Part shown: positions 1 to 64,000 of the stretch, one piece after another | How positions within the stretch are numbered: position 1 is the stretch's first letter | Layout: the number at the start of each line of letters is the position of its first letter | From: Candidatus Poribacteria bacterium | GTDB taxonomy: Bacteria; Poribacteria; WGA-4E; WGA-3G | DNA: 64,000 nucleotides | Direction: 5' to 3' | Assembly: GCA_012267415.1 (NCBI GenBank) | Contig: JAAXGN010000015.1 | Location: forward strand, 62,001-126,000 | Notes under the pieces: generated by a model | Seen by the model: the letters and a program-made list of their open reading frames with translations, nothing else | The model's database searches: none | Told to the model about the DNA's origin: nothing | Translations under genes and position numbers: made by a program

Positions 1-155
1 GCATCATAAGAATTGAGATCATTCGAAGCTAATATATCTTTGTCATCCGTTAGGGTTGCGGTTATCTCAGCGTCCTCATCAAGAAAGCTGTGGATAACAC
101 TTGCACTTGCATTGAAACGATGGTTTTCACCTGATAGTACGAGTACTCTTGACAT
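1..155 (-). CDS. ThuA-like protein, N-terminal part (runs off window start)
   Basis: Reading leftwards from an ATG at 155-153 the frame is open to the window edge and begins MSRVLVLSGENHRFNAS, the beta-strand plus G-E-N-H start seen in the ThuA family (class I glutamine-amidotransferase-like fold, linked to trehalose and other sugar use). A strong GAGGAGA ribosome site at 162-168 fixes the start. Only about 51 residues are inside the window. The start resembles the second ThuA-like protein at 20410-21030, which opens with a strand followed by V-T-G-E-H-G-F. The exact substrate of ThuA-like proteins is not established. Family assignment rests on the N-terminus only. Confidence 0.6.
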   Translation of the reverse strand, partial: MSRVLVLSGENHRFNASASVIHSFLDEDAEITATLTDDKDILASNDLNSYD

Positions 156-202
156 TGTTATCTCCTCGCGTACTGTTGGTTGTTAACTGCGGTAACCACA
201 TT

Positions 203-325
203 TATAGTAAAGTTAATAATTAATGAGACATTTCACCCATACAACGATGACGAAGACCACACAACGTAGGGGCGAGGTCACCTCGTCCGTTGTGGAGTGT
301 TTCATAAATTCTAATGTTCACTATA
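203..325. repeat. MITE-like element, family A copy 1
   Basis: A 123-bp palindromic unit opens TATAGTAAAGTTAATAATTA and closes with the imperfect complement ending TTCACTATA; the outermost TA on each side fits a TA target duplication. The core carries GTAGGGGCGAGG facing CCTCGTCC. Related copies lie at 1791-1904, 5557-5674, 21034-21112 and 39829-39942. A short open frame across it is not a gene. Otherwise 156-582 holds no gene that I can see. Confidence 0.8.
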
Positions 326-582
326 CACCAATGTTAGTGTTCCATGGGTATAGTTTAATTGAAAATAGTATTTGTGTCAATACAATTGGATGTTTCTGGA
401 GAATGATATGAAAACAGTTGACATCCGAACAAAAATTCTATACAATTCACGTTTAGATTATCTCACAATATTAATCTAACATTGGATTAGGTATATATTG
501 GTGTTTAGAGATATACTAATAAGAGTGACTTGAAGATGCATACCTTCTTCAAATGTATGTACAATTGCCTAAGGAGGCATTT

Positions 583-1755
583 ATGGGAAACAGAATAAAA
601 ATGGGACTGGTCGGATGCGGTGGTATGTCCGGTGCCCACATGAACGGTTACAAAGAATTGTGGTCAAAAGAGGTTAGAGATTTTGATATTATCGCTGCAT
701 GTGATATAGACAAAGGTAGAGCTGAGGCACGGGCAAATCAGGCGCACGAATTTCAAGGTGGAACGAAACCAGCAGTTTACACCGAAATTGACGAGATGCT
801 TGATAAGCACCCTGATTTAGATTGTGTAGACATCTGTGCGCTCCATAGTGCACACCATGTACTTGCAGTACCGGCACTTGAGGCAGGTAAACATGTCATC
901 ATTGAAAAACCTTTCGGGATCACGATGCGCGCCTGCAAACTGATGATGGAAGCAGCTGAAAAGAACAATAAAATCATTTCTGTTGCAGAGAATTATCGCT
1001 TGAGTCGCATGGAACGGACACGTAGTTGGGTCATTGCCCAAGGTCGCATCGGCGAACCCCGCATGTTTTTCTGGATAGAAGTCAGCGAGGCGATGGGGAA
1101 ATGGGGATGGCGCAACTTCAAAATGGATGCTGGCGGTGGTTGGGCATTAGATGGCGGTGTGCATTTTACCGACCTGATGCGTTATATCCTCGGTTTGGAA
1201 GCTGAGGAAGTTTATGCTATTAATAAAGCGTATGAACCCTATCGTTACGATAACCCTGGTGCCCGTGAAGGTGGATATTCTGTTGATGTAGAAGACGCAT
1301 TGATCGCAACGATCAAGTTTGAACAAGGTGTTACAGCACAGTGGACATGGGTCGGTTCCGCACCTGCTCACGGTTTCGGCACGAAGACCATCTACGGTAG
1401 TGAAGGTGCACTTGATTGGGGTAGAGGCTTGGTACCACGCGGCGGTGAACCAATTTCAAACGATGACCTACAGAAGGAATTCACCGATAGCCTAAGTGAT
1501 GATGAGAAGGAGTATTTCTTTCCATCAGGAATCGGTAATACCGTAGCAATAGAGCTGAAATACTTTGCAGACGCGATCAGAACGGGTGGAAAACCAGAGG
1601 TAGATGCCGTGGAAGGTTTGAGATCTCAAGCTATCTGTATGGCAGCCTACGAATCCGGCTACTTTGGTCGCCCCGTAACTATAGCAGAGATTGAGAACTG
1701 CGAATTGGAAGGTTATCAGAAAGAAATAAATGATCACTTGGGGATCGACTCTTAA
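583..1755 (+). CDS. Gfo/Idh/MocA family oxidoreductase
   Basis: A predicted NAD(P)-dependent sugar or cyclitol dehydrogenase, 390 residues and cytosolic. A Rossmann motif G-L-V-G-C-G-G-M-S-G is at residues 8-17 and the family's E-K-P lysine motif (I-I-E-K-P-F) at about 108-110; the C-terminal half has the expected alpha/beta dehydrogenase domain with G-G-G-W-A-L-D-G-G-V-H near residue 190. The start at 583 is chosen over an upstream in-frame ATG at 553 because AAGGAGG sits at 571-577, five bases before it. It is preceded by MITE copy 1 and followed by MITE copy 2, so it is probably a single-gene unit. The substrate cannot be read from the sequence. Confidence 0.9.
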   Translation: MGNRIKMGLVGCGGMSGAHMNGYKELWSKEVRDFDIIAACDIDKGRAEARANQAHEFQGGTKPAVYTEIDEMLDKHPDLDCVDICALHSAHHVLAVPALEAGKHVIIEKPFGITMRACKLMMEAAEKNNKIISVAENYRLSRMERTRSWVIAQGRIGEPRMFFWIEVSEAMGKWGWRNFKMDAGGGWALDGGVHFTDLMRYILGLEAEEVYAINKAYEPYRYDNPGAREGGYSVDVEDALIATIKFEQGVTAQWTWVGSAPAHGFGTKTIYGSEGALDWGRGLVPRGGEPISNDDLQKEFTDSLSDDEKEYFFPSGIGNTVAIELKYFADAIRTGGKPEVDAVEGLRSQAICMAAYESGYFGRPVTIAEIENCELEGYQKEINDHLGIDS

Positions 1756-1790
1756 CTTAAAATAGATTGTGGGTTAGGTAGAATACTGTG

Positions 1791-1904
1791 TATAGTAAAG
1801 TTAAAGATTAAAGAGACATTTCAACTTTTACGATATCCACCCTGCGTAGGGACGAGGTTTCCTCGTCCGTAGTGGAGTGTTTCATTAATTCTGAAGTCAC
1901 TATA
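1791..1904. repeat. MITE-like element, family A copy 2
   Basis: A 114-bp copy with TATAGTAAAGTTAAAGATTA at the left and GAAGTCACTATA at the right. The core again has GTAGGGACGAGG facing CCTCGTCC. Same orientation as copy 1. Confidence 0.8.
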
Positions 1905-1991
1905 AAGGACTGCATGACGCATTGAGTTTGCTGCTTTACACATTGCCTGACCTACGATCTTTCACTTATTATCTGGAAGAAATAAAATAAA

Positions 1992-3344
1992 ATGCCAAAA
2001 CCGACAGATATTCGTATCATTGATGTCCAGTATGATTTTGAGGAACACCGATACAGAACGCCACTAAAATTTGGCGGTGTGCCGACAGATCACTGCATAC
2101 TCTTTAACGTTCGAATTAATGTTCAAACATTAGGTGGTAAGGAAGCCACAGGATACGGTTCAATGCCGCTCGGAAATGTATGGGCATTTCCTCCAAAATA
2201 CATCCCATTTGATCAAAGTCTCGCTGCTATGAAGGAGCTTGCGGACTTAGCAGTTAAATCTACAAGGAATTGTAAATTGTGTGCACACCCTCTGGAACTA
2301 TCAGAAGTACTTGAGTCTGAATTCTTACTGCTTGCCGAAGGCCTATCCGAAAGAATGGCACTATCTACACCGATACCGAAACTGTGTACCGTCGTAACGA
2401 CAAGTCCCATTGATGCAGCAATTCATGATGGATTTGGAAAGGCAAACGGTATCAATAGTTATAATGGTTTGGACGAGGATTATGTCTCTACTGACCTTGG
2501 ACGTTATTTGGATAGTAGTTTCTCAGGGAAGTACCTTGATCAATATACGACCCGGCACCCGAAACCCGATATGCCACTTTATCATCTAATAGGTGCTTTG
2601 GATCCACTCACAGATGCCGATATAAGTTCTCGTCTTAATGATGGGTTGCCAGAAACGTTGTCAGAATGGATTCGTGCTGATGGGTTGACACAGCTAAAAA
2701 TAAAACTGAACGGCAACGACTTAGAATGGGATGTGGCGAGAGTTCTTGCTATTGACAGAATTACTGCAGAAACACAAGCAGTCCGTGGCGTAAAGACATG
2801 GTACTATTCTGCGGATTTTAATGAAACATGTGAGAATGTAGAGTATTTACTGGAATTTCTGAATCGTATCCGAGAACAAGGTGGAAAAGCCTTCAATCGC
2901 CTCTCTTACATTGAACAACCCACTGACCGTGATTTAGAAGCACATCCAAAAAATAAGATGCACAAAGCCGCAGAAATCAAACCTGTAGTAATTGATGAAT
3001 CTCTGACCGACTATGATACATTTCTGCTTGCCCGTGATCAGGGGTACTCTGGTGTAGCCATTAAGGCATGCAAGGGACAATCACAAGCGTTACTGATGGG
3101 TGCAGCTGCACAAGAATTCGGTATGTTCCTTGCTGTACAAGACTTGACATGCCCTGGTGCCTCTTTCTTGCATTCAGCAGGATTGGCATCCCGCATTCGG
3201 GGTGTTACCGCTATTGAAGGGAATGCACGTCAATTCTGTCCAAGTGCAAATGACGGTTGGCGTGATGAATTTCCTACTATTTTCAATATTACGGACGGTA
3301 CAGTTGGAACCCAGGTGCTTACGGGTCCTGGTCTTGGATATTAG
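1992..3344 (+). CDS. Enolase-superfamily (mandelate racemase/muconate lactonizing type) enzyme
   Basis: 450 residues with an N-terminal capping domain and a C-terminal barrel. The barrel shows the expected acid/base and metal ligands: K-I-K at 236-238, then D near 275 (S-A-D-F-N-E), E near 308 (Y-I-E-Q-P) and D near 335 (V-I-D-E-S), the usual three Mg2+ carboxylates. Such enzymes abstract a proton alpha to a carboxylate, commonly in acid-sugar dehydration or racemisation. The C-terminus contains A-I-E-G-N-A-R-Q-F-C-P. The start follows a weak purine-rich site (GGAAGAAATAAA). With the neighbouring Gfo/Idh/MocA gene it suggests carbohydrate catabolism. Its 3' end overlaps the convergent gene at 3319-3675 by 26 bp. 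Confidence 0.85.
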   Translation: MPKPTDIRIIDVQYDFEEHRYRTPLKFGGVPTDHCILFNVRINVQTLGGKEATGYGSMPLGNVWAFPPKYIPFDQSLAAMKELADLAVKSTRNCKLCAHPLELSEVLESEFLLLAEGLSERMALSTPIPKLCTVVTTSPIDAAIHDGFGKANGINSYNGLDEDYVSTDLGRYLDSSFSGKYLDQYTTRHPKPDMPLYHLIGALDPLTDADISSRLNDGLPETLSEWIRADGLTQLKIKLNGNDLEWDVARVLAIDRITAETQAVRGVKTWYYSADFNETCENVEYLLEFLNRIREQGGKAFNRLSYIEQPTDRDLEAHPKNKMHKAAEIKPVVIDESLTDYDTFLLARDQGYSGVAIKACKGQSQALLMGAAAQEFGMFLAVQDLTCPGASFLHSAGLASRIRGVTAIEGNARQFCPSANDGWRDEFPTIFNITDGTVGTQVLTGPGLGY

Positions 3345-3675
3345 GGACTTCAACTTTTGGAATTGCATCCGCACAAGTGATATTGGTAACCACATTCCTC
3401 TGTTCTGGGTGACGAACTGGAAAGTCCTTAATCACCTCATCTATAAACTCTCTTACTAATGTTTTAACGCTATCAAAAGGGATACATTCCAAGACTATGA
3501 TAGCACGATGTTTTGAAGGGGCAATATTGTAATCTAAACCGTATTGAATTCCTAAACCGATCAACTGCGGTTCAACGTTGATAATAACCTCTCTCCGTTC
3601 CTGTTCAGTGATGAAATAACTATCAACGATATAGTGGGTGTGAATCCAAGCTTCTTTTTGTTCAACAATCTTCAT
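3319..3675 (-). CDS. Hypothetical protein, 118 aa
   Basis: I do not recognise a family. The protein is soluble, mixed alpha/beta, without signal peptide or membrane segment; it contains E-Q-E-R-R-E-V-I-I-N-V-E-P-Q and a C-terminal segment rich in V and P. It ends inside the convergent enolase-superfamily gene (26-bp overlap) and its start lies 34 bp before the stop of the next minus-strand gene's coordinates, so the two minus genes are read in the same direction but are not overlapping. No clear ribosome site precedes the ATG. Coding status is likely from length and amino-acid composition, not proven. Confidence 0.5.
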   Translation of the reverse strand: MKIVEQKEAWIHTHYIVDSYFITEQERREVIINVEPQLIGLGIQYGLDYNIAPSKHRAIIVLECIPFDSVKTLVREFIDEVIKDFPVRHPEQRNVVTNITCADAIPKVEVPNIQDQDP

Positions 3676-3709
3676 AATGTACGTATTCTAACATGCGTGT
3701 TGGATAGAG

Positions 3710-5362
3710 TCAACGTTGTGAAATCGTAATAAGTTTTCGTATCGGCACTGTATCAATATTTTGTATACTACCATTATCCCACTTTATTTGGAGTCCATCT
3801 ACGTTTTCCTGCCTGCCTAAACCGAAAGATAACGTAAAGTCATTTCCGGAGAGATAGCTGGCACCACAGATCACCTCTCGGCGTAATGTTCTATCTCCAA
3901 CCGTCAATATGACACTGGAACCGATAGCATCAATATTCTTTCCTTTTCCAACTAATCTGATTGAGATCCAAGCATTGTCAGTTCCCACTTCATTTCTGAG
4001 AATCACAGCCGGACCATTTGATTGACATAGAACGACATCAACATCCCCATCTGTGTCAATATCGCCAAAGAGCATTCCTCGCACAACATAGGTAGACTTA
4101 CCCAACCCCGCTGCTTCAGTAGCATCGGTGAAACTTCCGTTACGGTTTTGAAATAACTGAACCGGTTGTGCATAAGTAAGTTTTGCATCTATTTTGTCAA
4201 CATTATCCCATATATGACCGTTGCCGACGAGAATATCAAGCCAACCGTCGTTGTCAAAATCGATGAAACGCGTGCCAAATCCGAGGGCATAAAAGGTTGG
4301 ATTTGCGAGTCCTGTGTCAAAAGTCACATCTTCAAAGAATCCTGTTCCGTCATTCTGTATAAGACAGTTCGCTTCCAGTGAGAAATTAGTGACCCAGAGA
4401 TCAATATCCCCATCATTGTCATAGTCTCCTGCATCCACCCCCATAGATCCATTTGCAATACCATCCCCATTATATGCAACCCCTCTTGATACTCCTTCTT
4501 CTTTAAATGTTCCGTTTCCTTGATTGATAAAGAGCGTGTTTGGTGACATATCATTTGCGACATAGATATCTATCCATCCATCACTATTTATATCTGTGCA
4601 GACGACTCCTAAACCGCGTGTGGTGGGTTGATATATACCTGCGGCTTTTGTAATATCTGTAAACGTTCCATCACCATTATTTTGATAGAGTACATCAGCG
4701 ATACCTTGGTATTCGTTTGGACCGCAATAGATACGCAACCTATTTTTGTAATAACAGGGGATGTCAGTTTCTAATGAATACGCAACATAATTACAGACAT
4801 AGAGGTCTAAGTCACCATCTCTATCAATGTCTGCAAATGCTGCACTTGCGCTTAGGAGAGGACAACCTACCTTTGCAGTGTCCGTTACGTCTGTAAATGT
4901 GCCATCACCGTTATTGTGGTAAAGCACGTTTTTCCCAAGGTTTGTAACGTAGATATCTCTATGTCCGTCCCCATTGTAATCTGCAGCAACCGCACCGAGA
5001 CCGTAACCTTTGTCTCCGACTTTTGCAGTTGCTGTGATGTCTACAAAGGTGCCTTCGTCATTCCTATAGAGTCGGTTTTCTGGTTCCTTTTCCTCTTCTA
5101 ATGGATAAGAAAGCGAGTTGCCTTGAACGAGATAGAGGTCAAGGTCTCCATCGTTGTCAAAGTCGAAGAGTGCTCCCCCGCTTCCCATGGTTTCAACAAG
5201 TCGACGTTCATCTGAAAACCCGTTGACATGGTGAAAATCAAGTTGCATGTCTGTCGTAACATCACGGAAGTATGAACCTGCTTCCGTTGACAGTGGAATC
5301 ATGCAGAGGATAAGAAACAGAATACGCACAATTTCTTGCCGACTATATAGATTAGTTTGCAT
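3710..5362 (-). CDS. Secreted FG-GAP repeat protein with C-terminal ASPIC/UnbV domain (CRTAC1 type)
   Basis: 550 residues with an N-terminal signal peptide (hydrophobic stretch at about 12-27). A ladder of FG-GAP/VCBS repeats carries calcium-loop motifs such as D-F-D-N-D-G-D-L-D, D-Y-N-G-D-G, D-I-D-R-D-G-D-L-D and D-T-D-G-D-V-D, consistent with a seven-bladed propeller. The last 80 residues match the ASPIC/UnbV module (I-G-S-S-V, then G-A-S-Y-L-S-G, then F-G-L-G). Members are extracellular or periplasmic and usually of unknown ligand. Unlike eight other secreted proteins here, it lacks the LTTxWG tail. Confidence 0.9.
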   Translation of the reverse strand: MQTNLYSRQEIVRILFLILCMIPLSTEAGSYFRDVTTDMQLDFHHVNGFSDERRLVETMGSGGALFDFDNDGDLDLYLVQGNSLSYPLEEEKEPENRLYRNDEGTFVDITATAKVGDKGYGLGAVAADYNGDGHRDIYVTNLGKNVLYHNNGDGTFTDVTDTAKVGCPLLSASAAFADIDRDGDLDLYVCNYVAYSLETDIPCYYKNRLRIYCGPNEYQGIADVLYQNNGDGTFTDITKAAGIYQPTTRGLGVVCTDINSDGWIDIYVANDMSPNTLFINQGNGTFKEEGVSRGVAYNGDGIANGSMGVDAGDYDNDGDIDLWVTNFSLEANCLIQNDGTGFFEDVTFDTGLANPTFYALGFGTRFIDFDNDGWLDILVGNGHIWDNVDKIDAKLTYAQPVQLFQNRNGSFTDATEAAGLGKSTYVVRGMLFGDIDTDGDVDVVLCQSNGPAVILRNEVGTDNAWISIRLVGKGKNIDAIGSSVILTVGDRTLRREVICGASYLSGNDFTLSFGLGRQENVDGLQIKWDNGSIQNIDTVPIRKLITISQR

Positions 5363-5556
5363 TTTTGATTTGAGATATAGTAATCTTAGGAATGTGTTTT
5401 GTGTGAGTGGGATTGCCGTTATCGCCTATATATTTATTATACGTCAATGTTCCGTAGAAGTCAACACTATTTTTATTTCCGGAATAGATATTCATATTGA
5501 CAAGGGAGCAGATAAAAGATATAATTACGCAATGTTTTATAATCGCATAATCGGTC

Positions 5557-5674
5557 TATTAAAGTAAAGTCAATAATTAATGAGACATTTACGCATTTAC
5601 AAAGATCGTCCCGCGTAGAGGTGAGGTCTCTTCGCCCGCTGTAGAGTGTATCATTAATTCTGAAGTCCACTATA
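5557..5674. repeat. MITE-like element, family A copy 3
   Basis: About 118 bp; the left end has diverged (TATTAAAGTAAAGTCAATAA) while the right end is intact (GAAGTCCACTATA). It fills most of the 365-bp gap before the CorA gene. No M-box-like magnesium leader is recognisable in the remaining bases. Confidence 0.75.
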
Positions 5675-5727
5675 GAGCACGATGTAATCAAAACTCTTAG
5701 GGAAGTGCTGCGTTGAGCCAGTGAAAT

Positions 5728-6804
5728 ATGAAATTAGCATTCTTTAATACATTTAAAAGATATACGCAAAAGGTGGGCAAGCCTCCCGGAACCCTTGAAT
5801 ATCTTGGTGAAGAACGAACAGAACCTGTCCGGATTACAGTATTGGATTACGATGAAACACATTTTCAGATAGATAAAACAGAAACAGTTGCAGCTTGTTT
5901 ACCCTACAAGGATACTGAGACTGTAACATGGATACAAGTTGAGGGAATACATGATATAGCTGTGATTGAAGAGATAGGCGAGTGTTTTGGTATCGATCCA
6001 CTCTTACTGGAGGATATGCTAAGTCCAACTCAGCTCCCTAAGATAGAAATTACTGAAAACTTTGTGTTTATCTTTTTGAAAAGCCTTGATTATGATACTG
6101 AATCCGATAAGGTTTCCAGAGAACAGATAAGTCTTGTCCTCGGTCCTAACTATGCTATCTCTCTGCAAGAGAACTATAGCAAGATTTTCGCTTCTATCCG
6201 AAACAGACTTCAAAATGGACAGGGAAGAATTCGACGTATGGATGCCGGTTATCTTGTGTATGCGTTGATAGATGTGATTGTTGACCACTATTTTGTGGTA
6301 CTTGATGAAGTCAATGAACGGGTGCAAGTATTGGAAGAAGAAATCATGCAAAACCCTTCACCAGAAGTTCTGGCAAAAGTTAATGATCTAAGAGCAGAAC
6401 AGTTGTTGCTACGAAGACCGATCTTCCCGTTAAGAGATGTCCTTATAGAGGTTTTGGAGGATGAAATACCACTATTTGGCGAAGATATCCATCCATACTT
6501 CAGAGATGTTTACGATCATCTGATGCAAGTGATTCAGATGTTAGAGGTAGTTCGTTCATCTATTACCGGACTGTTTGATCTCTATACCTCAGCAGTGAGT
6601 CATAGGATGAATGAGGTGATGAAGGTGTTAACTATCGTGGCTACCTTCTTTATTCCATTAACCTTCATCGCCGGTATTTACGGAATGAATTTCAAACACA
6701 TGCCTGAACTTGATAGTCCGTGGGGATACCCAATTGTATTATTGATTATGTTGGGCATTAGCATCGGCATGTTCATCTATTTTAAATGTAAAAAATGGCT
6801 CTAA
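5728..6804 (+). CDS. corA: CorA family magnesium/cobalt transporter
   Basis: 358 residues, the normal CorA length. A long cytosolic N-terminal domain (about 1-295) is followed by two transmembrane helices (about 298-318 and 333-353) joined by the signature Y-G-M-N-F at about 317-321, then a basic tail K-C-K-K-W-L. CorA forms homopentameric inner-membrane channels for Mg2+ (also Co2+ or Ni2+). The ATG is taken as start although no good ribosome site is visible. The gene is next to MITE copy 3 and a lipoprotein gene 42 bp downstream, in the same direction. Confidence 0.93.
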   Translation: MKLAFFNTFKRYTQKVGKPPGTLEYLGEERTEPVRITVLDYDETHFQIDKTETVAACLPYKDTETVTWIQVEGIHDIAVIEEIGECFGIDPLLLEDMLSPTQLPKIEITENFVFIFLKSLDYDTESDKVSREQISLVLGPNYAISLQENYSKIFASIRNRLQNGQGRIRRMDAGYLVYALIDVIVDHYFVVLDEVNERVQVLEEEIMQNPSPEVLAKVNDLRAEQLLLRRPIFPLRDVLIEVLEDEIPLFGEDIHPYFRDVYDHLMQVIQMLEVVRSSITGLFDLYTSAVSHRMNEVMKVLTIVATFFIPLTFIAGIYGMNFKHMPELDSPWGYPIVLLIMLGISIGMFIYFKCKKWL

Positions 6805-6846
6805 TGTTTATGAGCAATAGCTGCGTTCCACCTATGGAGATATGTC

Positions 6847-7560
6847 ATGAAAACAATACGTTATATGCTTTTCACTACACGTTCCGCTGTATTTATTTTG
6901 TTAGCTTGTCAGTTGTTTATATTCAGTAGTTGCGATGAATATGAGCAATGGACAAACGATCCGCCTGAAATCAATACATTCACTATACCAACCGAAGTAC
7001 GGTATGGCGAAACAGTTGAACTTAAAGTTGGTGTGACCGATCCTGAGAATGACGATTTAACTTATGTATGGGAAGTATCAGCTGGTACATTGATTGTAGA
7101 TGAAGGCGCGCAAGTACAGTGGACAGCTCCCGAACTGACTGATTCAGAAATCGCTCCTGATGAGAAAGTTACGGTTCACGTAACTGTTAGAGATAAAGGT
7201 GAAGAGTCTGTCATAGAATCAGCAACTATTATCGTCTATTCAAAGGCATTTAGAGTCGCTAAAGCACTTAGTGGTACGTATGAACTTGTCCGGGCACAGG
7301 TTGATGGTGAGACAACCGAAGCCTTCGGGTCAATGCGATTAACAACATCAACATTTTCCAGGGATTACCAAGGGGATGGAACTTTTTTCTACGGATCCTA
7401 TAGGTTGATTGAACCATTTGATGAGAGTAAAGGTATAATCTATTGGCTATCAGATGGGAGCACCGAACCCAGTGTGAGTAATTATACATGGGATGGTGAA
7501 TTATTAGTCCTATATTGGACAGCTACGGCAACAGGACATGTTTACCAGAAGTTGAAATGA
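6847..7560 (+). CDS. Lipoprotein with Ig/PKD-like domain and lipocalin-like C-terminal half
   Basis: 237 residues. An N-terminal hydrophobic segment ends in a lipobox F-S-S-C with the lipidated Cys near residue 29, so export and lipid anchoring are expected. Residues about 38-130 look like an Ig/PKD-type beta-sandwich (D-P-P-E-I-N-T-F, then T-D-P-E-N-D-D-L-T-Y-V-W). The C-terminal 100 residues (L-S-G-T-Y-E-L-V, repeated Y-x-W strands) resemble small lipocalin-like barrels found in Bacteroidetes-type lipoproteins. Ligand unknown. It probably shares a transcript with corA. Confidence 0.75.
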   Translation: MKTIRYMLFTTRSAVFILLACQLFIFSSCDEYEQWTNDPPEINTFTIPTEVRYGETVELKVGVTDPENDDLTYVWEVSAGTLIVDEGAQVQWTAPELTDSEIAPDEKVTVHVTVRDKGEESVIESATIIVYSKAFRVAKALSGTYELVRAQVDGETTEAFGSMRLTTSTFSRDYQGDGTFFYGSYRLIEPFDESKGIIYWLSDGSTEPSVSNYTWDGELLVLYWTATATGHVYQKLK

Positions 7561-7649
7561 GCGTGTGATGTTACCACAGATCATGATTGTTAAGACTTAA
7601 AGCAAATGGGTAAATAACAGTAGCGAAAAATCTGGTAATTTGTATTAGA

Positions 7650-7930
7650 ATCTATACAAATCTCACATGATTTTCCTAAACGTTTTTGTTCAACAAGCGT
7701 CTAATACTTATCATATTTAGACATTTCTGCCACATCTGTTAGTTTGTTGTTGCGTGTGGACAGAAAACTGATATACCGTGAGTTGCACGGGAATACACGC
7801 CTGTGGAGTTCAAGTAAGACCACGCTTGAGTGGCACGAGAGACGGAAGCAGGAAGTAGGTTGCAATAATCACAAACAGAGGTTGACCTCGCTTTGGTAGA
7901 TTTTACCATATTCGTGAGATTTGTATAGAT
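7650..7930. mobile_element. Decayed insertion with 17-bp inverted ends and a TnpB-like C-terminal scrap
   Basis: A perfect 17-bp inverted pair (ATCTATACAAATCTCAC at 7650-7666 and its complement at 7914-7930) brackets about 250 bp. Inside, plus-strand frames at about 7795-7900 read H-A-C-G-V-Q-V-R-P-R-L-S-G-T-R and, after a frame change, K-Q-E-V, which resembles the extreme C-terminus of IS200/IS605 OrfB (TnpB) proteins. No intact gene remains. The TnpB link is my recollection of that motif and is tentative; the inverted ends are directly visible. The right end overlaps the region upstream of the gene at 7951. Confidence 0.45.
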
Positions 7931-7950
7931 CCTACACAACGGGGAAGATA

Positions 7951-8460
7951 GTGAAAACAAAAGATCATAATTATATTTTGGCAATTTCTATATTTGCATT
8001 TATCTTTGGATCAAACCTTTTAGGGTTTTGCGAGGAACATGAGCGGATCACATTTGAGAATAATGGACAAACGAAAAGGTACGATGTTATTGAAACAAAA
8101 CGGTATGAGATTGTTGAGGTAGAGGAATCGGTTGTTTCACCGGATCGTCTGGAGACCGTTGCTGAACAAGCGGTTAAGGATGCTGAAAAAGACGCGAAGT
8201 ACCATCTCAATCCAACTCTGTGGTTTTCAACTGGCTGTTTTTTGTCTTTTGTCGGCCCTGTCTTTTCGCAACGTTACCAACCATTTATGCCGACTGGACG
8301 CGTCCTTGGGAAGTCACCACAATATGTTGCTTTTTACTATGACGCGTATAAGGTGAAAACGAAAAAACTTCAGTTTAATTGGGCATTGGGGGGGTGTCTC
8401 GTCGGGACACCTATAGGAGGGTACTTGATTAGTGTTATCTATAGAGCACGCCGGAATTAG
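7951..8460 (+). CDS. Hypothetical exported membrane protein, 169 aa
   Basis: GTG start chosen at 7951: a purine-rich GGGGAAG lies eight bases upstream, whereas the upstream TTG falls inside the inverted end of the element at 7650-7930. The product has an N-terminal hydrophobic segment (about 8-25), a duplicated K-R-Y-[DE]-V/I-x-E motif near residues 42-57, an acidic helical stretch, then two further hydrophobic segments near the C-terminus (around 95-110 and 145-160). No family recognised. It is convergent with the SUMF1-like gene, 24 bp away. Confidence 0.6.
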   Translation: MKTKDHNYILAISIFAFIFGSNLLGFCEEHERITFENNGQTKRYDVIETKRYEIVEVEESVVSPDRLETVAEQAVKDAEKDAKYHLNPTLWFSTGCFLSFVGPVFSQRYQPFMPTGRVLGKSPQYVAFYYDAYKVKTKKLQFNWALGGCLVGTPIGGYLISVIYRARRN

Positions 8461-8484
8461 GAGATATACTGTATTTTGAACCCA

Positions 8485-9366
8485 CTATTTCTTGATTTCT
8501 GGACTCGGACGTACGACACGAAATCCAATTGTATGTGTTGAATCCAGAGGATAATACTTGAAACGTAAGCTTGAACGTAGGAAGGCACTGCCAACGTCCC
8601 AAGCACCACCCCGAATGACTCTTGCTCGTAGAACATCCCGATACCGCAGGTTTAGCGGATTACGTCTTGTCTTGCCGCTATCTTGGCTATAGAGAGAAGG
8701 GTCATATTCATCAAGACACCATTCCCATACGTTACCCGCAAGGTCTGCAATTCCGTTGGGAGCGGAACCTTTTGAGAACTGTCCTACAGGTGTGGTTTTA
8801 TTGTATCTGCGAGCGAAATTTGCGTGTTGCCGTGCTTTTGGTGGATCATTACCCCACGGGTAAATACGAGCTTGTGCGCCGCGTGCAGCGCGTTCCCATT
8901 GTGCTTCTGTGGGTAGACTCGCCCCGATCCATTCAGCAAAAGCTTGTGCATCAAACCACGTCACACCGACCACAGGTTGTTTGCCACCGTTGAAATCTTC
9001 CGCTTTCCAAGTTTCCTCACCATTATGTCCACGTGGTGTGGGACGACCGGTTGCCTTGATGAAAGTACGGTATTGTGCATTCGTGATTTCGTATCGGGAA
9101 ATTTGGAAGGCTGATAGATAGACATTGTGTTGAGGTGTTTCAGCGTCAAAGGTGTGTTTCTCAAGTAGAGAACTACGTAATTTGGCATCTGTATAAGCGG
9201 TATCTGCTTGTGCTTTTGTTGACCCCATCAGGAATTCACCTTCTGGAACACTGATCCATTCAATCGTAGAGAGTGTTTTTTTCGCCTCTGTATCTAAATC
9301 TGCGAAACTGATATTATAGCAAACAATGGTACAGGTTATCACAAACAGTAGATATATATACCGCAT
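8485..9366 (-). CDS. Exported SUMF1/formylglycine-generating-enzyme-like protein, probably non-catalytic
   Basis: 293 residues with a signal peptide (about 1-22). The FGE-sulfatase domain is complete: P-E-G-E-F-L-M-G-S, then E-I-T-N-A-Q-Y, L-P-T-E-A-Q-W-E-R-A-A-R-G, Y-P-W-G, N-G-I-A-D-L-A-G-N-V-W-E-W and the final I-R-G-G-A-W ... R-S-S-L-R-F ... I-G-F-R-V-V-R. The two cysteines that bind copper in true formylglycine-generating enzymes are absent at the R-S-S-L-R-F position, so this is unlikely to mature sulfatases. No sulfatase gene is present in the window. Ligand-binding (C-type-lectin-like) or PvdO/EgtB-like roles are alternatives. Confidence 0.88.
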   Translation of the reverse strand: MRYIYLLFVITCTIVCYNISFADLDTEAKKTLSTIEWISVPEGEFLMGSTKAQADTAYTDAKLRSSLLEKHTFDAETPQHNVYLSAFQISRYEITNAQYRTFIKATGRPTPRGHNGEETWKAEDFNGGKQPVVGVTWFDAQAFAEWIGASLPTEAQWERAARGAQARIYPWGNDPPKARQHANFARRYNKTTPVGQFSKGSAPNGIADLAGNVWEWCLDEYDPSLYSQDSGKTRRNPLNLRYRDVLRARVIRGGAWDVGSAFLRSSLRFKYYPLDSTHTIGFRVVRPSPEIKK

Positions 9367-9391
9367 TCCAAATCTGTTCCTTCAATATATT

Positions 9392-9727
9392 TCAATCTGA
9401 GTACTGCAAACAACGTAAACGGACCCGCCAGAAAACATAGAAACTATAGGAAACAAGGGGAATAAGCACTATGAAAAGTCTTTTAAATATCACACCCCGC
9501 TTACTTGTAAGTATGTTAAAGCGAACGTGGTGTTTTTCAGGTATGTATACCTCTTCCCACCAGTCTGCAGTGACTGTTTCCCCCTGCAGCCTTGCTTTCT
9601 CCATAAGTTTATACGGATTTACAGACTGATGTGGGACAATCAGAAATGACAATCCAAAGGACAGTATCAGGGCACAGAGAAGACTCAGTATTAAACAACT
9701 CAGCAAGAACAAGCACTTTTTGAGCAT
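9392..9727 (-). CDS. Hypothetical small membrane protein, 111 aa
   Basis: The start at 9727 is set by AGGAG seven bases upstream; an in-frame ATG at 9751 lacks one. Two hydrophobic helices (residues about 3-30 and 80-98) flank a soluble loop of about 45 residues containing W-W-E-E-V-Y-I-P. The topology suggests both termini on the same side. No family recognised. It lies 25 bp after the stop-side of the SUMF1-like gene's start and probably forms part of the same minus-strand unit. A 26-bp piece of its 3' region (9452-9478) recurs at 9793-9818. Confidence 0.6.
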   Translation of the reverse strand: MLKKCLFLLSCLILSLLCALILSFGLSFLIVPHQSVNPYKLMEKARLQGETVTADWWEEVYIPEKHHVRFNILTSKRGVIFKRLFIVLIPLVSYSFYVFWRVRLRCLQYSD

Positions 9728-9792
9728 GTATAACTCCTGATAGATGGACAACTTATCTCGGAAGCGATTTCCTTATCGCACCTACTACAAGC

Positions 9793-9818
9793 AACAAGGG
9801 AATAAGCACTATGAAAAG
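9793..9818. repeat. Duplicated gene fragment (second copy of 9452-9478)
   Basis: The bases reading AACAAGGGAATAAGCACTAT followed by GAAAAG repeat those inside the membrane-protein gene at 9452-9478. On the minus strand this second copy reads L-F-I-V-L-I-P-L-L, matching L-F-I-V-L-I-P-L-V of that gene and then stopping 13 codons later. It is best read as the remnant of a degraded paralogue just upstream. Confidence 0.5.
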
Positions 9819-9876
9819 CATTTAGGTAGTTGATGGAATGAAATACCACCAACTACCGTAGAATATAAATGCGTAC

Positions 9877-10650
9877 TTATCGGTCTTTTAGTTCACCCCA
9901 AGTAACAGTTAACCTATCCTGTGGGTCTACCGGTGCTGGAGCGGATGCTTCACGGAAGTAGTCAAAACTCACCGTCAATCGTCCTGGAGCACCACCATCT
10001 GCGACACCTGCATAAATGCCGACTTCAAGTGGTTCCTGTAGTTCATTGGTTACTTTTCCGACAGGAATCCAATCACCTTCAGCATTGGGTTTGAACCAAG
10101 ATTCATACACATTACCTTCACGTTTAAGACGCATTTCAATAGGAAGCACACCTTGCGCTGGATTGTAATCTGGTTGTGTGCCGACATATCCTAATGCGCC
10201 AGAATCATTTTGACGACGTTGATATTGAAGAACTGCATTGTTCCCTTGCGCAGCCCCACGTCCCCATAGTTTTAATGTGACCCATTCTCCGTCACGGCCT
10301 TGACTATCCTTTGTCCCAGCGGAATAGACTATGAGACCCGTGACGATAGAACCATCAGCGTAGTCAGCTATCAGAGAGGTTTCGATGTCAAACTCGTCTT
10401 GGTCTACGGTTTGTGAATAACGTGTACTGTCATCGTTTTGCCAAACGTTCAGACCGAAACCCGCTTCTACTACAAGCATGCCATCTTTTAATTCCCAATT
10501 GCTTTTGTCACCATTCTGGATATTCCAAAAGGATGAAACATCTTGTCCGCTTCCATTGAATTCATCACTCTGTAAGCTCGCAGCTGAAACGAAACTTACT
10601 GTGCAAACAGACATTAGCAGAATGAAAAATAAACAGACTATTTTCTTCAT
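9877..10650 (-). CDS. Secreted concanavalin-like protein with C-terminal LTxxWG tail
   Basis: 257 residues. A clean signal peptide (about 1-23, ending S-A-A-S) is followed by a jelly-roll domain resembling the C-terminal module of family 43 glycoside hydrolases/DUF1349 (D-E-F-N-G, W-N-I-Q-N-G, W-E-L-K-D-G-M-L, G-L-I-V-Y-S-A-G, V-G-I-Y-A-G). No catalytic GH domain is attached, so binding is more likely than hydrolysis. The last 16 residues, V-D-P-Q-D-R-L-T-V-T-W-G-E-L-K-D-R, carry the tail shared by eight secreted proteins in this window. AGGAG precedes the ATG. Confidence 0.8.
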   Translation of the reverse strand: MKKIVCLFFILLMSVCTVSFVSAASLQSDEFNGSGQDVSSFWNIQNGDKSNWELKDGMLVVEAGFGLNVWQNDDSTRYSQTVDQDEFDIETSLIADYADGSIVTGLIVYSAGTKDSQGRDGEWVTLKLWGRGAAQGNNAVLQYQRRQNDSGALGYVGTQPDYNPAQGVLPIEMRLKREGNVYESWFKPNAEGDWIPVGKVTNELQEPLEVGIYAGVADGGAPGRLTVSFDYFREASAPAPVDPQDRLTVTWGELKDR

Positions 10651-10861
10651 TTATTGTTCTCCTAAGTATTATGAAACATTATTGATAGTGAGGAGTCTCC
10701 TAATATGGCACCTCACGTGTAAAATCATCCACTGACTTGGTTAAAGTTGAATGATTTTGTGCAATGTTAATTTACCATGAATCAAGTTTTAAAAGCAAGC
10801 AATAGATTTGCGATTTTACGATCTTCAGGATATCCTGTTTCTAATTGTCTGTGGATAGGAA

Positions 10862-11200
10862 TTAATCGGCGTAGGTGGATATACGGAGTCCAGCTGCAGG
10901 TGTGTTAGGAGGTCTCTTGTGAAGCACAATCTCAACGTCATGATCCAACTTTCTAAGCAGTGAAAGTATACTGTCAATAGTAGAACTCTCAAACTGACCA
11001 TGCAAAAGATTCGAGAGTTCAGATTTGCTAATGCATAGAATCTTGGCTGCTTTGTCTAAACTGAGCTTACGTTCGTTTATAGTGTCCTGAATTTTAAATA
11101 CAAGATGTGCTTTTGCTTGCATCTCCTCTGGGTTAGGAAATCCTAAATCCTTGTATATATTACCGCTACCTACTTCATATTCTATTTTTTCTTTACTCAT
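10862..11200 (-). CDS. HigA-like antitoxin, XRE-family DNA-binding protein
   Basis: 112 residues from the ATG at 11200 (AAAGGAC ten bases upstream; an earlier in-frame ATG at 11221 lies deeper in the toxin gene). A helix-turn-helix is clear at about 50-75 (L-S-L-D-K-A-A-K-I-L-C-I-S-K-S-E-L-S-N-L-L). The N-terminus G-S-G-N-I-Y-K-D-L-G-F-P-N-P-E-E-M-Q-A-K-A is the typical beginning of HigA2/HTH_37 antitoxins. It overlaps the toxin's end by eight bases, so translation is probably coupled. It should neutralise the toxin and repress the shared promoter. Confidence 0.88.
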   Translation of the reverse strand: MSKEKIEYEVGSGNIYKDLGFPNPEEMQAKAHLVFKIQDTINERKLSLDKAAKILCISKSELSNLLHGQFESSTIDSILSLLRKLDHDVEIVLHKRPPNTPAAGLRISTYAD

Positions 11201-11558
11201 ATTCGTTGTCCTTTTGAGCAAGTTCTTTTGCCCAATTCAAACGATCTCGAATTAAATCCATTTCTTTCTTTGGAGTTTTGATTCGTGTTGATGATTTCTT
11301 TTGAAAACAGTGCAGTACATAAATCATATCTCCAAGATTGACAACATATACCGCACGATAAGTATTACGATCATAATTACTCACAATCTCATACACACCC
11401 GAAAAACCGCGTATAGGTTTAGCAGAAAAATGGGTTTCACGACCTTGTGCGATTTCCAAAGCAAAACCTACGTCTCGTTGTACTTCGCGGGGAAATTCTA
11501 AAAGTCTCCTCTTAGAATCTCCAATCCAGACAACGGGTTTCATTTGTTTTTCAGGCAT
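11193..11558 (-). CDS. HigB/RelE-type toxin (phage Gp49-like)
   Basis: 121 residues. Family features of Gp49-like/HigB2 proteins are present: V-V-W-I-G-D-S-K near the start, F-P-x-E-V-Q-R-D-V-G-F-A-L, then S-G-V-Y-E-I, Y-R-A-V-Y-V and V-L-H-C-F-Q-K-K-S. These act as ribosome-dependent mRNA endonucleases. Toxin-first order is the HigBA arrangement. The start codon (11558) sits about seven bases after the promoter -10 box, so the transcript may be leaderless; an internal ATG at 11543 is an alternative start. A truncated duplicate of the promoter and start lies at 57441-57512. Confidence 0.87.
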   Translation of the reverse strand: MPEKQMKPVVWIGDSKRRLLEFPREVQRDVGFALEIAQGRETHFSAKPIRGFSGVYEIVSNYDRNTYRAVYVVNLGDMIYVLHCFQKKSSTRIKTPKKEMDLIRDRLNWAKELAQKDNEYE

Positions 11559-11564
11559 AGATTC

Positions 11565-11593
11565 ATTTTACTAAATTCAGAAAGACCGTGCAA
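11565..11593 (-). promoter_or_regulatory. Promoter of the HigBA-like operon
   Basis: TTGCAC (11588-11593) and TAAAAT (11565-11570) are separated by 17 bp. The predicted start site coincides with the toxin ATG. The same 45-bp block is conserved at 57441-57484, which supports function. Confidence 0.7.
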
Positions 11594-11646
11594 GTGTTTT
11601 CTGATAAGGAAGACATAAATACAGATCGCATTGCAATTGTTTGACT

Positions 11647-12195
11647 TTACTCTGAATTAGAGAAAGGTTCAATAACTGCAATATAAGGTAAATTCCGATA
11701 CATCTGCGCGTAATCAAGTCCGTACCCGACTAAAAACACATTTGGCACTTCAAAACCTGCGTAGTCAATATGAACAGAAACTTGACGTCGGGAAGGTTTG
11801 TTCAAAAGTGTACATATTTTTAGCGATTTGGGATTTAAGGGTTTAAGATGCTCTAATAGAAAATTTAAAGTATGTCCTGTGTCAATTATATCTTCTACAA
11901 TGAGAACATTTCTGTGTTTAACGTAGTCACTACCAGTATGGATGAACTCTATGTCTTTTGAGGGTTGGGTGCTATTGTTATAGCTTGATATTTGCAGGAA
12001 CTCAAACCGAAGCGGCAAAGATATTTCTCGTGCAAGGTCTGCAAAGAATAACGTTGCCCCTCTGAGAACGCATACTAACACAAGTTCTTGATCAGCATAG
12101 TCTTTAGATATCTGATTCCCAAGTTCGCGTATACGCGCTCGAATTTGTGCTTCCGTTATTAAGGCTTTATTAGGAGATGTTATCAATTTTTCCAT
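11647..12195 (-). CDS. hpt: Hypoxanthine (guanine) phosphoribosyltransferase
   Basis: 182 residues from the ATG at 12195; longer in-frame extensions would lie within tilS and are unlike the family. The PRPP-binding loop V-L-I-V-E-D-I-I-D-T-G-H-T is present, with the upstream flexible loop region L-Q-I-S-S-Y and the C-terminal V-P-N-V-F-L-V-G-Y-G-L-D-Y-A base-binding part (a tryptophan or phenylalanine neighbourhood followed by V-G-Y-G-L-D). It salvages hypoxanthine and guanine to IMP and GMP. The start overlaps the end of tilS by 26 bases; tilS-hpt is a widespread bacterial pairing. Confidence 0.93.
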   Translation of the reverse strand: MEKLITSPNKALITEAQIRARIRELGNQISKDYADQELVLVCVLRGATLFFADLAREISLPLRFEFLQISSYNNSTQPSKDIEFIHTGSDYVKHRNVLIVEDIIDTGHTLNFLLEHLKPLNPKSLKICTLLNKPSRRQVSVHIDYAGFEVPNVFLVGYGLDYAQMYRNLPYIAVIEPFSNSE

Positions 12196-13585
12196 ATTGC
12201 AAATGAAGACATTTTCGTGTTTTTGGTTGGACTTTATACTTATCGCTGGTGGTAAACCCGATGACCCAGAGTATCTCATGACTACTTACGATAATTGGTA
12301 TACGATCCCTTTCGCATAGTGGTATTTTTTGGTCCATAAAATAGTCCTTAATCTTTTTCGTTCCTTGCATACCGTGCGGTTGAATACGGTCACCCTTTCG
12401 TCTATTTCGTATTTTTATCGGTAATTGTATTTTGCTGAAATCCAAGAGTGCTTCAGATATACCGTCGGGTATAGTCCGCGATTCATTATCTGACAGTCTA
12501 TATGTTTTTGTAATAACCTCGGCACTTAACTGTGCAATAGATGTTTTACCGGGAACACTGAGCACATGTTCATAGTTTTCAGTTTGGATCGTTTCCTTCT
12601 CAAAAAAGAGGTCCTGATACGCGCGTCTAAACTGAATTCCGTTTGGCAAAGTGATTCTGGCATTTGGTTTGTCACCGAGAATTATATCAAATATTGAATT
12701 GCTATGTTCAAAGGAGAAATCTTGGGTAGTACCTTGTGCTTCCGACACCGCCATTCTAAGTATCCGTCTCTGTATAGCGATGTAATAGTTTAAAAATGTA
12801 TCTCTGCTTAACACGATGGACGAGGGTTTAGATTCATCAAGCAAGCAACGATTAAATGCCTCTCGGGTAAGTTCATCAAGATAATCAGATTCTGAACCGA
12901 TAATAGCTGCGGTTCTGCTTAATCCTACTCTGATATTAGGATTATAGTCTCGTTCAAGGAGTGGAAGGAGTTCATGTCGGATACGGTTGCGAAGGTGTCG
13001 ATTATCAGTATTCGTCGGGTCTTCTCGAGGGATAAGGTTTATTGATGTGAGATATACGTCAATCTCTTGACGCGTGAAAATCGTGAGAGGACGAATATAC
13101 TTATCATCTCTGATAGGAGAAATACCTTTTAGTCCATCCGTTCCGCCGCCACGAATGAGATTCATAAGCACTGTCTCTGAAATGTCGTCTTGTTGATGTC
13201 CCAAAGCAACTTTTGTCGCACCTACATCAGTAGAGACGGATTCAAAGAATTCATATCGCGCTTTTCTTCCGGCAGTTTCAATAGAGAGTTTCCATTCTTC
13301 TGCTAAACGGGAGACGTCAACAGTATGACATGTAAATGGAAGTTCCAGCCGTGTCGCGTGTTTGTGAACAAAATCAGCATCATCGGAAGAATTGTCTCTG
13401 AGACTGTGATTGAGATGAACAACGTGAAGGTGGCAGTGTATATGTTTCTGTAGATCGTGCAACGCATAAAGCAGAGCAAGGGAGTCGGCACCGCCAGAAA
13501 CAGCCACGAGTACCATTTCACCTTCTTTAATCATGTTCTGTTCTGATATGAAACGATGCATGTCTTGGACAAAACGGGATTCCAT
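12170..13585 (-). CDS. tilS: tRNA(Ile)-lysidine synthase
   Basis: 471 residues, normal for TilS with its C-terminal domains. The PP-loop ATPase motif S-G-G-A-D-S-L is at about residues 30-36; the N-type domain continues with H-L-N-H-S-L-R and L-G-H-Q-Q-D-D. The C-terminal TilS_C region contains I-K-I-R-N-R-R-K-G-D-R-I and K-I-K-D-Y-F-M-D-Q-K-I-P. The enzyme converts C34 of the CAU anticodon of tRNA-Ile2 to lysidine, which changes both decoding and charging. A CAU tRNA gene lies 22 bp upstream on the same strand, probably in the same transcript. Confidence 0.95.
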   Translation of the reverse strand: MESRFVQDMHRFISEQNMIKEGEMVLVAVSGGADSLALLYALHDLQKHIHCHLHVVHLNHSLRDNSSDDADFVHKHATRLELPFTCHTVDVSRLAEEWKLSIETAGRKARYEFFESVSTDVGATKVALGHQQDDISETVLMNLIRGGGTDGLKGISPIRDDKYIRPLTIFTRQEIDVYLTSINLIPREDPTNTDNRHLRNRIRHELLPLLERDYNPNIRVGLSRTAAIIGSESDYLDELTREAFNRCLLDESKPSSIVLSRDTFLNYYIAIQRRILRMAVSEAQGTTQDFSFEHSNSIFDIILGDKPNARITLPNGIQFRRAYQDLFFEKETIQTENYEHVLSVPGKTSIAQLSAEVITKTYRLSDNESRTIPDGISEALLDFSKIQLPIKIRNRRKGDRIQPHGMQGTKKIKDYFMDQKIPLCERDRIPIIVSSHEILWVIGFTTSDKYKVQPKTRKCLHLQYGKIDNIS

Positions 13586-13607
13586 GGAGAGTGCCTTTAA
13601 AGAAGAG

Positions 13608-13679
13608 TGCCGGTGCGGAGAGTTGAACTCCGGACCACACGATTATGAGTCGTGCGCTCTACCACTGAGCTACACCGGC
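13608..13679 (-). tRNA. tRNA with CAU anticodon (Met or lysidine-modified Ile2)
   Basis: 72 nt with a full cloverleaf: 7-bp acceptor GCCGGTG/CACCGGC, D arm GCTC-AGTGGTA-GAGC, anticodon arm CACGA-CTCATAA-TCGTG, T arm CGGAG-TTCAACT-CTCCG, discriminator A. No CCA is encoded. The anticodon is CAT. The G-A-C-T-C-A-T-A-A-T-C loop context is common in tRNA-Ile2, and the position directly before tilS favours Ile2, but elongator Met cannot be excluded from sequence alone. Confidence 0.9.
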
Positions 13680-13700
13680 AAGTAGGAATATCTGTTAGAT

Positions 13701-13729
13701 AGTATATCATAGAACGGACAAAAAGTCAA
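13701..13729 (-). promoter_or_regulatory. Sigma70-type promoter for tRNA-tilS-hpt
   Basis: TTGACT (13724-13729) and TATACT (13701-13706) with 17-bp spacing; the mature tRNA starts 22 nt downstream of the -10 box. No terminator is visible between the tRNA and tilS, so read-through is plausible. Confidence 0.75.
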
Positions 13730-13961
13730 GTGGATTTAAGTATAAATGTGTAGAGTCAGTGTCATAGATTAAACCAACGCAAAAACATGTTAACCGAAAC
13801 CGATGTATAACGTATATTATAAAGGAACATCCAGACAGTTATCCTTGGGAGATGAGAAAGCTGGATGTTTCGAATTCATATTTTTTTGTATATACTTACG
13901 GTTCTATGTTATATATCAAACATTACAGTTGAGATACAACTTGCAAATACAGGAGTAATTC

Positions 13962-14417
13962 ATGGATCAAGCAACAAGAGACACACTTATTGAAGAACTG
14001 ATTCGTGTGTATTGGATAGAGGTGGAAGCGACTATAAATTATTTGGCAATTTCAGTTGATTTAGACGGTATCCGGGCAGAAGAGATTAAGAAATCATTGG
14101 CTGCTGATATACAAACAGAAATTGGTCATGCACAGGACCTTGCTAATCGCATTAAGGAACTTGGTGGTCGAGTACCGGGTTCGCTTGCGTTTAAACCTGA
14201 ACAGACAGCACTACAGCCACCAGAGAATACGACTGATGTAGTAGCAGCTATCCACGGTGTGATTGAAGCAGAAGATTCTGCGATTGAACAATACAATAAA
14301 ATAATACGTCTATGTGATAGTATAGATTACGTTACCCAAGACCTCTGTATTAGACTCCTTGCTGATGAGGAAACGCATCGAAGAGAATTTATAGGATTCT
14401 TGAAAGAATACGAGTGA
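13962..14417 (+). CDS. Ferritin-like (bacterioferritin/Dps-type) diiron protein
   Basis: 151 residues, an all-helical four-helix-bundle pattern. Metal-ligand positions expected for the ferritin-like family are present: W-I-E-V-E-A-T in helix 1, E-I-G-H-A-Q in helix 2, I-E-A-E-D-S-A in helix 3 and D-E-E-T-H-R-R-E in helix 4. Such proteins oxidise and store iron or protect against peroxide. It is preceded by a long AT-rich leader and AGGAG. It is convergent with xylF and both share the hairpin at 14441-14482. Confidence 0.85.
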   Translation: MDQATRDTLIEELIRVYWIEVEATINYLAISVDLDGIRAEEIKKSLAADIQTEIGHAQDLANRIKELGGRVPGSLAFKPEQTALQPPENTTDVVAAIHGVIEAEDSAIEQYNKIIRLCDSIDYVTQDLCIRLLADEETHRREFIGFLKEYE

Positions 14418-14440
14418 GGGTCTTTTTTGCATTTTGAAAA

Positions 14441-14482
14441 CAAGATAGGACATTGGACTGCATTGTCCAATGTCCTATCTTG
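14441..14482. terminator. Bidirectional intrinsic terminator
   Basis: A perfect 18-bp inverted repeat (CAAGATAGGACATTGGAC and its complement) with a 6-nt loop, followed by TTGTTGTTTT on the plus strand. It lies between the convergent ferritin-like and xylF genes. Confidence 0.85.
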
Positions 14483-14504
14483 TTGTTGTTTTGGGATATA
14501 TCTA

Positions 14505-15584
14505 CTAAGGTTTTTTAGTTTGATAGACTTTGTCACGAGAGTGGAAACCATCTTTTATGACCACTTCATCAAGATTGTCTTTATCGACTTGTATAGGTGT
14601 GAGTAAAATGGATGGCACATCTACTTTACCGTTGTTAACCTTCTGTTTTGCCTCTTCAATTTTTTCACCTTTTGCGAGTGCGACAGCTGCATGTGCTGCT
14701 TCTTTTGCGATTAACCGAATAGGTTTATAGACGGTCATGGTTTGTGTGCCTTTAACTATTCTTTGACATGCGGCGAGTTCGGCATCTTGTCCAGAGACGA
14801 GTACTTTGCCAGCTAAGTTCTGTCCTTCCAACGCTTGTATGACACCGCCTGCTGTTCCATCGTTGGATGCGACGACAGCATCTATCTGATTATTTACTTG
14901 TGTGAGCACCTGTTCTGTCTTATCAAGTGCGTCATTCGGATCCCAATTGACTGCCCAGTGCTTACCTTCTGCGACTAATTTTATATCACCTTTGTCAATT
15001 GCAGGTTTCAGGGCGCGAAGTTGTCCTTCTCTGAGCAGTTGTGCATTGTTGTCACTGGGTGATCCACCGAGCAGAAAGTAATTCCCTTTCGGTTTTTTTC
15101 GGAGTAAGTATTCCGCCTGCAAATAGCCTACCTTCTCATTGTCAAAAGAGATATATAGGTCTGGATTACTCTCTTTTATCAAGCGGTCATAAGCGATGAC
15201 TTTGATTCCTTCTTCGTGTGCGGATTTTACGATCTGTGCTGCTGCGACACTATCTTTTGGGATTACGACAAGGATGTCTACGCCTTGTGTGATTAGGTTT
15301 TCAGCTTGTTGGTTCTGTCTCCGTTCATCCCCATCTGCAGATTGGACGATAACTTCTGCACCGAGTTTCTTTGCTTCTTCAATGAAAATATCTCTATCTT
15401 TTCTCCATCGTTCTACGCGTAGTGAATCCATAGATAGACCGATTTTGATTTTCTTTTCTGATGAATCGGCATAACCGAATAAGATGGTCGTGCAGCAGAT
15501 TAGCAGTGCGGCAAGATAGACCATCGCGTTATTAAATGTTCTGCAGCGTTTGTATACTTTTCTGTCAATAAGGCATTTCATCAA
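14505..15584 (-). CDS. xylF: D-xylose-type ABC transporter substrate-binding protein
   Basis: 359 residues. The N-terminus is basic with a hydrophobic stretch at about 20-38 ending in G-Y-A-D, a signal peptide. The periplasmic-binding-protein fold of the XylF branch is strong: K-I-G-L-S-M-D-S-L-R-V-E-R-W, Q-N-Q-Q-A-E-N-L-I-T-Q-G-V-D-I-L, I-A-Y-D-R-L-I, V-V-A-S-N-D-G-T-A-G-G and V-S-G-Q-D-A-E. It delivers xylose or a related sugar to an ABC permease. The permease and ATPase genes are not adjacent, so the system is split or the ligand is sensed rather than imported. Its start is 13 bp from the stop of the next upstream minus gene. Confidence 0.88.
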   Translation of the reverse strand: MMKCLIDRKVYKRCRTFNNAMVYLAALLICCTTILFGYADSSEKKIKIGLSMDSLRVERWRKDRDIFIEEAKKLGAEVIVQSADGDERRQNQQAENLITQGVDILVVIPKDSVAAAQIVKSAHEEGIKVIAYDRLIKESNPDLYISFDNEKVGYLQAEYLLRKKPKGNYFLLGGSPSDNNAQLLREGQLRALKPAIDKGDIKLVAEGKHWAVNWDPNDALDKTEQVLTQVNNQIDAVVASNDGTAGGVIQALEGQNLAGKVLVSGQDAELAACQRIVKGTQTMTVYKPIRLIAKEAAHAAVALAKGEKIEEAKQKVNNGKVDVPSILLTPIQVDKDNLDEVVIKDGFHSRDKVYQTKKP

Positions 15585-15597
15585 AATTCCCCCATTT

Positions 15598-16860
15598 TTA
15601 TTCCTCTTTAGCGATTTCCTCTTTAGGAATAGTCTTCAGCATATCTCCTCTTTTAAGTTCTTCCTTCTGATCAATAACTTTAACGACCGAAAGTCTATCG
15701 TTTCGTATTTCATTGACAGCAACTGTAGCGATTCTTTTCGGCGCATAATCAAGGATTTCCCCCGTGTCAATATCGCGAATGGGTTCTCCTCGTGTGAAAA
15801 CAGCAAACTGCTGACCTATTGCTAAATTTCTTGCTGAACCAGCATTTATGTAGATCATATTAGCGTTTTCGCTATCAACATAGGTGACTTTTATAGGACG
15901 TTGCATCGCGACTTCGTCAACTTTCTGCTTTTTTTCTGTTTCTTCAGGATTCACTTCCCAAGGTGTAATGAAGTTTGGACCGTAGTTATCTCGTATTGCC
16001 AATACCACTTTAATCAATGCTTCGTTTGTTGCCATACCGATTAAAGTTCTGTCAAATTCAGGTGCCGTCATTTTCTTTATTTTGTCTAATTCTGTTGGTT
16101 TTACGATAGGTCGTACGTTTTTGCCGTGTTGTTCTGACATTTGTCCGAAACGCAGTATAGTGCCTGATTCAGTAACAGAAGCTTCTAAACCGGAGACCTG
16201 TGTACCAGCAAGTCTGTGATACTGTTTGACATTTATCGGAATTGTGGCGATTTCATTTCCAGATGCATCGTAAAACTTCGCGTTGAGTTTTACCACTGCT
16301 CTATGAATGTAACCCATTACAGCGAAACCGGTTCTATAGCTTGCCGAAATGTTATTTGCTTCTTTTCCACCCTCTCTCAATGTTCGTGATGCATTTGCTC
16401 TCATGCGAGTAGGAGAAAAATCTTTTATTTCTCCCAAAACTATCACGTCAGCATTTACGAGTTTTGCAAATTCTGCACGTTGTTCTTTATTGAGTTTTCT
16501 TAGTTTTTGTGGAGACAATGTCATTTGTGCCATTGCATCTAATAGCTCATCCTTTGATATAGGTTGGTAGATGGTCGTTTCAGCGAGTCTACGGTTCAAA
16601 ATCGTCACAAAACCTATTTCTAAATTCCATTTTTTCTTTGTGCCAAATATTCTACCGATGAAATTGGGGACGCACCCACATCCCGTCGATGAATCAAAAT
16701 TGCTATTATCTTCAAAGTATAGTACTGCTATTCTTTTTGTAGAAGGGTGAGGTTCCTCTGTATCTGTAGTCGTATTGGCATCTACTACTGCTACAGCAAG
16801 AAGAAAAATTGCGCTGTAACTGAGTATAGTTATTAGAAGAATCTGAAAATATCGCTTCAT
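15598..16860 (-). CDS. Exported CsgG/FlgT-like envelope protein
   Basis: 420 residues from the ATG at 16860 (AAGGAC ten bases upstream; the longer frame to 16932 is leader). A signal peptide (about 1-28) is followed by a CsgG/TolB-N-like domain (I-A-V-L-Y-F-E-D-N-S, L-N-R-R-L-A-E-T, V-N-A-D-V-I-V-L-G-E-I). The last 100 residues resemble the FlgT C-terminal SH3-like domain (Y-I-N-A-G-S-A-R-N-L-A-I-G-Q-Q-F-A-V). It carries a C-G-C motif near residue 60. The role is probably in outer-envelope assembly or as a pore accessory; no curli or flagellar genes are nearby. It may be co-transcribed with xylF, 13 bp away. Confidence 0.7.
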   Translation of the reverse strand: MKRYFQILLITILSYSAIFLLAVAVVDANTTTDTEEPHPSTKRIAVLYFEDNSNFDSSTGCGCVPNFIGRIFGTKKKWNLEIGFVTILNRRLAETTIYQPISKDELLDAMAQMTLSPQKLRKLNKEQRAEFAKLVNADVIVLGEIKDFSPTRMRANASRTLREGGKEANNISASYRTGFAVMGYIHRAVVKLNAKFYDASGNEIATIPINVKQYHRLAGTQVSGLEASVTESGTILRFGQMSEQHGKNVRPIVKPTELDKIKKMTAPEFDRTLIGMATNEALIKVVLAIRDNYGPNFITPWEVNPEETEKKQKVDEVAMQRPIKVTYVDSENANMIYINAGSARNLAIGQQFAVFTRGEPIRDIDTGEILDYAPKRIATVAVNEIRNDRLSVVKVIDQKEELKRGDMLKTIPKEEIAKEE

Positions 16861-17083
16861 TGTTTTACCGTCCTTATTGAATTCTATTCCTATATTTTTT
16901 ATTAGTTTACCAAAAACACAAACATATATCAAGCAAAAACCGTAACCCTACAAACGTTAATCATTGATAAAAAAATCATTATCTGATAAGATAATCTCAG
17001 TAATTGAATAGACTGAAAAATCATAGAAATGTCGCATTATAGTGTAATCACAAGTCTTAAATCTGAAGTGGGAGGACTTAATC

Positions 17084-17890
17084 GTGTATCGTAATCGTTT
17101 CATACACATAAGCAAATCGTTATGTCTACTTGGTATTCTGTCAGTCTCTCTATTCTGTAATATATTGTTAGCAGACGCAGTTATTGATGGTAATACAGTT
17201 GCAGTCTGGCTATTTGAAGAAGATGGTGGGAAAGTCGTCAGGGATGCTTCTGGAAATGGACATGACGGAGAAATAATCGGCAATCTAAACAGTGTTAGAG
17301 GAAAGTTCGGAAAAGGATTAGACTTTCCCGGAGATGGTAGTGGCTATATCGTTGTTGATTCTACAAAGAAACTGGAATTAGAAACACTCAGTATTGAGGC
17401 GTGGGTAAATGTAAAAAATTCAACCGGTAAATGGCAAGGAATAGTGTGTAAACAACAGGCGGGATGTACCAATCGTAACTACGGGATTTGGGTTAATATA
17501 AACCTGCATGTCTTACACGCTCAGATCGGTGCTAATGGTGGATGTGCATTTAATATGAATGGAACGACCGAAATTACAGATAATGTATGGCATCATCTTG
17601 CTTTTACTTTCGATGGCAAGGTAGGTAAAGTATACGTTGATGGAGAATTGGAAACAGAAAAAGATAATACGAATACATTTCAGAGTAATGACCCTATAAC
17701 TATAGGTGTTCCAAATATAGGTAATGCGGGTGGCCTATTGGGTACTATAGATGAGATACGTATTTCCAATGTTGCAAGAACAGAAAAAGAGATAAATGAG
17801 ATGAAGGATGTGGGTTTGGCACAGATTCTTAGTGTGAATCCTAGTGAGAAACTAACCACTCGGTGGGGATATATAAAACAAGCTCCATAG
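17084..17890 (+). CDS. Secreted LamG-domain protein with LTTxWG tail
   Basis: 268 residues from a GTG with GGGAGGA eight bases upstream. Signal peptide at about 1-28. One LamG/concanavalin A-like domain spans about 35-245, with D-A-S-G-N-G-H-D-G, S-I-E-A-W-V, N-V-W-H-H-L-A-F-T-F-D-G, Y-V-D-G-E-L and G-T-I-D-E-I-R-I-S. Such domains bind glycans or calcium. The C-terminus V-N-P-S-E-K-L-T-T-R-W-G-Y-I-K is the tail shared with seven other secreted proteins. It is 18 bp upstream of a secreted serine hydrolase, probably the same operon. Confidence 0.88.
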   Translation: MYRNRFIHISKSLCLLGILSVSLFCNILLADAVIDGNTVAVWLFEEDGGKVVRDASGNGHDGEIIGNLNSVRGKFGKGLDFPGDGSGYIVVDSTKKLELETLSIEAWVNVKNSTGKWQGIVCKQQAGCTNRNYGIWVNINLHVLHAQIGANGGCAFNMNGTTEITDNVWHHLAFTFDGKVGKVYVDGELETEKDNTNTFQSNDPITIGVPNIGNAGGLLGTIDEIRISNVARTEKEINEMKDVGLAQILSVNPSEKLTTRWGYIKQAP

Positions 17891-17908
17891 AAAGGAGGCA
17901 ATTAAAAT

Positions 17909-19186
17909 ATGGGTTTGAGAACAATTAGATTTAGTTTAGTGATGCTGATCTGCTTGTGCATACTTGCTAGTGTCACAACATCTATTGCATCTGACATCGA
18001 CAATATTAGATTCGACATCAATACAAAGGGACTTCCCGTAGTTGAACCTGCTAAAGTTGGCGTATCTGCTGAAAAGTTAGGCGAAATCCGGACTGTCCTT
18101 CAGGGATATGTTGATAATGGGAATCTTCCAGGTTTTCTTACTGTCATAGCAAGAAAAGGTCAAATTGTCCATTTTGAAACGATAGGTATGCAGGATGTTG
18201 AGAATAAAAAACCGGTTGAACCTGATACTATCTTCCGTATCTACTCTATGTCGAAACCGATTACGAGCGTCGCTGTAATGATTCTATGGGACGATGGGAA
18301 GTTCAAATTGGACGACCCTGTTGAGAAGTTCATTCCAGCATTCAAAGATATGAAGGTCTATAACAGTGAACAGACTGAGACTCATGATGCTAAAACAAAG
18401 ATGACGATTAAACATCTCCTGACACATACATCTGGACTTACGTACGGATGGGGAAATAAACCTGTAGATAAACGCTACGGTGAAATAAAGGTTTTCAACA
18501 AAGGCTCAACATTAGCGGAGATGGCAGAAAAACTTGGCGATATTCCACTCGTTCATGAACCTGGGACACGGTGGACGTACGGTGTTTCTACTGACGTCCT
18601 CGGTTATCTTGTTGAGGTGGTATCAGGAATGCCGTTTGAAACGTTTCTACAAAAGCGGTTATTTGAACCACTCGGTATGCATGATTCAGCGTTTTCTGTT
18701 CCAAAAGAAAATGTGGATCGCTTTGCAGCACTGTATAGACCGACGCAAGAGGGGAAACTGCAACTTGCTCGCAATGCACCGCTTGCGACTGACGACTTGA
18801 GCTTTTTTCCATCAGGTGGTGGCGGTCTTGTATCTACGGCCGCGGATTATCTGCGTTTTTGTCAGATGCTACTCAATGGTGGTGAGTTGGATGGTGTCCG
18901 GATTCTGAAGTCTGAGACTGTTGAACTGATGCGCTATCCACACCATCAGTACCGTGAAAATGGTGCTTTTGGTCTCGGTTTTCACGTCGTTACGCGTAAG
19001 AATGAGGGTGAAGCCAGAAGGTCTTCGGGAGCCTACAGTTGGAGTGGTGCTGCAGCGACTACTTTTTGGATTGATCCGGATAAAGAACTGGTTGCTATCT
19101 TGATGACACAACTCCTGAATAACCGTTATCCTTTTCACGGAGAATTTAGGAGTTTGACCTATCAAGCATTAGAAGATAAGGAGTAA
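17909..19186 (+). CDS. Secreted serine hydrolase, class C beta-lactamase/esterase fold
   Basis: 425 residues with a signal peptide (about 1-27). The nucleophile motif S-x-x-K is S-M-S-K near residue 119 and the tyrosine motif is W-T-Y-G-V-S near residue 215. The pattern L-L-T-H-T-S-G-L-T-Y-G is typical of penicillin-binding-protein-like esterases and D-aminopeptidases, which are more often esterases than true beta-lactamases. A strong AAAGGAGG precedes the ATG. It is followed by a close paralogue seven bp downstream that has no signal peptide. Confidence 0.9.
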   Translation: MGLRTIRFSLVMLICLCILASVTTSIASDIDNIRFDINTKGLPVVEPAKVGVSAEKLGEIRTVLQGYVDNGNLPGFLTVIARKGQIVHFETIGMQDVENKKPVEPDTIFRIYSMSKPITSVAVMILWDDGKFKLDDPVEKFIPAFKDMKVYNSEQTETHDAKTKMTIKHLLTHTSGLTYGWGNKPVDKRYGEIKVFNKGSTLAEMAEKLGDIPLVHEPGTRWTYGVSTDVLGYLVEVVSGMPFETFLQKRLFEPLGMHDSAFSVPKENVDRFAALYRPTQEGKLQLARNAPLATDDLSFFPSGGGGLVSTAADYLRFCQMLLNGGELDGVRILKSETVELMRYPHHQYRENGAFGLGFHVVTRKNEGEARRSSGAYSWSGAAATTFWIDPDKELVAILMTQLLNNRYPFHGEFRSLTYQALEDKE

Positions 19187-19193
19187 TAACGCC

Positions 19194-20366
19194 ATGAATT
19201 ACGGACTGCCACGTGCAATCCCCGAGGATGTTGGGATGTCAACGGAACGGTTAGCGCGCATTAAACCAGCGATGCAACAGTGGGCAGACGATGGCAAAAT
19301 CCCCTGTGCGTTGACTATGATTGCACGTGAAGGTAAACTCGTCCATTTTGAGAAAATTGGTATGCAGGATGTTGCTACCGCAAAACCTGTAGAATTTGAT
19401 ACGATCTTTCGTATCTATTCTATGACAAAACCGATTACCAGTGTGGCAGTGATGATGCTGTATGAGGAAGGACATTTTCAACTTAACACACCTGTATCCT
19501 ATTTTATTCCTGCTTTCAAAGATATGAAGGTATACGCAAACCATGGAGATGCGATAATAGATGCTGAAAGAGAAATGACTATCAAGCATTTACTGACGCA
19601 TACTTCCGGTCTTATCTATGGCGGGGATTGGTTGCATCCGATAAATGACCGTTATAGAGAGGCGGACTTCTATGGTGGTGACCTATCACACATGGCAGAA
19701 AAACTCGGAAAGATACCGCTATTACATCATCCTGGTGATGCGTGGAATTACGGTATGTCAACAGACGTCCTCGGTTATCTTGTGGAAGTGGTTTCAGGCA
19801 TGCCGTTTGCTGAGTTTTTTAAAAAACGAATCCTTGATCCTTTAGGTATGGTAGATACAGGTTTTGCTGTTCCAGAAGAGAAGGCTGACAGATACGCAAC
19901 TCTATATGAACCGACTGAAGCGGGTGGTATTCAAGTGCTTGATAATGCACCCGTTTCAAGTGGTCCACTAAGTTTTCATCATTCAGGTGGTGCTGGGTTA
20001 CAGTCTACTGCCGCTGATTATTTGCGTTTCTGCCAAATGATGTTGAATTACGGTGAGTTGGATGGGGAACGATTACTGGGTAGAAAAACAGTAGAACTTA
20101 TCACTTTAAATCATATTACGGAAGATTGGCAACCGTTATGGAGAACAGGTTGCGGTTTCGGGTTAGGGTTTGCAGTTGTTACTGATGTCGCGGAGACACA
20201 TACCCTTGGCTCGTTGGGAACCTACAGTTGGGGTGGTCTTGCAAGCACGACATTTTGGATTGATCCCGTTGAAGACCTGATTGGTCTATTCATGACGCAA
20301 TTGATCGGAGACAATCCTTTTCACGCCCAATTCCGAGTATTAGTTTATCAATCAATTGTGGATTAA
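19194..20366 (+). CDS. Cytosolic serine hydrolase paralogue, class C beta-lactamase fold
   Basis: 390 residues beginning directly with M-N-Y-G-L-P-R-A-I-P-E-D-V-G-M, with no signal peptide. Motifs match the upstream gene: S-M-T-K near residue 80, L-L-T-H-T-S-G-L-I-Y-G, W-N-Y-G-M-S and a C-terminal S-W-G-G-L-A-S-T-T-F-W. Seven bp separate the two, and similarity is high along the length, so this is a tandem duplication with loss or gain of export. Substrate unknown. Confidence 0.9.
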   Translation: MNYGLPRAIPEDVGMSTERLARIKPAMQQWADDGKIPCALTMIAREGKLVHFEKIGMQDVATAKPVEFDTIFRIYSMTKPITSVAVMMLYEEGHFQLNTPVSYFIPAFKDMKVYANHGDAIIDAEREMTIKHLLTHTSGLIYGGDWLHPINDRYREADFYGGDLSHMAEKLGKIPLLHHPGDAWNYGMSTDVLGYLVEVVSGMPFAEFFKKRILDPLGMVDTGFAVPEEKADRYATLYEPTEAGGIQVLDNAPVSSGPLSFHHSGGAGLQSTAADYLRFCQMMLNYGELDGERLLGRKTVELITLNHITEDWQPLWRTGCGFGLGFAVVTDVAETHTLGSLGTYSWGGLASTTFWIDPVEDLIGLFMTQLIGDNPFHAQFRVLVYQSIVD

Positions 20367-20409
20367 CGTGAAGCACCCCATACTTTTAGATGAGGAGGAG
20401 AAGATATTT

Positions 20410-21030
20410 ATGAAGATCGCTGTCGTAACTGGGGAACATGGGTTTCGAGAGAAGGATTTTGATGCTGTTTTTAAAAGCATGGAAGGGATTGACTTTCTTC
20501 GTGAAGACCTTGACATCTTTGTTGATGATCCAAATCAGAAGGACTATGAGACTGTTGTATTTTACAACTTCCATCGTCCTTATCCTACCGAAGCACAAGC
20601 AGAGACAATTTTGGGTTTGACAGAACGTGGTCAAGGGATTGTTATTTTACATCACGCCATCCTTGCTTTTCCTGAGTGGGAAGTTTTCTCGGATATGTGT
20701 GGCATTACTGAACGCGCTGATTTCGACTACTTTCCAAAACAGACATTTCATGTGCACGTTAGTGATCCTACGCATTCGATTACAGCAGGTCTCTCGGATT
20801 GGGAAATGGGTGATGAAACGTATACGATGCAGTCTGCGGGGGATGATAGCACTATCTTACTCACAACTACGCATCCTGAGAGTATGGATGTGTTAGGTTG
20901 GTCGCGTGAATACGGTAAGTCACGCGTATTTTGTCTTCAGAGTGGACATGACAACGTAACGTATTCAAATCCGAATTTCCGTGAAGTGCTACGTCGTGGG
21001 ATTGTATGGTGTGCGGGTGTTAATGTGTAG
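20410..21030 (+). CDS. ThuA-like domain protein
   Basis: 206 residues. The start at 20410 follows GAGGAGGAG at 20392-20400; the longer frame to 20356 is within the preceding gene's end. It opens M-K-I-A-V-V-T-G-E-H-G-F and contains D-Y-E-T-V-V-F-Y-N-F, G-I-V-I-L-H-H-A-I and the late S-R-V-F-C-L-Q-S-G-H-D motif, all features of the ThuA (class I amidotransferase-like) fold. It lacks the cysteine nucleophile of true amidotransferases at the H-H-A-I turn. Likely co-transcribed with the two hydrolases upstream. Function unknown, often linked to sugar metabolism. Confidence 0.85.
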   Translation: MKIAVVTGEHGFREKDFDAVFKSMEGIDFLREDLDIFVDDPNQKDYETVVFYNFHRPYPTEAQAETILGLTERGQGIVILHHAILAFPEWEVFSDMCGITERADFDYFPKQTFHVHVSDPTHSITAGLSDWEMGDETYTMQSAGDDSTILLTTTHPESMDVLGWSREYGKSRVFCLQSGHDNVTYSNPNFREVLRRGIVWCAGVNV

Positions 21031-21033
21031 GAT

Positions 21034-21112
21034 TATAGTAAAGTCAATCCGCGTAGGGGCGAGGTCTCCTCGCCCGCTGTAGAACGTATCATTAATTCTG
21101 AAGTCCATTATA
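21034..21112. repeat. MITE-like element, family A copy 4 (internally deleted)
   Basis: A 79-bp short copy: TATAGTAAAGTCAATCC at the left, GAAGTCCATTATA at the right, and an intact core GTAGGGGCGAGG facing CCTCGCCC. About 35 bp next to the left end are missing compared with copies 1-3. Confidence 0.75.
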
Positions 21113-21127
21113 GATAGAGGAAAAACA

Positions 21128-22159
21128 ATGGCAGATTCACAGTATTCTATAGAAAAAAAGCAGGATGACGGCTTTGAAATTTACGCGCTAAGACATGAAG
21201 GCAAAGCCGTTGCAGAAGTTGTTCCTGAATTAGGAAACAACTGTTTTGTCTACAGCGTTTCATATCAGAATGAGTGGTATGACATAATTGATCCCCCGCC
21301 TAATCTGTCCACTCTGAAACAACGTCCCACAGCGTTTGGTAATCCGATTCTTTTTCCCTTTCCCAATAGAATCCGAGATGGAAAATGGGAATTTGAAGGT
21401 AAAACCTATCAGTTTGACAAATCTCCTGACTCACCAACCACAATTCACGGTTTACTGTTGAATCGTCCATATACGGTTGACGCCAGCTTTATTGAATCTA
21501 CTTCCAGTGACTTTAATCAACCGAGGGGCGCGATATTGAAATGTTCGCTAAATTCGGTAGAATTCCCTGATGTGATACGACAATATCCATTTCCGTTTAA
21601 AATTGAAATAACTTATGCCCTTCAAGATTCTGCATTGTCAATGTACACAACAATCGTAAATACAGGTGAAACGAATATGCCGATGGGGTATGGTATACAT
21701 CCATATTTTAATGTAAACATATCGGAGACAGCAGATGCACAAGAAGCACTGATATCTGTTCCAGCTAACAAGTATTGGGAATTGGATGATGTGTTTGTGC
21801 CGACAGGTGCCATTCTTGATGTAAAGGGTACACTTGATCTGCGCGATGGACAACCTTTTGGAAAAATTAAACTTGACCATGTCTTCACAGATGTTCAGAT
21901 GGTTGACGGTGTAAGTAGATGCAGTATCGTAAATCAGGATACAGGGTACGGTATGGTGATGGAATCCGATGCACATTTTAGAGAATTGGTTGTCTATACA
22001 CCCCCTGGACGGGATGCGATATGTTTTGAACCTTATACCTGTCCAACGGATGCTATCAATTTAGAATCTAAAGGTATTCCTGCGGGTGTGATAGTGTTAT
22101 CTCCTAAAGAGTCATTCTCTGCCCTGGTACGTTTTTTGCCTGCTTTTAGTGAAACCTAA
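21128..22159 (+). CDS. Aldose 1-epimerase (galactose mutarotase) family protein
   Basis: 343 residues. The galactose-mutarotase beta-sandwich shows the expected catalytic region: H near residue 108 in T-I-H-G-L-L, H near 198 in Y-G-I-H-P-Y-F, and the general-base glutamate in C-F-E-P-Y-T-C-P-T-D-A near 301. It interconverts alpha and beta anomers of free aldoses, or binds a related sugar. GAGGAAAAACA precedes the ATG. It stands alone between MITE copy 4 and a small palindromic repeat. Confidence 0.88.
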   Translation: MADSQYSIEKKQDDGFEIYALRHEGKAVAEVVPELGNNCFVYSVSYQNEWYDIIDPPPNLSTLKQRPTAFGNPILFPFPNRIRDGKWEFEGKTYQFDKSPDSPTTIHGLLLNRPYTVDASFIESTSSDFNQPRGAILKCSLNSVEFPDVIRQYPFPFKIEITYALQDSALSMYTTIVNTGETNMPMGYGIHPYFNVNISETADAQEALISVPANKYWELDDVFVPTGAILDVKGTLDLRDGQPFGKIKLDHVFTDVQMVDGVSRCSIVNQDTGYGMVMESDAHFRELVVYTPPGRDAICFEPYTCPTDAINLESKGIPAGVIVLSPKESFSALVRFLPAFSET

Positions 22160-22165
22160 AATGTC

Positions 22166-22236
22166 AGACACTTCTTGGCACGACGGGCAATGAATTGCCC
22201 TACTACAAACGGGTATTTTATAACGGGTAAGTGTCT
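22166..22236. repeat. REP-like palindromic element, family D
   Basis: A 71-bp unit bounded by AGACACTT and AAGTGTCT. The centre is the palindrome GGGCAATGAATTGCCC followed by TACTACAAACGGG. The same centre occurs in frame inside the protease gene at 27107-27135. Confidence 0.75.
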
Positions 22237-22289
22237 ACATGATTCTAAGTTTTTTATATAATCCTTAGTCGTAATAGGTGGTGTTGATA

Positions 22290-23279
22290 ATGAAACTCTC
22301 CACGTTCCTTCTAATTCTAATTCAAACTTTCATATTACTTTCCAAACCGTGTTTTGCCATATTTGAAGGTTCTGCTAATGCTGATATTTTTATCAGAGTT
22401 TATAAACAACGTGGTGATTATGGTCGTGTTGCACTTTGGCACGAAGCAGCTGCGGAATGTTATTCTTTAATCTCAATACCTTTAAACGATCTCTCACTAA
22501 AGTACTATAAACGTCATGGAGACGAGAAGTGGGTTAAACGTGCTCAGAAGGAGAAAGATGAAATACTTGAACGGCAGACTTTTCACCTAAACCGTGCCAA
22601 AGCTGCCTGGGAAAAATCAAAGACCGAAGAAGTTGTCCTGAAGAAGGAACGTGAGAAGATTGCCAAGTTCAAACTGAATTGGTTACCCCATTATCCAGAT
22701 AGGTTTTATGAATTTGGTATCTATGCGACCTACATTCGAGAACAGCAGGAACAAGCGGAACAGAAGAAGGACTTTAAGAAAGTACTTAACCTTGAAGCCG
22801 ATGCAGCGGAGATGGTTGCGGCACAATACGATCTGATACTTATAGAAAACGGATTGACTGAGTATGAGAAAATCCGTGATGCATATCTTCGGCATGCTGT
22901 CTTGCTGAGAACACTTGCAGCAGTTTATATAGTTGGCACACATGCCAAACTACCTATTGAAGTTAGCATTGGCAAAAGTATACGTCAGAAGCAAAACATC
23001 TCCCCCACTGTTCAAATACCCACTAAAAAAGAAGCTGATGAAATATTGCAGATTGCTAAAACTGATCCGCGTGTGAAAAATCAACTGACAGATCAGATAG
23101 GAATTCGTGAATATGCATGGTTTCAAGGATTTGCTTGGACAGTAAGTTTTTATAATCATGGGTGGGGAAATCTCGCTATTGCGATTATTGATGACAAAAC
23201 AGGAGATGTGTTAGATGTCTTGATTGGAGCCAGTTCTGATATAAGTCGGCTTGAAGACGGAAACGATCAATTGGATTAG
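22290..23279 (+). CDS. Secreted helical protein with PepSY-like C-terminus
   Basis: 329 residues from the ATG at 22290 (GGTGGTG upstream). A signal peptide (about 1-22, ending C-F-A) is followed by a long charged helical region, likely coiled coil, at about 75-180 (K-K-E-R-E-K-I-A, E-Q-Q-E-Q-A-E-Q-K-K). The last 50 residues, W-T-V-S-F-Y-N-H-G-W-G-N-L-A-I-A-I-I-D-D-K-T-G, look like a PepSY module, commonly found as protease-inhibitory regions. The subtilase gene begins six bp after its stop, so an inhibitor or chaperone role toward that protease is an attractive inference. Confidence 0.65.
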   Translation: MKLSTFLLILIQTFILLSKPCFAIFEGSANADIFIRVYKQRGDYGRVALWHEAAAECYSLISIPLNDLSLKYYKRHGDEKWVKRAQKEKDEILERQTFHLNRAKAAWEKSKTEEVVLKKEREKIAKFKLNWLPHYPDRFYEFGIYATYIREQQEQAEQKKDFKKVLNLEADAAEMVAAQYDLILIENGLTEYEKIRDAYLRHAVLLRTLAAVYIVGTHAKLPIEVSIGKSIRQKQNISPTVQIPTKKEADEILQIAKTDPRVKNQLTDQIGIREYAWFQGFAWTVSFYNHGWGNLAIAIIDDKTGDVLDVLIGASSDISRLEDGNDQLD

Positions 23280-23285
23280 TTGTGT

Positions 23286-26200
23286 ATGAATCAACAGTTC
23301 CGCTATATTAATATACCTATATATCTCTTTCTGATTGCTTGGCTAATCAATTCTTGTATTATTGTGGTTAATGCTACGCCTCCAGAATTCACGCCAGGTG
23401 AGTTACTTGTCCGTCTTACACCGGAAGCGTCAGGGGAATTGGATAATCTGAAATCAGATTCAGCAGTAGCTCGCTTCTTTGCGGAACAGAAAGTCATTTC
23501 ATACAAACGGGCCATTCCACTTAAAAGCAGATCGTCCACTTACCGTTCCAATATAGACCGTGCTTATCTTCTTAGGTTTTCATTGCTTGCAGACCTCGCA
23601 ATTTTAAAAGCGACATTTAACAGAAGTGATTATATAGAATCTGTATCGTTGAATTGTCTCCGTCCTACTTTAGCTGATGCGATTGTCCCTAACGATCCGA
23701 AATATGCGGAGCAGTGGAGTCTACCAGCAATGAAAATGCCAGAAGCGTGGACAATTGAGAAGGGGGATAAAAACGTAGTCATCGCTATCGTTGATTCTGG
23801 AATTGACTATAGACACGATGATCTCGCAAATAAGATATGGGTGAATCAGGACGAAATTCCTGATAACGAAATAGATGATGATGAAAATGGTTATGTTGAT
23901 GATACACATGGATGGGATTTTACGGACGCGCCTAACCTTCAGGCGGAAGGCGATTTTGTAGAGGGTGATAATGAACCGATTGATGAATCTGGTCATGGCA
24001 CGCATGTTGCTGGTATTGCAGGTGCAGAGCCAAATAACGGCATAGGTATCGCTGGTGTTGCGTGGAATTGTTCTCTCATGGCAGTACGTGCCGGTCTATC
24101 ACTCGGTGGTGGATCACGCATGCAGGATGATGATTCAGCAGCGGCTATTGTCTATGCAGCAGACAATGGAGCAGACATTATCAACATGAGTTGGGGAAGT
24201 AAACAACAATCGTTTGTAATTCGAGATGCGATTGAATACGCTTATGCACGCGGTGTTGTTTTGATTGGGGCTGCGGGGAATTCTAATGAAACTGAGAGCA
24301 TTTTTCCTGCAGCATATAGAAAAGTTATCGCTGTTGCCTCTACTAATCAATTTCAACAACGTTTCTACCGTTCTAATTACGGCGCGTCGGTTGATATAAG
24401 TGCCCCAGGAAACGGAATCATCAGTACGCAGATTGACAATGCGTATCGCATTCTTACTGGGACATCCATGGCAGCAGCACATGTCGCTGGTGTGGCAGCG
24501 TTGATGTTGTCAAAAAGACCAGCACTCACACACGAAGAGATAAGACAGATACTCATAAACGGTGCTGATTCAGTTCCTGAAGAAAATAGCGATGTGTCTG
24601 AACCGAAGTTTGTTGGTGCTGGCACTGTAAATGCATATAGAGCGTTGTTAGCAAGCAGCGCATTGCAAGCAAGGATATTATCGCCTGAAACGCATAGTGG
24701 TGGGTCTTCTTCTATCGTTTTTAACGGTACTGCGGGTGGATATAAGTTTAAGTCTTGGCAGCTGTTATATGGACATTCATCTACTCCCACTACTTTCGCC
24801 CCAATTAATGAACCTGTGTCTCGACAAAAAAGTTCAGAAACGTTATTCGTTTGGGACATTATAGCCAGCACTATAAACTCTGAACAGGTTGTGGCAGAAG
24901 GTGTCTATACTGTCCGTCTTGAAGTTACAGGAAGAGATGGTTCAAAGACGCACGACCAAGTTGTACTAACGATTGATCGTTCTCCAGGAAAAATATATTC
25001 TATTACTGCTAAAGAAACGTTGTATAAAAACCAATCTAATACGATTATCAGTTGGGCAACAGATGATTTTACGCAAGGAACATTCTACTACCGACATCAT
25101 GGTGCAGTTCATCGTTTTGCTTCCATAGAGGAGAGTGGACTTAGTAAAGAACATCTCTTCTCTCTCAGTTTAGGTGCAGGTAAATACCAATTCTATATTG
25201 AAGCACAGAACAGTGTCGGTCTAAAATCGGTTGATAATAATAATGGGAATTACTATGAGATAAAAGTTGTTGACTGGTCTATATCCCCGCACGGATTCGT
25301 TGAGACTCATCTCATTTCTGCACCACTTCAGCTTGCGAATGTTTCAACAGACTTTGATAAAGATGGACTATACGAACTTATTGGTAGATCATTAACAGAT
25401 AGTCCAGAAAGTGAATTGATGTCCGATACTCTAACGATATATGAACGACTACCAACTGGAAAATATATCAAGGCCCATGTTCTGGATTCAACGTTCTCAC
25501 ATGAGAATATACCTGCCAAAGTTAATAACTCGGCAGACTATGACGTAGATTTGAGTACACTGATACCGATGACTGTTGGAGACACAGATAATGACGGTCT
25601 ACTTGAGATTCTGGTTTACGATAAAAAGCAGACCTATCTCATAGAAAGTATGACAGTAGATGGATATCCTTCCAAGGTAATTTGGGAGACACCGTATCTG
25701 TCAGGTGGCTGGATGGTCGATTTAGATGGTGATGGTAAAACGGAAATCGTTGGAACAGATAATAACAACAATAGAATCCTTATCTTTGAAAGCATAGGAA
25801 ATAATACCTATAGCAGAACGGCAGTGCTACCCAATGAATCGGAAGGGAAAAACATATATAGCACGGATATTGCTATTGATGATTTCAATTCTGATGGGTT
25901 ATTAGATTTTGTTGTTGGCGATAGTGAAGGTGAGTTATTTGTCTATTCTGCGATAGCCGATGACCAATACCGCCTACACATTATTGGAAATACTTTGACA
26001 CCAATGATAACGGAGAAAATCAATGTTGATGCGGTATTACACTTATCCTCAGGTGATCTGAATGGAGATGGTCAACCTGAAATTGTTGTAGGTGGAATTG
26101 AATCGTTGCCAGATGTTCCGTCTGCACCGCCGCTCTGGAAGTTTCAAGTTTTTCGTTATGAATTGGGTAAGTATCGTGCAATATGGGAACAGGCGATTTC

Positions 26201-27425
26201 ACCGTATAGGATAAGTGGTAATAGTATGAAGGTTGTTGATCTTGACGGTGATGGTTTAGACGAACTCGTTATTGTGGCATTTCCGAATTTGTATGTAATA
26301 AAATGGGACGGTACAGCATTCATACCGATCTATCACCAGGAAGTCAATGAGACTGACACTCTCTTGAGCGCAGATATGAATGGCAACGGTTTTCAGGAAC
26401 TTTTCGTTAATTCAGACGACGGACTCAGTATGATTGAATCTGCCAATTCTTATGTTGGCGCATCGGATAGGCATTCTGTCGTTAATTTGAGTCCTTGGAA
26501 CGTTTCAGCATCACCTGTCACATCAGAGTCTGTTGAGATTACATGGAACGCACCTAAGCCGGAGAATTCGAACGCAGTTTTTACGGTGTATCGTGCGCTT
26601 GGTTCAAAGAATGAAGAGCCGATTGAAAGCGATTATAAGGCAACAGCACACGGTCTTACCGCAAAGGTATATATTGATAGAAATGTTGAGACAGATAGGA
26701 CCTATTGGTATGCAATTTCTGCCACGAGCGAAACAGGTGATACCAGCTCTATTAACTGGGCACGAAGTAAAGCAGTTTCTGCAACACCGCGACCGACACC
26801 AAAAATCCTTAGCACTGTATTTCAGCAACCCAATTGGATAATTATCACTTATGATAGACGGATGGGGTTATCAATAGGTAACGAACAACGTTATATATTA
26901 AGGTTACCGAATCAACTTAGTGGAATACAACCGCAATCGGCAATTCGTGACAGAATGGGAACCCGCGTGCTCTTGGGATTTGATTTGACGAGTCTGCAAA
27001 AACTTATTGACATTAATACAGATGTATATGAAGTGGTGATTTCCGATGTGGCAGATACTGATGACAACAAGATTAAGTCTGCTGTGAGTTCTGTTAATAT
27101 GAAGATGGGCAATGAATTGCCCTACTACGAAAGGGAAAAGGTCAAGGATTTCACAAAGGTACGTGTTTTTCCGAATCCTGTTCAACCAAACCTATCAGAC
27201 AAGGGAGCGATTACCTTTGATTACGTACCAGTCGGTACAAGTATTAAGCTTTTTACGCACCGTGGAGAGTTGCTTGAGAATCTAAACGTAACCGAAAGTG
27301 ATGGCAATAGTAAAGAATGGTGGTTAACAAATGGAGGTATAGGTGACATTGCCACTGGAATCTATATCTATATGCTTGAGTATGAATCGCACAGAAAAGT
27401 TGGGAAGATTGCTGTGATAAAATAA
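23286..27425 (+). CDS. Large secreted subtilase with FG-GAP, Fn3 and type-A-like C-terminal domain
   Basis: About 1379 residues. Signal peptide, then an N-terminal propeptide-like part, then a complete S8 peptidase: Asp near 169 (A-I-V-D-S-G-I-D), His near 237 (G-H-G-T-H-V-A-G), Ser near 394 (G-T-S-M-A-A-A-H). An insert D-D-E-N-G-Y-V-D-D could bind calcium. Five FG-GAP-like repeats follow (for example D-L-D-G-D-G-K-T-E and D-L-N-G-D-G-Q-P-E), then a fibronectin III-like domain near 1075-1170 and a C-terminal beta-sandwich ending G-K-I-A-V-I-K, similar to FlgD/type-A secretion-associated domains. A palindromic repeat (27107-27135) is embedded in frame just before that last domain. Starts at TTG 23280 or ATG 23286 are both possible. 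Confidence 0.9.
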   Translation: MNQQFRYINIPIYLFLIAWLINSCIIVVNATPPEFTPGELLVRLTPEASGELDNLKSDSAVARFFAEQKVISYKRAIPLKSRSSTYRSNIDRAYLLRFSLLADLAILKATFNRSDYIESVSLNCLRPTLADAIVPNDPKYAEQWSLPAMKMPEAWTIEKGDKNVVIAIVDSGIDYRHDDLANKIWVNQDEIPDNEIDDDENGYVDDTHGWDFTDAPNLQAEGDFVEGDNEPIDESGHGTHVAGIAGAEPNNGIGIAGVAWNCSLMAVRAGLSLGGGSRMQDDDSAAAIVYAADNGADIINMSWGSKQQSFVIRDAIEYAYARGVVLIGAAGNSNETESIFPAAYRKVIAVASTNQFQQRFYRSNYGASVDISAPGNGIISTQIDNAYRILTGTSMAAAHVAGVAALMLSKRPALTHEEIRQILINGADSVPEENSDVSEPKFVGAGTVNAYRALLASSALQARILSPETHSGGSSSIVFNGTAGGYKFKSWQLLYGHSSTPTTFAPINEPVSRQKSSETLFVWDIIASTINSEQVVAEGVYTVRLEVTGRDGSKTHDQVVLTIDRSPGKIYSITAKETLYKNQSNTIISWATDDFTQGTFYYRHHGAVHRFASIEESGLSKEHLFSLSLGAGKYQFYIEAQNSVGLKSVDNNNGNYYEIKVVDWSISPHGFVETHLISAPLQLANVSTDFDKDGLYELIGRSLTDSPESELMSDTLTIYERLPTGKYIKAHVLDSTFSHENIPAKVNNSADYDVDLSTLIPMTVGDTDNDGLLEILVYDKKQTYLIESMTVDGYPSKVIWETPYLSGGWMVDLDGDGKTEIVGTDNNNNRILIFESIGNNTYSRTAVLPNESEGKNIYSTDIAIDDFNSDGLLDFVVGDSEGELFVYSAIADDQYRLHIIGNTLTPMITEKINVDAVLHLSSGDLNGDGQPEIVVGGIESLPDVPSAPPLWKFQVFRYELGKYRAIWEQAISPYRISGNSMKVVDLDGDGLDELVIVAFPNLYVIKWDGTAFIPIYHQEVNETDTLLSADMNGNGFQELFVNSDDGLSMIESANSYVGASDRHSVVNLSPWNVSASPVTSESVEITWNAPKPENSNAVFTVYRALGSKNEEPIESDYKATAHGLTAKVYIDRNVETDRTYWYAISATSETGDTSSINWARSKAVSATPRPTPKILSTVFQQPNWIIITYDRRMGLSIGNEQRYILRLPNQLSGIQPQSAIRDRMGTRVLLGFDLTSLQKLIDINTDVYEVVISDVADTDDNKIKSAVSSVNMKMGNELPYYEREKVKDFTKVRVFPNPVQPNLSDKGAITFDYVPVGTSIKLFTHRGELLENLNVTESDGNSKEWWLTNGGIGDIATGIYIYMLEYESHRKVGKIAVIK
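27107..27135 (+). repeat. REP-like element in frame within the subtilase gene
   Basis: GGGCAATGAATTGCCCTACT followed by ACGAAAGGG matches the intergenic element at 22166-22236 almost base for base. It encodes G-N-E-L-P-Y-Y-E-R in the linker before the C-terminal domain, so the open frame has survived the insertion. Confidence 0.75.
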
Positions 27426-27441
27426 GTCTGGACATTTCACT

Positions 27442-28350
27442 ATGGATGATTATATTCTCATTGCTAATCCCATCTCCGGTAAAGGAAAAGCAAAAACTGT
27501 CGCTGAACGGACTCAGAATCTGCTTATGGATTCAGGTCGTAAAGGTCAGGTTAAGTTTACGACAGGTAGTGGCGATGCGAAAGTTTTTGCGGAAGGAGCT
27601 GCATCAGATGGCATTAAATGGGTGATTGTGTGCGGTGGAGATGGCACACTTCACGAAGTCGTCAATGGAATTGCGACCGTCTCTGATGTGACCCTGAGTA
27701 TAATTCCGTGTGGTCGGGGTAATGATTTAGCGTCTGCTATTGGAGTACCGCGAAAAATTGAAAAGGCAGTGGATACACTTTTTGACGGTACTGAAAAATG
27801 TATAGACTTAGGATATGTGCGTTCAGACAAGGGTAGCGAACACTATTTCACAACGATAGCGACTTGTGGGTACGATACAGAGGTAAGTCGTCGTGGTGCT
27901 GCTCGGGACACGCTCCTTGGTATAAAAATCTCCGGTACCGCATCCTATCTATATGCGGCTGTTGTCACACTGTTCCATTACAAAAGTCCCTTTGTCCAAA
28001 TAGAAGGAGATTTTGGTAAATATGAAGGTGAGATACTGCTTGCAGCGACTGGAAACACTAACAGTTATGGTGGGGGATTTAAGATTGTACCGGATGCAGT
28101 TCATGACGATGGCTTATTTGATGTGTGTATCATTCATCCACTCCCTTCCTTTACAATACTACGATTGATGGTCACGTTATTCTGGGGTGGTCATGTGAAT
28201 CATCCGGCAGTTGAAATCAGTCAGACCCGTAGTTTGAAGATTACCTCTGATCCGCCTGTCATGCTGTTCGCTGATGGTGAACCGATGTGTGAGACTCCGG
28301 CAACCATTGAGATCATCAAGCAAGGATTGAAGGTTCTGGTACCATCTTGA
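27442..28350 (+). CDS. YegS/diacylglycerol-kinase-like lipid kinase
   Basis: 302 residues, the usual length. Motifs: N-P-I-S-G-K-G-K near the start, G-G-D-G-T-L-H-E-V-V-N-G at about 67-78 (nucleotide binding), P-C-G-R-G-N-D-L-A, and the C-terminal D-D-G-L-F-D-V. These kinases phosphorylate diacylglycerol or related lipids at the membrane. The gene begins 16 bp after the subtilase stop. No second domain is visible. Confidence 0.92.
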   Translation: MDDYILIANPISGKGKAKTVAERTQNLLMDSGRKGQVKFTTGSGDAKVFAEGAASDGIKWVIVCGGDGTLHEVVNGIATVSDVTLSIIPCGRGNDLASAIGVPRKIEKAVDTLFDGTEKCIDLGYVRSDKGSEHYFTTIATCGYDTEVSRRGAARDTLLGIKISGTASYLYAAVVTLFHYKSPFVQIEGDFGKYEGEILLAATGNTNSYGGGFKIVPDAVHDDGLFDVCIIHPLPSFTILRLMVTLFWGGHVNHPAVEISQTRSLKITSDPPVMLFADGEPMCETPATIEIIKQGLKVLVPS

Positions 28351-28367
28351 CATCAGTATCCTTTAAT

Positions 28368-28560
28368 TATGGTGAAACAGGAAAATGATTATACACCTTG
28401 CTTGTAGGAGCGATCTCCGAATCGCGACCAAACCCTTTGATAGTCGGGAATCGGAGTTCAAATCAACGGTATGAATCATGGCGAATGCCATGCGCGCATT
28501 CGCCCAAAGGCATTCACCGCCTACAATCAGAATGTAGAATTAATTGTATAATCTACCATA
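28368..28560. repeat. Repeat family E, copy 1 (with internal replacement)
   Basis: 193 bp, bounded by TATGGTGAAACAGG and CTACCATA. It is nearly identical to 36291-36426 except that about 57 extra bases, containing ATGGCGAATGCCATGCGCGC and AAAGGCATTCACCGCCTAC, replace CCTCC near the middle. It creates an open frame that runs into the next gene and should not be read as its N-terminus. Confidence 0.8.
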
Positions 28561-28574
28561 TATACAAAAAACAG

Positions 28575-31367
28575 ATGTTTGATATTGAGTCCCCACTTTT
28601 CTTGATCTTCCTTCTAATAATTCCACTAATAGTCCTTATTCAGTTACGCACAAATGTGATTACATCAAAATGGCGAAAAGTGACAACTTTTCTCCTGAGA
28701 TGCATTGCGATAATATGTGCAATCCTTGCCTTAGCGAATCTGCAACGCACACACAGCGAAAAACGGGTTGCTGTCGTGTTCCTGCTTGATATGTCTGATA
28801 GTGTTGCAGAATCGCAACGCGAAATTGCGGTTGAGCAGATTAACGCTGCTATCGCTCAATTGAAACCCACAGATCAATTTGCAGTGATAGGTTTCGCGGC
28901 GGAACCTTTTGCCTTAATTCCGATGGGTGAGACTGGCAAACAACCTTCCATAACATCAGTATTGACAGACACATATAGTCAACTGGATAGCACAGATATT
29001 GTATCAGCACTCAAAAGGTCAATTGAACATTTCCCTAACAACTACCATCGCCGGATTGTGTTATTTGGTGATGGACAACATAATGCAGGAAATACTTCAA
29101 TCTCAGAATCTCTACCGTTCTTTTCAGCGAGTGATGTGGAGATAATGACTATCCCTCTTCAGTCTACACAAGATACAATCCAGGTGTTAGAATTTCAGCT
29201 ACCAGACAAGATTAGAAAGGGGCAACGTTTTCAGATACAGGCAATCATCCAGTCTGATGAAACAATCCCAAACCTAAAAGCCACACTATACCATAACGGT
29301 ATTCCAGCTCCTGATTTAGAATTATCTCTCAAAAAAGGTAGAAATGTAATCTCTCTTCCGTCACAACAGGTGATGAAAATTCAGGTTCATACCTATCATT
29401 TAAAGCTAAACATCAATGATGAGATCATTGAGAATAATGAGGCATTCGGGGTTGTTCAAGTCCAAGACAAACCACATATCTTATATGCCGATAGCGATTC
29501 GGAACATGCCGATAATATACAGGAGATCCTTGAAGAGAGTGGTTTCGGGGTTGAGATAATCCATGCTGCTGATATACCATCAGATTTAATTTCGTTTCAA
29601 CAATTTGATGTGATGATCTTAAGTAATATATCTGCTGATATGGTTACGGATACACAGCAGGCAATGATTGAGTCGTCTGTTCGCGATCTCGGACATGGAT
29701 TAGTCGTTATTGGAGGAGATAAAGCTTTCGGTGCTGGTGGATATACAGACACGGTTTTTGAACGCATATTACCGGTAGATATGACACCGCGTGAACGAAA
29801 AGACTCTGTAGCACTTGTTTTCGTCATTGATACATCGGGTAGCATGGCAAACTACGTCGGCACAAAAAGTAAAATTTCCCTTGCTATGGATGCGATAAGA
29901 GCAGGAATTGATCAATTGGATGAAACGGATCAGGCTGCTATCATAAGTTTTGACGTTAATACCCATGTGATAGCATCGCTAACTTCTGATCATAATAGAT
30001 TGATTAAACTTGTTGGTAGACTAAAATCTACTGGTGGGACGGCTGCAATGTCGGATGCAATTAAAACCGCAATTCAGATGTATGAAACGGCAGATGTAAG
30101 AAGAAAACACATAATATTATTATCGGACGGTAAATCTACTGGGAAACATTCCGACATTATAGAGATTGCGAGAGATGCAGCGAATGAGAAAGTTGGTATT
30201 ACGACAATCGGAATTGGAGACGCGGAGACCGAGTTGTTAGAGGAAATTGCCAATACGGGAACAGGACGTGCTATTCATGTGCAAGACATTCAGAATTTAC
30301 CGAGGGTTCTCATGGATGCTGTGCAAGAAACACACAATTATATTGTGCAGGAAGAATTTCAACCAAAAATTCTAAATCCGACTTCCCTTATATTAGATGG
30401 AATCAACAATCTGCCAAGACTATATGGATATGTTGCCACAGCAGAGAAACCGACTGCACAAGTGTTGATAAGTTCCCATAAGAATGAGCCGATTCTTGCT
30501 GGTTGGCGTTACGGATTGGGAAAATCTGTTGCATGGACTTCGGATGTAAAACCTGCGTGGGGTAAGGATTGGATTTCGTGGACTCACTTCAATAAATTCT
30601 GGGGACAAGTTGTTAATTGGACATTACCGTCTGAAAACACAGATGTGAATTTTGACTTAAGTGTCTCCCATCGCAATGGGGGTGGTGAAATAAGGATAGA
30701 TACTAAAGATCTATCCCCTGTATCTTTCGTAGTACAGGTTGCGGGTCCAAATGGTACTGGACAGACAGTAGACATCACACAAGATGGTGCTAACCGGTTT
30801 ATCGGTTCATTTCAGATACGTGAGAGCGGCACTTATATTGTCACAGCGAAGCAGGTAGGAACTGAAAATTCACTGACTGTAACACTATCACGCTCCTATC
30901 CTGCGGAATATGCGGTGTTTGATGTTAACACAGCACTATTAAAGAAACTGTCACAAGAGACAGACGGACTTTATCAATCGACAATTGCTCAGATAACGCA
31001 CCCGGGGGGAGTACCCATTGAAGAACGTATGTCGCTGTTTCAATCATTGCTGATCATAGCTGCCATACTGTTTGTTTTGGAAATGATACTCAGACGGTTT
31101 AGTATTGTCAGTGGATATCTCGCTGAACTCAAAGCACAACTACATAGAAGGACTGAAGCGATTATTCCTGAAGCCTTAACCCAACTTTCACAGAAGAAAA
31201 CCGATGTTGATACAGAAATCAAAGACGGTGTTTTTACGAATGTTGAAATTGCATCTCCAAGACAACAGTCTTCAGACAGAGATGAAGTAGACAATACAAT
31301 TAGTCAATCTGAAGTTGGAACGATGGCACGTCTATTAGTTGCGAAGAAAAGATCGCAATCTGTTTAA
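28575..31367 (+). CDS. Membrane protein with two von Willebrand A domains and an amidotransferase-like middle
   Basis: 930 residues from the ATG at 28575; an upstream open frame to 28398 is repeat sequence. Two N-terminal helices (about 6-22 and 35-55) are followed by a first VWA domain with D-M-S-D-S near 70 (a variant metal site), a region resembling a class I amidotransferase fold (V-V-I-G-G-D-K-A-F-G-A-G-G-Y), a second VWA domain with a complete D-T-S-G-S metal site near 419 and G-G-T-A-A, then a beta-rich segment and a C-terminal helix (about 815-840). This is the BatA/YfbK-type layout found in aerotolerance-like loci. Partners are not in the window. Cell-surface adhesion or complex assembly is likely, not proven. 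Confidence 0.85.
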   Translation: MFDIESPLFLIFLLIIPLIVLIQLRTNVITSKWRKVTTFLLRCIAIICAILALANLQRTHSEKRVAVVFLLDMSDSVAESQREIAVEQINAAIAQLKPTDQFAVIGFAAEPFALIPMGETGKQPSITSVLTDTYSQLDSTDIVSALKRSIEHFPNNYHRRIVLFGDGQHNAGNTSISESLPFFSASDVEIMTIPLQSTQDTIQVLEFQLPDKIRKGQRFQIQAIIQSDETIPNLKATLYHNGIPAPDLELSLKKGRNVISLPSQQVMKIQVHTYHLKLNINDEIIENNEAFGVVQVQDKPHILYADSDSEHADNIQEILEESGFGVEIIHAADIPSDLISFQQFDVMILSNISADMVTDTQQAMIESSVRDLGHGLVVIGGDKAFGAGGYTDTVFERILPVDMTPRERKDSVALVFVIDTSGSMANYVGTKSKISLAMDAIRAGIDQLDETDQAAIISFDVNTHVIASLTSDHNRLIKLVGRLKSTGGTAAMSDAIKTAIQMYETADVRRKHIILLSDGKSTGKHSDIIEIARDAANEKVGITTIGIGDAETELLEEIANTGTGRAIHVQDIQNLPRVLMDAVQETHNYIVQEEFQPKILNPTSLILDGINNLPRLYGYVATAEKPTAQVLISSHKNEPILAGWRYGLGKSVAWTSDVKPAWGKDWISWTHFNKFWGQVVNWTLPSENTDVNFDLSVSHRNGGGEIRIDTKDLSPVSFVVQVAGPNGTGQTVDITQDGANRFIGSFQIRESGTYIVTAKQVGTENSLTVTLSRSYPAEYAVFDVNTALLKKLSQETDGLYQSTIAQITHPGGVPIEERMSLFQSLLIIAAILFVLEMILRRFSIVSGYLAELKAQLHRRTEAIIPEALTQLSQKKTDVDTEIKDGVFTNVEIASPRQQSSDRDEVDNTISQSEVGTMARLLVAKKRSQSV

Positions 31368-31371
31368 GACC

Positions 31372-31655
31372 AGGACTTGCGCAGTTTCTCTTATAGTAAA
31401 ATCCAAAAATATATGCACACTTTTGGTCCGCGAGATCTAAACATTCTCCGCACCGTGCTGTAGCACAAACTTTCCAGTTTGTGCATTCTTAGACGCAAAC
31501 TAAAAGTTTACGCTACAAATGTGTGCAAGTAAATATAGTTTTCACTATAAAGTCCCCTGATAAGGGGATTTAGGGGTTAAATCACTAAAATATCATTGAA
31601 ATAACGACTTTTTAACCCCCCTAACCCCCCTTATCAAGGGGGAATGCGTAAGTCC
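31372..31655. repeat. Repeat family C copy 1, interrupted by a nested element
   Basis: Outer ends AGGACTTGCGCA and TGCGTAAGTCC enclose a CCTGATAAGGGG palindrome and CTTATCAAGGGGG. The unit at 37399-37526 is the uninterrupted version. Here 31394-31547 has been inserted after a TA. Confidence 0.85.
31394..31547. mobile_element. 154-bp TA-inserting MITE nested in repeat C
   Basis: The element starts TAGTAAAATCC and ends TTTTCACTA, an imperfect inverted pair, and is flanked by TA on both sides (31392-31393 and 31548-31549). Removing it plus one TA restores the sequence seen at 37411-37430. Its ends match those of MITE family A, which shows that family's target duplication is TA. It holds internal palindromes but no gene. 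With the hairpin at 31683 this accounts for the 395-bp gap. Confidence 0.85.
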
Positions 31656-31682
31656 CTGAAGACATCATGTGATTAAATGCAT

Positions 31683-31717
31683 AAAGGGTAATGCATTTGC
31701 ACTACCCTTTATTTTTT
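31683..31717. terminator. Intrinsic terminator between convergent genes
   Basis: AAAGGGTA and TACCCTTT form an 8-bp stem with a 12-nt loop, followed by ATTTTTT on the plus strand. It should stop transcription from the VWA gene; the minus-strand side has a weaker U run. Confidence 0.75.
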
Positions 31718-31762
31718 GAAGATTAGATAACATCAATTATGATGTGTGTTATGAATTGAGGA

Positions 31763-33004
31763 TTATCTTCCAGCTTTAAGTCTTCCCCAAGTGGTAATTG
31801 CTTTTCCAGCAGCTTCAACAGCTGTGCCGAGTTCTGCAGTGGATTTGTAGACGGTTTCTACATCAGCACCGATACCTGCATACATACCCCAGCCGCCGCC
31901 ACGTTCACTAACTTTAATCAACAGAATGTTGTTACCTTCTCTCAGATCAACTGTGATAACATCTTGGAAGCTACCAGCGCCACCACGGCCACGGTTTGTT
32001 GCATTTGTATGAACGACTTCACCGTTGAGCCAAACTTTAACAGAATCATCACTGCTAACACCGAGTGTTACATTATCCATTGCTTCTGAAGCGACAATTG
32101 TTGTGAGTGCGTAGGATGACACATCATTCATGTCGGTGTTAGTTATCATACCTGCATCAACGAGCATCACATTGATATTTCCATCTGCGGGCAGGTCAGC
32201 TTGTATCCAGTCATAGTCTCCGACGCTGTCACCTTCATTTGCGCCATTCATAGCGATCATTTCTTCAGTGACGACATCGTTACTTGCGACTGCAAGTGAG
32301 TCAATATCTGTAGAATTCTGACCACCTTGGTTTGCTTCGGTAGGTGCGATCACCCAGAGCCATCCGGTATTGATATGACTGACAGCGGGTCTATATGCAG
32401 TTTCAACGTCAGCGTCAATACCAGCATACATGCCCCATCCACCGCCACGTTCACTGACCTTGATCATTAGCAGATTGTTCCCTGCTCTAAGGTTTCCGGT
32501 AAATGTATCTTGCCATGCGTTTGCGTTTCCGCGTCCACGGTTCGTTGCATTTGTGTGTACGACTGCTCCATTGAGCCAAACTTTAACAGAATCATCACTG
32601 TTTACACCGAAGTTAACATCTTGCTGTGCTTCAGCGGAAACGAGTGTAATGAGTGCATAAGATGAAACATCGTTCATATCGGTGTTTGTTATGACACCTG
32701 CATCAACAAGCATTGCATTGATGTTGCCATCTGCTGGCAGTTCAGCCAATGTCCAGGCATAATCACCAACCATATCACCCTCAGTAGCACCGAGATTTGC
32801 GACCATTGCTTCAGTAACAGCATTGTCACTTGCGACTGCAAGTGAGTCAATATCTGTAGAATTCTGACCACCTTGGTTTGCTTCGGTAGGTGCGATCATC
32901 CACAAATATTCGCCTGTAATATGTTCTTGAGCGTCAACACTATTTACCATACCACCCAGCACCATGAGAGATGCTAATCCGATGACAAATAATTTCCTAT
33001 ACAT
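31763..33004 (-). CDS. Secreted protein with two galactose-binding-like repeats and ITTWG tail
   Basis: 413 residues from the ATG at 33004, seven bases after GGAGG; the ATG at 33019 is part of that ribosome site. Signal peptide about 1-25. Two near-identical halves of about 185 residues follow, each with W-x-I-A-P-T-E-A-N-Q-G-G-Q-N-S-T-D, M-N-D-V-S-S-Y-A-L, S-D-D-S-V-K-V-W-L-N-G, N-A-T-N-R-G-R-G and I-K-V-S-E-R-G-G-G-W-G-M-Y-A-G. The S-D-D-x-x-K-V-W-x-N-G pattern is typical of jelly-roll carbohydrate-binding modules. The tail is V-E-A-A-G-K-A-I-T-T-W-G-R-L-K. A one-repeat paralogue follows upstream at 33255-33941. Confidence 0.82.
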   Translation of the reverse strand: MYRKLFVIGLASLMVLGGMVNSVDAQEHITGEYLWMIAPTEANQGGQNSTDIDSLAVASDNAVTEAMVANLGATEGDMVGDYAWTLAELPADGNINAMLVDAGVITNTDMNDVSSYALITLVSAEAQQDVNFGVNSDDSVKVWLNGAVVHTNATNRGRGNANAWQDTFTGNLRAGNNLLMIKVSERGGGWGMYAGIDADVETAYRPAVSHINTGWLWVIAPTEANQGGQNSTDIDSLAVASNDVVTEEMIAMNGANEGDSVGDYDWIQADLPADGNINVMLVDAGMITNTDMNDVSSYALTTIVASEAMDNVTLGVSSDDSVKVWLNGEVVHTNATNRGRGGAGSFQDVITVDLREGNNILLIKVSERGGGWGMYAGIGADVETVYKSTAELGTAVEAAGKAITTWGRLKAGR

Positions 33005-33100
33005 TAATAAAGCCTCCATTTAGATTTTAAAAAATAAACAATAACTGATATTTAACGTTATTTCCTGAAACATCATCTATTTAACGTCAATTTCAGAGCA

Positions 33101-33129
33101 AGTTTAACACAAAAACAAAATTATGTCAA
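33101..33129 (-). promoter_or_regulatory. Promoter of the two-repeat secreted protein gene
   Basis: TTGACA (33124-33129) and TAAACT (33101-33106) separated by 17 bp, giving a leader of about 90 nt before the ATG at 33004. Confidence 0.65.
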
Positions 33130-33254
33130 ACATTAAAACACGTAAACCAATTTTTAGTATAGTAATAAAAATAAACACTACAGGAATTCCAATATGCTTG
33201 AAAAACGTATCTTCAAATAGCATAGATTATAACATATTCCTATAAAAAATAATT

Positions 33255-33941
33255 CTACCTTCTACCCTTGATCTGTGCCCATTGTGTGGTTAATTTACTT
33301 GTAGGTTCAACTGGGAAGACGACATCAAGGTCTTCTATTTCATAGTCAGCATCAACGCCGACGTACATTCCCCAGCCGCCGCCCCGTTCACTGACCTTGA
33401 TCATCAAAAGATTATTCCCTTTTTTGAGGTCGATATTGAACTGGTCTTGGAATGTTGTTGCATTGCCACGTCCACGGTTTGTAGCATTTGAATGGACTAC
33501 CTCCCCGTTAACCCAGACTTTGATAGAGTCGTCGCTGTTAACCCCCATTGTTACATTGTTCTGGACACTATTTGATTTGAGGACTAACAATGCATAAGAG
33601 GTGATGTCATTCATATCTCCATTAGTAGTCATTCCGATAGACACAAGCATTGCATTTATGTTTCCATCCGCGGGTAGGGTTCCATAGGTCCATTCATAGT
33701 CGCCTACTTCGTCTCCTTCTTTTGCACCATTTTTTGCGACCTTCTCTTCCGTCACTTGGTCACCACTGGCAATAGCGAGTGAATCAATATGGGTCGAGTT
33801 CTGACCACCATTATTGGCAGTACATGGTGCTATCACCCAAAGATACGGACCCGTAATACGGGTAACTGCATGAGTCAGGTTAACCATCAAGAATAGTCCC
33901 ATAAAAATAGTTAACCCGGTTACAAAAATTTTTCTGTTCAT
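33255..33941 (-). CDS. Secreted protein with one galactose-binding-like repeat and LTTxWA tail
   Basis: 228 residues. Signal peptide about 1-25, then one copy of the repeat found twice in the neighbouring gene (V-I-A-P-C-T-A-N-N-G-G-Q-N-S-T-H, N-S-D-D-S-I-K-V-W-V-N-G-E-V-V-H, N-R-G-R-G, V-S-E-R-G-G-G-W-G-M-Y-V-G). The C-terminus is V-E-P-T-S-K-L-T-T-Q-W-A-Q-I-K-G-R-R. The two genes probably arose by duplication, with one later doubling its domain. AGGAG lies eight bases before the ATG. Confidence 0.82.
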   Translation of the reverse strand: MNRKIFVTGLTIFMGLFLMVNLTHAVTRITGPYLWVIAPCTANNGGQNSTHIDSLAIASGDQVTEEKVAKNGAKEGDEVGDYEWTYGTLPADGNINAMLVSIGMTTNGDMNDITSYALLVLKSNSVQNNVTMGVNSDDSIKVWVNGEVVHSNATNRGRGNATTFQDQFNIDLKKGNNLLMIKVSERGGGWGMYVGVDADYEIEDLDVVFPVEPTSKLTTQWAQIKGRR

Positions 33942-33990
33942 TCTAAAATACTCCTAATTGTTACTAAAATTTGAAAATTAGATTATTTTT

Positions 33991-34019
33991 ATTGTATCAA
34001 GATGTCAAAAATGAGTCAA
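33991..34019 (-). promoter_or_regulatory. Promoter of the one-repeat secreted protein gene
   Basis: TTGACT (34014-34019) and TACAAT (33991-33996) with 17-bp spacing, 50 bp upstream of the ATG. Confidence 0.65.
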
Positions 34020-34099
34020 GAAAATTTTCAGAATACTGTAGGATTATTTTGTTTTAGGTATTTTGGTCGTTTTTTCACAATAAAAGGGTCCAAATTTCT

Positions 34100-34128
34100 T
34101 TGACACCACCTGTAAAATATGTTACAAT
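34100..34128 (+). promoter_or_regulatory. Promoter of the discoidin-like protein gene
   Basis: TTGACA (34100-34105) and TACAAT (34123-34128) with 17-bp spacing. Confidence 0.7.
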
Positions 34129-34213
34129 GAGAAGTTGTTGAGACATCACAGTTTATAATGACTAGTGCTTTGTCAAGTCCTAGTGAAATTTATTTTTTAG
34201 GAGATTTAATGAC

Positions 34214-34912
34214 ATGAAACTGATGTTAGTATTATCAGGATTTGTATTGATGATAGCCTGTTTTATTATTAGTCCGAACAACATAGCAGAGGCGGAGGAA
34301 GTCTTGGGAACAGGAACGGCGTCTCTGATAGGCGGTGACCTAACCGATCCAGAAGACGATGGTAATCCTGAAGCAGATGAAGGGTACAACGCCATTTTCT
34401 CTGCCAACGAAGAACCCGGTTTCGCAGGTGGAGAATCTTCGTTTAACGTCTTTGACAACCAACTTGGCGGCGGCAATGCCAAATGGTGCTGCGGACGTGG
34501 CGGCGGCATTCCAGAAGAAGGTCTACACATAACAGCTGAGTTTGATCAGCCATACATATTGACACACTTCACCGTATCTTCAGCGAATGATGTTCCTGGG
34601 AGAGACCCTACAGTGTGGGAAATACAGGGATCGAACGATGGAGAGGATTTTACGACTATCTTTTCTCAAGACGGGGATGCTTTATGGACTGAACGTCTGC
34701 AAGTTATCCGTTTTGATGCAGGTGATGATTACGACGATCAAACCGCCGGATATAGTTTTTTTCGGTTTGTTACTTTTAACACCGCATTGAACCCGAGTGG
34801 GGCGTACTTTCAAGTTGGCGAAATTGAGTATTTCGGTGTTCCTAGTGCTACACCCGTAGACCCTAAAGCCAAGCTCACAACTACATGGGGAAGCATCAAA
34901 AACTCCCGATAA
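34214..34912 (+). CDS. Secreted discoidin-like protein with LTTxWG tail
   Basis: 232 residues. Signal peptide about 1-28. The body resembles an F5/8 type C (discoidin) jelly roll: H-I-T-A-E-F-D-Q-P-Y-I-L-T-H-F-T-V, W-E-I-Q-G-S-N-D-G-E-D-F-T and F-F-R-F-V-T-F-N; a C-C pair near residue 95 could form a disulphide in the G-N-A-K-W-C-C-G-R-G-G-G loop. The C-terminus is V-D-P-K-A-K-L-T-T-T-W-G-S-I-K. An alternative start six codons upstream is unlikely as it follows no ribosome site. Ligand unknown. Confidence 0.82.
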   Translation: MKLMLVLSGFVLMIACFIISPNNIAEAEEVLGTGTASLIGGDLTDPEDDGNPEADEGYNAIFSANEEPGFAGGESSFNVFDNQLGGGNAKWCCGRGGGIPEEGLHITAEFDQPYILTHFTVSSANDVPGRDPTVWEIQGSNDGEDFTTIFSQDGDALWTERLQVIRFDAGDDYDDQTAGYSFFRFVTFNTALNPSGAYFQVGEIEYFGVPSATPVDPKAKLTTTWGSIKNSR

Positions 34913-34935
34913 GCGCAAATAACGGACATTTTCTA

Positions 34936-34976
34936 AATCGGCTTGAACCCAGTCATAACTGGGTTCAAGCCGTTTA
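34936..34976 (+). terminator. Intrinsic terminator
   Basis: CGGCTTGAACCCAGT and its perfect complement with a 4-nt loop (34939-34972), then TTTATC. It lies 24 bp after the discoidin-like gene. Confidence 0.85.
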
Positions 34977-34997
34977 TCATATCCAGTATAAATCTTA

Positions 34998-35040
34998 ATT
35001 GTAGGAGGGAACTCCGATTCCCGACTATCAAAACGTTCAA
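34998..35040. repeat. Repeat family E fragment (inverted)
   Basis: GTAGGAGGGAACTCCGATTC followed by CCGACTATCAAAACG is the reverse of part of the unit at 36291-36426. It shows that the GGAATCGGAGTTCC core moves or survives independently of the outer ends. The rest of the 447-bp gap 34913-35359 holds the terminator, the promoter and the leader annotated separately. Confidence 0.65.
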
Positions 35041-35197
35041 TGATTTTTTTGTTGACATGAATCTGTAAACTTACTATAATAATTCATTAGACATTACTAT
35101 GATTTAAACGTGATGATGTGATTTGTCTATCTCCTTGTTGTCTAAAGAATTGGCAAGAATTCTGCCCATACACAAATTTCGCGTATTTTCAAAAAAC

Positions 35198-35226
35198 TTG
35201 ACATCAATTGCATTTGAATGTATAAT
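35198..35226 (+). promoter_or_regulatory. Perfect-consensus sigma70 promoter
   Basis: TTGACA (35198-35203), 17 bp, TATAAT (35221-35226). Both hexamers match consensus exactly. A leader of about 130 nt follows, shared in sequence with the paralogous gene at 37745. Confidence 0.85.
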
Positions 35227-35293
35227 GCATTTGTCGGTTGAACTTTCAAAGGAAAAGGGACGTTACTATGTCCTTAAATAGCTAAAGTAAGGT

Positions 35294-35350
35294 TATGCAA
35301 CACATTGTTTAGACATTGTGTTATAACTATTCATTCTATATAAGAGGATA
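35294..35350 (+). promoter_or_regulatory. Conserved leader, copy 1
   Basis: TTATGCAACACATTGTTTAG followed by ACATTGTGTTATAACTATTC and TATATAAGAGG is conserved at 37684-37744 ahead of the paralogue. ACACATTGT and ACATTGTGT could pair as a small hairpin. Function unknown; the rest of the leader differs between copies. Confidence 0.5.
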
Positions 35351-35359
35351 ATGATAATT

Positions 35360-36172
35360 ATGAAAAAGTTGAATATCTTAACAATCGGTTTAGTTATTGT
35401 GCTTTTAGTCAGCGGATCTCACCTTGTAATGGCACAAACATTAATTACGGGTGGACCGCTCGCTGAAGACCAATATTTAGTGAATCCTGAGAATCCTGCA
35501 AATACAAATCATGGTGCTGATGCACCTTGGATCACCAAATGGTATGGTCCCGATGGTAATTACACAGACAATGGGGGCTTCCCCACCTCAGCAAAACTTG
35601 ACCTTGTGTCAGAAGGCACAGGTGGTGAAATCACCGATGCCTCCCTTTCTACAATTGCAGGATTGTTGTTGACTAAAGACTATGATGTTGAATGGGGTGA
35701 TGATCATGGTGGAACAAGAGGTTGGACAGTATTTGAAATGCCTGCCGTTGGTAACAATACGGATAGGGGTGGTCCCCCAGATTTCTATGATACTTATGCG
35801 ATAATTGTTATTGATGCACCAACTGATCTTACCTCAATTATGTCTCCTGCTCACGATGATCACGCACAGATATGGATAAACGGAGAAAAATGGTATAACA
35901 ATTCAAGATGGACGGGTGGTGCAACATCAGTCTCACATAACGTTGAAGTTAAGCTGCAAAAAGGTCCTAACGTTCTACTCTACCGTTGTGGAGAAAGTCA
36001 AGGTGGTGCCTATCTAAACTTACACTTTGATGATGCAACGCACGATGCTGTTACCATTTATCCTAAAGATGCAACGGATCAACAGAGTTTCCTTGATGAA
36101 GTCGCTGCTGTCGCACCAGTTGAAGCTGCGGGTAAATTAACAACTACTTGGGCAGACATCCGACGTAAATAG
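35360..36172 (+). CDS. Secreted beta-sandwich protein with LTTTWA tail, paralogue 1
   Basis: 270 residues. The ATG at 35360 is chosen by alignment to the paralogue; an ATG at 35351 lies only three bases after AGAGG. Signal peptide about 1-25 (ends V-M-A-Q). The body contains W-I-T-K-W-Y-G-P-D-G-N-Y, D-D-H-G-G-T-R-G-W-T-V-F, then H-D-D-H-A-Q-I-W-I-N-G-E-K-W-Y-N and P-N-V-L-L-Y-R-C-G-E, again the 'H-D-D-x-x-x-I-W-I-N-G' signature of jelly-roll sugar-binding folds. The end is V-E-A-A-G-K-L-T-T-T-W-A-D-I-R-R-K. No enzymatic motif is seen. Confidence 0.82.
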   Translation: MKKLNILTIGLVIVLLVSGSHLVMAQTLITGGPLAEDQYLVNPENPANTNHGADAPWITKWYGPDGNYTDNGGFPTSAKLDLVSEGTGGEITDASLSTIAGLLLTKDYDVEWGDDHGGTRGWTVFEMPAVGNNTDRGGPPDFYDTYAIIVIDAPTDLTSIMSPAHDDHAQIWINGEKWYNNSRWTGGATSVSHNVEVKLQKGPNVLLYRCGESQGGAYLNLHFDDATHDAVTIYPKDATDQQSFLDEVAAVAPVEAAGKLTTTWADIRRK

Positions 36173-36245
36173 GCTGTTTTTACTTATTGTTTGGCGCGCT
36201 TTTTCATTTTTATAATGTTTGGGCGCGCTTTTTCATTTTTGGATA
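36173..36245 (+). terminator. Double GGCGCGC-T-tract trailer, copy 1
   Basis: Two tandem units of TTTGGCGCGCTTTTTCATTT (the second with one extra G) start 17 bp after the gene. GCGCGC is self-complementary and followed by a T run, so the pair may terminate transcription, though each stem is short. The same double unit follows the paralogue at 38575. Confidence 0.5.
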
Positions 36246-36290
36246 CGAAACACCTACACCCACTGGAGCAACATAAGTCTGTAATGACTT

Positions 36291-36426
36291 TATGGTGAAA
36301 CAGGAAAATGATTATACACCTTGCTTGTAGGAGCGATCTCCGAATCGCGACCAAACCCTTTGATAGTCGGGAAGCGGAGTTCCCTCCTACAATCAGAATG
36401 TAGAATTAATTGTATAATCTACCATA
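36291..36426. repeat. Repeat family E, copy 2
   Basis: 136 bp bounded by TATGGTGAAACAGG and TCTACCATA, with an inner TTGTAGGAGCGATCTCCGAA and a second GGAGTTCCCTCCTAC palindrome. It ends four bases before the stop-side coordinate of the aldo/keto reductase gene. Confidence 0.8.
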
Positions 36427-36437
36427 ATATGAATATC

Positions 36438-37376
36438 CTATAGATTCCGCAGTTTATTCAAAACTGTCTCCGGTAGGGACTCGGCAACAGAGGTAGCAAC
36501 ACCATCGTCCACCTGTTCGGAAGACATCATTCCGGGGACGACGCAACAGATTGCGGGATGTGCTAAAATGAACTTCAAGGCAGCCTGTGGTAGGCTTTCT
36601 GCGTTATCTCCGATAACTGATCTGATTTCTTCAACCCGTTCTAAGTCTGATAGTATTTTCTCACGCGACCACGTCTTCCGATAATCATTTTCAGCAAATT
36701 GGGTGTCAGCATTGATGTGCCCAGTCAGCAAGCCAGAAGATAGCGGTTGCCGTCCAACCACTGCGATGCCATTTTCAGCTGCAGTTTCCATTACAGGTGA
36801 TGCCATATCTTGGTTCAGGATGTTATAGGTTAACATCAATGAGGAGATTCCGGTCTCAGATATTGCTTTGCGTGCTTGCGCTGCATTGCCAAGACATAGA
36901 CCGTAAAATCGGATTTTGCCTTCCTGTTTAAGTTCTTCCATTGCACCAAATGCCTCATCCCAGATGTCGTCAGGAGGGGGAGCGTGGAATTGGTAGACAT
37001 CTATGACATCTCTTTTCAATCGCGACAGACTTCCTTCAACAGCTTGACGAATATATTCACGGGAAGCGTCATAAGACGGCACTTTTCCACCTTGACTGAT
37101 CCATCCATCAGAATCCAGTTCATATCCAAGTTTTGTTGCGATGGTAACGTTGTCACCGAGTGTAGAAAAGGCTTCTGCTAATAAACGTTCGGCGCGTCCT
37201 CCACCGTATTGGTCAGCAGTATCATAAAAGGTGACACCTTTGTCATAAGCGTATTTTAAGAGTTTAATGGCATCTTCTTCACTAATATCTCCCCATTCGC
37301 GTCCGCCGAGTTCCCATGTCCCCATCCCGATTTCGGATACTGTTATCCCTGTTTTTCCAAATTTCCTTTGCTGCAT
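36438..37376 (-). CDS. Aldo/keto reductase
   Basis: 312 residues, a typical (beta/alpha)8 AKR. Catalytic tetrad positions: D near 50 and Y near 55 in F-Y-D-T-A-D-Q-Y-G-G-G, K near 84 in I-A-T-K-L-G, H near 130 in Y-Q-F-H-A-P. NADPH contacts appear as V-V-G-R-Q-P-L and I-L-A-H-P-A-I-C-C-V-V-P-G. Cytosolic; substrate unknown. It is transcribed against the flanking paralogous secreted genes, which suggests it was carried between them by an insertion or that the paralogue was copied around it. Confidence 0.92.
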   Translation of the reverse strand: MQQRKFGKTGITVSEIGMGTWELGGREWGDISEEDAIKLLKYAYDKGVTFYDTADQYGGGRAERLLAEAFSTLGDNVTIATKLGYELDSDGWISQGGKVPSYDASREYIRQAVEGSLSRLKRDVIDVYQFHAPPPDDIWDEAFGAMEELKQEGKIRFYGLCLGNAAQARKAISETGISSLMLTYNILNQDMASPVMETAAENGIAVVGRQPLSSGLLTGHINADTQFAENDYRKTWSREKILSDLERVEEIRSVIGDNAESLPQAALKFILAHPAICCVVPGMMSSEQVDDGVATSVAESLPETVLNKLRNL

Positions 37377-37398
37377 CGTCTGCTCCTATGTTATAGAC

Positions 37399-37526
37399 AG
37401 GACTTACGCAGTTTCTCTTAAAGTCCCCCTGATAAGGGGGATTTAGGGGGTTAAATCACTAATATATCATTGGAATAACGACTTTTAACCCTCTAACCCC
37501 TTATCAGAGGGGAATGCGTAAGTCCT
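37399..37526. repeat. Repeat family C copy 2 (uninterrupted)
   Basis: AGGACTTACGCA and TGCGTAAGTCCT form the inverted ends; CCCCCTGATAAGGGGG and CCTTATCAGAGGGG lie inside. This is the empty-site version of 31372-31655. The remainder of the gap 37377-37744 holds the promoter and leader below. Confidence 0.85.
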
Positions 37527-37616
37527 AATAGATTGAGAATCAATTATAGAAGAAAATACCTTTCTGTCAACTGTTATTTTTGATTGATACATGCAATACT
37601 GCAGTCCAGAATTTAT

Positions 37617-37644
37617 TTGACAAATTTTCTGTTAAAACTATAAT
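37617..37644 (+). promoter_or_regulatory. Perfect-hexamer sigma70 promoter
   Basis: TTGACA (37617-37622), 16 bp, TATAAT (37639-37644). The downstream leader at 37684-37744 copies that of the first paralogue. Confidence 0.8.
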
Positions 37645-37744
37645 AGTATACGTGATGTTGAATCACTTTTCAATCTACTAACAGTTATGTGACACACTGT
37701 TTAGGCATTGTGTTATAACTATTCACTCTATATAAGAGGTAAAT

Positions 37745-38557
37745 ATGAAAAGACTGTATATTTTAACAATCGGACTAGTTTTTGTGTTTTTAGTCAGCGG
37801 TTCTCACCTTGTAATGGCACAAACATTAATTAAGGGTGGACCGCTCGCTGAAGCCCAATTTTTAGTGAATCCTGAGAATCCTGCAAATACAGAACATGGT
37901 GCTGATGCACCTTGGATCACCAAATGGTATGGTCCCGATGGTAACTACACAAACAATGGTGGATTTCCCACCTCAGCGCGTATCGATCTTGTGTCAGAAG
38001 GTACAGGTGGCAAAATCACCGATGCCACCCTTTCTACGATGGCAGGATTGTTGTTGACTGAAGACTTTGATGTTGAATGGGGTAATGATCATGGTGGCAC
38101 AAGAGCTTGGACAGTATTTGAAATGCCTCCCGTTAATAACAATATGGATAGGGGGGGTCCCCCAGATTTTTATGATACTTATGCGGTAATTGTTATTGAT
38201 GCACGAAGGGATCTTACCTCAATTATGTCTCCTGCTCACGATGATCACGCACAGATATGGATAAACGGAGAAAAATGGTATAACAATTCAAGATGGACAG
38301 GCGGTGCAACATCAGTCTCACATAACGTTGAAGTTAAGCTGCAGGAAGGTCCTAACGTTCTACTCTACCGTTGTGGAGACAGTCAAGGTGGTGCCTATCT
38401 AAACTTACACTTTGATGATGACACGCATGACGCTGTTAAGATTTATCCTAAAGATGCGACGGATCAACAGAGTTTCTTTGATGAAATCGATCGTATAGCA
38501 TCAGTTGAAGCTGCGGGTAAATTAACAACCACTTGGGCAGACATCAGACGTAAATAG
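37745..38557 (+). CDS. Secreted beta-sandwich protein with LTTTWA tail, paralogue 2
   Basis: 270 residues and very similar to 35360-36172 over its full length, including signal peptide, H-D-D-H-A-Q-I-W-I-N-G and the end V-E-A-A-G-K-L-T-T-T-W-A-D-I-R-R-K. Differences are concentrated in the first third (for example K-L-D in paralogue 1 against R-I-D here). AGAGG is five bases before the ATG. The promoter, leader and trailer are also duplicated, so the whole expression unit was copied. Confidence 0.83.
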   Translation: MKRLYILTIGLVFVFLVSGSHLVMAQTLIKGGPLAEAQFLVNPENPANTEHGADAPWITKWYGPDGNYTNNGGFPTSARIDLVSEGTGGKITDATLSTMAGLLLTEDFDVEWGNDHGGTRAWTVFEMPPVNNNMDRGGPPDFYDTYAVIVIDARRDLTSIMSPAHDDHAQIWINGEKWYNNSRWTGGATSVSHNVEVKLQEGPNVLLYRCGDSQGGAYLNLHFDDDTHDAVKIYPKDATDQQSFFDEIDRIASVEAAGKLTTTWADIRRK

Positions 38558-38559
38558 AC

Positions 38560-38626
38560 TGTTTTTACTTATTGTTTGGCGCGCTTTTTCATTTTATAAT
38601 GTTTGGGCGCGCTTTTCATTTTTATA
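38560..38626 (+). terminator. Double GGCGCGC-T-tract trailer, copy 2
   Basis: Same arrangement as at 36173-36245: TTTGGCGCGCTTTTTCATTT and a second TTTGGGCGCGCTTTTCATTT. Confidence 0.5.
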
Positions 38627-38677
38627 GAGCAAAATACTCTTTTGTCAACTGTTATTTCTGTGCTGTATACATTTACA

Positions 38678-38706
38678 TTGACATATTGCGATTGTTCTGT
38701 TATGAT
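38678..38706 (+). promoter_or_regulatory. Promoter of the RmlB-like gene
   Basis: TTGACA (38678-38683) and TATGAT (38701-38706) with 17-bp spacing, 57 bp before the ATG. Confidence 0.7.
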
Positions 38707-38763
38707 ATACTAATCTTACTCGCTTTGGATTGATTCTACATACTTTTTGATGTTTGGATATAA

Positions 38764-39795
38764 ATGAAACTATTGGTCACTGGTGGTGCTGGGTTTATCG
38801 GCACAAACTTTATTCGGTACTGGCTCAAGACGTATCCGCAAGATTCTGTGATTAACCTTGACCTACTAACTTATGCCGGAAACCTTATCAGTCTAACTGA
38901 TATTGCTGCAATCTATTCAGATCGGTATGTGTTTGCGCGTGGAGATATTCTTGACGATTATTTTGTTGGAAAGGTTTTAAGGACTCATGAACCGGATGTG
39001 ATTGTCAATTTTGCGGCGGAATCGCATAACAGTCGCGCGATTTTACATCCCCGTAAATTCTTTGAGACAAACGTAATCGGTACACAGGTACTGCTGGATG
39101 CAGCGCGTAAGTATGGAACGGCGCGTTTTCATCATGTCTCTACTTGTGAAGTCTACGGTGAGCTCTCTTTAGATTCGTCAGATGCTTTTGCTGAAACCTC
39201 ACCGTACCGGCCGCAGTCACCTTACAACGCCTCAAAAGCGGCAGCAGACCATCTCGTCAATTCTTATTATCACAGTTATGGACAACAGATCACTATATCA
39301 AACAGTTCAAATAACTACGGTCCTTATCAACACCCCGAGAAACTGATTCCGCTCTTTACAACAAACGCTCTTCAAGATTTACCTTTGACGTTGTATCGTA
39401 GCAGCCATAACCGTAGAGAATGGATCCATGTTGATGACCACTGCGCCGCGATTGCGCTTGTTATAAGGGACGGTAAAATTGGAGAGACATATAACATTGG
39501 AAGTGGTGTTGAGAAAAGTATTGAAGAGATTACCGACTTTATCCTAAATGTTCTTGGAAAACCGCAAAGCCTAAAAACTTATGTGCCTGACAGACCGGGA
39601 CACGATAGTCGTTATCTATTGAATTCAGAAAAGATACACAGTGAACTGGGATGGAAACCTACAATACCTTTTGAACAAGGTTTGAAGCAGACAATTCAGT
39701 GGTACGTTGAAAATCGTGATTGGTGGGAGATGATTCAGAAGAAACCAGAAGCAGAAGTTGTTCAAGAAGATAGATGGAACGAACTTGAAAGTTGA
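38764..39795 (+). CDS. dTDP-glucose 4,6-dehydratase-like SDR enzyme
   Basis: 343 residues. NAD-binding T-G-G-A-G-F-I-G at 6-13, S-T-C-E-V-Y-G at 126-132 and Y-N-A-S-K at 154-158 (the SDR Tyr/Lys pair), then N-N-Y-G-P-Y-Q-H-P-E-K-L-I-P and R-E-W-I-H-V-D-D-H. Overall it is the RmlB family, which makes dTDP-4-keto-6-deoxyglucose for rhamnose and other deoxysugars. The usual T-D-E triad is T-C-E here, and the H-V-D-R-S segment reads H-N-S-R-A, so the dehydration acid is changed. No rmlA, C or D lies nearby. A related epimerase/dehydratase activity is possible. Confidence 0.8.
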   Translation: MKLLVTGGAGFIGTNFIRYWLKTYPQDSVINLDLLTYAGNLISLTDIAAIYSDRYVFARGDILDDYFVGKVLRTHEPDVIVNFAAESHNSRAILHPRKFFETNVIGTQVLLDAARKYGTARFHHVSTCEVYGELSLDSSDAFAETSPYRPQSPYNASKAAADHLVNSYYHSYGQQITISNSSNNYGPYQHPEKLIPLFTTNALQDLPLTLYRSSHNRREWIHVDDHCAAIALVIRDGKIGETYNIGSGVEKSIEEITDFILNVLGKPQSLKTYVPDRPGHDSRYLLNSEKIHSELGWKPTIPFEQGLKQTIQWYVENRDWWEMIQKKPEAEVVQEDRWNELES

Positions 39796-39828
39796 TGTTG
39801 TCTATTCAGAATTTGTGTATCTCCAATC

Positions 39829-39942
39829 TATAGTGAACTTTAGAATTAATGAAACACTTCACAACGGGCGAGGAGACCTCGCCCCTACGAGGGGTGATCT
39901 TTGTAAATACGTAAATGTTTCATTAATTATTGATTTTACTAT
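39829..39942. repeat. MITE-like element, family A copy 5 (inverted)
   Basis: TATAGTGAACTTTAGAATTA at the left and ATTGATTTTACTATA at the right, the reverse of copies 1-4, with GGGCGAGG facing CCTCGCCCC. It separates the dehydratase from the convergent gene at 39973. Confidence 0.8.
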
Positions 39943-39972
39943 AATCTGGTTTTATTTTGGTAACAATTGCTC

Positions 39973-40701
39973 TTATCTCATCGGGCACCATGCCATCACT
40001 GTTCCAAAACTTGCGAACATGCTGTCTTCCCCGCTTGTTAGTATACGTGAACCTTGCACAACAACCCGCGCATCCCTACTTGTGATTTTATAACTGACAG
40101 GGGCATCTTTGGCAATCAGTGGGTTACCATCACTGTCTTTGAGTTTATCCAAGCGATAATGTACTGACCTTTGTGAAGGAACATTGAATTCACACGAGAC
40201 GTTTTCCATATCCGTATCTTCATATAGGACCTCTAAGAGACATACCGTATCTTTATCTGCTGTATTGGAGATACAGACAGATTCGTGTGAAAAATAACCC
40301 CCTCCATGCTGTTCCCATGCCTGTTCGGTTGGTGAAAGTGATGCCATATATCCGTCGGGAATTATCCAGACATAAGCACCATCCCCCTCTGAAGTGTATG
40401 CCTCTGTAATGTATGATTTTAGTGCGTCCCCTACGGTTTCAGGATCATCCTGTATCTCATCAAGGTTCACGACAAGAAATCGCGAAAAGAGTTGAATTCC
40501 ATCTGTTGGATTGTGTTCTTTCACTTGACCCGCAACGTTCATGCAGAGTCTGTTTTCATTTAACATTTCAATATGACTTACGCCTTGTGATGCTAACCAG
40601 TCTCCGAATGTATCATTGAGAAGCACTGATAATGTCTTCGGGTCTGAAATTCCGGTGTGTTTATATTCTCGCAGTGTTGCGAACAGTATACCAAATGTCA
40701 T
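39973..40701 (-). CDS. Protein with C-terminal sensory-rhodopsin-transducer-like domain
   Basis: 242 residues. Residues about 108-240 resemble the Anabaena sensory rhodopsin transducer family: W-I-I-P-D-G-Y, F-S-H-E-S-V-C-I-S-N-T-A-D-K-D, V-P-S-Q-R-S-V-H-Y-R-L-D-K-L, and V-V-V-Q-G-S-R, which builds a small beta-sandwich that can bind DNA or carbohydrate. The first 105 residues are of unknown fold (acidic, alpha/beta). No rhodopsin gene is in the window, and many such proteins occur without one in sugar-utilisation loci. ATG follows AAGGAGA. Co-directional with the next gene at 40726. Confidence 0.65.
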   Translation of the reverse strand: MTFGILFATLREYKHTGISDPKTLSVLLNDTFGDWLASQGVSHIEMLNENRLCMNVAGQVKEHNPTDGIQLFSRFLVVNLDEIQDDPETVGDALKSYITEAYTSEGDGAYVWIIPDGYMASLSPTEQAWEQHGGGYFSHESVCISNTADKDTVCLLEVLYEDTDMENVSCEFNVPSQRSVHYRLDKLKDSDGNPLIAKDAPVSYKITSRDARVVVQGSRILTSGEDSMFASFGTVMAWCPMR

Positions 40702-40725
40702 ATATGTCTCCTTGTCTATAAAGTG

Positions 40726-41058
40726 TTACACCATCCATTTTCCATCTATTCCGAGCAGAGAGATTAATACCTGCAGGAGCACTGTTTCTTCATCAGGACC
40801 GACAAACTGTCGGTGTGTATCAATATAGGTGCCGTAATCATCAGCCCACTCTTGAAAGTAGGTATCATATTCCCATCCATCTGCAGTTTCACGCAGGTGA
40901 GAACGGTCAGGATATGGCAGTTTCTGTTTCAATATTCTTAGGAGTTCGTCAGCGGTGGGTAACCATACGGCATCTGTGCTTTCTTTAGCGGGTTGTAGTG
41001 CCTGTATTGCTGGGTGCTGGCACAATAGAAGGTAATTCTGTTTGTCTGCTGGTTTCAT
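40726..41058 (-). CDS. Hypothetical protein, 110 aa
   Basis: No family recognised. It is soluble, with W-L-P-T-A-D-E-L-L-R-I-L-K-Q, a tryptophan/aspartate-rich centre (W-E-Y-D-T-Y-F-Q-E-W-A-D-D-Y) and a C-terminal hydrophobic helix-like end (L-L-Q-V-L-I-S-L-L-G-I). It stops 24 bp upstream of the rhodopsin-transducer-like gene and probably shares its transcript. No convincing ribosome site is visible before the ATG. Confidence 0.5.
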   Translation of the reverse strand: MKPADKQNYLLLCQHPAIQALQPAKESTDAVWLPTADELLRILKQKLPYPDRSHLRETADGWEYDTYFQEWADDYGTYIDTHRQFVGPDEETVLLQVLISLLGIDGKWMV

Positions 41059-41099
41059 AGGGTAGGATTATGTTAATGGTAGCACCTATCGGTATTATT

Positions 41100-41495
41100 T
41101 TAGGTGACAATCCATTGCTGAATGTGTTCAGCGATAGTGTCAATATCTGTTATGGAACCGTCGGCAATCTTAAGACCGAGCTCAATTATTGAATCGTCAA
41201 TGTTGTCTGTAAAGTAGCATCTATTCAACATCAGAAACAGGATCGCACTATGCATTCCAATACGTTTATTTCCATCTAAGAATATATGTCCTGAGATTAT
41301 GTGGTGCGCGTATACTGATGCCTTTTGGAATAGGGTTGGATATAGGTCAATACCACCGAATTTGGCTGCAACAGCCTCAACCAAATACTGTAGTTGACCT
41401 TCCTTAAGAATCTCGTAGTTTCCAACGTGGTCCTCAGCAACTACCAGAATGTCCTCAATTGTCAGATAAGTTAAGTGTTGCCTAAGATTTTCCAT
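41100..41495 (-). CDS. doc: Doc-like Fic-domain toxin
   Basis: 131 residues. The Fic/Doc motif H-I-F-L-D-G-N-K-R is at 70-78, with the helical frame L-Y-P-T-L-F-Q-K-A-S-V-Y-A-H-H-I around it; Doc proteins phosphorylate EF-Tu, while other members AMPylate targets. It overlaps the upstream TPR gene's end by 25 bases, which takes the antitoxin position (phd/antitoxin-like sequence is absent), so the TPR protein may be its partner. A duplicate copy at 47245-47484 is cut off one codon after the Fic motif. Confidence 0.85.
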   Translation of the reverse strand: MENLRQHLTYLTIEDILVVAEDHVGNYEILKEGQLQYLVEAVAAKFGGIDLYPTLFQKASVYAHHIISGHIFLDGNKRIGMHSAILFLMLNRCYFTDNIDDSIIELGLKIADGSITDIDTIAEHIQQWIVT

Positions 41496-41767
41496 GCGCG
41501 GTCGTATTTTTCTCGAATTTCGTCTGAGGCAACGATTGTAGTCATTTTCATTTTTCTTGCAGTTTCAAGATCGGATCTGGCTTTTTCCCATTCTCCAAGC
41601 CGTAACCATGCCCCCCCACGATAGTAATATGCATCAGCATAATCAGGTTTGAGTTCTATCGCTTTAGTATAATCTTCAATAGCAAGGTCTACTTTGCCTT
41701 TCTTGCTATTCTCTAATCCGCTGTTAAGATATTTTTCAGCAAGTTCTTGATGCCGTTCCATCATCAT
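41471..41767 (-). CDS. TPR-repeat protein
   Basis: 98 residues from the ATG at 41767, chosen by alignment with the copy at 47460-47756. Two TPR units are clear (A-E-K-Y-L-N-S-G-L-E-N-S-K-K-G and A-I-E-D-Y-T-K-A-I-E-L-K-P-D-Y-A-D-A-Y-Y-Y-R-G), ending in a basic R-K-M-K-M stretch. It overlaps doc by 25 bases. Protein-protein interaction, perhaps as the regulatory partner of Doc, is the likely role. It is nearly identical to the second copy 6 kb away. Confidence 0.75.
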   Translation of the reverse strand: MMMERHQELAEKYLNSGLENSKKGKVDLAIEDYTKAIELKPDYADAYYYRGGAWLRLGEWEKARSDLETARKMKMTTIVASDEIREKYDRAWKILGNT

Positions 41768-41863
41768 ATTGTCTCTGCTTAGTGCGAAATAGTTGTGGTT
41801 TATGGTACCATACAATATGGTTAGATTCAACAGAATTTCTGGTTATGTATGAAGATAAAAAAT

Positions 41864-41933
41864 TACGCAATAAGTGGTTTTGGACACATGGAAGTGTCAG
41901 TTTTGGGATACTACGCAATAAGTCGTTTCGGAC
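41864..41933. repeat. 22-bp motif, two tandem copies (sites 1 and 2)
   Basis: TACGCAATAAGTGGTTTTGG-AC at 41864-41885 and TACGCAATAAGTCGTTTCGG-AC at 41912-41933. Further copies are at 44110-44131 (same strand), 44306-44327 and 47168-47189 (opposite strand). No gene lies between 41768 and 42022. Confidence 0.7.
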
Positions 41934-42047
41934 TTGCAACTTGGTTCTGTCACCTATTGCGTTTCATCGCTGCCCATGTTAAGACATACTTGTTCTGAGG
42001 ATCAAAAGAACGTAAGATGAAGTGCCATCGGTTTTTTAGACCAGAAT

Positions 42048-42900
42048 TCAGTGATAGTTAAGATAAGTTTTTTCCTCAAATTCAATAGGCGTTAGATAAC
42101 CCAATGCCGAGTGAGGTCGTTTCAGGTTATATGCGTGTTCAATAAAGTTTCCAATGCGAGTTTTAGCGTCTTCAATATCGTCATAGTTGTTCAGGTAGAT
42201 CTCTTCCTCTTTGAGAGTTCGGATAAACCTTTCCGCATAACCGTTCTCCCAAGGACGCCCTCTATGAGCTAACGAAATCTCAATTCCATAGTCAGTGAGA
42301 GTAGAAATATAGGCGTTTGAAAGATACTGAACTCCCTGATCACTATGATGGATCTCTGGAACATTTTCCCGTAATGCTTGCTGCAAGGTGTCAGTGTTAG
42401 AGGTTGTGTCAAATGTCGGCTCAGTTGCCACCCTCTTATTATTCGAGTAAACACATCAAGGAGAAATGAAACATAGATAAAGTTTCCTTTGAGCCGAACA
42501 TAGGTAACATCCGCTACCCAGACATGATTGCGTCGACAGATGTCAAGGTTATCAAGTCGGTTGCCCCATTGAGATTTGCCATCAACGGATTTTGTAGTTT
42601 GACAGGAGCGTTTGACAGAGACCAACAGATTAGCTGATTTCATCAATCGTGCGACGCGTCGGTATCCGACGGTGTATCCCATACGCAAGAGTTCCTCTGT
42701 GATACGCCTATAACCATATCTTGGATAACGGACAGCTAACATTTCTATCTCCTGTTGGAGCAGTACTTCACAAGGATCCTTTTTGGGTTCATAATAGAGA
42801 CTACTTCTATTGAAACCGAGAGCATCGCAAATCTGTCATACTGAGTAATCGGTTCGCAAAGTTTCTACAATGCTTCGTTTTTCAGTAAAGGTCAGCTCAG
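42048..42900 (-). pseudogene. IS3 orfB transposase, broken
   Basis: The DDE core is recognisable: D in W-V-A-D-V-T-Y-V, D in H-H-S-D-Q-G-V-Q-Y and E in W-E-N-G-Y-A-E-R-F. A TGA interrupts the frame after T-D-Y-S-V near 42840, and an indel near 42385-42415 moves the second half (Q-A-L-R-E-N-V-P-E-I) into another frame. The enzyme cannot be made intact. The tail P-H-S-A-L-G-Y is typical of IS3 (IS150/ISL-like) transposases. Confidence 0.85.
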
Positions 42901-43180
42901 CAAGGTTGAGACTTTTTTTTGGATATCCAATTCCAAGGTCAACTTACCAACAAGTTGTTCAAGTTGAGTGATCCGCTCTTGAGACGCATTTGTCTTTTTA
43001 TCAAGGGGTTTAAAGAGGGTTGCCGCATTTTCAAGAAGCTGGCGTTTCCATGTTGAGAGTTGAACATCGCTGATGTTATGCTTGCGACAGAGTTCCGCTT
43101 GTGAACTTTGACCACACAGTGCCTCAATTACAACTTCAGCTTTAAACTCTGGGGTGAATCTTCTTAGTTTGGTTCTCCAT
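42892..43180 (-). pseudogene. IS3 orfA, broken near its start
   Basis: The frame R-R-F-T-P-E-F-K-A-E-V-V ... A-E-L-C-R-K-H-N-I-S-D-V ... K-R-Q-L-L-E is intact from about 43165 to the TGA at 42892 (helix-turn-helix plus coiled coil), but the only ATG, at 43180, is two bases out of frame with it (M-E-N-Q-T-K then K-I-H instead of R-R-F). A two-base deletion close to the start explains this. The orfB frame begins about 90 bases later, overlapping in the usual IS3 manner. Confidence 0.75.
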
Positions 43181-43301
43181 CAATTTTCTCCTTTTGATTT
43201 GATTGTAATTATATCACAATCTTATCTTAGGTAGTGGTCTAAATTTTCAATGGCAGTACATGGGTCTCGTCTGTGAGACTGCGTTGATTTCCTTCTTAAA
43301 A

Positions 43302-44063
43302 TTAATTAAATATAGACTTTATATCCATATTAGATTTAACGATACCAAAATTGTATATGTCCTTATACTTATCGGTCACACGCTTAACTAAATCTATAAA
43401 CCATTCTGGTGCAAAAGGATATACTACAACATCTTTAATAAGCATTGAAATATCTACTTTGATATATTTACCATTATAATATTTATGATAGTCAACAGGA
43501 TCTATTCCATCATAGAATCTTGTTATGGCTCTTAACTCTTTTTCATGTTCAAAGCTTGTTCTTTTAAATAAAAATCGCTCTATAAATCTTTCAAATTCTA
43601 CTGGAATATCATGGTTGTTGTCAGTGTATTGAATAGCACCGATATATATGTCTTCATCACATATAAAGCTTGATTTGAAAGAACCAATATCAGTTTTTAC
43701 GGCAATTCCGCTTTCTGTATTTGAGTATAACTTCCACATAGCTTCTGATTCACAAGGGTTAATATGCCAACAATTAATAAAAGTCTGTTTTGCATTCTCC
43801 TTTAATATATTTGGAAAACCTATCATATCTACTATTTCTGCTATTTTCTCATCAACATTAATCATTCGATCTTGAAACATTTGATCTTGGTGTGATAAAA
43901 ACTCTTTAGTTATAGCCCCTTCAAAAGGATCGCCTAAATTATTTGGTGTTGAGAAGAATAACGATTCTGTTTCTAACATGGACAAATATTTTGTGAGGTT
44001 CATATATCTCCATATTGTTGTGTCGTCTGGAGGCAATTTAAAAGATGAATGTTCTCTATACAT
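43302..44063 (-). CDS. DUF2971-type protein
   Basis: 253 residues. The DUF2971 pattern is present: I-W-R-Y-M-N-L-T-K-Y-L-S-M-L, F-F-S-T-P-N-N-L-G-D-P-F-E-G, C-W-H-I-N-P-C-E-S-E-A-M-W-K-L-Y and a late K-E-L-R-A-I-T-R. Such proteins are common on mobile and defence islands; activity is unknown. The gene is visibly richer in A+T than its neighbours, which fits recent acquisition. It lies between the IS3 element and motif site 3. No good ribosome site is seen upstream. Confidence 0.75.
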   Translation of the reverse strand: MYREHSSFKLPPDDTTIWRYMNLTKYLSMLETESLFFSTPNNLGDPFEGAITKEFLSHQDQMFQDRMINVDEKIAEIVDMIGFPNILKENAKQTFINCWHINPCESEAMWKLYSNTESGIAVKTDIGSFKSSFICDEDIYIGAIQYTDNNHDIPVEFERFIERFLFKRTSFEHEKELRAITRFYDGIDPVDYHKYYNGKYIKVDISMLIKDVVVYPFAPEWFIDLVKRVTDKYKDIYNFGIVKSNMDIKSIFN

Positions 44064-44109
44064 AATTTAATTCTTTTTAACTGCAGCAATTAGGGAATTA
44101 GTAATTTTT

Positions 44110-44131
44110 TACGGAATCAGTCGTTTTGGAC
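44110..44131. repeat. 22-bp motif, site 3
   Basis: TACGGAATCAGTCGTTTTGG-AC, same orientation as sites 1 and 2. It lies just upstream of the DUF2971 gene; the gap 44064-44329 contains only sites 3 and 4 and AT-rich sequence. Confidence 0.65.
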
Positions 44132-44305
44132 TTAAGAAAATATCTAAATAACGGTATAAACCCAGTAAACATAAGGGGTATTGCCTAATTTAATTCTCAC
44201 AACAAGGATATTCTTTATTCTTTTGAGGACCCTTGGTTCGTCGTTCTAAATGCAGACCAAATAAGGAAACGATGCCCTTTTGACAGAAAATGTCAAATTT
44301 CCCAT

Positions 44306-44327
44306 GTCCAAAACTACTTATTCCGTA
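44306..44327. repeat. 22-bp motif, site 4 (inverted)
   Basis: GTCCAAAACTACTTATTCCG-TA, opposite orientation, ending three bases before the stop codon of the methyltransferase gene. Confidence 0.65.
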
Positions 44328-44329
44328 GT

Positions 44330-45769
44330 TTATTTGGTCTGAATTATTTTTCTGTCCTTCAATTTTTGTATCAATTCTGCTTGCGTGCCAGTTCCTTTCA
44401 TAGAGTTACAAGATGTGCATAATAGTTGCAGGTTTTCTATACGGTTATCGATGCCTTTGCTTTGTGGTATGATGTGATCAACAGATAGATTTCTATAATG
44501 AAATTCGTATTGACAACCATTGCACCTACCTTCTTGCTTCCCAAAGAGTTCAGGTTTGTGCGTTTGGTATGTAGACAATTGCTCTTGTATTGCGAGTTCT
44601 TCCGCGTTATCCATCCGCTGTGGCACGTCACTTGTAACAGTAACATCAGACATCTGAATTGGTGAAAACAATGCACCTTGTTCACTTGCTTCTTCAAGGC
44701 GTAATTTTGTGATAACTTCTGCTGATGGTGAGATGTCAATGCCTATCCATTGACGTTGCAACTTCTCTGCTGCTACACAAGCAGTAGCACACCCGCAAAA
44801 CGGATCTAAGACTATATCACCTTCATTGGAAGAAGCTTTGATTATCCTATCAAGAAGTGCAAGCGGTTTTTGAGTTGGATATCCTGTCCGTTCTTTCCTT
44901 GATGCAATAGGTATATCAAGCCATAGTGTACCAATGGGTTTTCCTTGATATTTGTCTGCATAAGATTTACGGAGTGGTCTTTTCCCTTCACGCCAAATAA
45001 TATCACCTGCTTCATCCATTTCAATTAATTTCTCTCTACTTACGCGCCAACCTGATGGATGGGGATTCCTTATACCTTTATATTCATAGCATAAATTGGG
45101 TCGCGCTCCCATTGAAGGTTGACAAAAGAGTGGAGTTCCTGTGTTATATCTGCGTCCGTTTGAATCGGTGTGGGGGAATTTTTCCACTACTTCTTTTTTT
45201 GTTAAAGGGTAGACTACTTTATTATGTGTAAATTTCTTTGATTTAGAATAATGAAAAATGTTGTCGGTATCTTTTCCAAGTGACCTGCTATCAAATTGAC
45301 TACCCTTTGCGCGCCCTCCTGCTCTTTGCCACACAATTTCGTTTCTAAAGTTACTTTTGCCAAATAGACTATCTAATATTAACTTTAAGTAATGACTTGC
45401 TGATGGATCACAGTGCAGATAAATACAACCTATCGGCTTTAAAATACGATGCATTTCAAAGAGTCGGATTGCCATTGCTGTTAGATATATACGCATGGAC
45501 TTATTATGAGTTGTTTCTGATGCTTTAATAATTTGGTAAAGTGCTTCATGTTCCGCCGCGATTTGTCCGTGCCATTCATATTTGATGTCCACATCTGTCC
45601 AAATATCCTTGAATTCTGCCCCTTCTGCGGGTGAACCGATTGGGGCTTTCCATTGTTTTCCTGATTTGAACGGCGGATCAAGATATATCAAGTCAATTGT
45701 TTGGCTATCTATGCCCCGCATTATATCAAGATTATCAGCAATAAATAGGGATCGGTTTACTACGTTCAT
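44330..45769 (-). CDS. DNA methyltransferase fused to C-terminal HNH nuclease
   Basis: 479 residues. Catalytic D-P-P-F is at 31-34 (motif IV) and the AdoMet-binding motif I variant V-L-D-P-F-C-G-C-A-T-A near 322, the order of beta-class N4C/N6A methyltransferases, with a recognition region between (G-A-R-P-N-L-C-Y-E-Y and neighbours). Residues about 414-457 form an HNH domain (C-N-G-C ... D-H-I-I-P-Q-S-K-G ... N-L-Q-L-L-C-T-S-C-N), with four cysteines for zinc. Methylase and nuclease in one chain could form a self-contained modification/restriction or nicking unit. No separate R-M gene is beside it. It is AT-rich like the rest of the island. Confidence 0.88.
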   Translation of the reverse strand: MNVVNRSLFIADNLDIMRGIDSQTIDLIYLDPPFKSGKQWKAPIGSPAEGAEFKDIWTDVDIKYEWHGQIAAEHEALYQIIKASETTHNKSMRIYLTAMAIRLFEMHRILKPIGCIYLHCDPSASHYLKLILDSLFGKSNFRNEIVWQRAGGRAKGSQFDSRSLGKDTDNIFHYSKSKKFTHNKVVYPLTKKEVVEKFPHTDSNGRRYNTGTPLFCQPSMGARPNLCYEYKGIRNPHPSGWRVSREKLIEMDEAGDIIWREGKRPLRKSYADKYQGKPIGTLWLDIPIASRKERTGYPTQKPLALLDRIIKASSNEGDIVLDPFCGCATACVAAEKLQRQWIGIDISPSAEVITKLRLEEASEQGALFSPIQMSDVTVTSDVPQRMDNAEELAIQEQLSTYQTHKPELFGKQEGRCNGCQYEFHYRNLSVDHIIPQSKGIDNRIENLQLLCTSCNSMKGTGTQAELIQKLKDRKIIQTK

Positions 45770-45845
45770 GAGAAATCACCTTATTATGTGTATTTGTCCT
45801 TGAGAATATATTTTGTTGGATTATACGTTATTAGACAAAATATAA

Positions 45846-45918
45846 CCTCTGTATGTCGCAGAGGCGTGCTATAAATATAACCATAGGAGCATTGACAACA
45901 TATTTGACAAGTTTGACA
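45846..45918. promoter_or_regulatory. Hairpin and three TTGACA repeats upstream of the methyltransferase
   Basis: CCTCTG-N7-CAGAGG (45846-45864) is followed by TTGACA at 45892, 45904 and 45913. Spacings of 12 and 9 bp are too short for overlapping -35 boxes of one promoter; a repressor or C-protein-like operator is possible. A short open frame across this region is not supported as a gene. Otherwise I see nothing in 45770-46060. Confidence 0.4.
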
Positions 45919-46060
45919 ATGAAAATATGCCATGAGCAAAGAAACATAACAGATTATCGCATTATACAAAATCGGTGCTATTTCTTTAATACAGTTATTG
46001 GAATATATCACGAAATATAATGCGGAAAAGCCCGCTTTGGTGTAAATGGTAAAATCAACA

Positions 46061-46303
46061 TTAGTCTGAATTCTCATCAAGCTCAAGAGTTTCTTCAATT
46101 GTCTCATTTATTTTTTGAATCTTTAAAATCATTGAATGACAAACAGCGATCTGCTGGACAATCTTATCCATTAGATCGTCGGCGGAATCCGAAGCATCAG
46201 AGGTATTACGTGTCTCTATAAAATCGCCATATTCGTTAAGCATAGACCTTAACGTGTCAAGATTTTCGCGCACGACAGATTTTATTTTCAATTCACCAGT
46301 CAT
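46061..46303 (-). CDS. Small acidic coiled-coil protein, 80 aa
   Basis: Start at 46303, where AAGGAGG is six bases upstream; the longer frame to 46333 has no ribosome site. The product is helical and acidic throughout (E-N-L-D-T-L-R-S-M-L-N-E-Y, I-Q-K-I-N-E-T-I-E-E-T-L-E-L-D-E) with no cysteine pattern or membrane segment. No family recognised. It lies 18 bp before the lipoprotein gene in the same direction, so the two are probably co-transcribed. Confidence 0.6.
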   Translation of the reverse strand: MTGELKIKSVVRENLDTLRSMLNEYGDFIETRNTSDASDSADDLMDKIVQQIAVCHSMILKIQKINETIEETLELDENSD

Positions 46304-46351
46304 AAAAACCTCCTTATTTAGATTGAGGGGCAAAAGCTCCTCTTGTTATAG

Positions 46352-46804
46352 TTAGTTGATTAGTGGTTTAGCAATCATTACGAATCCTAAAACATCATTG
46401 ACAACATAATGACCGTATACATAAAGGGTCATTTTGTCTTGTTTTCTTACATCATCAGGAGTGCCTAAAACACTGATAACATGTTTTATAGTGGTTTTGG
46501 AATCATACGTATATAGAACAGTCATTTGACCACCAATTGACTTAGTCGCCACATGTTGTGGAGTTCCCAATTCCCGAAGCCTGCTTTCCACAACTGCATT
46601 GCGTTGTGCAAGCTTCCTATCCCTTTCCGCTTGAATTGCCAATTGCCGTTTTTGGGATTCTATTTCTGCGTCCAAAATAGAATCAGTGGCAGCAATACCA
46701 GTCCCTACAAATCCTTCCGAAAAATCCGACATTCCCTGCGGTGAACAACCATTGAGTATGGCAAATAAAGATAGGAGTAAAATTACACAAACCAATATCT
46801 TCAT
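46352..46804 (-). CDS. Lipoprotein, BamE/SmpA-like repeats possible
   Basis: 150 residues. N-terminal hydrophobic segment ending in lipobox L-N-G-C with Cys near 20, so it should be lipid-anchored after export. A charged helical middle (S-Q-K-R-Q-L-A-I-Q-A-E-R-D-R-K-L-A-Q-R) is followed by two short G-T-P-x-x-V-x-K motifs, reminiscent of SmpA/OmlA-like small lipoproteins, though similarity is weak. It belongs to the accessory island and precedes the 46061 gene by 48 bp. Confidence 0.55.
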   Translation of the reverse strand: MKILVCVILLLSLFAILNGCSPQGMSDFSEGFVGTGIAATDSILDAEIESQKRQLAIQAERDRKLAQRNAVVESRLRELGTPQHVATKSIGGQMTVLYTYDSKTTIKHVISVLGTPDDVRKQDKMTLYVYGHYVVNDVLGFVMIAKPLIN

Positions 46805-47035
46805 AACGCACCTCTATTATTTGTGAGGGGAAATTTCCCCCACGCAATTCTCCTTAGATAAAGAAATCACTTCATTGAATTCTTTTAGAGTAAGCGTGTA
46901 CTTTCTCTCCCCCGCGTATCAACACGCTCTATTATTAAGGGATGCAGGATTATCTTCATGTTCCAAATAAATGCTCTTTTCCAATGTCCTTATACTTACC
47001 AAAAATCCTTGCGTTTCACACATTGCTTTTCTCCC

Positions 47036-47063
47036 TTGACAGTTTTTAATAGAGCAGTATACT
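47036..47063 (+). promoter_or_regulatory. Promoter of a truncated gene start
   Basis: TTGACA (47036-47041), 16 bp, TATACT (47058-47063), followed by an AGGTGTC/GACACCT hairpin and then the short frame at 47116. Confidence 0.55.
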
Positions 47064-47115
47064 ATAAAAGAACAAAGGTGTCAAGAGACACCTATTTTAG
47101 GCGAAAGAGATAACC

Positions 47116-47172
47116 CATGAACCCAAACTACGAAAGGGCAGACATCCTTGTTGATCAACTGTTGTCAGTCTA
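47116..47172 (+). pseudogene. Gene start cut off at motif site 5
   Basis: ATG at 47116 after AAAGAGATAACC reads M-N-P-N-Y-E-R-A-D-I-L-V-D-Q-L-L-S-V and then stops in the 22-bp motif at 47168-47189. A promoter and leader with no gene behind them, interrupted exactly at the repeat, suggest the downstream part was removed by rearrangement. The parent gene cannot be named. The rest of 46805-47244 is AT-rich without genes. Confidence 0.4.
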
Positions 47173-47189
47173 AAACTACTTATTTCGTA
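47168..47189. repeat. 22-bp motif, site 5 (inverted)
   Basis: GTCTAAAACTACTTATTTCG-TA. With sites 1-4 it frames the accessory genes between 41.9 and 47.2 kb. Confidence 0.6.
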
Positions 47190-47244
47190 TTTGAGAATAA
47201 AATTCTCTTTTTCTAAATAAATAATGTTGTAGACTTACATCAAT

Positions 47245-47484
47245 TCAACTACGTTTATTTCCATCTAAGAATATATGTCCTGAGATTATGTGGTGCGCGT
47301 ATACTGATGCCTTTTGGAATAGGGTTGGATATAGGTCAATACCACCGAATTTGGCTGCAACAGCCTCAACCAAATACTGTAGTTGACCTTCCTTAAGAAT
47401 CTTGTAGTTTCCAACGTGATTCTCAGCAACTATCAGAATGTCCTCAATTGTCAGATAGGTTAAGTGTTGCCTAAGATTTTCCAT
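47245..47484 (-). pseudogene. Truncated second doc copy
   Basis: 78 residues match the first doc copy almost perfectly (I-L-I-V-A-E-N-H-V-G-N-Y-K here), then the frame ends directly after D-G-N-K-R with one extra serine. Sequence identity between the copies stops at 47250/41261. The catalytic motif is present but the C-terminal helices that complete the Fic fold are missing, so activity is doubtful. It overlaps its TPR gene by 25 bases like the first copy. Confidence 0.8.
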
Positions 47485-47756
47485 GCGCGGTCGTATTTTT
47501 CTCGAATTTCGTCTGAGACAACGATTGTCGTCATTTTCATTTTTCTTGCAGTTTCAAGATCGGATCTGGCTTTTTCCCATTCTCCAAGCCGTAACCACGA
47601 ACCTCCACGATAGTAATATGCATCAGCATAATCAGGTTTGAGTTCTATCGCTTTAGTATAATTTTCAATAGCAAGGTCGACTTTGCCTTTCTTGCTATTT
47701 TCTAATCCAGTGTTAAGATATTTTTCAGCCAGTTCTTGATTCCGGTCTATCATCAT
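47460..47756 (-). CDS. TPR-repeat protein, second copy
   Basis: 98 residues, near-identical to 41471-41767 (M-M-I-D-R-N-Q-E-L-A-E-K-Y-L-N-T-G-L here). Both TPR units and the basic R-K-M-K-M end are retained, and AAGAGG precedes the ATG. It survives intact next to a truncated doc, which would leave this partner without a full toxin. The duplicated block extends to about 47825 in non-coding sequence. Confidence 0.75.
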   Translation of the reverse strand: MMIDRNQELAEKYLNTGLENSKKGKVDLAIENYTKAIELKPDYADAYYYRGGSWLRLGEWEKARSDLETARKMKMTTIVVSDEIREKYDRAWKILGNT

Positions 47757-47834
47757 ATTACCTCTTCTTATTGCGAAGACTTATGATTTATGATACCATG
47801 CAACACGGTCAAATTCAACAGAATTTCTGGGTAT

Positions 47835-48168
47835 GGGTGTGTAAATTTTTCGTCACCATAATCGTCAATCTAAGAAGATAAATTTGATCTATTAGTGTCC
47901 TCAGTCCCGTAGGGACGCTATGTTTATAGATCATGATTGTACACCCGTTCTTTAGTCCCGTAGGGACGATATGTACAAAATAAGGCAATAACATAAACAT
48001 ATCGTCCCTACGGGACTAAAGAGGGTTAGGATAACGTTTTTCTATAAACATAGCGTCCCTACGGGACTAAAGGCATACTCATAACAAATTAATCCTTGTA
48101 AATTGACACGTAAGGTGACAAAAATATACATGCCAGAGGGAATCCAGTGACAAAAACTATACACACCC
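47835..48168. mobile_element. 334-bp element with inverted ends and 9-bp target duplication
   Basis: Ends start GGGTGTGTAAATTTTTCGTC and are repeated in reverse at 48147-48168; TCTGGGTAT flanks both sides (47826-47834 and 48169-48177). The other copy of the surrounding duplicated block (near 41833) lacks the element and reads through. Inside, four palindromic units of TTTAGTCCCGTAGGGACG lie as two pairs facing each other, with ATATGT or CTATGT next to them. No gene is seen. It ends 28 bp before the next start codon. Confidence 0.85.
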
Positions 48169-48195
48169 TCTGGGTATGGATAAAGATAAAAAATT

Positions 48196-49026
48196 ATGAA
48201 ACTGAGTTGCCTTCCTGTATCTCTTTATGATGATATATTCTCTGGGAAAAGTTCAATAGCAGACTGGATCCGTTTCGGTGCAGAATTAGGGTTAGATGCT
48301 GTTGATTTTAGCATCAAGTTTTTTCCTCACCGCGATCATAAGTTGATTAATACTATACGTACTGTTTTAGCAAAACGCGGTTTAGAAGCATGTATGCTTG
48401 CCTGTTATTGCGATTTCACGCATCCAGATTTGACACAGCGGTCACAGGAATTAACTGATCTGCAGTCTGATATTGTCTTAGCTAAGGATTTAGGTGCAAC
48501 ATTCATAAGGGTGACAGCAGGACAGGATCATCCTGGTATTGATCGCGAGGACGGAATTAAATGGGTTACAGATGGTTTCCGTCGCGCACTTGACGCAGCA
48601 GAAAAACACGGGATTACACTCGCTTATGAAAATCATACGAAAGGGGCACCGTGGCAGTATTGGGATTTTTCACAACCGACTGAGATTTTCCTACAAATCC
48701 TTGATAAACTTTCAGATACCCCCTTAGGTGTATGCTTTGACACAGCGAACCCGCTCGTGCTAAATGAAGACGTATTGGGATTATTGGAACAGGTCATTGA
48801 TCGCGTGGTTGTGCTACATGTTTTTGATATGCATGAAGCAGGTTCGTTTGATCCTGTGCGTGTTGGGACCGGTGTTTCACCGATCCCTCAAATATTTCAA
48901 CGTATGCGTCAAAACGGTTATGACGGCTGGTTGAGTATTGAGGAAGCCAGTAAGCAAGGACGACAAGGTTTTGAGGAATCTGTCCAATATGTCAAACAAA
49001 CATGGGAACAAGCATCAGCCACGTGA
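48196..49026 (+). CDS. Sugar phosphate isomerase/epimerase (AP endonuclease 2-type TIM barrel)
   Basis: 276 residues. The xylose-isomerase-like barrel is clear: L-G-L-D-A-V-D-F-S-I, a metal Glu near 150 in Y-E-N-H-T-K-G-A, D near 183 in V-C-F-D-T-A-N-P, H near 211 in V-V-L-H-V-F-D-M-H, and a late W-L-S-I-E-E-A metal ligand. Members epimerise keto sugars or cyclitols. It sits just after the 334-bp element and is convergent with the PhyH gene, overlapping it by 12 bp. Cytosolic; substrate not determinable. Confidence 0.88.
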   Translation: MKLSCLPVSLYDDIFSGKSSIADWIRFGAELGLDAVDFSIKFFPHRDHKLINTIRTVLAKRGLEACMLACYCDFTHPDLTQRSQELTDLQSDIVLAKDLGATFIRVTAGQDHPGIDREDGIKWVTDGFRRALDAAEKHGITLAYENHTKGAPWQYWDFSQPTEIFLQILDKLSDTPLGVCFDTANPLVLNEDVLGLLEQVIDRVVVLHVFDMHEAGSFDPVRVGTGVSPIPQIFQRMRQNGYDGWLSIEEASKQGRQGFEESVQYVKQTWEQASAT

Positions 49027-49866
49027 GGGTTCACTCATGTTTTCACGTGCCTGACGAGACAGTTCTGCGAGATGTCCATCATTAGCCGTCACCTGTTCAA
49101 GGTGTATCTCACGTTCAGGGGTTGCAGTGTTCACCATTTTCTCACCATATTTTCGATCTATCCAAAATCGTGCTGAACCCCCAATATAAGCACGTAATGC
49201 ATCCAATTTTTCATCTGGATATCGCTGACAGAGATTCATCGTGAACATCCGTCTGCGTTTACCGCCACCGAATGCCGCATGTTTGGTATTGTGGTTAAAC
49301 AGGACAAGGTCTCCAGGCGTTGTTTCAAATACCACTGCGGGTACATCTTTCCCGTGAATCTCCCATACTTCTTGACTTTTGCCAGCTTGCTGACTCAAAC
49401 TATCTGCATAGATGTCGCTAAACAGGTGGCTCCCTGGGATAACTCTTAGTGCACCGGTATCGCGTGTAAGAGGATCAAGATAGAATGCGATCTTTATATG
49501 CAGTGGGTCGTCAAGTCTATGTCCACCATCAGAATGCCATCCCGTATCACCGACATAGAAATTCCCGTCACTTCCCATGTAGTTGAAATCATCGCCAAGT
49601 AAGGTTTTGGCAATGGTCAGAATTCTGGGGTCATCTAACAACGATGATAATTCTTCGCTCTGGTCAATAAAGGGTACAATACAAGAACGCGCTGTTCCTT
49701 CGTGAGGTCTTCCGTTATGTCCTCCGCCTCTCTCTTTCCACACGGTTTCAAATGCCTCTTGAATCGCTTCTATACGATCCGCCATCAATTGGGGAAAGCT
49801 TAGGTATCCAAAGGTTCTGAAGAAATTTACCTCAGCATCGGTCAGACTGTAATCGTGTTGATTCAT
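49015..49866 (-). CDS. Phytanoyl-CoA dioxygenase (PhyH) family protein
   Basis: 283 residues. The Fe(II)/2-oxoglutarate facial triad is visible: H and D in W-H-S-D-G-G-H near 112-114 and a late H in F-N-H-N-T-K-H-A-A near 205, with R-V-I-P-G-S-H as the usual strand. PhyH enzymes hydroxylate small molecules using oxygen; the family is expanded in marine and Poribacteria-like genomes. AGGAG is seven bases upstream of the ATG. Substrate unknown. Confidence 0.92.
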   Translation of the reverse strand: MNQHDYSLTDAEVNFFRTFGYLSFPQLMADRIEAIQEAFETVWKERGGGHNGRPHEGTARSCIVPFIDQSEELSSLLDDPRILTIAKTLLGDDFNYMGSDGNFYVGDTGWHSDGGHRLDDPLHIKIAFYLDPLTRDTGALRVIPGSHLFSDIYADSLSQQAGKSQEVWEIHGKDVPAVVFETTPGDLVLFNHNTKHAAFGGGKRRRMFTMNLCQRYPDEKLDALRAYIGGSARFWIDRKYGEKMVNTATPEREIHLEQVTANDGHLAELSRQARENMSEPSRG

Positions 49867-50109
49867 ATTTACATTCTCCTATTTGCAATGAAGATTAAAT
49901 AAATAATCAGGTAATTCTACTAATAAGACTCATCGTAGGAGTAAGGTTTCGTAGGGGCGGCCCATTATATATAATGACCCCGCCCGCGTATTACCCAATT
50001 TATAACTTAATCTTCATCATATATAGAGGTATCATAGCATACAGTAGGATACTGCTGCAATAGGAAATTCTGCTGGTGGGAACCTGGGTTTGAAATTCTC
50101 GGGGTGCAC

Positions 50110-51756
50110 CTATTGTGTTTCTTCAGAGAAGTCAACTTCTTTTGCGAAATCGCTTAAAAGGGTTGGTGTTGCTGTATCAAATCCGATGAAATCCAACATC
50201 CCGGCATCTTTCGGATCAGCGATAGAAAAATTGTTGGCTACCATTGCAACAACAGCACATTTTGCAGGACGGCCCATTTCTTGGCGATACATATCTAATG
50301 CTGTTTTCGGATGGATGTCACCGAACCATGTTTCGTTATCCGTATAGATTACGAATAGGTCGACATCAAGTTTCTTTTCTATTGCATATAGCATAGGCAA
50401 CGAGCAATCTGTCTTACCGTGCGGCAAAGCAGACACAGCATCAATCGCACTCGCCAATCTATCCGTTGCAGTAATTGGCACTCGGACGAAACTTTCAGAG
50501 AATCCGAAGATGTGGTAATTCGGTTCAGTGCGTGCAGTAACCAGTGCCATTGCAGCAGATGCGTTTCGTGGTGTTAGTCCCTCACAACCTGCTACACTTC
50601 CCGAAGCCATTGATCCTGAAACATCAAGTGCAAGGAGAGTATTCTTATGACTCGGTTCAACATTATCAAACGCCATATAGAAAGCTGCATCTAAACCGTC
50701 AATAATCTGTGGGACAGGTTCCCATGTTAAACTACCTCTGACACCTTTCCCTGATCGGTATGTAATCAACGCCATCAGAATCTGAATAGGGTGTATCAGC
50801 GATTTTCGGATGGATTCTTCGGATAATCTCTGGAGCACTGTTTGTATTTCAGGGACAAAAGGTTTTAGCAGCCCGACTTGTGTCATCTTTCCAAGGTTTC
50901 TGACGGTGGCGATAACAGGCATGTTTGCTAAGAGTGCTGCCCAAACATCAGGATCATCTTTCCATTCATTCGGAACCATTTCGTGGGTAAATTGATGCTT
51001 TTGGATGAGTTCAATCACATCAGCGCGTTTCTTAGTATGTTTTATCTCTTCATACCCAGCAAGCAGTTCAGGGAGATCATCCGTAGCCTCATAAACCGTA
51101 GCAATTTTTTGATCATCTTCTATCCCACGATGAACAATTCGTCTGTCGGTATTAATTCCTCTGATCCATCGATAGACGGCACGGTTTTCCCCGTAATGGC
51201 ATTTTGAAAGCACATCTGCATGGCTCCACTTGTTGCGTGCTTGATATTTCAGTACTTGGAATGCCAAAGCGTCATCGTCCTTTGAACGATACCATTCACC
51301 GACTAACCTTCGTAACGACCTACCCCATCCTCGCATACCGTTGATATACGAGACGAAACTAAATAGGTGTGTTCCGATACGTGCGACATCACTGAACACC
51401 TCTTGTACTTTGCGTTTTGTTGCTGCATTTCCATGTGCAAATGCCAGAGCTAACGCGTATAATGCGGGTTCGTTTTTCGGTGCGCGTCCAGAGACAGAAA
51501 CCTCGCGTATCCGTTCAACAACCTGTATCCCATCTTCTGCGATGCATTTCAGGACAGAATCGACATTGACTTTTGTCAAGTCCTGTTCAGATGCGTAATA
51601 GGAGCCACCTTCCGTACCTAATATCAGAAATCGGTCTAAGTTCGTCCAAATGGACACAGGATAGACGTACCCCTCAGCACTGTTTTTTACCTGCTGTTCG
51701 TCCAAAGGTTGCTTTTGAGTTGGATGTAAAGGTGCGTATTTTTTCAGATACCCCAT
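50110..51756 (-). CDS. rsr: Ro60-family (TROVE plus VWA) RNA-binding protein
   Basis: 548 residues. The TROVE/HEAT-repeat ring covers about 15-350 (Y-V-Y-P-V-S-I-W near the start, D-L-T-K-V, repeated K-R-K and helical H-P-I-Q-I-L-M-A-L), followed by a von Willebrand A domain at about 372-530 with a complete metal site D-V-S-G-S at 378-382, a T in K-T-D-C-S-L and D in I-Y-T-D-N-E. Ro60 rings bind misfolded RNAs and Y RNA on the outer surface. AGGTGA lies five bases upstream of the ATG. A structured RNA with its own promoter and terminator is encoded 117 nt upstream on the same strand. Confidence 0.95.
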   Translation of the reverse strand: MGYLKKYAPLHPTQKQPLDEQQVKNSAEGYVYPVSIWTNLDRFLILGTEGGSYYASEQDLTKVNVDSVLKCIAEDGIQVVERIREVSVSGRAPKNEPALYALALAFAHGNAATKRKVQEVFSDVARIGTHLFSFVSYINGMRGWGRSLRRLVGEWYRSKDDDALAFQVLKYQARNKWSHADVLSKCHYGENRAVYRWIRGINTDRRIVHRGIEDDQKIATVYEATDDLPELLAGYEEIKHTKKRADVIELIQKHQFTHEMVPNEWKDDPDVWAALLANMPVIATVRNLGKMTQVGLLKPFVPEIQTVLQRLSEESIRKSLIHPIQILMALITYRSGKGVRGSLTWEPVPQIIDGLDAAFYMAFDNVEPSHKNTLLALDVSGSMASGSVAGCEGLTPRNASAAMALVTARTEPNYHIFGFSESFVRVPITATDRLASAIDAVSALPHGKTDCSLPMLYAIEKKLDVDLFVIYTDNETWFGDIHPKTALDMYRQEMGRPAKCAVVAMVANNFSIADPKDAGMLDFIGFDTATPTLLSDFAKEVDFSEETQ

Positions 51757-51797
51757 GTTGTCACCTATGATGAAATATAAAAATATGTTGACACATC

Positions 51798-51873
51798 TGA
51801 CTGGTAGGAGGGAACTCCGATTTCCGACTTTTATAGTGTTTGGTCAGGAATCGGAGTTCCCTCCTACCAGTCA
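51798..51873. repeat. 25-bp perfect hairpin repeat (family E core)
   Basis: TGACTGGTAGGAGGGAACTC-CGATT at the left is exactly complemented at 51849-51873, with a 26-nt loop. The arms contain the GGAACTCCGATT core seen in repeat family E. It sits between rsr and the Y RNA terminator and touches the U tract. Confidence 0.8.
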
Positions 51874-51935
51874 AAAAAAGGCGGGCAAGGTACGTATTGC
51901 GAATATACAATGGGTAACGCAATACTTCGGCCCGC
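51873..51935 (-). terminator. Terminator of the Y RNA
   Basis: GCGGGC (51930-51935) pairs with GCCCGC (51881-51886) and an inner GTATTGCG (51918-51925) with CGCAATAC (51894-51901), followed by seven U (51873-51879). The long two-part hairpin may also serve as a module of the RNA. Confidence 0.8.
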
Positions 51936-52081
51936 ACAATCAGGACTCTGGATAAGAATCGGAATACAGACGCTCTACCGCTGAGCTACAGCAGGTTTTG
52001 CATTACACTCTACCCGCTGGCAGGAGTCGAACCTGCGACCCGATAACGCATTCACACGACCCAGAGATAAATCTTTTATGA
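51873..52081 (-). ncRNA. yrlA: Bacterial Y RNA (YrlA-type, tRNA-mimicking) partner of Rsr
   Basis: About 209 nt. In transcript order: outer stem 5' strand (52059-52066) and inner 5' strand (52047-52053), T arm GCAGG-TTCGACT-CCTGC (52020-52036), acceptor 3' strand CAGCGGG (52013-52019), a 17-nt closing loop (51996-52012), acceptor 5' strand CCTGCTG (51989-51995), T-A, D arm GCTC-AGCGGTA-GAGC (51972-51986), then inner 3' strand (51962-51968) and outer 3' strand (51946-51953). All seven acceptor pairs form (one G-U). The two outer stems pair 8 and 7 bp and replace the anticodon arm. This matches published descriptions of bacterial Y RNAs, whose ends form the Ro60-binding stem. Promoter and terminator are annotated separately. 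Confidence 0.85.
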
Positions 52082-52087
52082 ATTTTA

Positions 52088-52116
52088 ATTCTACCACATC
52101 GGATAGGGGTTGTCAA
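52088..52116 (-). promoter_or_regulatory. Promoter of the Y RNA
   Basis: TTGACA (52111-52116), 17 bp, TAGAAT (52088-52093). The expected start is close to 52081, which gives an RNA starting some 15 nt before the outer stem. The remaining 52117-52345 is AT-rich leader of the plus-strand gene without further genes. Confidence 0.85.
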
Positions 52117-52345
52117 GTAAAATTTGATTTTTTCATGAGATTAACGCAAAGCACCTTGAAACTCCTGAAATTAGCAACCTTTGAAACATCAGCATAATTT
52201 GATTTGATTAAATATGTAAAAAGCCATATTATAATAACTTAAATAGGATCTATGTATTGGTATTATACTTAGAGACCTAACATTCTATGGGGAATCGAAG
52301 GAGAGGCGAAAAACCCCGAACTTATAAAAAAGGAAGATTTTTTTT

Positions 52346-55024
52346 ATGTTTACAAAGAAAAAAACCGGTTTCTCGTTTTTCACGTTTACACTGTTCTTAT
52401 GCTTCAATTTCTTTTTCCTAATGAACACCCATGCTCAAGACAATAGTGAATTGGCAAATGCCAACTATACCTTTGAGCGTATTGATGTACCAGGTGTAGA
52501 TTTTTTAGCATTGACTGCGAGTAACGATTTTGAGAATTACGCAGGCTACACGAAAAGTACTGATGATGAAAAAGATGTCGCTTTTACGCTCATTGATGGC
52601 GTTTTTACAACATATAGTTTCCCTGATTCACTGAACACCTATTTCTATGCCCTTGGTAACAATGGTCAAGCTGCCGGACACTACGAAGATAGTGCTGGTC
52701 TGTTCCATGGTGTCATTTTAGAAGACGGCACGTTACGAGAATACGATTTCCCCGATGCTGTCCAAACCTTCATCTACGGCATTAGTGATGCGACGGGTGC
52801 CTTGACAGGTAGTTTTATAGATGCTTCTGGTGTTCGCCGTGGATTCTCAGGAGACATCATCGTTGAAGTGCCCGGATCAGTGGCAACTTATGCGGATTTT
52901 GTGAGCGCGACAGGGGCAGTTATAGGTAGTTACATAGACAGTGACGGTATATATCATGGATACGTGCGTGCCCCGGATGGCAGGTATATATTTGCTGACG
53001 TTTTAGATGTATCAAATCTGGAATACTTTTTTGCACATGGGGTCAACGATATAGGGGTTGCTGTGATTCGAGCCAAAGCCATGGGGGATATCTGGCGCAC
53101 ATACGTCGGTAACTTCGGTCAGGTACGTGAATTGCGGTTTCCGGGCAGCATTAGCACGGAGGGGTGGAATATCAATCGGAACGGTTCTGTCGTCGGACAC
53201 TATATGTTAGCGGATGGCAGAACCTACGGATTTATCGCAAGACCCATAACGGACACCGATACGTCAGATGACGATCAACCCGTTGTCGTGCCCGATGGTG
53301 CCAATTATACCTTTGAAACGATCAATGTTCCGGGGGTAGATTTTTTGCAGTTGACAGCGAGTAGTGATTTTGAGGATTACGCAGGGAATACGTGGCGTTC
53401 CGATGGTGAAAAAGTCGTCGGTTTTACACTCATTGATGGTGTCTTCACGACCTACGATTTCCCTCGTTCACAGAACACCTATTTCTATGCACTCGGTAAT
53501 AATGGAACAGCTGCCGGACACTATGAGGATAGCAACGGTCTGTTTCATGGAGTCGTCTTGGAAAATGGTGAGTTGCGACAATACGATTTCCCAGGTGCCG
53601 TTCAAACACAGATATACGGGATTTCTGATTCTACGAGTGCCCTAACGGGTAATTTTATAGATGCTTCTGGGGTTCGTCGTGGATTCTCAGGAGACACCAT
53701 CATTGAATATCCCGGGGCAGTTGCAACTTATGCCGATTTTGTGAGCGCATCAAGCACTGTTGTAGGCAGCTACATAGACAGGGACGGTATGTATCATGCA
53801 TACGGACGTGCTCCTGATGGTAGGTATGGCGTTGCCGATTTCTCAACGGAATCGGAACTGGAGTACCTGTTTACGCATGGTATCAACGATGTAGGGATTA
53901 TCGTGGTTCGAGCGAAAGCCGTGGGGGATATCCCGCGCACTTATGTCGGCAGATTCGGGCAGCTACACGAATTGCAGTTTCCAGACAGCGTCAGCACAGA
54001 GGGGTATAATATTAATCAGGACGGCTCTGTCGTCGGACACTATAAATCAGCAGATGGCAGTATTCACGGCTTTATCGCAAGACCCACTACCAAGGCAGTT
54101 AGCGATACTTTTGGCAACACCTTCCATGTTACACTGACGCAAGGTTTGAACATGCTTTCCGTGCCGTTAGCACCACCCAAACCGATGACAGCAAAATCAC
54201 TCGCTGGGATTACTGGTGCGACGGTTGTTATAGCACTTGATGCCGATAACCAACGTTTCATTGGATGGACCCCGAACGCACCTAACGATGGATTTCCGAT
54301 TGAAGGGGGACAAGGTTATATCGTCAATGTTCCAGAACCCCGTAGTTTTGCCTTCGTCGGCGCACCGTGGACGAATGAAATGCACGCAGGAGCAGCACCG
54401 ACTGCAACGCAAAACATTATATCACACGAGACCTGGGCATTCGTGGTCAGCGGACATTTAGAAGGCTCACAGCAATATGAAGGTTATCATATCACAGTTC
54501 GAAATCAACGGACAAATACCCTCATGACAGCACAAGTCAGTGATAATTACTTCGCTGCTGCTACTGCTGACCTGACACGGAGACGTGTCGTACAAGTTGG
54601 AGACACATTGGAGTTAGCAGTCTCTGACACGGAAGGAAATGTTGCTTCAGAGAAATACATCTTCACGATAACACCCGATAGTCTAACGAATGCTATGCTG
54701 CACGTTAAACTGGACAGTATTGACCGACCAAAAAAGGATCAGTTGTTACAGAACTATCCAAATCCGTTCAATCCAGAGACGTGGATTCCGTATCAACTTT
54801 CTGTTGATGCACATGTTTCCATATCAATTTATGATGTAACAGGTAGAATTGTTCGGACACTACCTATCGGTTATCAAGCAGAAGGTTTCTATCATAACCG
54901 TGGACGTGCTGCGTATTGGGATGGTAAAAATGCACTCGGTGAAAGCGTTGCAAGTGGTGTCTATTTCTACCGATTAGAAACACCATCTTTTCAACAGACG
55001 CGACGGATGATTATTTTGAAGTAA
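52346..55024 (+). CDS. Secreted HAF-repeat protein with type-A-like C-terminal domain
   Basis: 892 residues. Signal peptide about 1-30. Two near-identical blocks of about 265 residues (roughly 38-300 and 325-588) each contain HAF-type repeats (Y-A-L-G-N-N-G-x-A-A-G-H-Y, G-S-[YF]-I-D-x-x-G, F-H-G-V, I-N-x-x-G-x-V-V-G-H-Y). A middle beta-rich region (about 590-790) is followed by a C-terminal sandwich with N-Y-P-N-P-F-N-P-E-T, S-I-Y-D-V-T-G-R and G-V-Y-F-Y-R-L-E, ending M-I-I-L-K, as in FlgD/type-A sorting domains. It lacks the LTTxWG tail. AAGGAAG lies upstream of the ATG. Confidence 0.87.
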   Translation: MFTKKKTGFSFFTFTLFLCFNFFFLMNTHAQDNSELANANYTFERIDVPGVDFLALTASNDFENYAGYTKSTDDEKDVAFTLIDGVFTTYSFPDSLNTYFYALGNNGQAAGHYEDSAGLFHGVILEDGTLREYDFPDAVQTFIYGISDATGALTGSFIDASGVRRGFSGDIIVEVPGSVATYADFVSATGAVIGSYIDSDGIYHGYVRAPDGRYIFADVLDVSNLEYFFAHGVNDIGVAVIRAKAMGDIWRTYVGNFGQVRELRFPGSISTEGWNINRNGSVVGHYMLADGRTYGFIARPITDTDTSDDDQPVVVPDGANYTFETINVPGVDFLQLTASSDFEDYAGNTWRSDGEKVVGFTLIDGVFTTYDFPRSQNTYFYALGNNGTAAGHYEDSNGLFHGVVLENGELRQYDFPGAVQTQIYGISDSTSALTGNFIDASGVRRGFSGDTIIEYPGAVATYADFVSASSTVVGSYIDRDGMYHAYGRAPDGRYGVADFSTESELEYLFTHGINDVGIIVVRAKAVGDIPRTYVGRFGQLHELQFPDSVSTEGYNINQDGSVVGHYKSADGSIHGFIARPTTKAVSDTFGNTFHVTLTQGLNMLSVPLAPPKPMTAKSLAGITGATVVIALDADNQRFIGWTPNAPNDGFPIEGGQGYIVNVPEPRSFAFVGAPWTNEMHAGAAPTATQNIISHETWAFVVSGHLEGSQQYEGYHITVRNQRTNTLMTAQVSDNYFAAATADLTRRRVVQVGDTLELAVSDTEGNVASEKYIFTITPDSLTNAMLHVKLDSIDRPKKDQLLQNYPNPFNPETWIPYQLSVDAHVSISIYDVTGRIVRTLPIGYQAEGFYHNRGRAAYWDGKNALGESVASGVYFYRLETPSFQQTRRMIILK

Positions 55025-55084
55025 CCCATCACAGTTTCTGTAGGTGAGGTTCGAAGAAGATTAAGATTCTAATTGGGTAATATA

Positions 55085-55140
55085 CGTGAGGCGGAAACCC
55101 CCTACGAACGGGCGGGGGACCCCGCCCCTACGAACGTTTT
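55085..55140. repeat. GC-rich palindromic repeat
   Basis: CCTACGAACGGGCGGGG and CCCCGCCCCTACGAACG form an imperfect hairpin after TAATTGGGTAATATACG. A related arrangement at 49945-50015 shares GTAGGGGCGG...CCCCGCCCGCG and the TTACCCAATTTATAA flank in reverse, so this is another small dispersed family. Confidence 0.6.
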
Positions 55141-55179
55141 TTAGTTTAAGTATCTAAAATCCCGATAAACATTAGAAGC

Positions 55180-56283
55180 ATGTTCAGACGAATCGGTATA
55201 TTCTTCATATTCATCCTTATCATAGCAATGGGTGTTGCGGGATATCTGTTCATACCTGTCAGAAATCCCAAACCAATACTTACTAACATTCCTGCATCAA
55301 TACCGCATCAACACGCGACACCCGATGGTGAACTGATTGAGCATATACATACTTACAATTCCTCTATAGGTTCATACAACTTGTATGAACCTATTACCCC
55401 TAAGAACAGTGAGACGAAAAAACACCCAATTCAACTTGATTGGGAACGTATAGATATCGAAACTGTCAAAAAGAAATACCAACCCTATTCTGTTGACGAA
55501 ATGCAAGACATGTGGTCACTGAAATATAACACGGAAATCCCATCAGATCGCCGAAAAAAACTTGACAGAATATATCCTCCAGAAACATGGATAAAACGCA
55601 ACCTTTCACTCGGACAGCCACTCCTCAACTACGCTGACTATCGGACGGTGTTGCAGCGAAGAATTTACATAATAAATCGTAGAGATCTTTGGCGTATTGT
55701 AGATTCGGAGGATCGTAATGCAATGCGAAACAGTCTTCGATTACCACCAGAGATTGATACGTGGAAGGAATATGAAGATGCGTATCTTAAGTCCTGGATT
55801 GTTGCATCATATCAATCTTTATTGGCGACAAATACAGAAACAGTATATGTCACTATTGAAGATGGCAAAACGTTCTCAAAATTCGCTGGAAAAAGGTTAA
55901 GTCGTAAAGAGAAATATCAACTGATGCTGTTTGGCGTCATTCCTGAAGGAATCCATGTGGTCTATCTTGATGTGCATGAGGAACCTTTACTCCCTGGGGT
56001 AAAACCGAGGTTTTATGAACTGTATTTAAAGGAATTAGAATTAGCGTATTCAAACGTCCATAATATCGTCTCTGAACACCAGGAATTTTACACTTCTAAT
56101 ACAACCGAAAAGAAAAGATCATCAAAGTCTACACCGAAATACAGTATCAAGGAATCCTTTGAACTCTTACAGGATTTACATTGGGATGCGTTTCCTGATG
56201 ATTTACAGGGTTTACAGGATGCAATTGGTCAATTAGAGAAAATCGAACTTGAAGGTGAAGGTAAAATGGAAGAACCAGATTAA
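55180..56283 (+). CDS. Membrane-anchored hypothetical protein, 367 aa
   Basis: One N-terminal helix (about 5-25) without a cleavage motif, then a soluble, lysine- and glutamate-rich body with H-A-T-P-D-G-E-L-I-E-H-I-H near 45-58 and a C-terminal region of low complexity (K-K-R-S-S-K-S-T-P-K). The segment L-Q-D-L-H-W-D-A-F-P-D-D-L-Q-G-L-Q-D-A-I-G near the end may be an amphipathic helix. No family recognised. The gap before it contains the GC-rich repeat; no ribosome site is obvious. Confidence 0.55.
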   Translation: MFRRIGIFFIFILIIAMGVAGYLFIPVRNPKPILTNIPASIPHQHATPDGELIEHIHTYNSSIGSYNLYEPITPKNSETKKHPIQLDWERIDIETVKKKYQPYSVDEMQDMWSLKYNTEIPSDRRKKLDRIYPPETWIKRNLSLGQPLLNYADYRTVLQRRIYIINRRDLWRIVDSEDRNAMRNSLRLPPEIDTWKEYEDAYLKSWIVASYQSLLATNTETVYVTIEDGKTFSKFAGKRLSRKEKYQLMLFGVIPEGIHVVYLDVHEEPLLPGVKPRFYELYLKELELAYSNVHNIVSEHQEFYTSNTTEKKRSSKSTPKYSIKESFELLQDLHWDAFPDDLQGLQDAIGQLEKIELEGEGKMEEPD

Positions 56284-56311
56284 CCTTCACCTACAAGTTA
56301 GTAAAAGAGAG

Positions 56312-57169
56312 TTAATGTTCCATTCGTTTAGATTTCAGATGTCCCCAGGTTGTCGTAAATTTCCCGTTAGGTTCAACGTTTAGAGGTTGTGCAATTTTGT
56401 TAAAGTCAGCACTGACAAAAGCTGAATTATAGACAATTACTTCGTCAATTGATCCAGTAAACCAATCAACATTTGATAAATCCTGCGTACCGTCATGGAA
56501 AATTGATTTTTGGGTAACATATCCTATAGAGGTGTTGTTTGTGTGTGAATATAGTTGTCCACCCTCGTCTGCATCGGCGAGTTTCCCATCAAACCACATT
56601 TCAAATTTATCATTTTCGACTTTATCGGTTGTATCTCGTAAGACTAAGGCAACATGGTGCCAATGATTCGCTTTAATTCTCTCAGACAGCCAAGTACCTT
56701 CCCAATTATATTGTGCCCGATTCCACCCACCTACATAAACACTTCCGGCGTGAACATAGATGCATAATCCTCGTGTGGCACCACCTTCTTGGAAAATTAC
56801 CTGTTTACCGGTTTTCGTAATATCTGTACACTTAAAGAACGCTGCGATCGTTTTGTCGGTATAAGGACCACCTGTGTTGATATGAGGAGAATCTGGTATA
56901 TTTATTCCGTCGCTATTTCCGTTAAATTTCAGTGCTTTCCCCACAATACCTGTATCGGATTTCGGATTTCCAACGAATGTTCCATTCAGACCTATTGTTG
57001 AGTTGTCCTTTGCTGAACCATCGTCAAAATTCCAATTTGCTGCGACTGTTTCCTCATCTCGTTGCGCGTCTACCTGCATTGTCAGAAGAAAGCTAAACAA
57101 CACAATTAAGACAGTTAGCGAAACTGTAAGAGATTTATCAAATATCTTGTTGCTATTTTGCCGTGTCAT
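56312..57169 (-). CDS. Secreted LamG-domain protein with FTTTWG tail
   Basis: 285 residues. Signal peptide about 1-32. A LamG/concanavalin domain (N-W-N-F-D-D-G-S-A-K-D, S-P-H-I-N-T-G-G-P-Y-T-D-K-T-I-A, N-H-W-H-H-V-A-L-V-L, M-W-F-D-G-K-L, T-G-S-I-D-E-V-I-V-Y-N) fills about 45-255. The end reads V-E-P-N-G-K-F-T-T-T-W-G-H-L-K-S-K-R-M-E-H, the shared tail with five extra residues. AAGGAGA precedes the ATG. It is convergent with the 55180 gene and 28 bp away. Confidence 0.87.
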   Translation of the reverse strand: MTRQNSNKIFDKSLTVSLTVLIVLFSFLLTMQVDAQRDEETVAANWNFDDGSAKDNSTIGLNGTFVGNPKSDTGIVGKALKFNGNSDGINIPDSPHINTGGPYTDKTIAAFFKCTDITKTGKQVIFQEGGATRGLCIYVHAGSVYVGGWNRAQYNWEGTWLSERIKANHWHHVALVLRDTTDKVENDKFEMWFDGKLADADEGGQLYSHTNNTSIGYVTQKSIFHDGTQDLSNVDWFTGSIDEVIVYNSAFVSADFNKIAQPLNVEPNGKFTTTWGHLKSKRMEH

Positions 57170-57440
57170 TACTACATCTCCTTCCTTTCCCCAAACGTGC
57201 TTTCACACCTGGGAGTAGGTTCCATTTCGTATAATCTTGTGAAACGGTGTTTACGTCTACAGTATGTAATTGCATGAGGTCTATTATACAGAAAGGAGAG
57301 ATTTTAATCAAATACTGTCTGAACCAGGATTTTCAGGATTATAGGATTTTCAGGATAAGAGGAGTGAAAAGTTGTAGTCCCTTGATGGTTATCCAAAGAA
57401 GCACAATCAAGGATGAATGTGCTACAGCAAAAGACAGAAA

Positions 57441-57484
57441 ACACTTGCACGGTCTTTCTTAATTTAGTAAAATGAATTTATGAC
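57441..57484 (+). repeat. Duplicated HigBA promoter block
   Basis: Near-identical, in reverse, to 11564-11608: AGAAAACACTTGCACGGTCT then TTCTTAATTTAGTAAAATGA. It includes the TTGCAC (57445-57450) and TAAAAT (57468-57473) boxes. Confidence 0.8.
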
Positions 57485-57512
57485 TGAAGAACAAATGGAA
57501 CCTATTGTCTGG
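57480..57512 (+). pseudogene. Truncated copy of the HigB-like toxin gene start
   Basis: Behind the duplicated promoter the frame reads M-T-E-E-Q-M-E-P-I-V-W against M-P-E-K-Q-M-K-P-V-V-W of the intact toxin, then diverges and runs into unrelated sequence with an early stop after S-V-H-L-Y-L-S-T-H-N-Y-G. The rest of 57170-57543 contains a CAGGATTTTCAGGATTATAG repeat (57331-57350 region) and no gene. Confidence 0.75.
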
Positions 57513-57543
57513 AGTGTACATTTATACCTATCTACACATAATT

Positions 57544-58527
57544 ATGGATAAAAAGGCACACATCTTCCACATCCAAACAGAACACAAAGATAAACGGTTG
57601 GATAGGTTTCTTATCAGTGCAACCGAAGGTGTGTCGCGCACCTATCTACAGAAACTGATTCGTGAAGGGGCAGTCACCATAAACGATAAAGTCTTCACAC
57701 AACCGAGTCGGACACTGCGCGTTGGTGACGAAGTTTGCATCGCGTTTCCCGAATCCCAACCTTTAGAAACAGCACAACCTGAAGATATCCCACTTGACAT
57801 CTTTTACGAAGATAGCCACTTACTTGTTTTGAACAAACCTGCTGGCATGCTTGTTCATCCGGCAAGCGGTGTCAATACAGGAACGCTTGTCAATGCACTG
57901 CTGGCACACTGTGATGACCTATCAGGTATCGGAGGGATTGAAAGACCCGGTATTGTTCACCGATTAGACAAGGATACATCAGGGGTTCTCGTTGTTGCGA
58001 AAACAGATGTTGTGCACCGCAATCTCTCACTTCAGTTTGAAAAGCATACGATAACGCGCCAGTACGTTGCCGTTGTGTGTGGTGTTCCTGCTGACGTTAC
58101 AGGGACGATTGATGCACAAATCGCACGGAGTCGTAGAGATAGAAGACGCATGACTACAGTTCATCATAACGGTAGACGTGCTGTCACACACTATCAGGTC
58201 TTAGAGATATATCACAATTTTTCGCTTGTTCAACTTACATTAGAAACGGGAAGACTTCATCAGATCCGTGTGCATCTTCAACATATTGGTCACCCAGTTG
58301 CTGGTGACCCTATCTATGGAGGCGAACAACGTGCTATTAAAGATGCAGAGGCAGTGCCGTTGAAACACGCTTTGATGCACCTCAAACGACAGGCATTGCA
58401 TGCACGAACACTTCAATTTGAGCATCCTGTTACACATGAACGTTTGATATTTTCAGCTCCGAAACCCGCGGATATGCAGAGGCTTATTGAGGCACTACGA
58501 TTATTGGCACGTGAACTCGTTACATGA
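57544..58527 (+). CDS. rluD: RluA-family pseudouridine synthase (RluD-like)
   Basis: 327 residues from the ATG at 57544; the longer frame to 57505 is non-coding leader. An N-terminal S4 domain (R-L-D-R-F-L-I-S-A-T, G-A-V-T-I-N-D-K) precedes the synthase core with catalytic Asp in H-R-L-D-K-D-T-S-G near 138 and the final C-terminal L-H-Q-I-R-V-H-L. It modifies uridines in 23S rRNA (RluD type, positions around 1911-1917), though substrate choice among RluA-family members is hard to read. Its stop lies 13 bp before the next start. Confidence 0.88.
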   Translation: MDKKAHIFHIQTEHKDKRLDRFLISATEGVSRTYLQKLIREGAVTINDKVFTQPSRTLRVGDEVCIAFPESQPLETAQPEDIPLDIFYEDSHLLVLNKPAGMLVHPASGVNTGTLVNALLAHCDDLSGIGGIERPGIVHRLDKDTSGVLVVAKTDVVHRNLSLQFEKHTITRQYVAVVCGVPADVTGTIDAQIARSRRDRRRMTTVHHNGRRAVTHYQVLEIYHNFSLVQLTLETGRLHQIRVHLQHIGHPVAGDPIYGGEQRAIKDAEAVPLKHALMHLKRQALHARTLQFEHPVTHERLIFSAPKPADMQRLIEALRLLARELVT

Positions 58528-58540
58528 ACGAAAGATTCTT

Positions 58541-59311
58541 ATGAAGCAATATATTGTTATCCTAATCATCTCCACAATGCTGTTATCTTGTCAATCAAAA
58601 GAAGCCAAAACTTTCATGGATAAACATCAGAAATATCCTCGTGTCCGCACAGCTATGTTAGAAAAAGACGGTTTACTCCGCAAACGGTTTGAAAACAAGG
58701 GACTTATATATCCACCTCAGAATCTGTTTATCCGAGTTTTCAAACAGGAAAAGGTCTTAGAAGTTTGGACTTCATCGGGATCAGAGGGCACCTACAAAAA
58801 GGTCTACGACTACCCAATCTGCCGCACATCGGGAAAATTAGGTCCAAAAAGACGGGAAGGTGATTTGCAGATTCCGGAAGGCTTCTATTATATTGACAGG
58901 TTTAACCCCAAAAGCAATTTCTATCTCTCGCTTGGAATCAATTATCCAAACCGTTCTGATCAGATTTTGGGTCAAAAAGGTAATTTAGGTGGAGATATAT
59001 TCCTGCATGGTGGGTGTGCTACCATCGGGTGTGTCCCAATCACCGATGAATATATCAAGGAGGTATACCTGTTAGCGGTGCATGCAAAGTCTAACGGACA
59101 GATGAAAATACCTGTCCATATTTTTCCATCAAGATTAGATAAGTTCACGTTGTCACAGTTGATGAAAAAGTCTAACACGGATGCAAACTTGGTTGGATTC
59201 TGGGAAAATCTACAGATTGGATTTCAGTGGTTTGAAAAGCACCGCAACTTACCAGAAATCTCAGTAAATTCAGATGGCACATATCAGTTCTCAGATGGTA
59301 CATCACAATAA
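58541..59311 (+). CDS. Lipoprotein L,D-transpeptidase (YkuD domain)
   Basis: 256 residues from the ATG at 58541. An N-terminal hydrophobic segment ends in lipobox L-L-S-C, so the protein should be lipidated. The YkuD motif H-G-G-C-A-T-I-G-C is at 156-164 with catalytic Cys 164, preceded by I-P-E-G-F-Y-Y-I-D and followed by a small charged C-terminal region. Such enzymes cross-link peptidoglycan or attach lipoproteins. The gene starts 13 bp after rluD and probably shares its transcript. Confidence 0.9.
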   Translation: MKQYIVILIISTMLLSCQSKEAKTFMDKHQKYPRVRTAMLEKDGLLRKRFENKGLIYPPQNLFIRVFKQEKVLEVWTSSGSEGTYKKVYDYPICRTSGKLGPKRREGDLQIPEGFYYIDRFNPKSNFYLSLGINYPNRSDQILGQKGNLGGDIFLHGGCATIGCVPITDEYIKEVYLLAVHAKSNGQMKIPVHIFPSRLDKFTLSQLMKKSNTDANLVGFWENLQIGFQWFEKHRNLPEISVNSDGTYQFSDGTSQ

Positions 59312-59355
59312 CGAAAAGAGAACTAAATATTTTTCAAACTTAGAGGAGATAGATT

Positions 59356-60342
59356 GTGGAATATGTTAATTTTGGTAAAGCAGGTGTTAAAGTTAGTCCA
59401 CTGGCGTTGGGATTAGGCTTAAGGGGACAACCTGACGAAAACGCTGCACAACGGTTGATTGAACACGCCATTCATAACGGCATCAACCTGATTGATTGCG
59501 CGAATATTTACGGTCCGATGGATGACCGTGCCAATATCGGTCGTTCAGAGGCGATTCTCGGGAAAGCAATCAAAGGGAAACGAGATGATGTGGTGATTAC
59601 ATCCAAAGTCTGTAGTCATATCGGACAAGGACCAAACGATTACGGGTTATCGCGATACCATATCATGCGAGAGATAGACCGTTCACTGACACGTCTCGGC
59701 ACTGACCACATAGATGTCTATCTGATTCATGTTACAGATGACACAACGCCACAAGAGGAGACAATCCGTGCGTTAGATGATCTGGTGCGTTCTGGTAAAG
59801 TGCGTTACCTTGGCTGTTGTAATCATCAGGCGTGGCAGGTTTGTAAAGCACTCTGGATTGCTGATAGTATCAATGCAACACCTTATATGTGCGTTCAAAA
59901 TATGTATAACCTACTCAATAGAGATTTGGAGACAGAGATGTTTGGATTGGTGCGTGAGGAAGGACTCGGCGTGATGTGTTATAGTCCGCTTTCTGTCGGG
60001 TTATTGAGTGGTTTTTATTCACCTGATGAACCGCCACCTGCTGGATCGCTTTGGGAAAGACGTTATCCAGAAGAATATGAACGTAGGATGCGTGGGGCGA
60101 CCGGAAAAGTAATTGCTACACTTAAAAGATTAGCAGACGCGTTAGGAAAAACACCTGCACAACTTGCAGTGGCATGGGTGGTATCGCATCCCGAAGTCAC
60201 CGTTGCTATCAGTGGAAGCGACACGATTGAACAACTGGATGACACACTCGGTGGTGTCGGGTGGGAATTAGATGCGGCTGTTCGGGATGAGTTGGATGCG
60301 GTGTCGCTATCATTTGTGCGGTTGACTGCACCACCATTTTAA
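59356..60342 (+). CDS. Aldo/keto reductase
   Basis: 328 residues from a GTG with GAGGAG nine bases upstream. Tetrad positions: D near 47 in N-L-I-D-C-A-N-I-Y-G (Tyr near 52), K near 84 in I-T-S-K-V-C, H near 125 in Y-L-I-H-V-T. A C-terminal R-L-A-D-A-L-G-K-T-P-A-Q-L-A-V-A-W-V-V pattern is typical of the AKR11/AKR13 group. It converges on the exchanger gene with a four-base overlap. Cytosolic NADPH-dependent reduction of a carbonyl is expected. Confidence 0.92.
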   Translation: MEYVNFGKAGVKVSPLALGLGLRGQPDENAAQRLIEHAIHNGINLIDCANIYGPMDDRANIGRSEAILGKAIKGKRDDVVITSKVCSHIGQGPNDYGLSRYHIMREIDRSLTRLGTDHIDVYLIHVTDDTTPQEETIRALDDLVRSGKVRYLGCCNHQAWQVCKALWIADSINATPYMCVQNMYNLLNRDLETEMFGLVREEGLGVMCYSPLSVGLLSGFYSPDEPPPAGSLWERRYPEEYERRMRGATGKVIATLKRLADALGKTPAQLAVAWVVSHPEVTVAISGSDTIEQLDDTLGGVGWELDAAVRDELDAVSLSFVRLTAPPF

Positions 60343-61367
60343 TGTATATCTATAGAAAAGATATAACTGAGAATTGTCACCAGAATATAGGTAGCAACCA
60401 ATACCACCCCAAAAGGACGTTTCAATTGGCTTCCCGATACGAAAATCCCAATACGGAATACGATCAAAATAAACACCATCGCTGGGAACAGGAACTGGAA
60501 AAATTTACCGGATGCTTGTAAACCGGATGGTGTGGCTGCAGCTGAAACACCAGCAACAAAAAGAACATTCAAGATATCCGCACCGATGATGTTGCCAACG
60601 GCTAATTCCCCATGCCCGCGCCTGATAGCTGTGATTGCTGTTACAAGTTCCGGCAATGAGGTGCCAAACGCGACCAACGTTGCCGCAATGATCTCCTCTG
60701 GTACGTTAAACCTAATTGCCAGCGTCTTCACAGTGGGAATAAGGATTTGTGCAGAAACAACAACTATTGCTATTGACCCAATAAGTTTAAGTAGTGTGAG
60801 AACCGTGTTTGATTTTTTATGTTCCGTTTCTTCATCAGGTTCGGAAGTGGATTTTATTGCACTAGCCCAACGTATAGACTGCCACACATATAATCCCAAT
60901 AGAACAATAAAAGCGAATCCTATGTATTGATGTAACGTGCCACCTTCACTAAACACTTTTGCTGGCGAAGACCACGGAAAACAGGCTAATACCATCAATA
61001 TACCCGCACTAACCTGAACATTAGACAACCGTGATGCTAATTCTCTATTGAACGATAGTGGTGCAATCAGTGAAGCCAGACCTAAAATCAGTCCTGTATC
61101 ACATATAATTGATCCGACAGCGTTTCCGAGTGCCAGTTCCGGTTCACCTTGTATAGCAGAGAGTACGGAGACCGCTGCTTCCGGCGTTGTTGTGCCGATA
61201 CTAACAATCGTCGCCCCGATAACTGCTTTTCCTAATCCCCATTGTGTTGAGAGAGTTACGGCTTCATCTACCAGCCAATCTGCGCCTTTGCTGAGTGTAT
61301 AAAGCATGATAAGCAGAAGGACAACACTCGGTAATCCTCCTATAAGATGTTCAATCCATTGTTCCAT
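60339..61367 (-). CDS. CaCA-family sodium/calcium-type cation exchanger
   Basis: 342 residues with about ten hydrophobic helices. The two inverted alpha repeats of the family are clear: G-T-T-T-P-E-A-A-V-S-V near 57-67 and G-T-S-L-P-E-L-V-T-A-I near 239-249, each continuing in a G-N-x-x-G-[SA]-x-x-x-[DN] helix. It moves Ca2+ (or another cation) against Na+ or H+ in the inner membrane. The intervening charged segment S-E-P-D-E-E-T-E-H-K-K is shorter than in eukaryotic NCX. It may provide calcium homeostasis for the many calcium-binding surface proteins here. Confidence 0.9.
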   Translation of the reverse strand: MEQWIEHLIGGLPSVVLLLIMLYTLSKGADWLVDEAVTLSTQWGLGKAVIGATIVSIGTTTPEAAVSVLSAIQGEPELALGNAVGSIICDTGLILGLASLIAPLSFNRELASRLSNVQVSAGILMVLACFPWSSPAKVFSEGGTLHQYIGFAFIVLLGLYVWQSIRWASAIKSTSEPDEETEHKKSNTVLTLLKLIGSIAIVVVSAQILIPTVKTLAIRFNVPEEIIAATLVAFGTSLPELVTAITAIRRGHGELAVGNIIGADILNVLFVAGVSAAATPSGLQASGKFFQFLFPAMVFILIVFRIGIFVSGSQLKRPFGVVLVATYILVTILSYIFSIDIH

Positions 61368-61570
61368 TCGTTGTTAATTTCCTTCCCATCTGATATTTTT
61401 GTATACATAGATTATCACAGATGGGTAGTAGAGTCAAATGAATTGGATGAGTCGTGTCTTGTGGAGTTTTGGTTACGCATCTGTTACGTCAATAAGATTT
61501 GACAAAAAAGTGATGTTTTGGTAGTATTTATATATAATGAAAGTTGAATGCCTCAAAAAACCAATTACCA

Positions 61571-62548
61571 ATGCTCAAAAGTTTCCGATTCACCCGATAC
61601 CGCTTCACCTACACCGCTCAAGAACCGCTGATAATGCCGACCTATAAAGGCAACGTCTTCCGCAGCAGATTTGGATATATCCTACGTTATATTGCCTGCA
61701 TCGGCGATGAAAACGAGTGTGAAAAAACCTGTCAACATCCCAATAAATGTGTCTACTCCAGATGCTTTGAAACACTAGTACCAGAAGACAGTCATATCTT
61801 ACGTGGTCAACCTTATGCCCCGCATCCGTTTATCCTGCAACCGCTACGCACAGCAAAATTGGACTATGCACCAGGGGATACGTTCACTTGCGATATGACA
61901 CTCATCGGCGATGCTATCAATATATTGCCATGGGTTGTGCTAACCTTTCATGAGATGGGAAAGAGACGTATCGGTCTACAAGGTAGACGTGGACAGTGCC
62001 GACTTGAGAAGGTTGAGAGTCTGTCGGCGTATAGACAGGATCAAACAGAGACAATTTTCACCGCAGAAACCGAGATGTTGACTGGTGAAGGATTGATCCT
62101 TAAACTTGACGATGTAATGCAAGCAGCACCTCACAGCGCGAATGAGATTGAACTGGCGTTTCTCACACCGACCAGTATTAAGGTAGATGGAAAGTGGACG
62201 CATCATCTAACGTTTGAACATCTCATCCGTAATCTGCTACGACGTATCCGTTTCCTGAGTTATTTTCATTGTGGCGAGGATTTGGATGTGGATGCTCATG
62301 GTTTAATTAAGGCTTCTGCTGATGTTAAGCATGTTTCTCGTCTGAATTGGCTCAGAAAGGATCGGTACTCTTACCGTGCGGAGAAGTCCGTTCCGATGGG
62401 TGGATTTGTCGGGAAAATCCATTTTTCGGGGGAATTAGAACCGTTCTTGCCGTTCATCTATCTTGGTGAGTATTTGCATATCGGACATCATACGGCATTC
62501 GGGTTTGGACAGTATCGTATCATCTCTACATCTATTGACCAACCTTGA
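61571..62548 (+). CDS. cas6: CRISPR-associated endoribonuclease Cas6, orphan
   Basis: 325 residues from the ATG at 61571; a TTG at 61544 is an alternative. The N-terminal ferredoxin-like half (Y-R-F-T-Y-T-A-Q-E-P-L, R-F-G-Y-I-L-R-Y) includes a four-cysteine patch C-E-K-T-C-Q-H-P-N-K-C, and the C-terminal half ends with the Cas6 glycine-rich signature G-H-H-T-A-F-G-F-G-Q-Y-R-I. Cas6 cleaves repeat RNA to mature crRNAs. No repeat array and no other cas gene is present in the window, so it is either an orphan or its partners lie beyond 64000. It is convergent with the small membrane protein, overlapping by 17 bases. Confidence 0.8.
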   Translation: MLKSFRFTRYRFTYTAQEPLIMPTYKGNVFRSRFGYILRYIACIGDENECEKTCQHPNKCVYSRCFETLVPEDSHILRGQPYAPHPFILQPLRTAKLDYAPGDTFTCDMTLIGDAINILPWVVLTFHEMGKRRIGLQGRRGQCRLEKVESLSAYRQDQTETIFTAETEMLTGEGLILKLDDVMQAAPHSANEIELAFLTPTSIKVDGKWTHHLTFEHLIRNLLRRIRFLSYFHCGEDLDVDAHGLIKASADVKHVSRLNWLRKDRYSYRAEKSVPMGGFVGKIHFSGELEPFLPFIYLGEYLHIGHHTAFGFGQYRIISTSIDQP

Positions 62549-62777
62549 AAAGATTTTCAAACCAATTAAATATCTCTGCTTTCGTAACAATTCCGAGACA
62601 GAGCAGAATGACAAAGATAATAGAGACCCATAAGAGAAGACGTACTGCACGTTTGGTAATACATAAGATGAGGACTATGGCGAACCTGGCGGTAATTATC
62701 AAAAATAGTGGGAGCTGAGTAATTCTGGCATAACGACTTCCGTACAATACGTGACAGGAATCAAACTTAATCAGCAT
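62532..62777 (-). CDS. Small membrane protein, 81 aa
   Basis: Two hydrophobic helices (about 22-38 and 45-65) and a basic start. The ATG at 62777 overlaps the stop of the ankyrin protein by 11 bases, which suggests coupled translation with it. No family recognised; similar small proteins often accompany surface or ankyrin-type modules. Confidence 0.6.
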   Translation of the reverse strand: MLIKFDSCHVLYGSRYARITQLPLFLIITARFAIVLILCITKRAVRLLLWVSIIFVILLCLGIVTKAEIFNWFENLFKVGQ

Positions 62778-63599
62778 GACCCCGTAGTATATCGACTATT
62801 TGCTTTTCGCGATTATCCTCCGCACTTTGTAAGGCAGTTTTTCCTTCTACATTCTCAATATTGACATCCGCACCCCCATGTAACAATATTGATATGATTG
62901 ATATGGTAGTTTTAAGATCTTTCTTCTCGCCAAAAATTGCACGCATCCATTTCTGATCAATATATCTAACATATTCGGTTCACTGTGCAGTACTGCCCTG
63001 TGTAACGGTGTTTTAAAATCGCAGTCCTTTATGTTGACGTGTGCGCCGTGTTGTATCAATTGTTTTACGATAGGATAGGCATCACGGTGGTAAGCTGCAG
63101 AATGTAATGGTGTTAATTTAAAGCGATCTGTAACATTTATCTCAGCTCCATTTTCTATTAATAGTTCGGCAGTCTTCTGTGCATTAGATTCTGTTGCTAT
63201 GTGCAAGGGTGTTTTTTGTGCATACTTACTTTTTATGTTTATCTTTGTGCCATGCTGTATGAGTATTCTTGCTATTTCATGTCCATCGGCATGTTTTGCT
63301 GCATAGTGCAATGGCGTTTCCCCCCAACTATCCTGGGCATTTAAATCCGCTCCGTTTTCTATCAGACGATTTATCACCTCGTGTGCATTTTTATCTATGG
63401 CAACGTGTAATGGAATTCTATTTCCATAAGTTATTAAGTTAACATCTTCTCCGCTTACAATAAGTCTATCAATTTCCTCATGTGCGTTTTCTTCTATGGC
63501 TTGTAGTAAAGGTGATTCGGGTTTCCGAATTCTTCGCTTGCTTCTCCGATTTCTTTGTCTTCTATTTCTGGGATTGGCAACTGCATTTTGATCGTTCAT
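62767..63599 (-). CDS. Ankyrin-repeat protein with an apparent frameshift
   Basis: Start at 63599 after AAAGGAGAC (six bases). After a basic N-terminal patch (N-R-R-Q-R-N-R-R-S-K-R-R), about six ankyrin repeats follow, with N-A-Q-D-S-W-G-E-T-P-L-H-Y and T-P-L-H-I-A-T-E-S-N. The frame shifts near 62940-62955 after L-D-I-L-I-R-N-G-C; a downstream frame then continues R-A-I-F-G-E-K-K-D-L-K and D-V-N-I-E-N-V-E-G-K-T-A to the stop at 62767-62769. Either a sequencing error or a real single-base change is possible. The protein probably mediates protein-protein contacts. Confidence 0.7.
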
Positions 63600-63609
63600 T
63601 GTGTCTCCT

Positions 63610-64000
63610 TTATTCTTCAAGGACAATTATTCTACCCACATCTTCAATATTTGGTGCGTGTCCACGTTTCTGTGCCCACCATCTCTGCGATACGACACTA
63701 AACCTTGTTGCGTTTGAATATTCGTCCACATTTATCAAGAACACTATATAATCGCTTGACCACGCAAATATCGGTGCGCCTTCGGGTGGATCGTATTCAT
63801 TTTCACTGTGACAGAGATAGCAGTTCAAACACGAGACACTTGAGAACCGTCTTAGGAGTCGGAGCGGAATACTGTAACCGATTATATTTTTGTCGAATCT
63901 CTCCGTTTCAGGTGTTATGTGTTCAGCGAACAGTTGGTGAAATCGGTCCGCGAGTGTTGGTAAGCGTTTATCGTGACAGTCGTTTGTTTGTGGATTATTC
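63610..64000 (-). CDS. Unidentified protein, C-terminal part (runs off window end)
   Basis: The frame is open from 64000 to a stop at 63610, giving at least 130 residues. The N-terminal side continues beyond the window. It includes H-D-K-R-L-P-T-L-A-D-R-F-H-Q-L-F-A-E-H-I and a cysteine pair N-C-Y-L-C-H-S-E-N-E followed by an F-A-W-S-S-D-Y-I-V-F stretch. An internal ATG at 63828 would give a 72-residue product but conservation of the frame upstream favours a longer one. It ends 11 bases before the ankyrin gene's start and is probably in the same operon. Confidence 0.55.
   Translation of the reverse strand, partial: NNPQTNDCHDKRLPTLADRFHQLFAEHITPETERFDKNIIGYSIPLRLLRRFSSVSCLNCYLCHSENEYDPPEGAPIFAWSSDYIVFLINVDEYSNATRFSVVSQRWWAQKRGHAPNIEDVGRIIVLEE

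What the first reader, a model, noticed from the sequence alone, without database searches (positions are those of the whole stretch)
51873..52116. Ro60 partner RNA: a self-contained transcript folding as a tRNA mimic with swapped halves
Directly seen: a sigma70 promoter (TTGACA-N17-TAGAAT), T arm and 3' acceptor strand placed before 5' acceptor strand and D arm, seven paired acceptor positions closed by a 17-nt loop, two outer helices (8 and 7 bp) joining the transcript ends, and a terminator. Established: bacterial Y RNAs of the YrlA type have this tRNA-like module and bind Rsr; the rsr gene lies 117 nt downstream. Inference: the locus makes a Ro60-Y RNA particle, here without the RtcB or PNPase neighbours seen elsewhere. 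If the host is a Poribacterium-like lineage this widens the known range.
Basis: partly seen in the sequence, partly recalled or inferred. Interest (0 to 1): 0.92.

Follow-up and report, generated by a model that had tools for sequence, protein, structure and literature searches.

The report
Poribacterial Ro60-partner Y RNA pair

Summary
On the minus strand, 52066-51946 encodes a YrlA-type Y RNA: Ro-binding double helix, T arm, 7-bp acceptor stem closed by 17 nt, D arm. All seven acceptor pairs show compensatory double changes among Poribacteria. A covariance model finds it beside rsr in 14/14 congeneric genomes that have rsr; the 4/4 without rsr give only tRNA background.

Two corrections. (1) The 'terminator' (51935-51881) is a second, tRNA-less Ro-binding stem, conserved in 13/14 of these genomes; in eleven relatives it ends 15-62 nt before the rsr start, without a T run. 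The RNAs are therefore probably co-transcribed with rsr. In this genome a dispersed palindromic repeat lies between stem and rsr. (2) RtcB and PNPase are encoded elsewhere in the genome.

Ro-binding motifs occur in arrays around rsr across many phyla (142 on the rsr strand, 1 on the other). The element nearest rsr is usually tRNA-less (42/45); three bacterial stems exceed Rfam's cut-off for a nematode stem-bulge RNA family. Bacterial Y RNAs, including multi-RNA loci, are already known, so this is a new member of a known kind. Expression and Rsr binding are untested.

The parts
52111..52116 (-). -35 hexamer TTGACA
   Evidence: comparable sites in most relatives
52088..52093 (-). -10 hexamer TAGAAT (17-nt spacer)
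51946..52066 (-). Y RNA A (YrlA type): Ro-binding stem carrying the permuted tRNA-like module, 121 nt
   Evidence: Rfam YrlA 31.8 bits; CM R1 138.5 bits; covariation; MFE fold
52059..52066 (-). outer helix 1, 5' strand CUCUGGGU (pairs with 51953-51946)
   Evidence: 144/144 cells paired in relatives
51946..51953 (-). outer helix 1, 3' strand AUCCAGAG
52047..52053 (-). helix 2, 5' strand GAAUGCG (pairs with 51968-51962)
51962..51968 (-). helix 2, 3' strand UGUAUUC
52020..52036 (-). T arm GCAGG-UUCGACU-CCUGC
52013..52019 (-). 3' acceptor strand CAGCGGG
51996..52012 (-). 17-nt acceptor-closing loop (12-19 nt in most relatives, about 2-4 nt in one)
51989..51995 (-). 5' acceptor strand CCUGCUG
51972..51986 (-). 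D arm GCUC-AGCGGUA-GAGC
51881..51935 (-).
   Evidence: CM R2 73.4 bits, 13/14 congeners with rsr, 0/4 without; fold z -3.7
51873..51879 (-). T7 run after element B, lacking in relatives; possibly a terminator here only
51797..51874 (.). dispersed palindromic repeat between B and rsr; 122 half-site matches in the genome
   Evidence: absent at this site in sister L025
50110..51756 (-). rsr (Ro60 ortholog), 548 aa
   Evidence: Pfam TROVE and vWA_Ro60; human, Deinococcus and Xenopus Ro60/Rsr structures at E < 1e-114

Best explanation
The locus encodes two Rsr-binding small RNAs and then Rsr itself, probably from one sigma70 promoter. RNA A is a YrlA-type Y RNA: its base is the Ro-binding double helix with an asymmetric internal loop, and its far end is a circularly permuted tRNA mimic. 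RNA B carries only the Ro-binding stem. Shown here: the sequence, the structure with covariation, genome-wide co-occurrence with rsr, promoter conservation, and conservation of Ro60 residue H187. Inferred: transcription, processing from a common precursor, Rsr binding, and the Y RNA's known role of tethering an effector (PNPase in Deinococcus) to Rsr and gating its access to substrates for RNA quality control. More tentative: B, lying in the rsr leader, competes for Rsr or lets Rsr regulate its own translation.
For: Rfam YrlA E 9e-5 in the window; full-length match at 40 bits in sister L025. Permuted tRNA module upstream of rsr in congeners. Acceptor covariation 7/7 pairs, 0/2000 shuffles. CM R1: 14/14 rsr-bearing congeners at 94-139 bits beside rsr (in G011 beside a broken rsr); the 4 rsr-less congeners have nothing above 35 bits, which is tRNA-cluster background. 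CM R2: 13/14 and 0/4. Ro motif GGRYCG..TTAYC: 142 copies on the rsr strand, 1 on the other, in 525 kb around rsr outside the genus; all 40 R2 matches there on the rsr strand. Same arrangement in mycobacteriophage Alice; phage Y RNAs are reported (PMC12282133). K170, R174 and H187 invariant in aligned Rsr and equal in human Ro60; H187S abolishes mYR3 binding in mouse Ro60 (PMC11277228). Promoters.
Against: No transcript, pull-down or structure data. Rfam gathering score not reached, but phage Alice (37.4 bits) and all other Y RNAs scanned here also fall below it. Folding energy of A alone is not exceptional (z -1.2). The R1/R2 models include the window sequence, so its own score is not independent.
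Confidence: 0.92

Rival explanations
1. Two remnants of ordinary neighbouring tRNA genes (3' half of one, 5' half of the next) that look like a permuted tRNA.
For: Rfam YrlA and CM R1 do give weak matches (up to about 36 bits) on real tandem tRNA genes.
Against: Those matches are about 100 bits below the locus. ARAGORN finds no tRNA here. The acceptor strands covary with each other across genomes and are enclosed by a conserved 8+7 bp stem. Presence tracks rsr.
Confidence: 0.02
2. A permuted tRNA gene that is spliced or circularised into a working tRNA.
For: The order 3' half before 5' half is that of permuted tRNA genes (from general knowledge).
Against: No anticodon arm between D and T arms; the corresponding ends form the Ro-binding helices instead. 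No CCA. Anticodon-free copies are conserved in relatives.
Confidence: 0.01
3. The structures are mainly a cis-acting leader of the rsr mRNA (autoregulation by Rsr), not free small RNAs.
For: In relatives element B ends 15-62 nt before the rsr ATG with no terminator between; the element nearest rsr is nearly always tRNA-less across phyla (42/45).
Against: Y RNAs of Salmonella and Deinococcus are studied as separate RNAs bound by Rsr (PMC7790460, PMC4726728). Arrays of up to eight elements exceed what a leader needs. In the window genome a repeat and a T7 run separate B from rsr. The two roles are compatible.
Confidence: 0.1
4. Element B is just the intrinsic terminator of RNA A.
For: GC-rich 6-bp base followed by C and T7 in this genome.
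Against: B is conserved in sequence and loop (invariant GAAG and CCTT, UUA at the loop start) in relatives, without a T run there. It has the Ro-binding motif found on the rsr strand in other phyla.
Confidence: 0.05

Closest known systems
YrlA (Rfam RF02553), Salmonella Y RNA with a tRNA-like module; structure 6CU1
   Same: Stem from paired RNA ends, then T arm, acceptor, D arm in permuted order; lies beside rsr.
   Different: Sigma70-type promoter upstream, not in an rtcBA operon; RNAs upstream of rsr instead of downstream; 17-nt acceptor loop; scores below the Rfam cut-off.
Salmonella rsr-yrlBA-rtcBA RNA repair operon (PMC7790460)
   Same: Two Y RNAs encoded beside one rsr gene.
   Different: No RtcB neighbour here; gene order differs. 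YrlB could not be compared in sequence.
Deinococcus radiodurans Y RNA (Rfam RF01053) and the Rsr-Y RNA-PNPase particle RYPER
   Same: Y RNA beside rsr; PNPase gene present in this genome.
   Different: No Rfam RF01053 match in the window; PNPase tethering untested.
Mycobacteriophage Ro loci (e.g. phage Alice)
   Same: Array just upstream of rsr: plain Ro stem, tRNA-bearing stem with 16-nt acceptor loop, plain Ro stem.
   Different: Phage genome; 41% identical Rsr; three elements.
Nematode stem-bulge RNAs (Rfam RF01656) and vertebrate Y RNAs
   Same: Stem-only architecture with the Ro-type motif; human Y4 fragment begins GGCUGGUCCGAUGGUUAGUGGGUUAUC (PMC5331234). Stems next to rsr in L097, L051, L038 exceed the RF01656 cut-off of 38 bits.
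   Different: The window's own element B gives no Rfam match.

Membership tests
Bacterial Y RNA, YrlA type | tRNA-like module with T arm and 3' acceptor strand before 5' acceptor strand and D arm | tested here: met
Bacterial Y RNA, YrlA type | 5' and 3' ends paired into a large stem that carries the Ro-binding site | tested here: met
   8-bp and 7-bp helices with asymmetric internal loop, conserved in relatives
Bacterial Y RNA, YrlA type | encoded next to a Ro60 ortholog (rsr) | tested here: met
Bacterial Y RNA, YrlA type | reaches the Rfam RF02553 gathering score (69 bits); a database cut-off, not a biological feature | tested here: not met
   31.8 bits in the window; all other Y RNAs scanned, phage Alice included, score 28-43 bits, so the cut-off appears too strict for distant members
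Bacterial Y RNA, YrlA type | bound by Rsr in the cell | not testable with these tools
   needs pull-down or gel shift; indirect support from conserved H187
Bacterial Y RNA, YrlA type | carries tRNA modifications (pseudouridine, dihydrouridine) | not testable with these tools
   reported for YrlA (PMC8394870)
Ro60/Rsr protein | TROVE domain plus Ro60 vWA domain | tested here: met
RYPER (Rsr-Y RNA-PNPase) | PNPase present and tethered by the Y RNA | tested here: inconclusive
   PNPase gene present in the genome; tethering not testable
rsr-rtcBA RNA repair operon | rtcB adjacent to rsr | tested here: not met
   single RtcB on another contig
tRNA gene | complete cloverleaf with anticodon arm | tested here: not met
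   ARAGORN finds none here

The most novel reading that the evidence does not exclude
Bacterial Ro loci follow a rule across phyla: one or more tRNA-bearing Y RNAs away from rsr, and a tRNA-less Ro-binding stem next to rsr. That stem is the bacterial counterpart of metazoan Y/stem-bulge RNAs and serves as a leader through which Rsr senses its own unbound pool and regulates its synthesis.
Probability: 0.25. Interest if true: 0.65.

Novelty: new member of a known kind. Interest (0 to 1): 0.45.

Why it matters
It places a complete Ro60-Y RNA system in Candidatus Poribacteria, sponge symbionts for which the searched library holds no paper that also mentions Ro60 or Y RNA, with strict co-occurrence of RNA and protein within one genus. 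It also draws attention to tRNA-less Ro-binding stems beside bacterial rsr genes; some of them match a nematode stem-bulge RNA model, which gives a sequence-level link between bacterial and animal Ro RNAs and a testable idea of autoregulation.

Tried and rejected
Tandem or permuted tRNA genes. B as a plain terminator. Reading the weak CM matches in rsr-less congeners as Y RNAs: they are tRNA clusters. miRNA-type Rfam matches at 51797-51874: these are the hairpin of a dispersed repeat. Rfam on element B alone: no match. Papers on bacterial Y RNAs by Chen 2014, Wang 2018 and Sim & Wolin 2018 are not held, so what they list could not be checked. A first script for the tRNA-module tally had a bug and was redone.

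Full report
What is there. All features lie on the minus strand. A sigma70 promoter (52116-52088) precedes a 121-nt element A (52066-51946), a 10-nt gap, a 55-nt element B (51935-51881), a T7 run (51879-51873), a dispersed palindromic repeat (51874-51797) and the rsr gene (51756-50110). The rsr product carries TROVE and Ro60 vWA domains and matches human Ro60, Deinococcus Rsr and Xenopus Ro at E < 1e-114.

The isolated element folds without constraint into the proposed helices, although its energy is only 1.2 s.d. better than shuffles. The stronger evidence is comparative. In 18 distinct copies from Candidatus Poribacteria, outer helix 1, T and D helices pair in all cells. The acceptor stem pairs in 121 of 126 cells and all seven of its pairs show a change on both sides, which no shuffle of 2000 reached (the 3' strand of helix 2 was located by best match, so its count leans towards pairing; shuffles do not correct for relatedness). 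One relative has a very short acceptor loop (about 2-4 nt) and others extend the acceptor helix, as expected if the hairpin matters.

It folds 3.7 s.d. better than shuffles. Its motif GGGCCGAAG..GUUACC corresponds to A's GGGUCG..GUUAUC and to the human Y4 fragment GGUCCGAUGGUUAGUGGGUUAUC (sequence from PMC5331234; that it is Y4 is from general knowledge). In eleven relatives B ends 15-62 nt before the rsr ATG without a T run, so A, B and rsr are probably co-transcribed; in the window genome a dispersed repeat (122 half-site matches genome-wide) plus T7 separate B from rsr.

Genome-wide test. Within the genus, rsr is found in 14 of 18 genomes and in none of the 41 other members of the family searched. 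A covariance model of A gives 94-139 bits beside rsr in all 14 and, away from these loci, at most 36 bits, including in the 4 genomes without rsr, whose best matches are ordinary tRNA clusters. A model of B finds 13 of 14 and 0 of 4. In G011 the locus looks decayed: rsr is frameshifted with an ATA start, B's basal helix is broken, and A contains two tandem tRNA modules in one stem; assembly error is not excluded.

Wider comparison. A scan for Rsr gave 78 loci in named genomes. In the 65 outside the genus, the Ro motif occurs 142 times on the rsr strand and once on the other, in arrays of up to eight. All 40 matches of model B there are on the rsr strand. With arrays of two or more, the element nearest rsr lacks the tRNA module in 42 of 45 loci, against 72 of 113 for the others (Fisher p 1e-4, not corrected for relatedness; the motif used there is lax). 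Stem-only elements just upstream of rsr in Verrucomicrobia (L038, L051) and just downstream of rsr in an Anaerolineae genome (L097) exceed the gathering score of the nematode stem-bulge RNA family RF01656. A distant Poribacterium (L022) has three stem-type folds upstream of rsr and a tRNA-bearing one just downstream.

Mechanism. Established elsewhere: Rsr binds the lower stem of bacterial Y RNAs, and in Deinococcus the Y RNA tethers PNPase and gates substrates (PMC4726728, PMC8394870). Here the Rsr protein, the Ro-binding stems, the conserved residue H187 needed for Y RNA binding in mouse Ro60 (PMC11277228) and a PNPase gene are all present. That the particle forms and does RNA quality control is inference. 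That B mediates feedback on rsr is a guess from position.

Novelty. Y RNAs beside rsr in diverse bacteria and phages, more than one per locus, and the tRNA permutation are known (PMC7790460, PMC12282133, PMC11472068; from memory, Chen et al. 2014 reported Y RNAs in over 250 species, at least one per species with a tRNA-like domain). This is a new member, in a lineage for which the held literature shows none; no held paper mentions Poribacteria together with Ro60 or Y RNA.

Noticed in passing
window 51797-51874: Near-perfect palindromic repeat (GGTAGGAGGGAACTCCGATT arms), 122 half-site matches in the genome, lying between Y RNA B and rsr; absent at this site in the closest relative.
   Followed up: partly
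L037:3718-3913: A Y RNA with two tandem tRNA-like modules inside one Ro-binding stem, in a genome whose rsr is frameshifted and whose element B is broken.
   Followed up: partly
L044:2898-3964: Eight Ro-binding motifs upstream of one rsr (Abditibacteriaceae), none with a detected tRNA module.
   Followed up: partly
L038, L049, L051, L094: Dense tRNA gene arrays beside rsr in Verrucomicrobia, some with unusual T loops (GGUGCGA, GGUGAGA instead of GGUUCGA).
   Followed up: no
L097:5687-5752, L051:3863-3936, L038:1365-1434: Bacterial stem-only elements beside rsr score above the Rfam gathering cut-off of the nematode stem-bulge RNA family RF01656.
   Followed up: partly
L028:3669-3745 and equivalents in L030-L034: A third element type, between two tRNA-bearing Y RNAs, with a longer apical region containing a conserved CGTTAGTGTCGCAGTAAAATGCGCCTA.
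   Followed up: no
window 51996-52012: The 17-nt acceptor loop has a conserved GTGTAATGC/AATGTAATGT core in most relatives, of unknown role.
   Followed up: no
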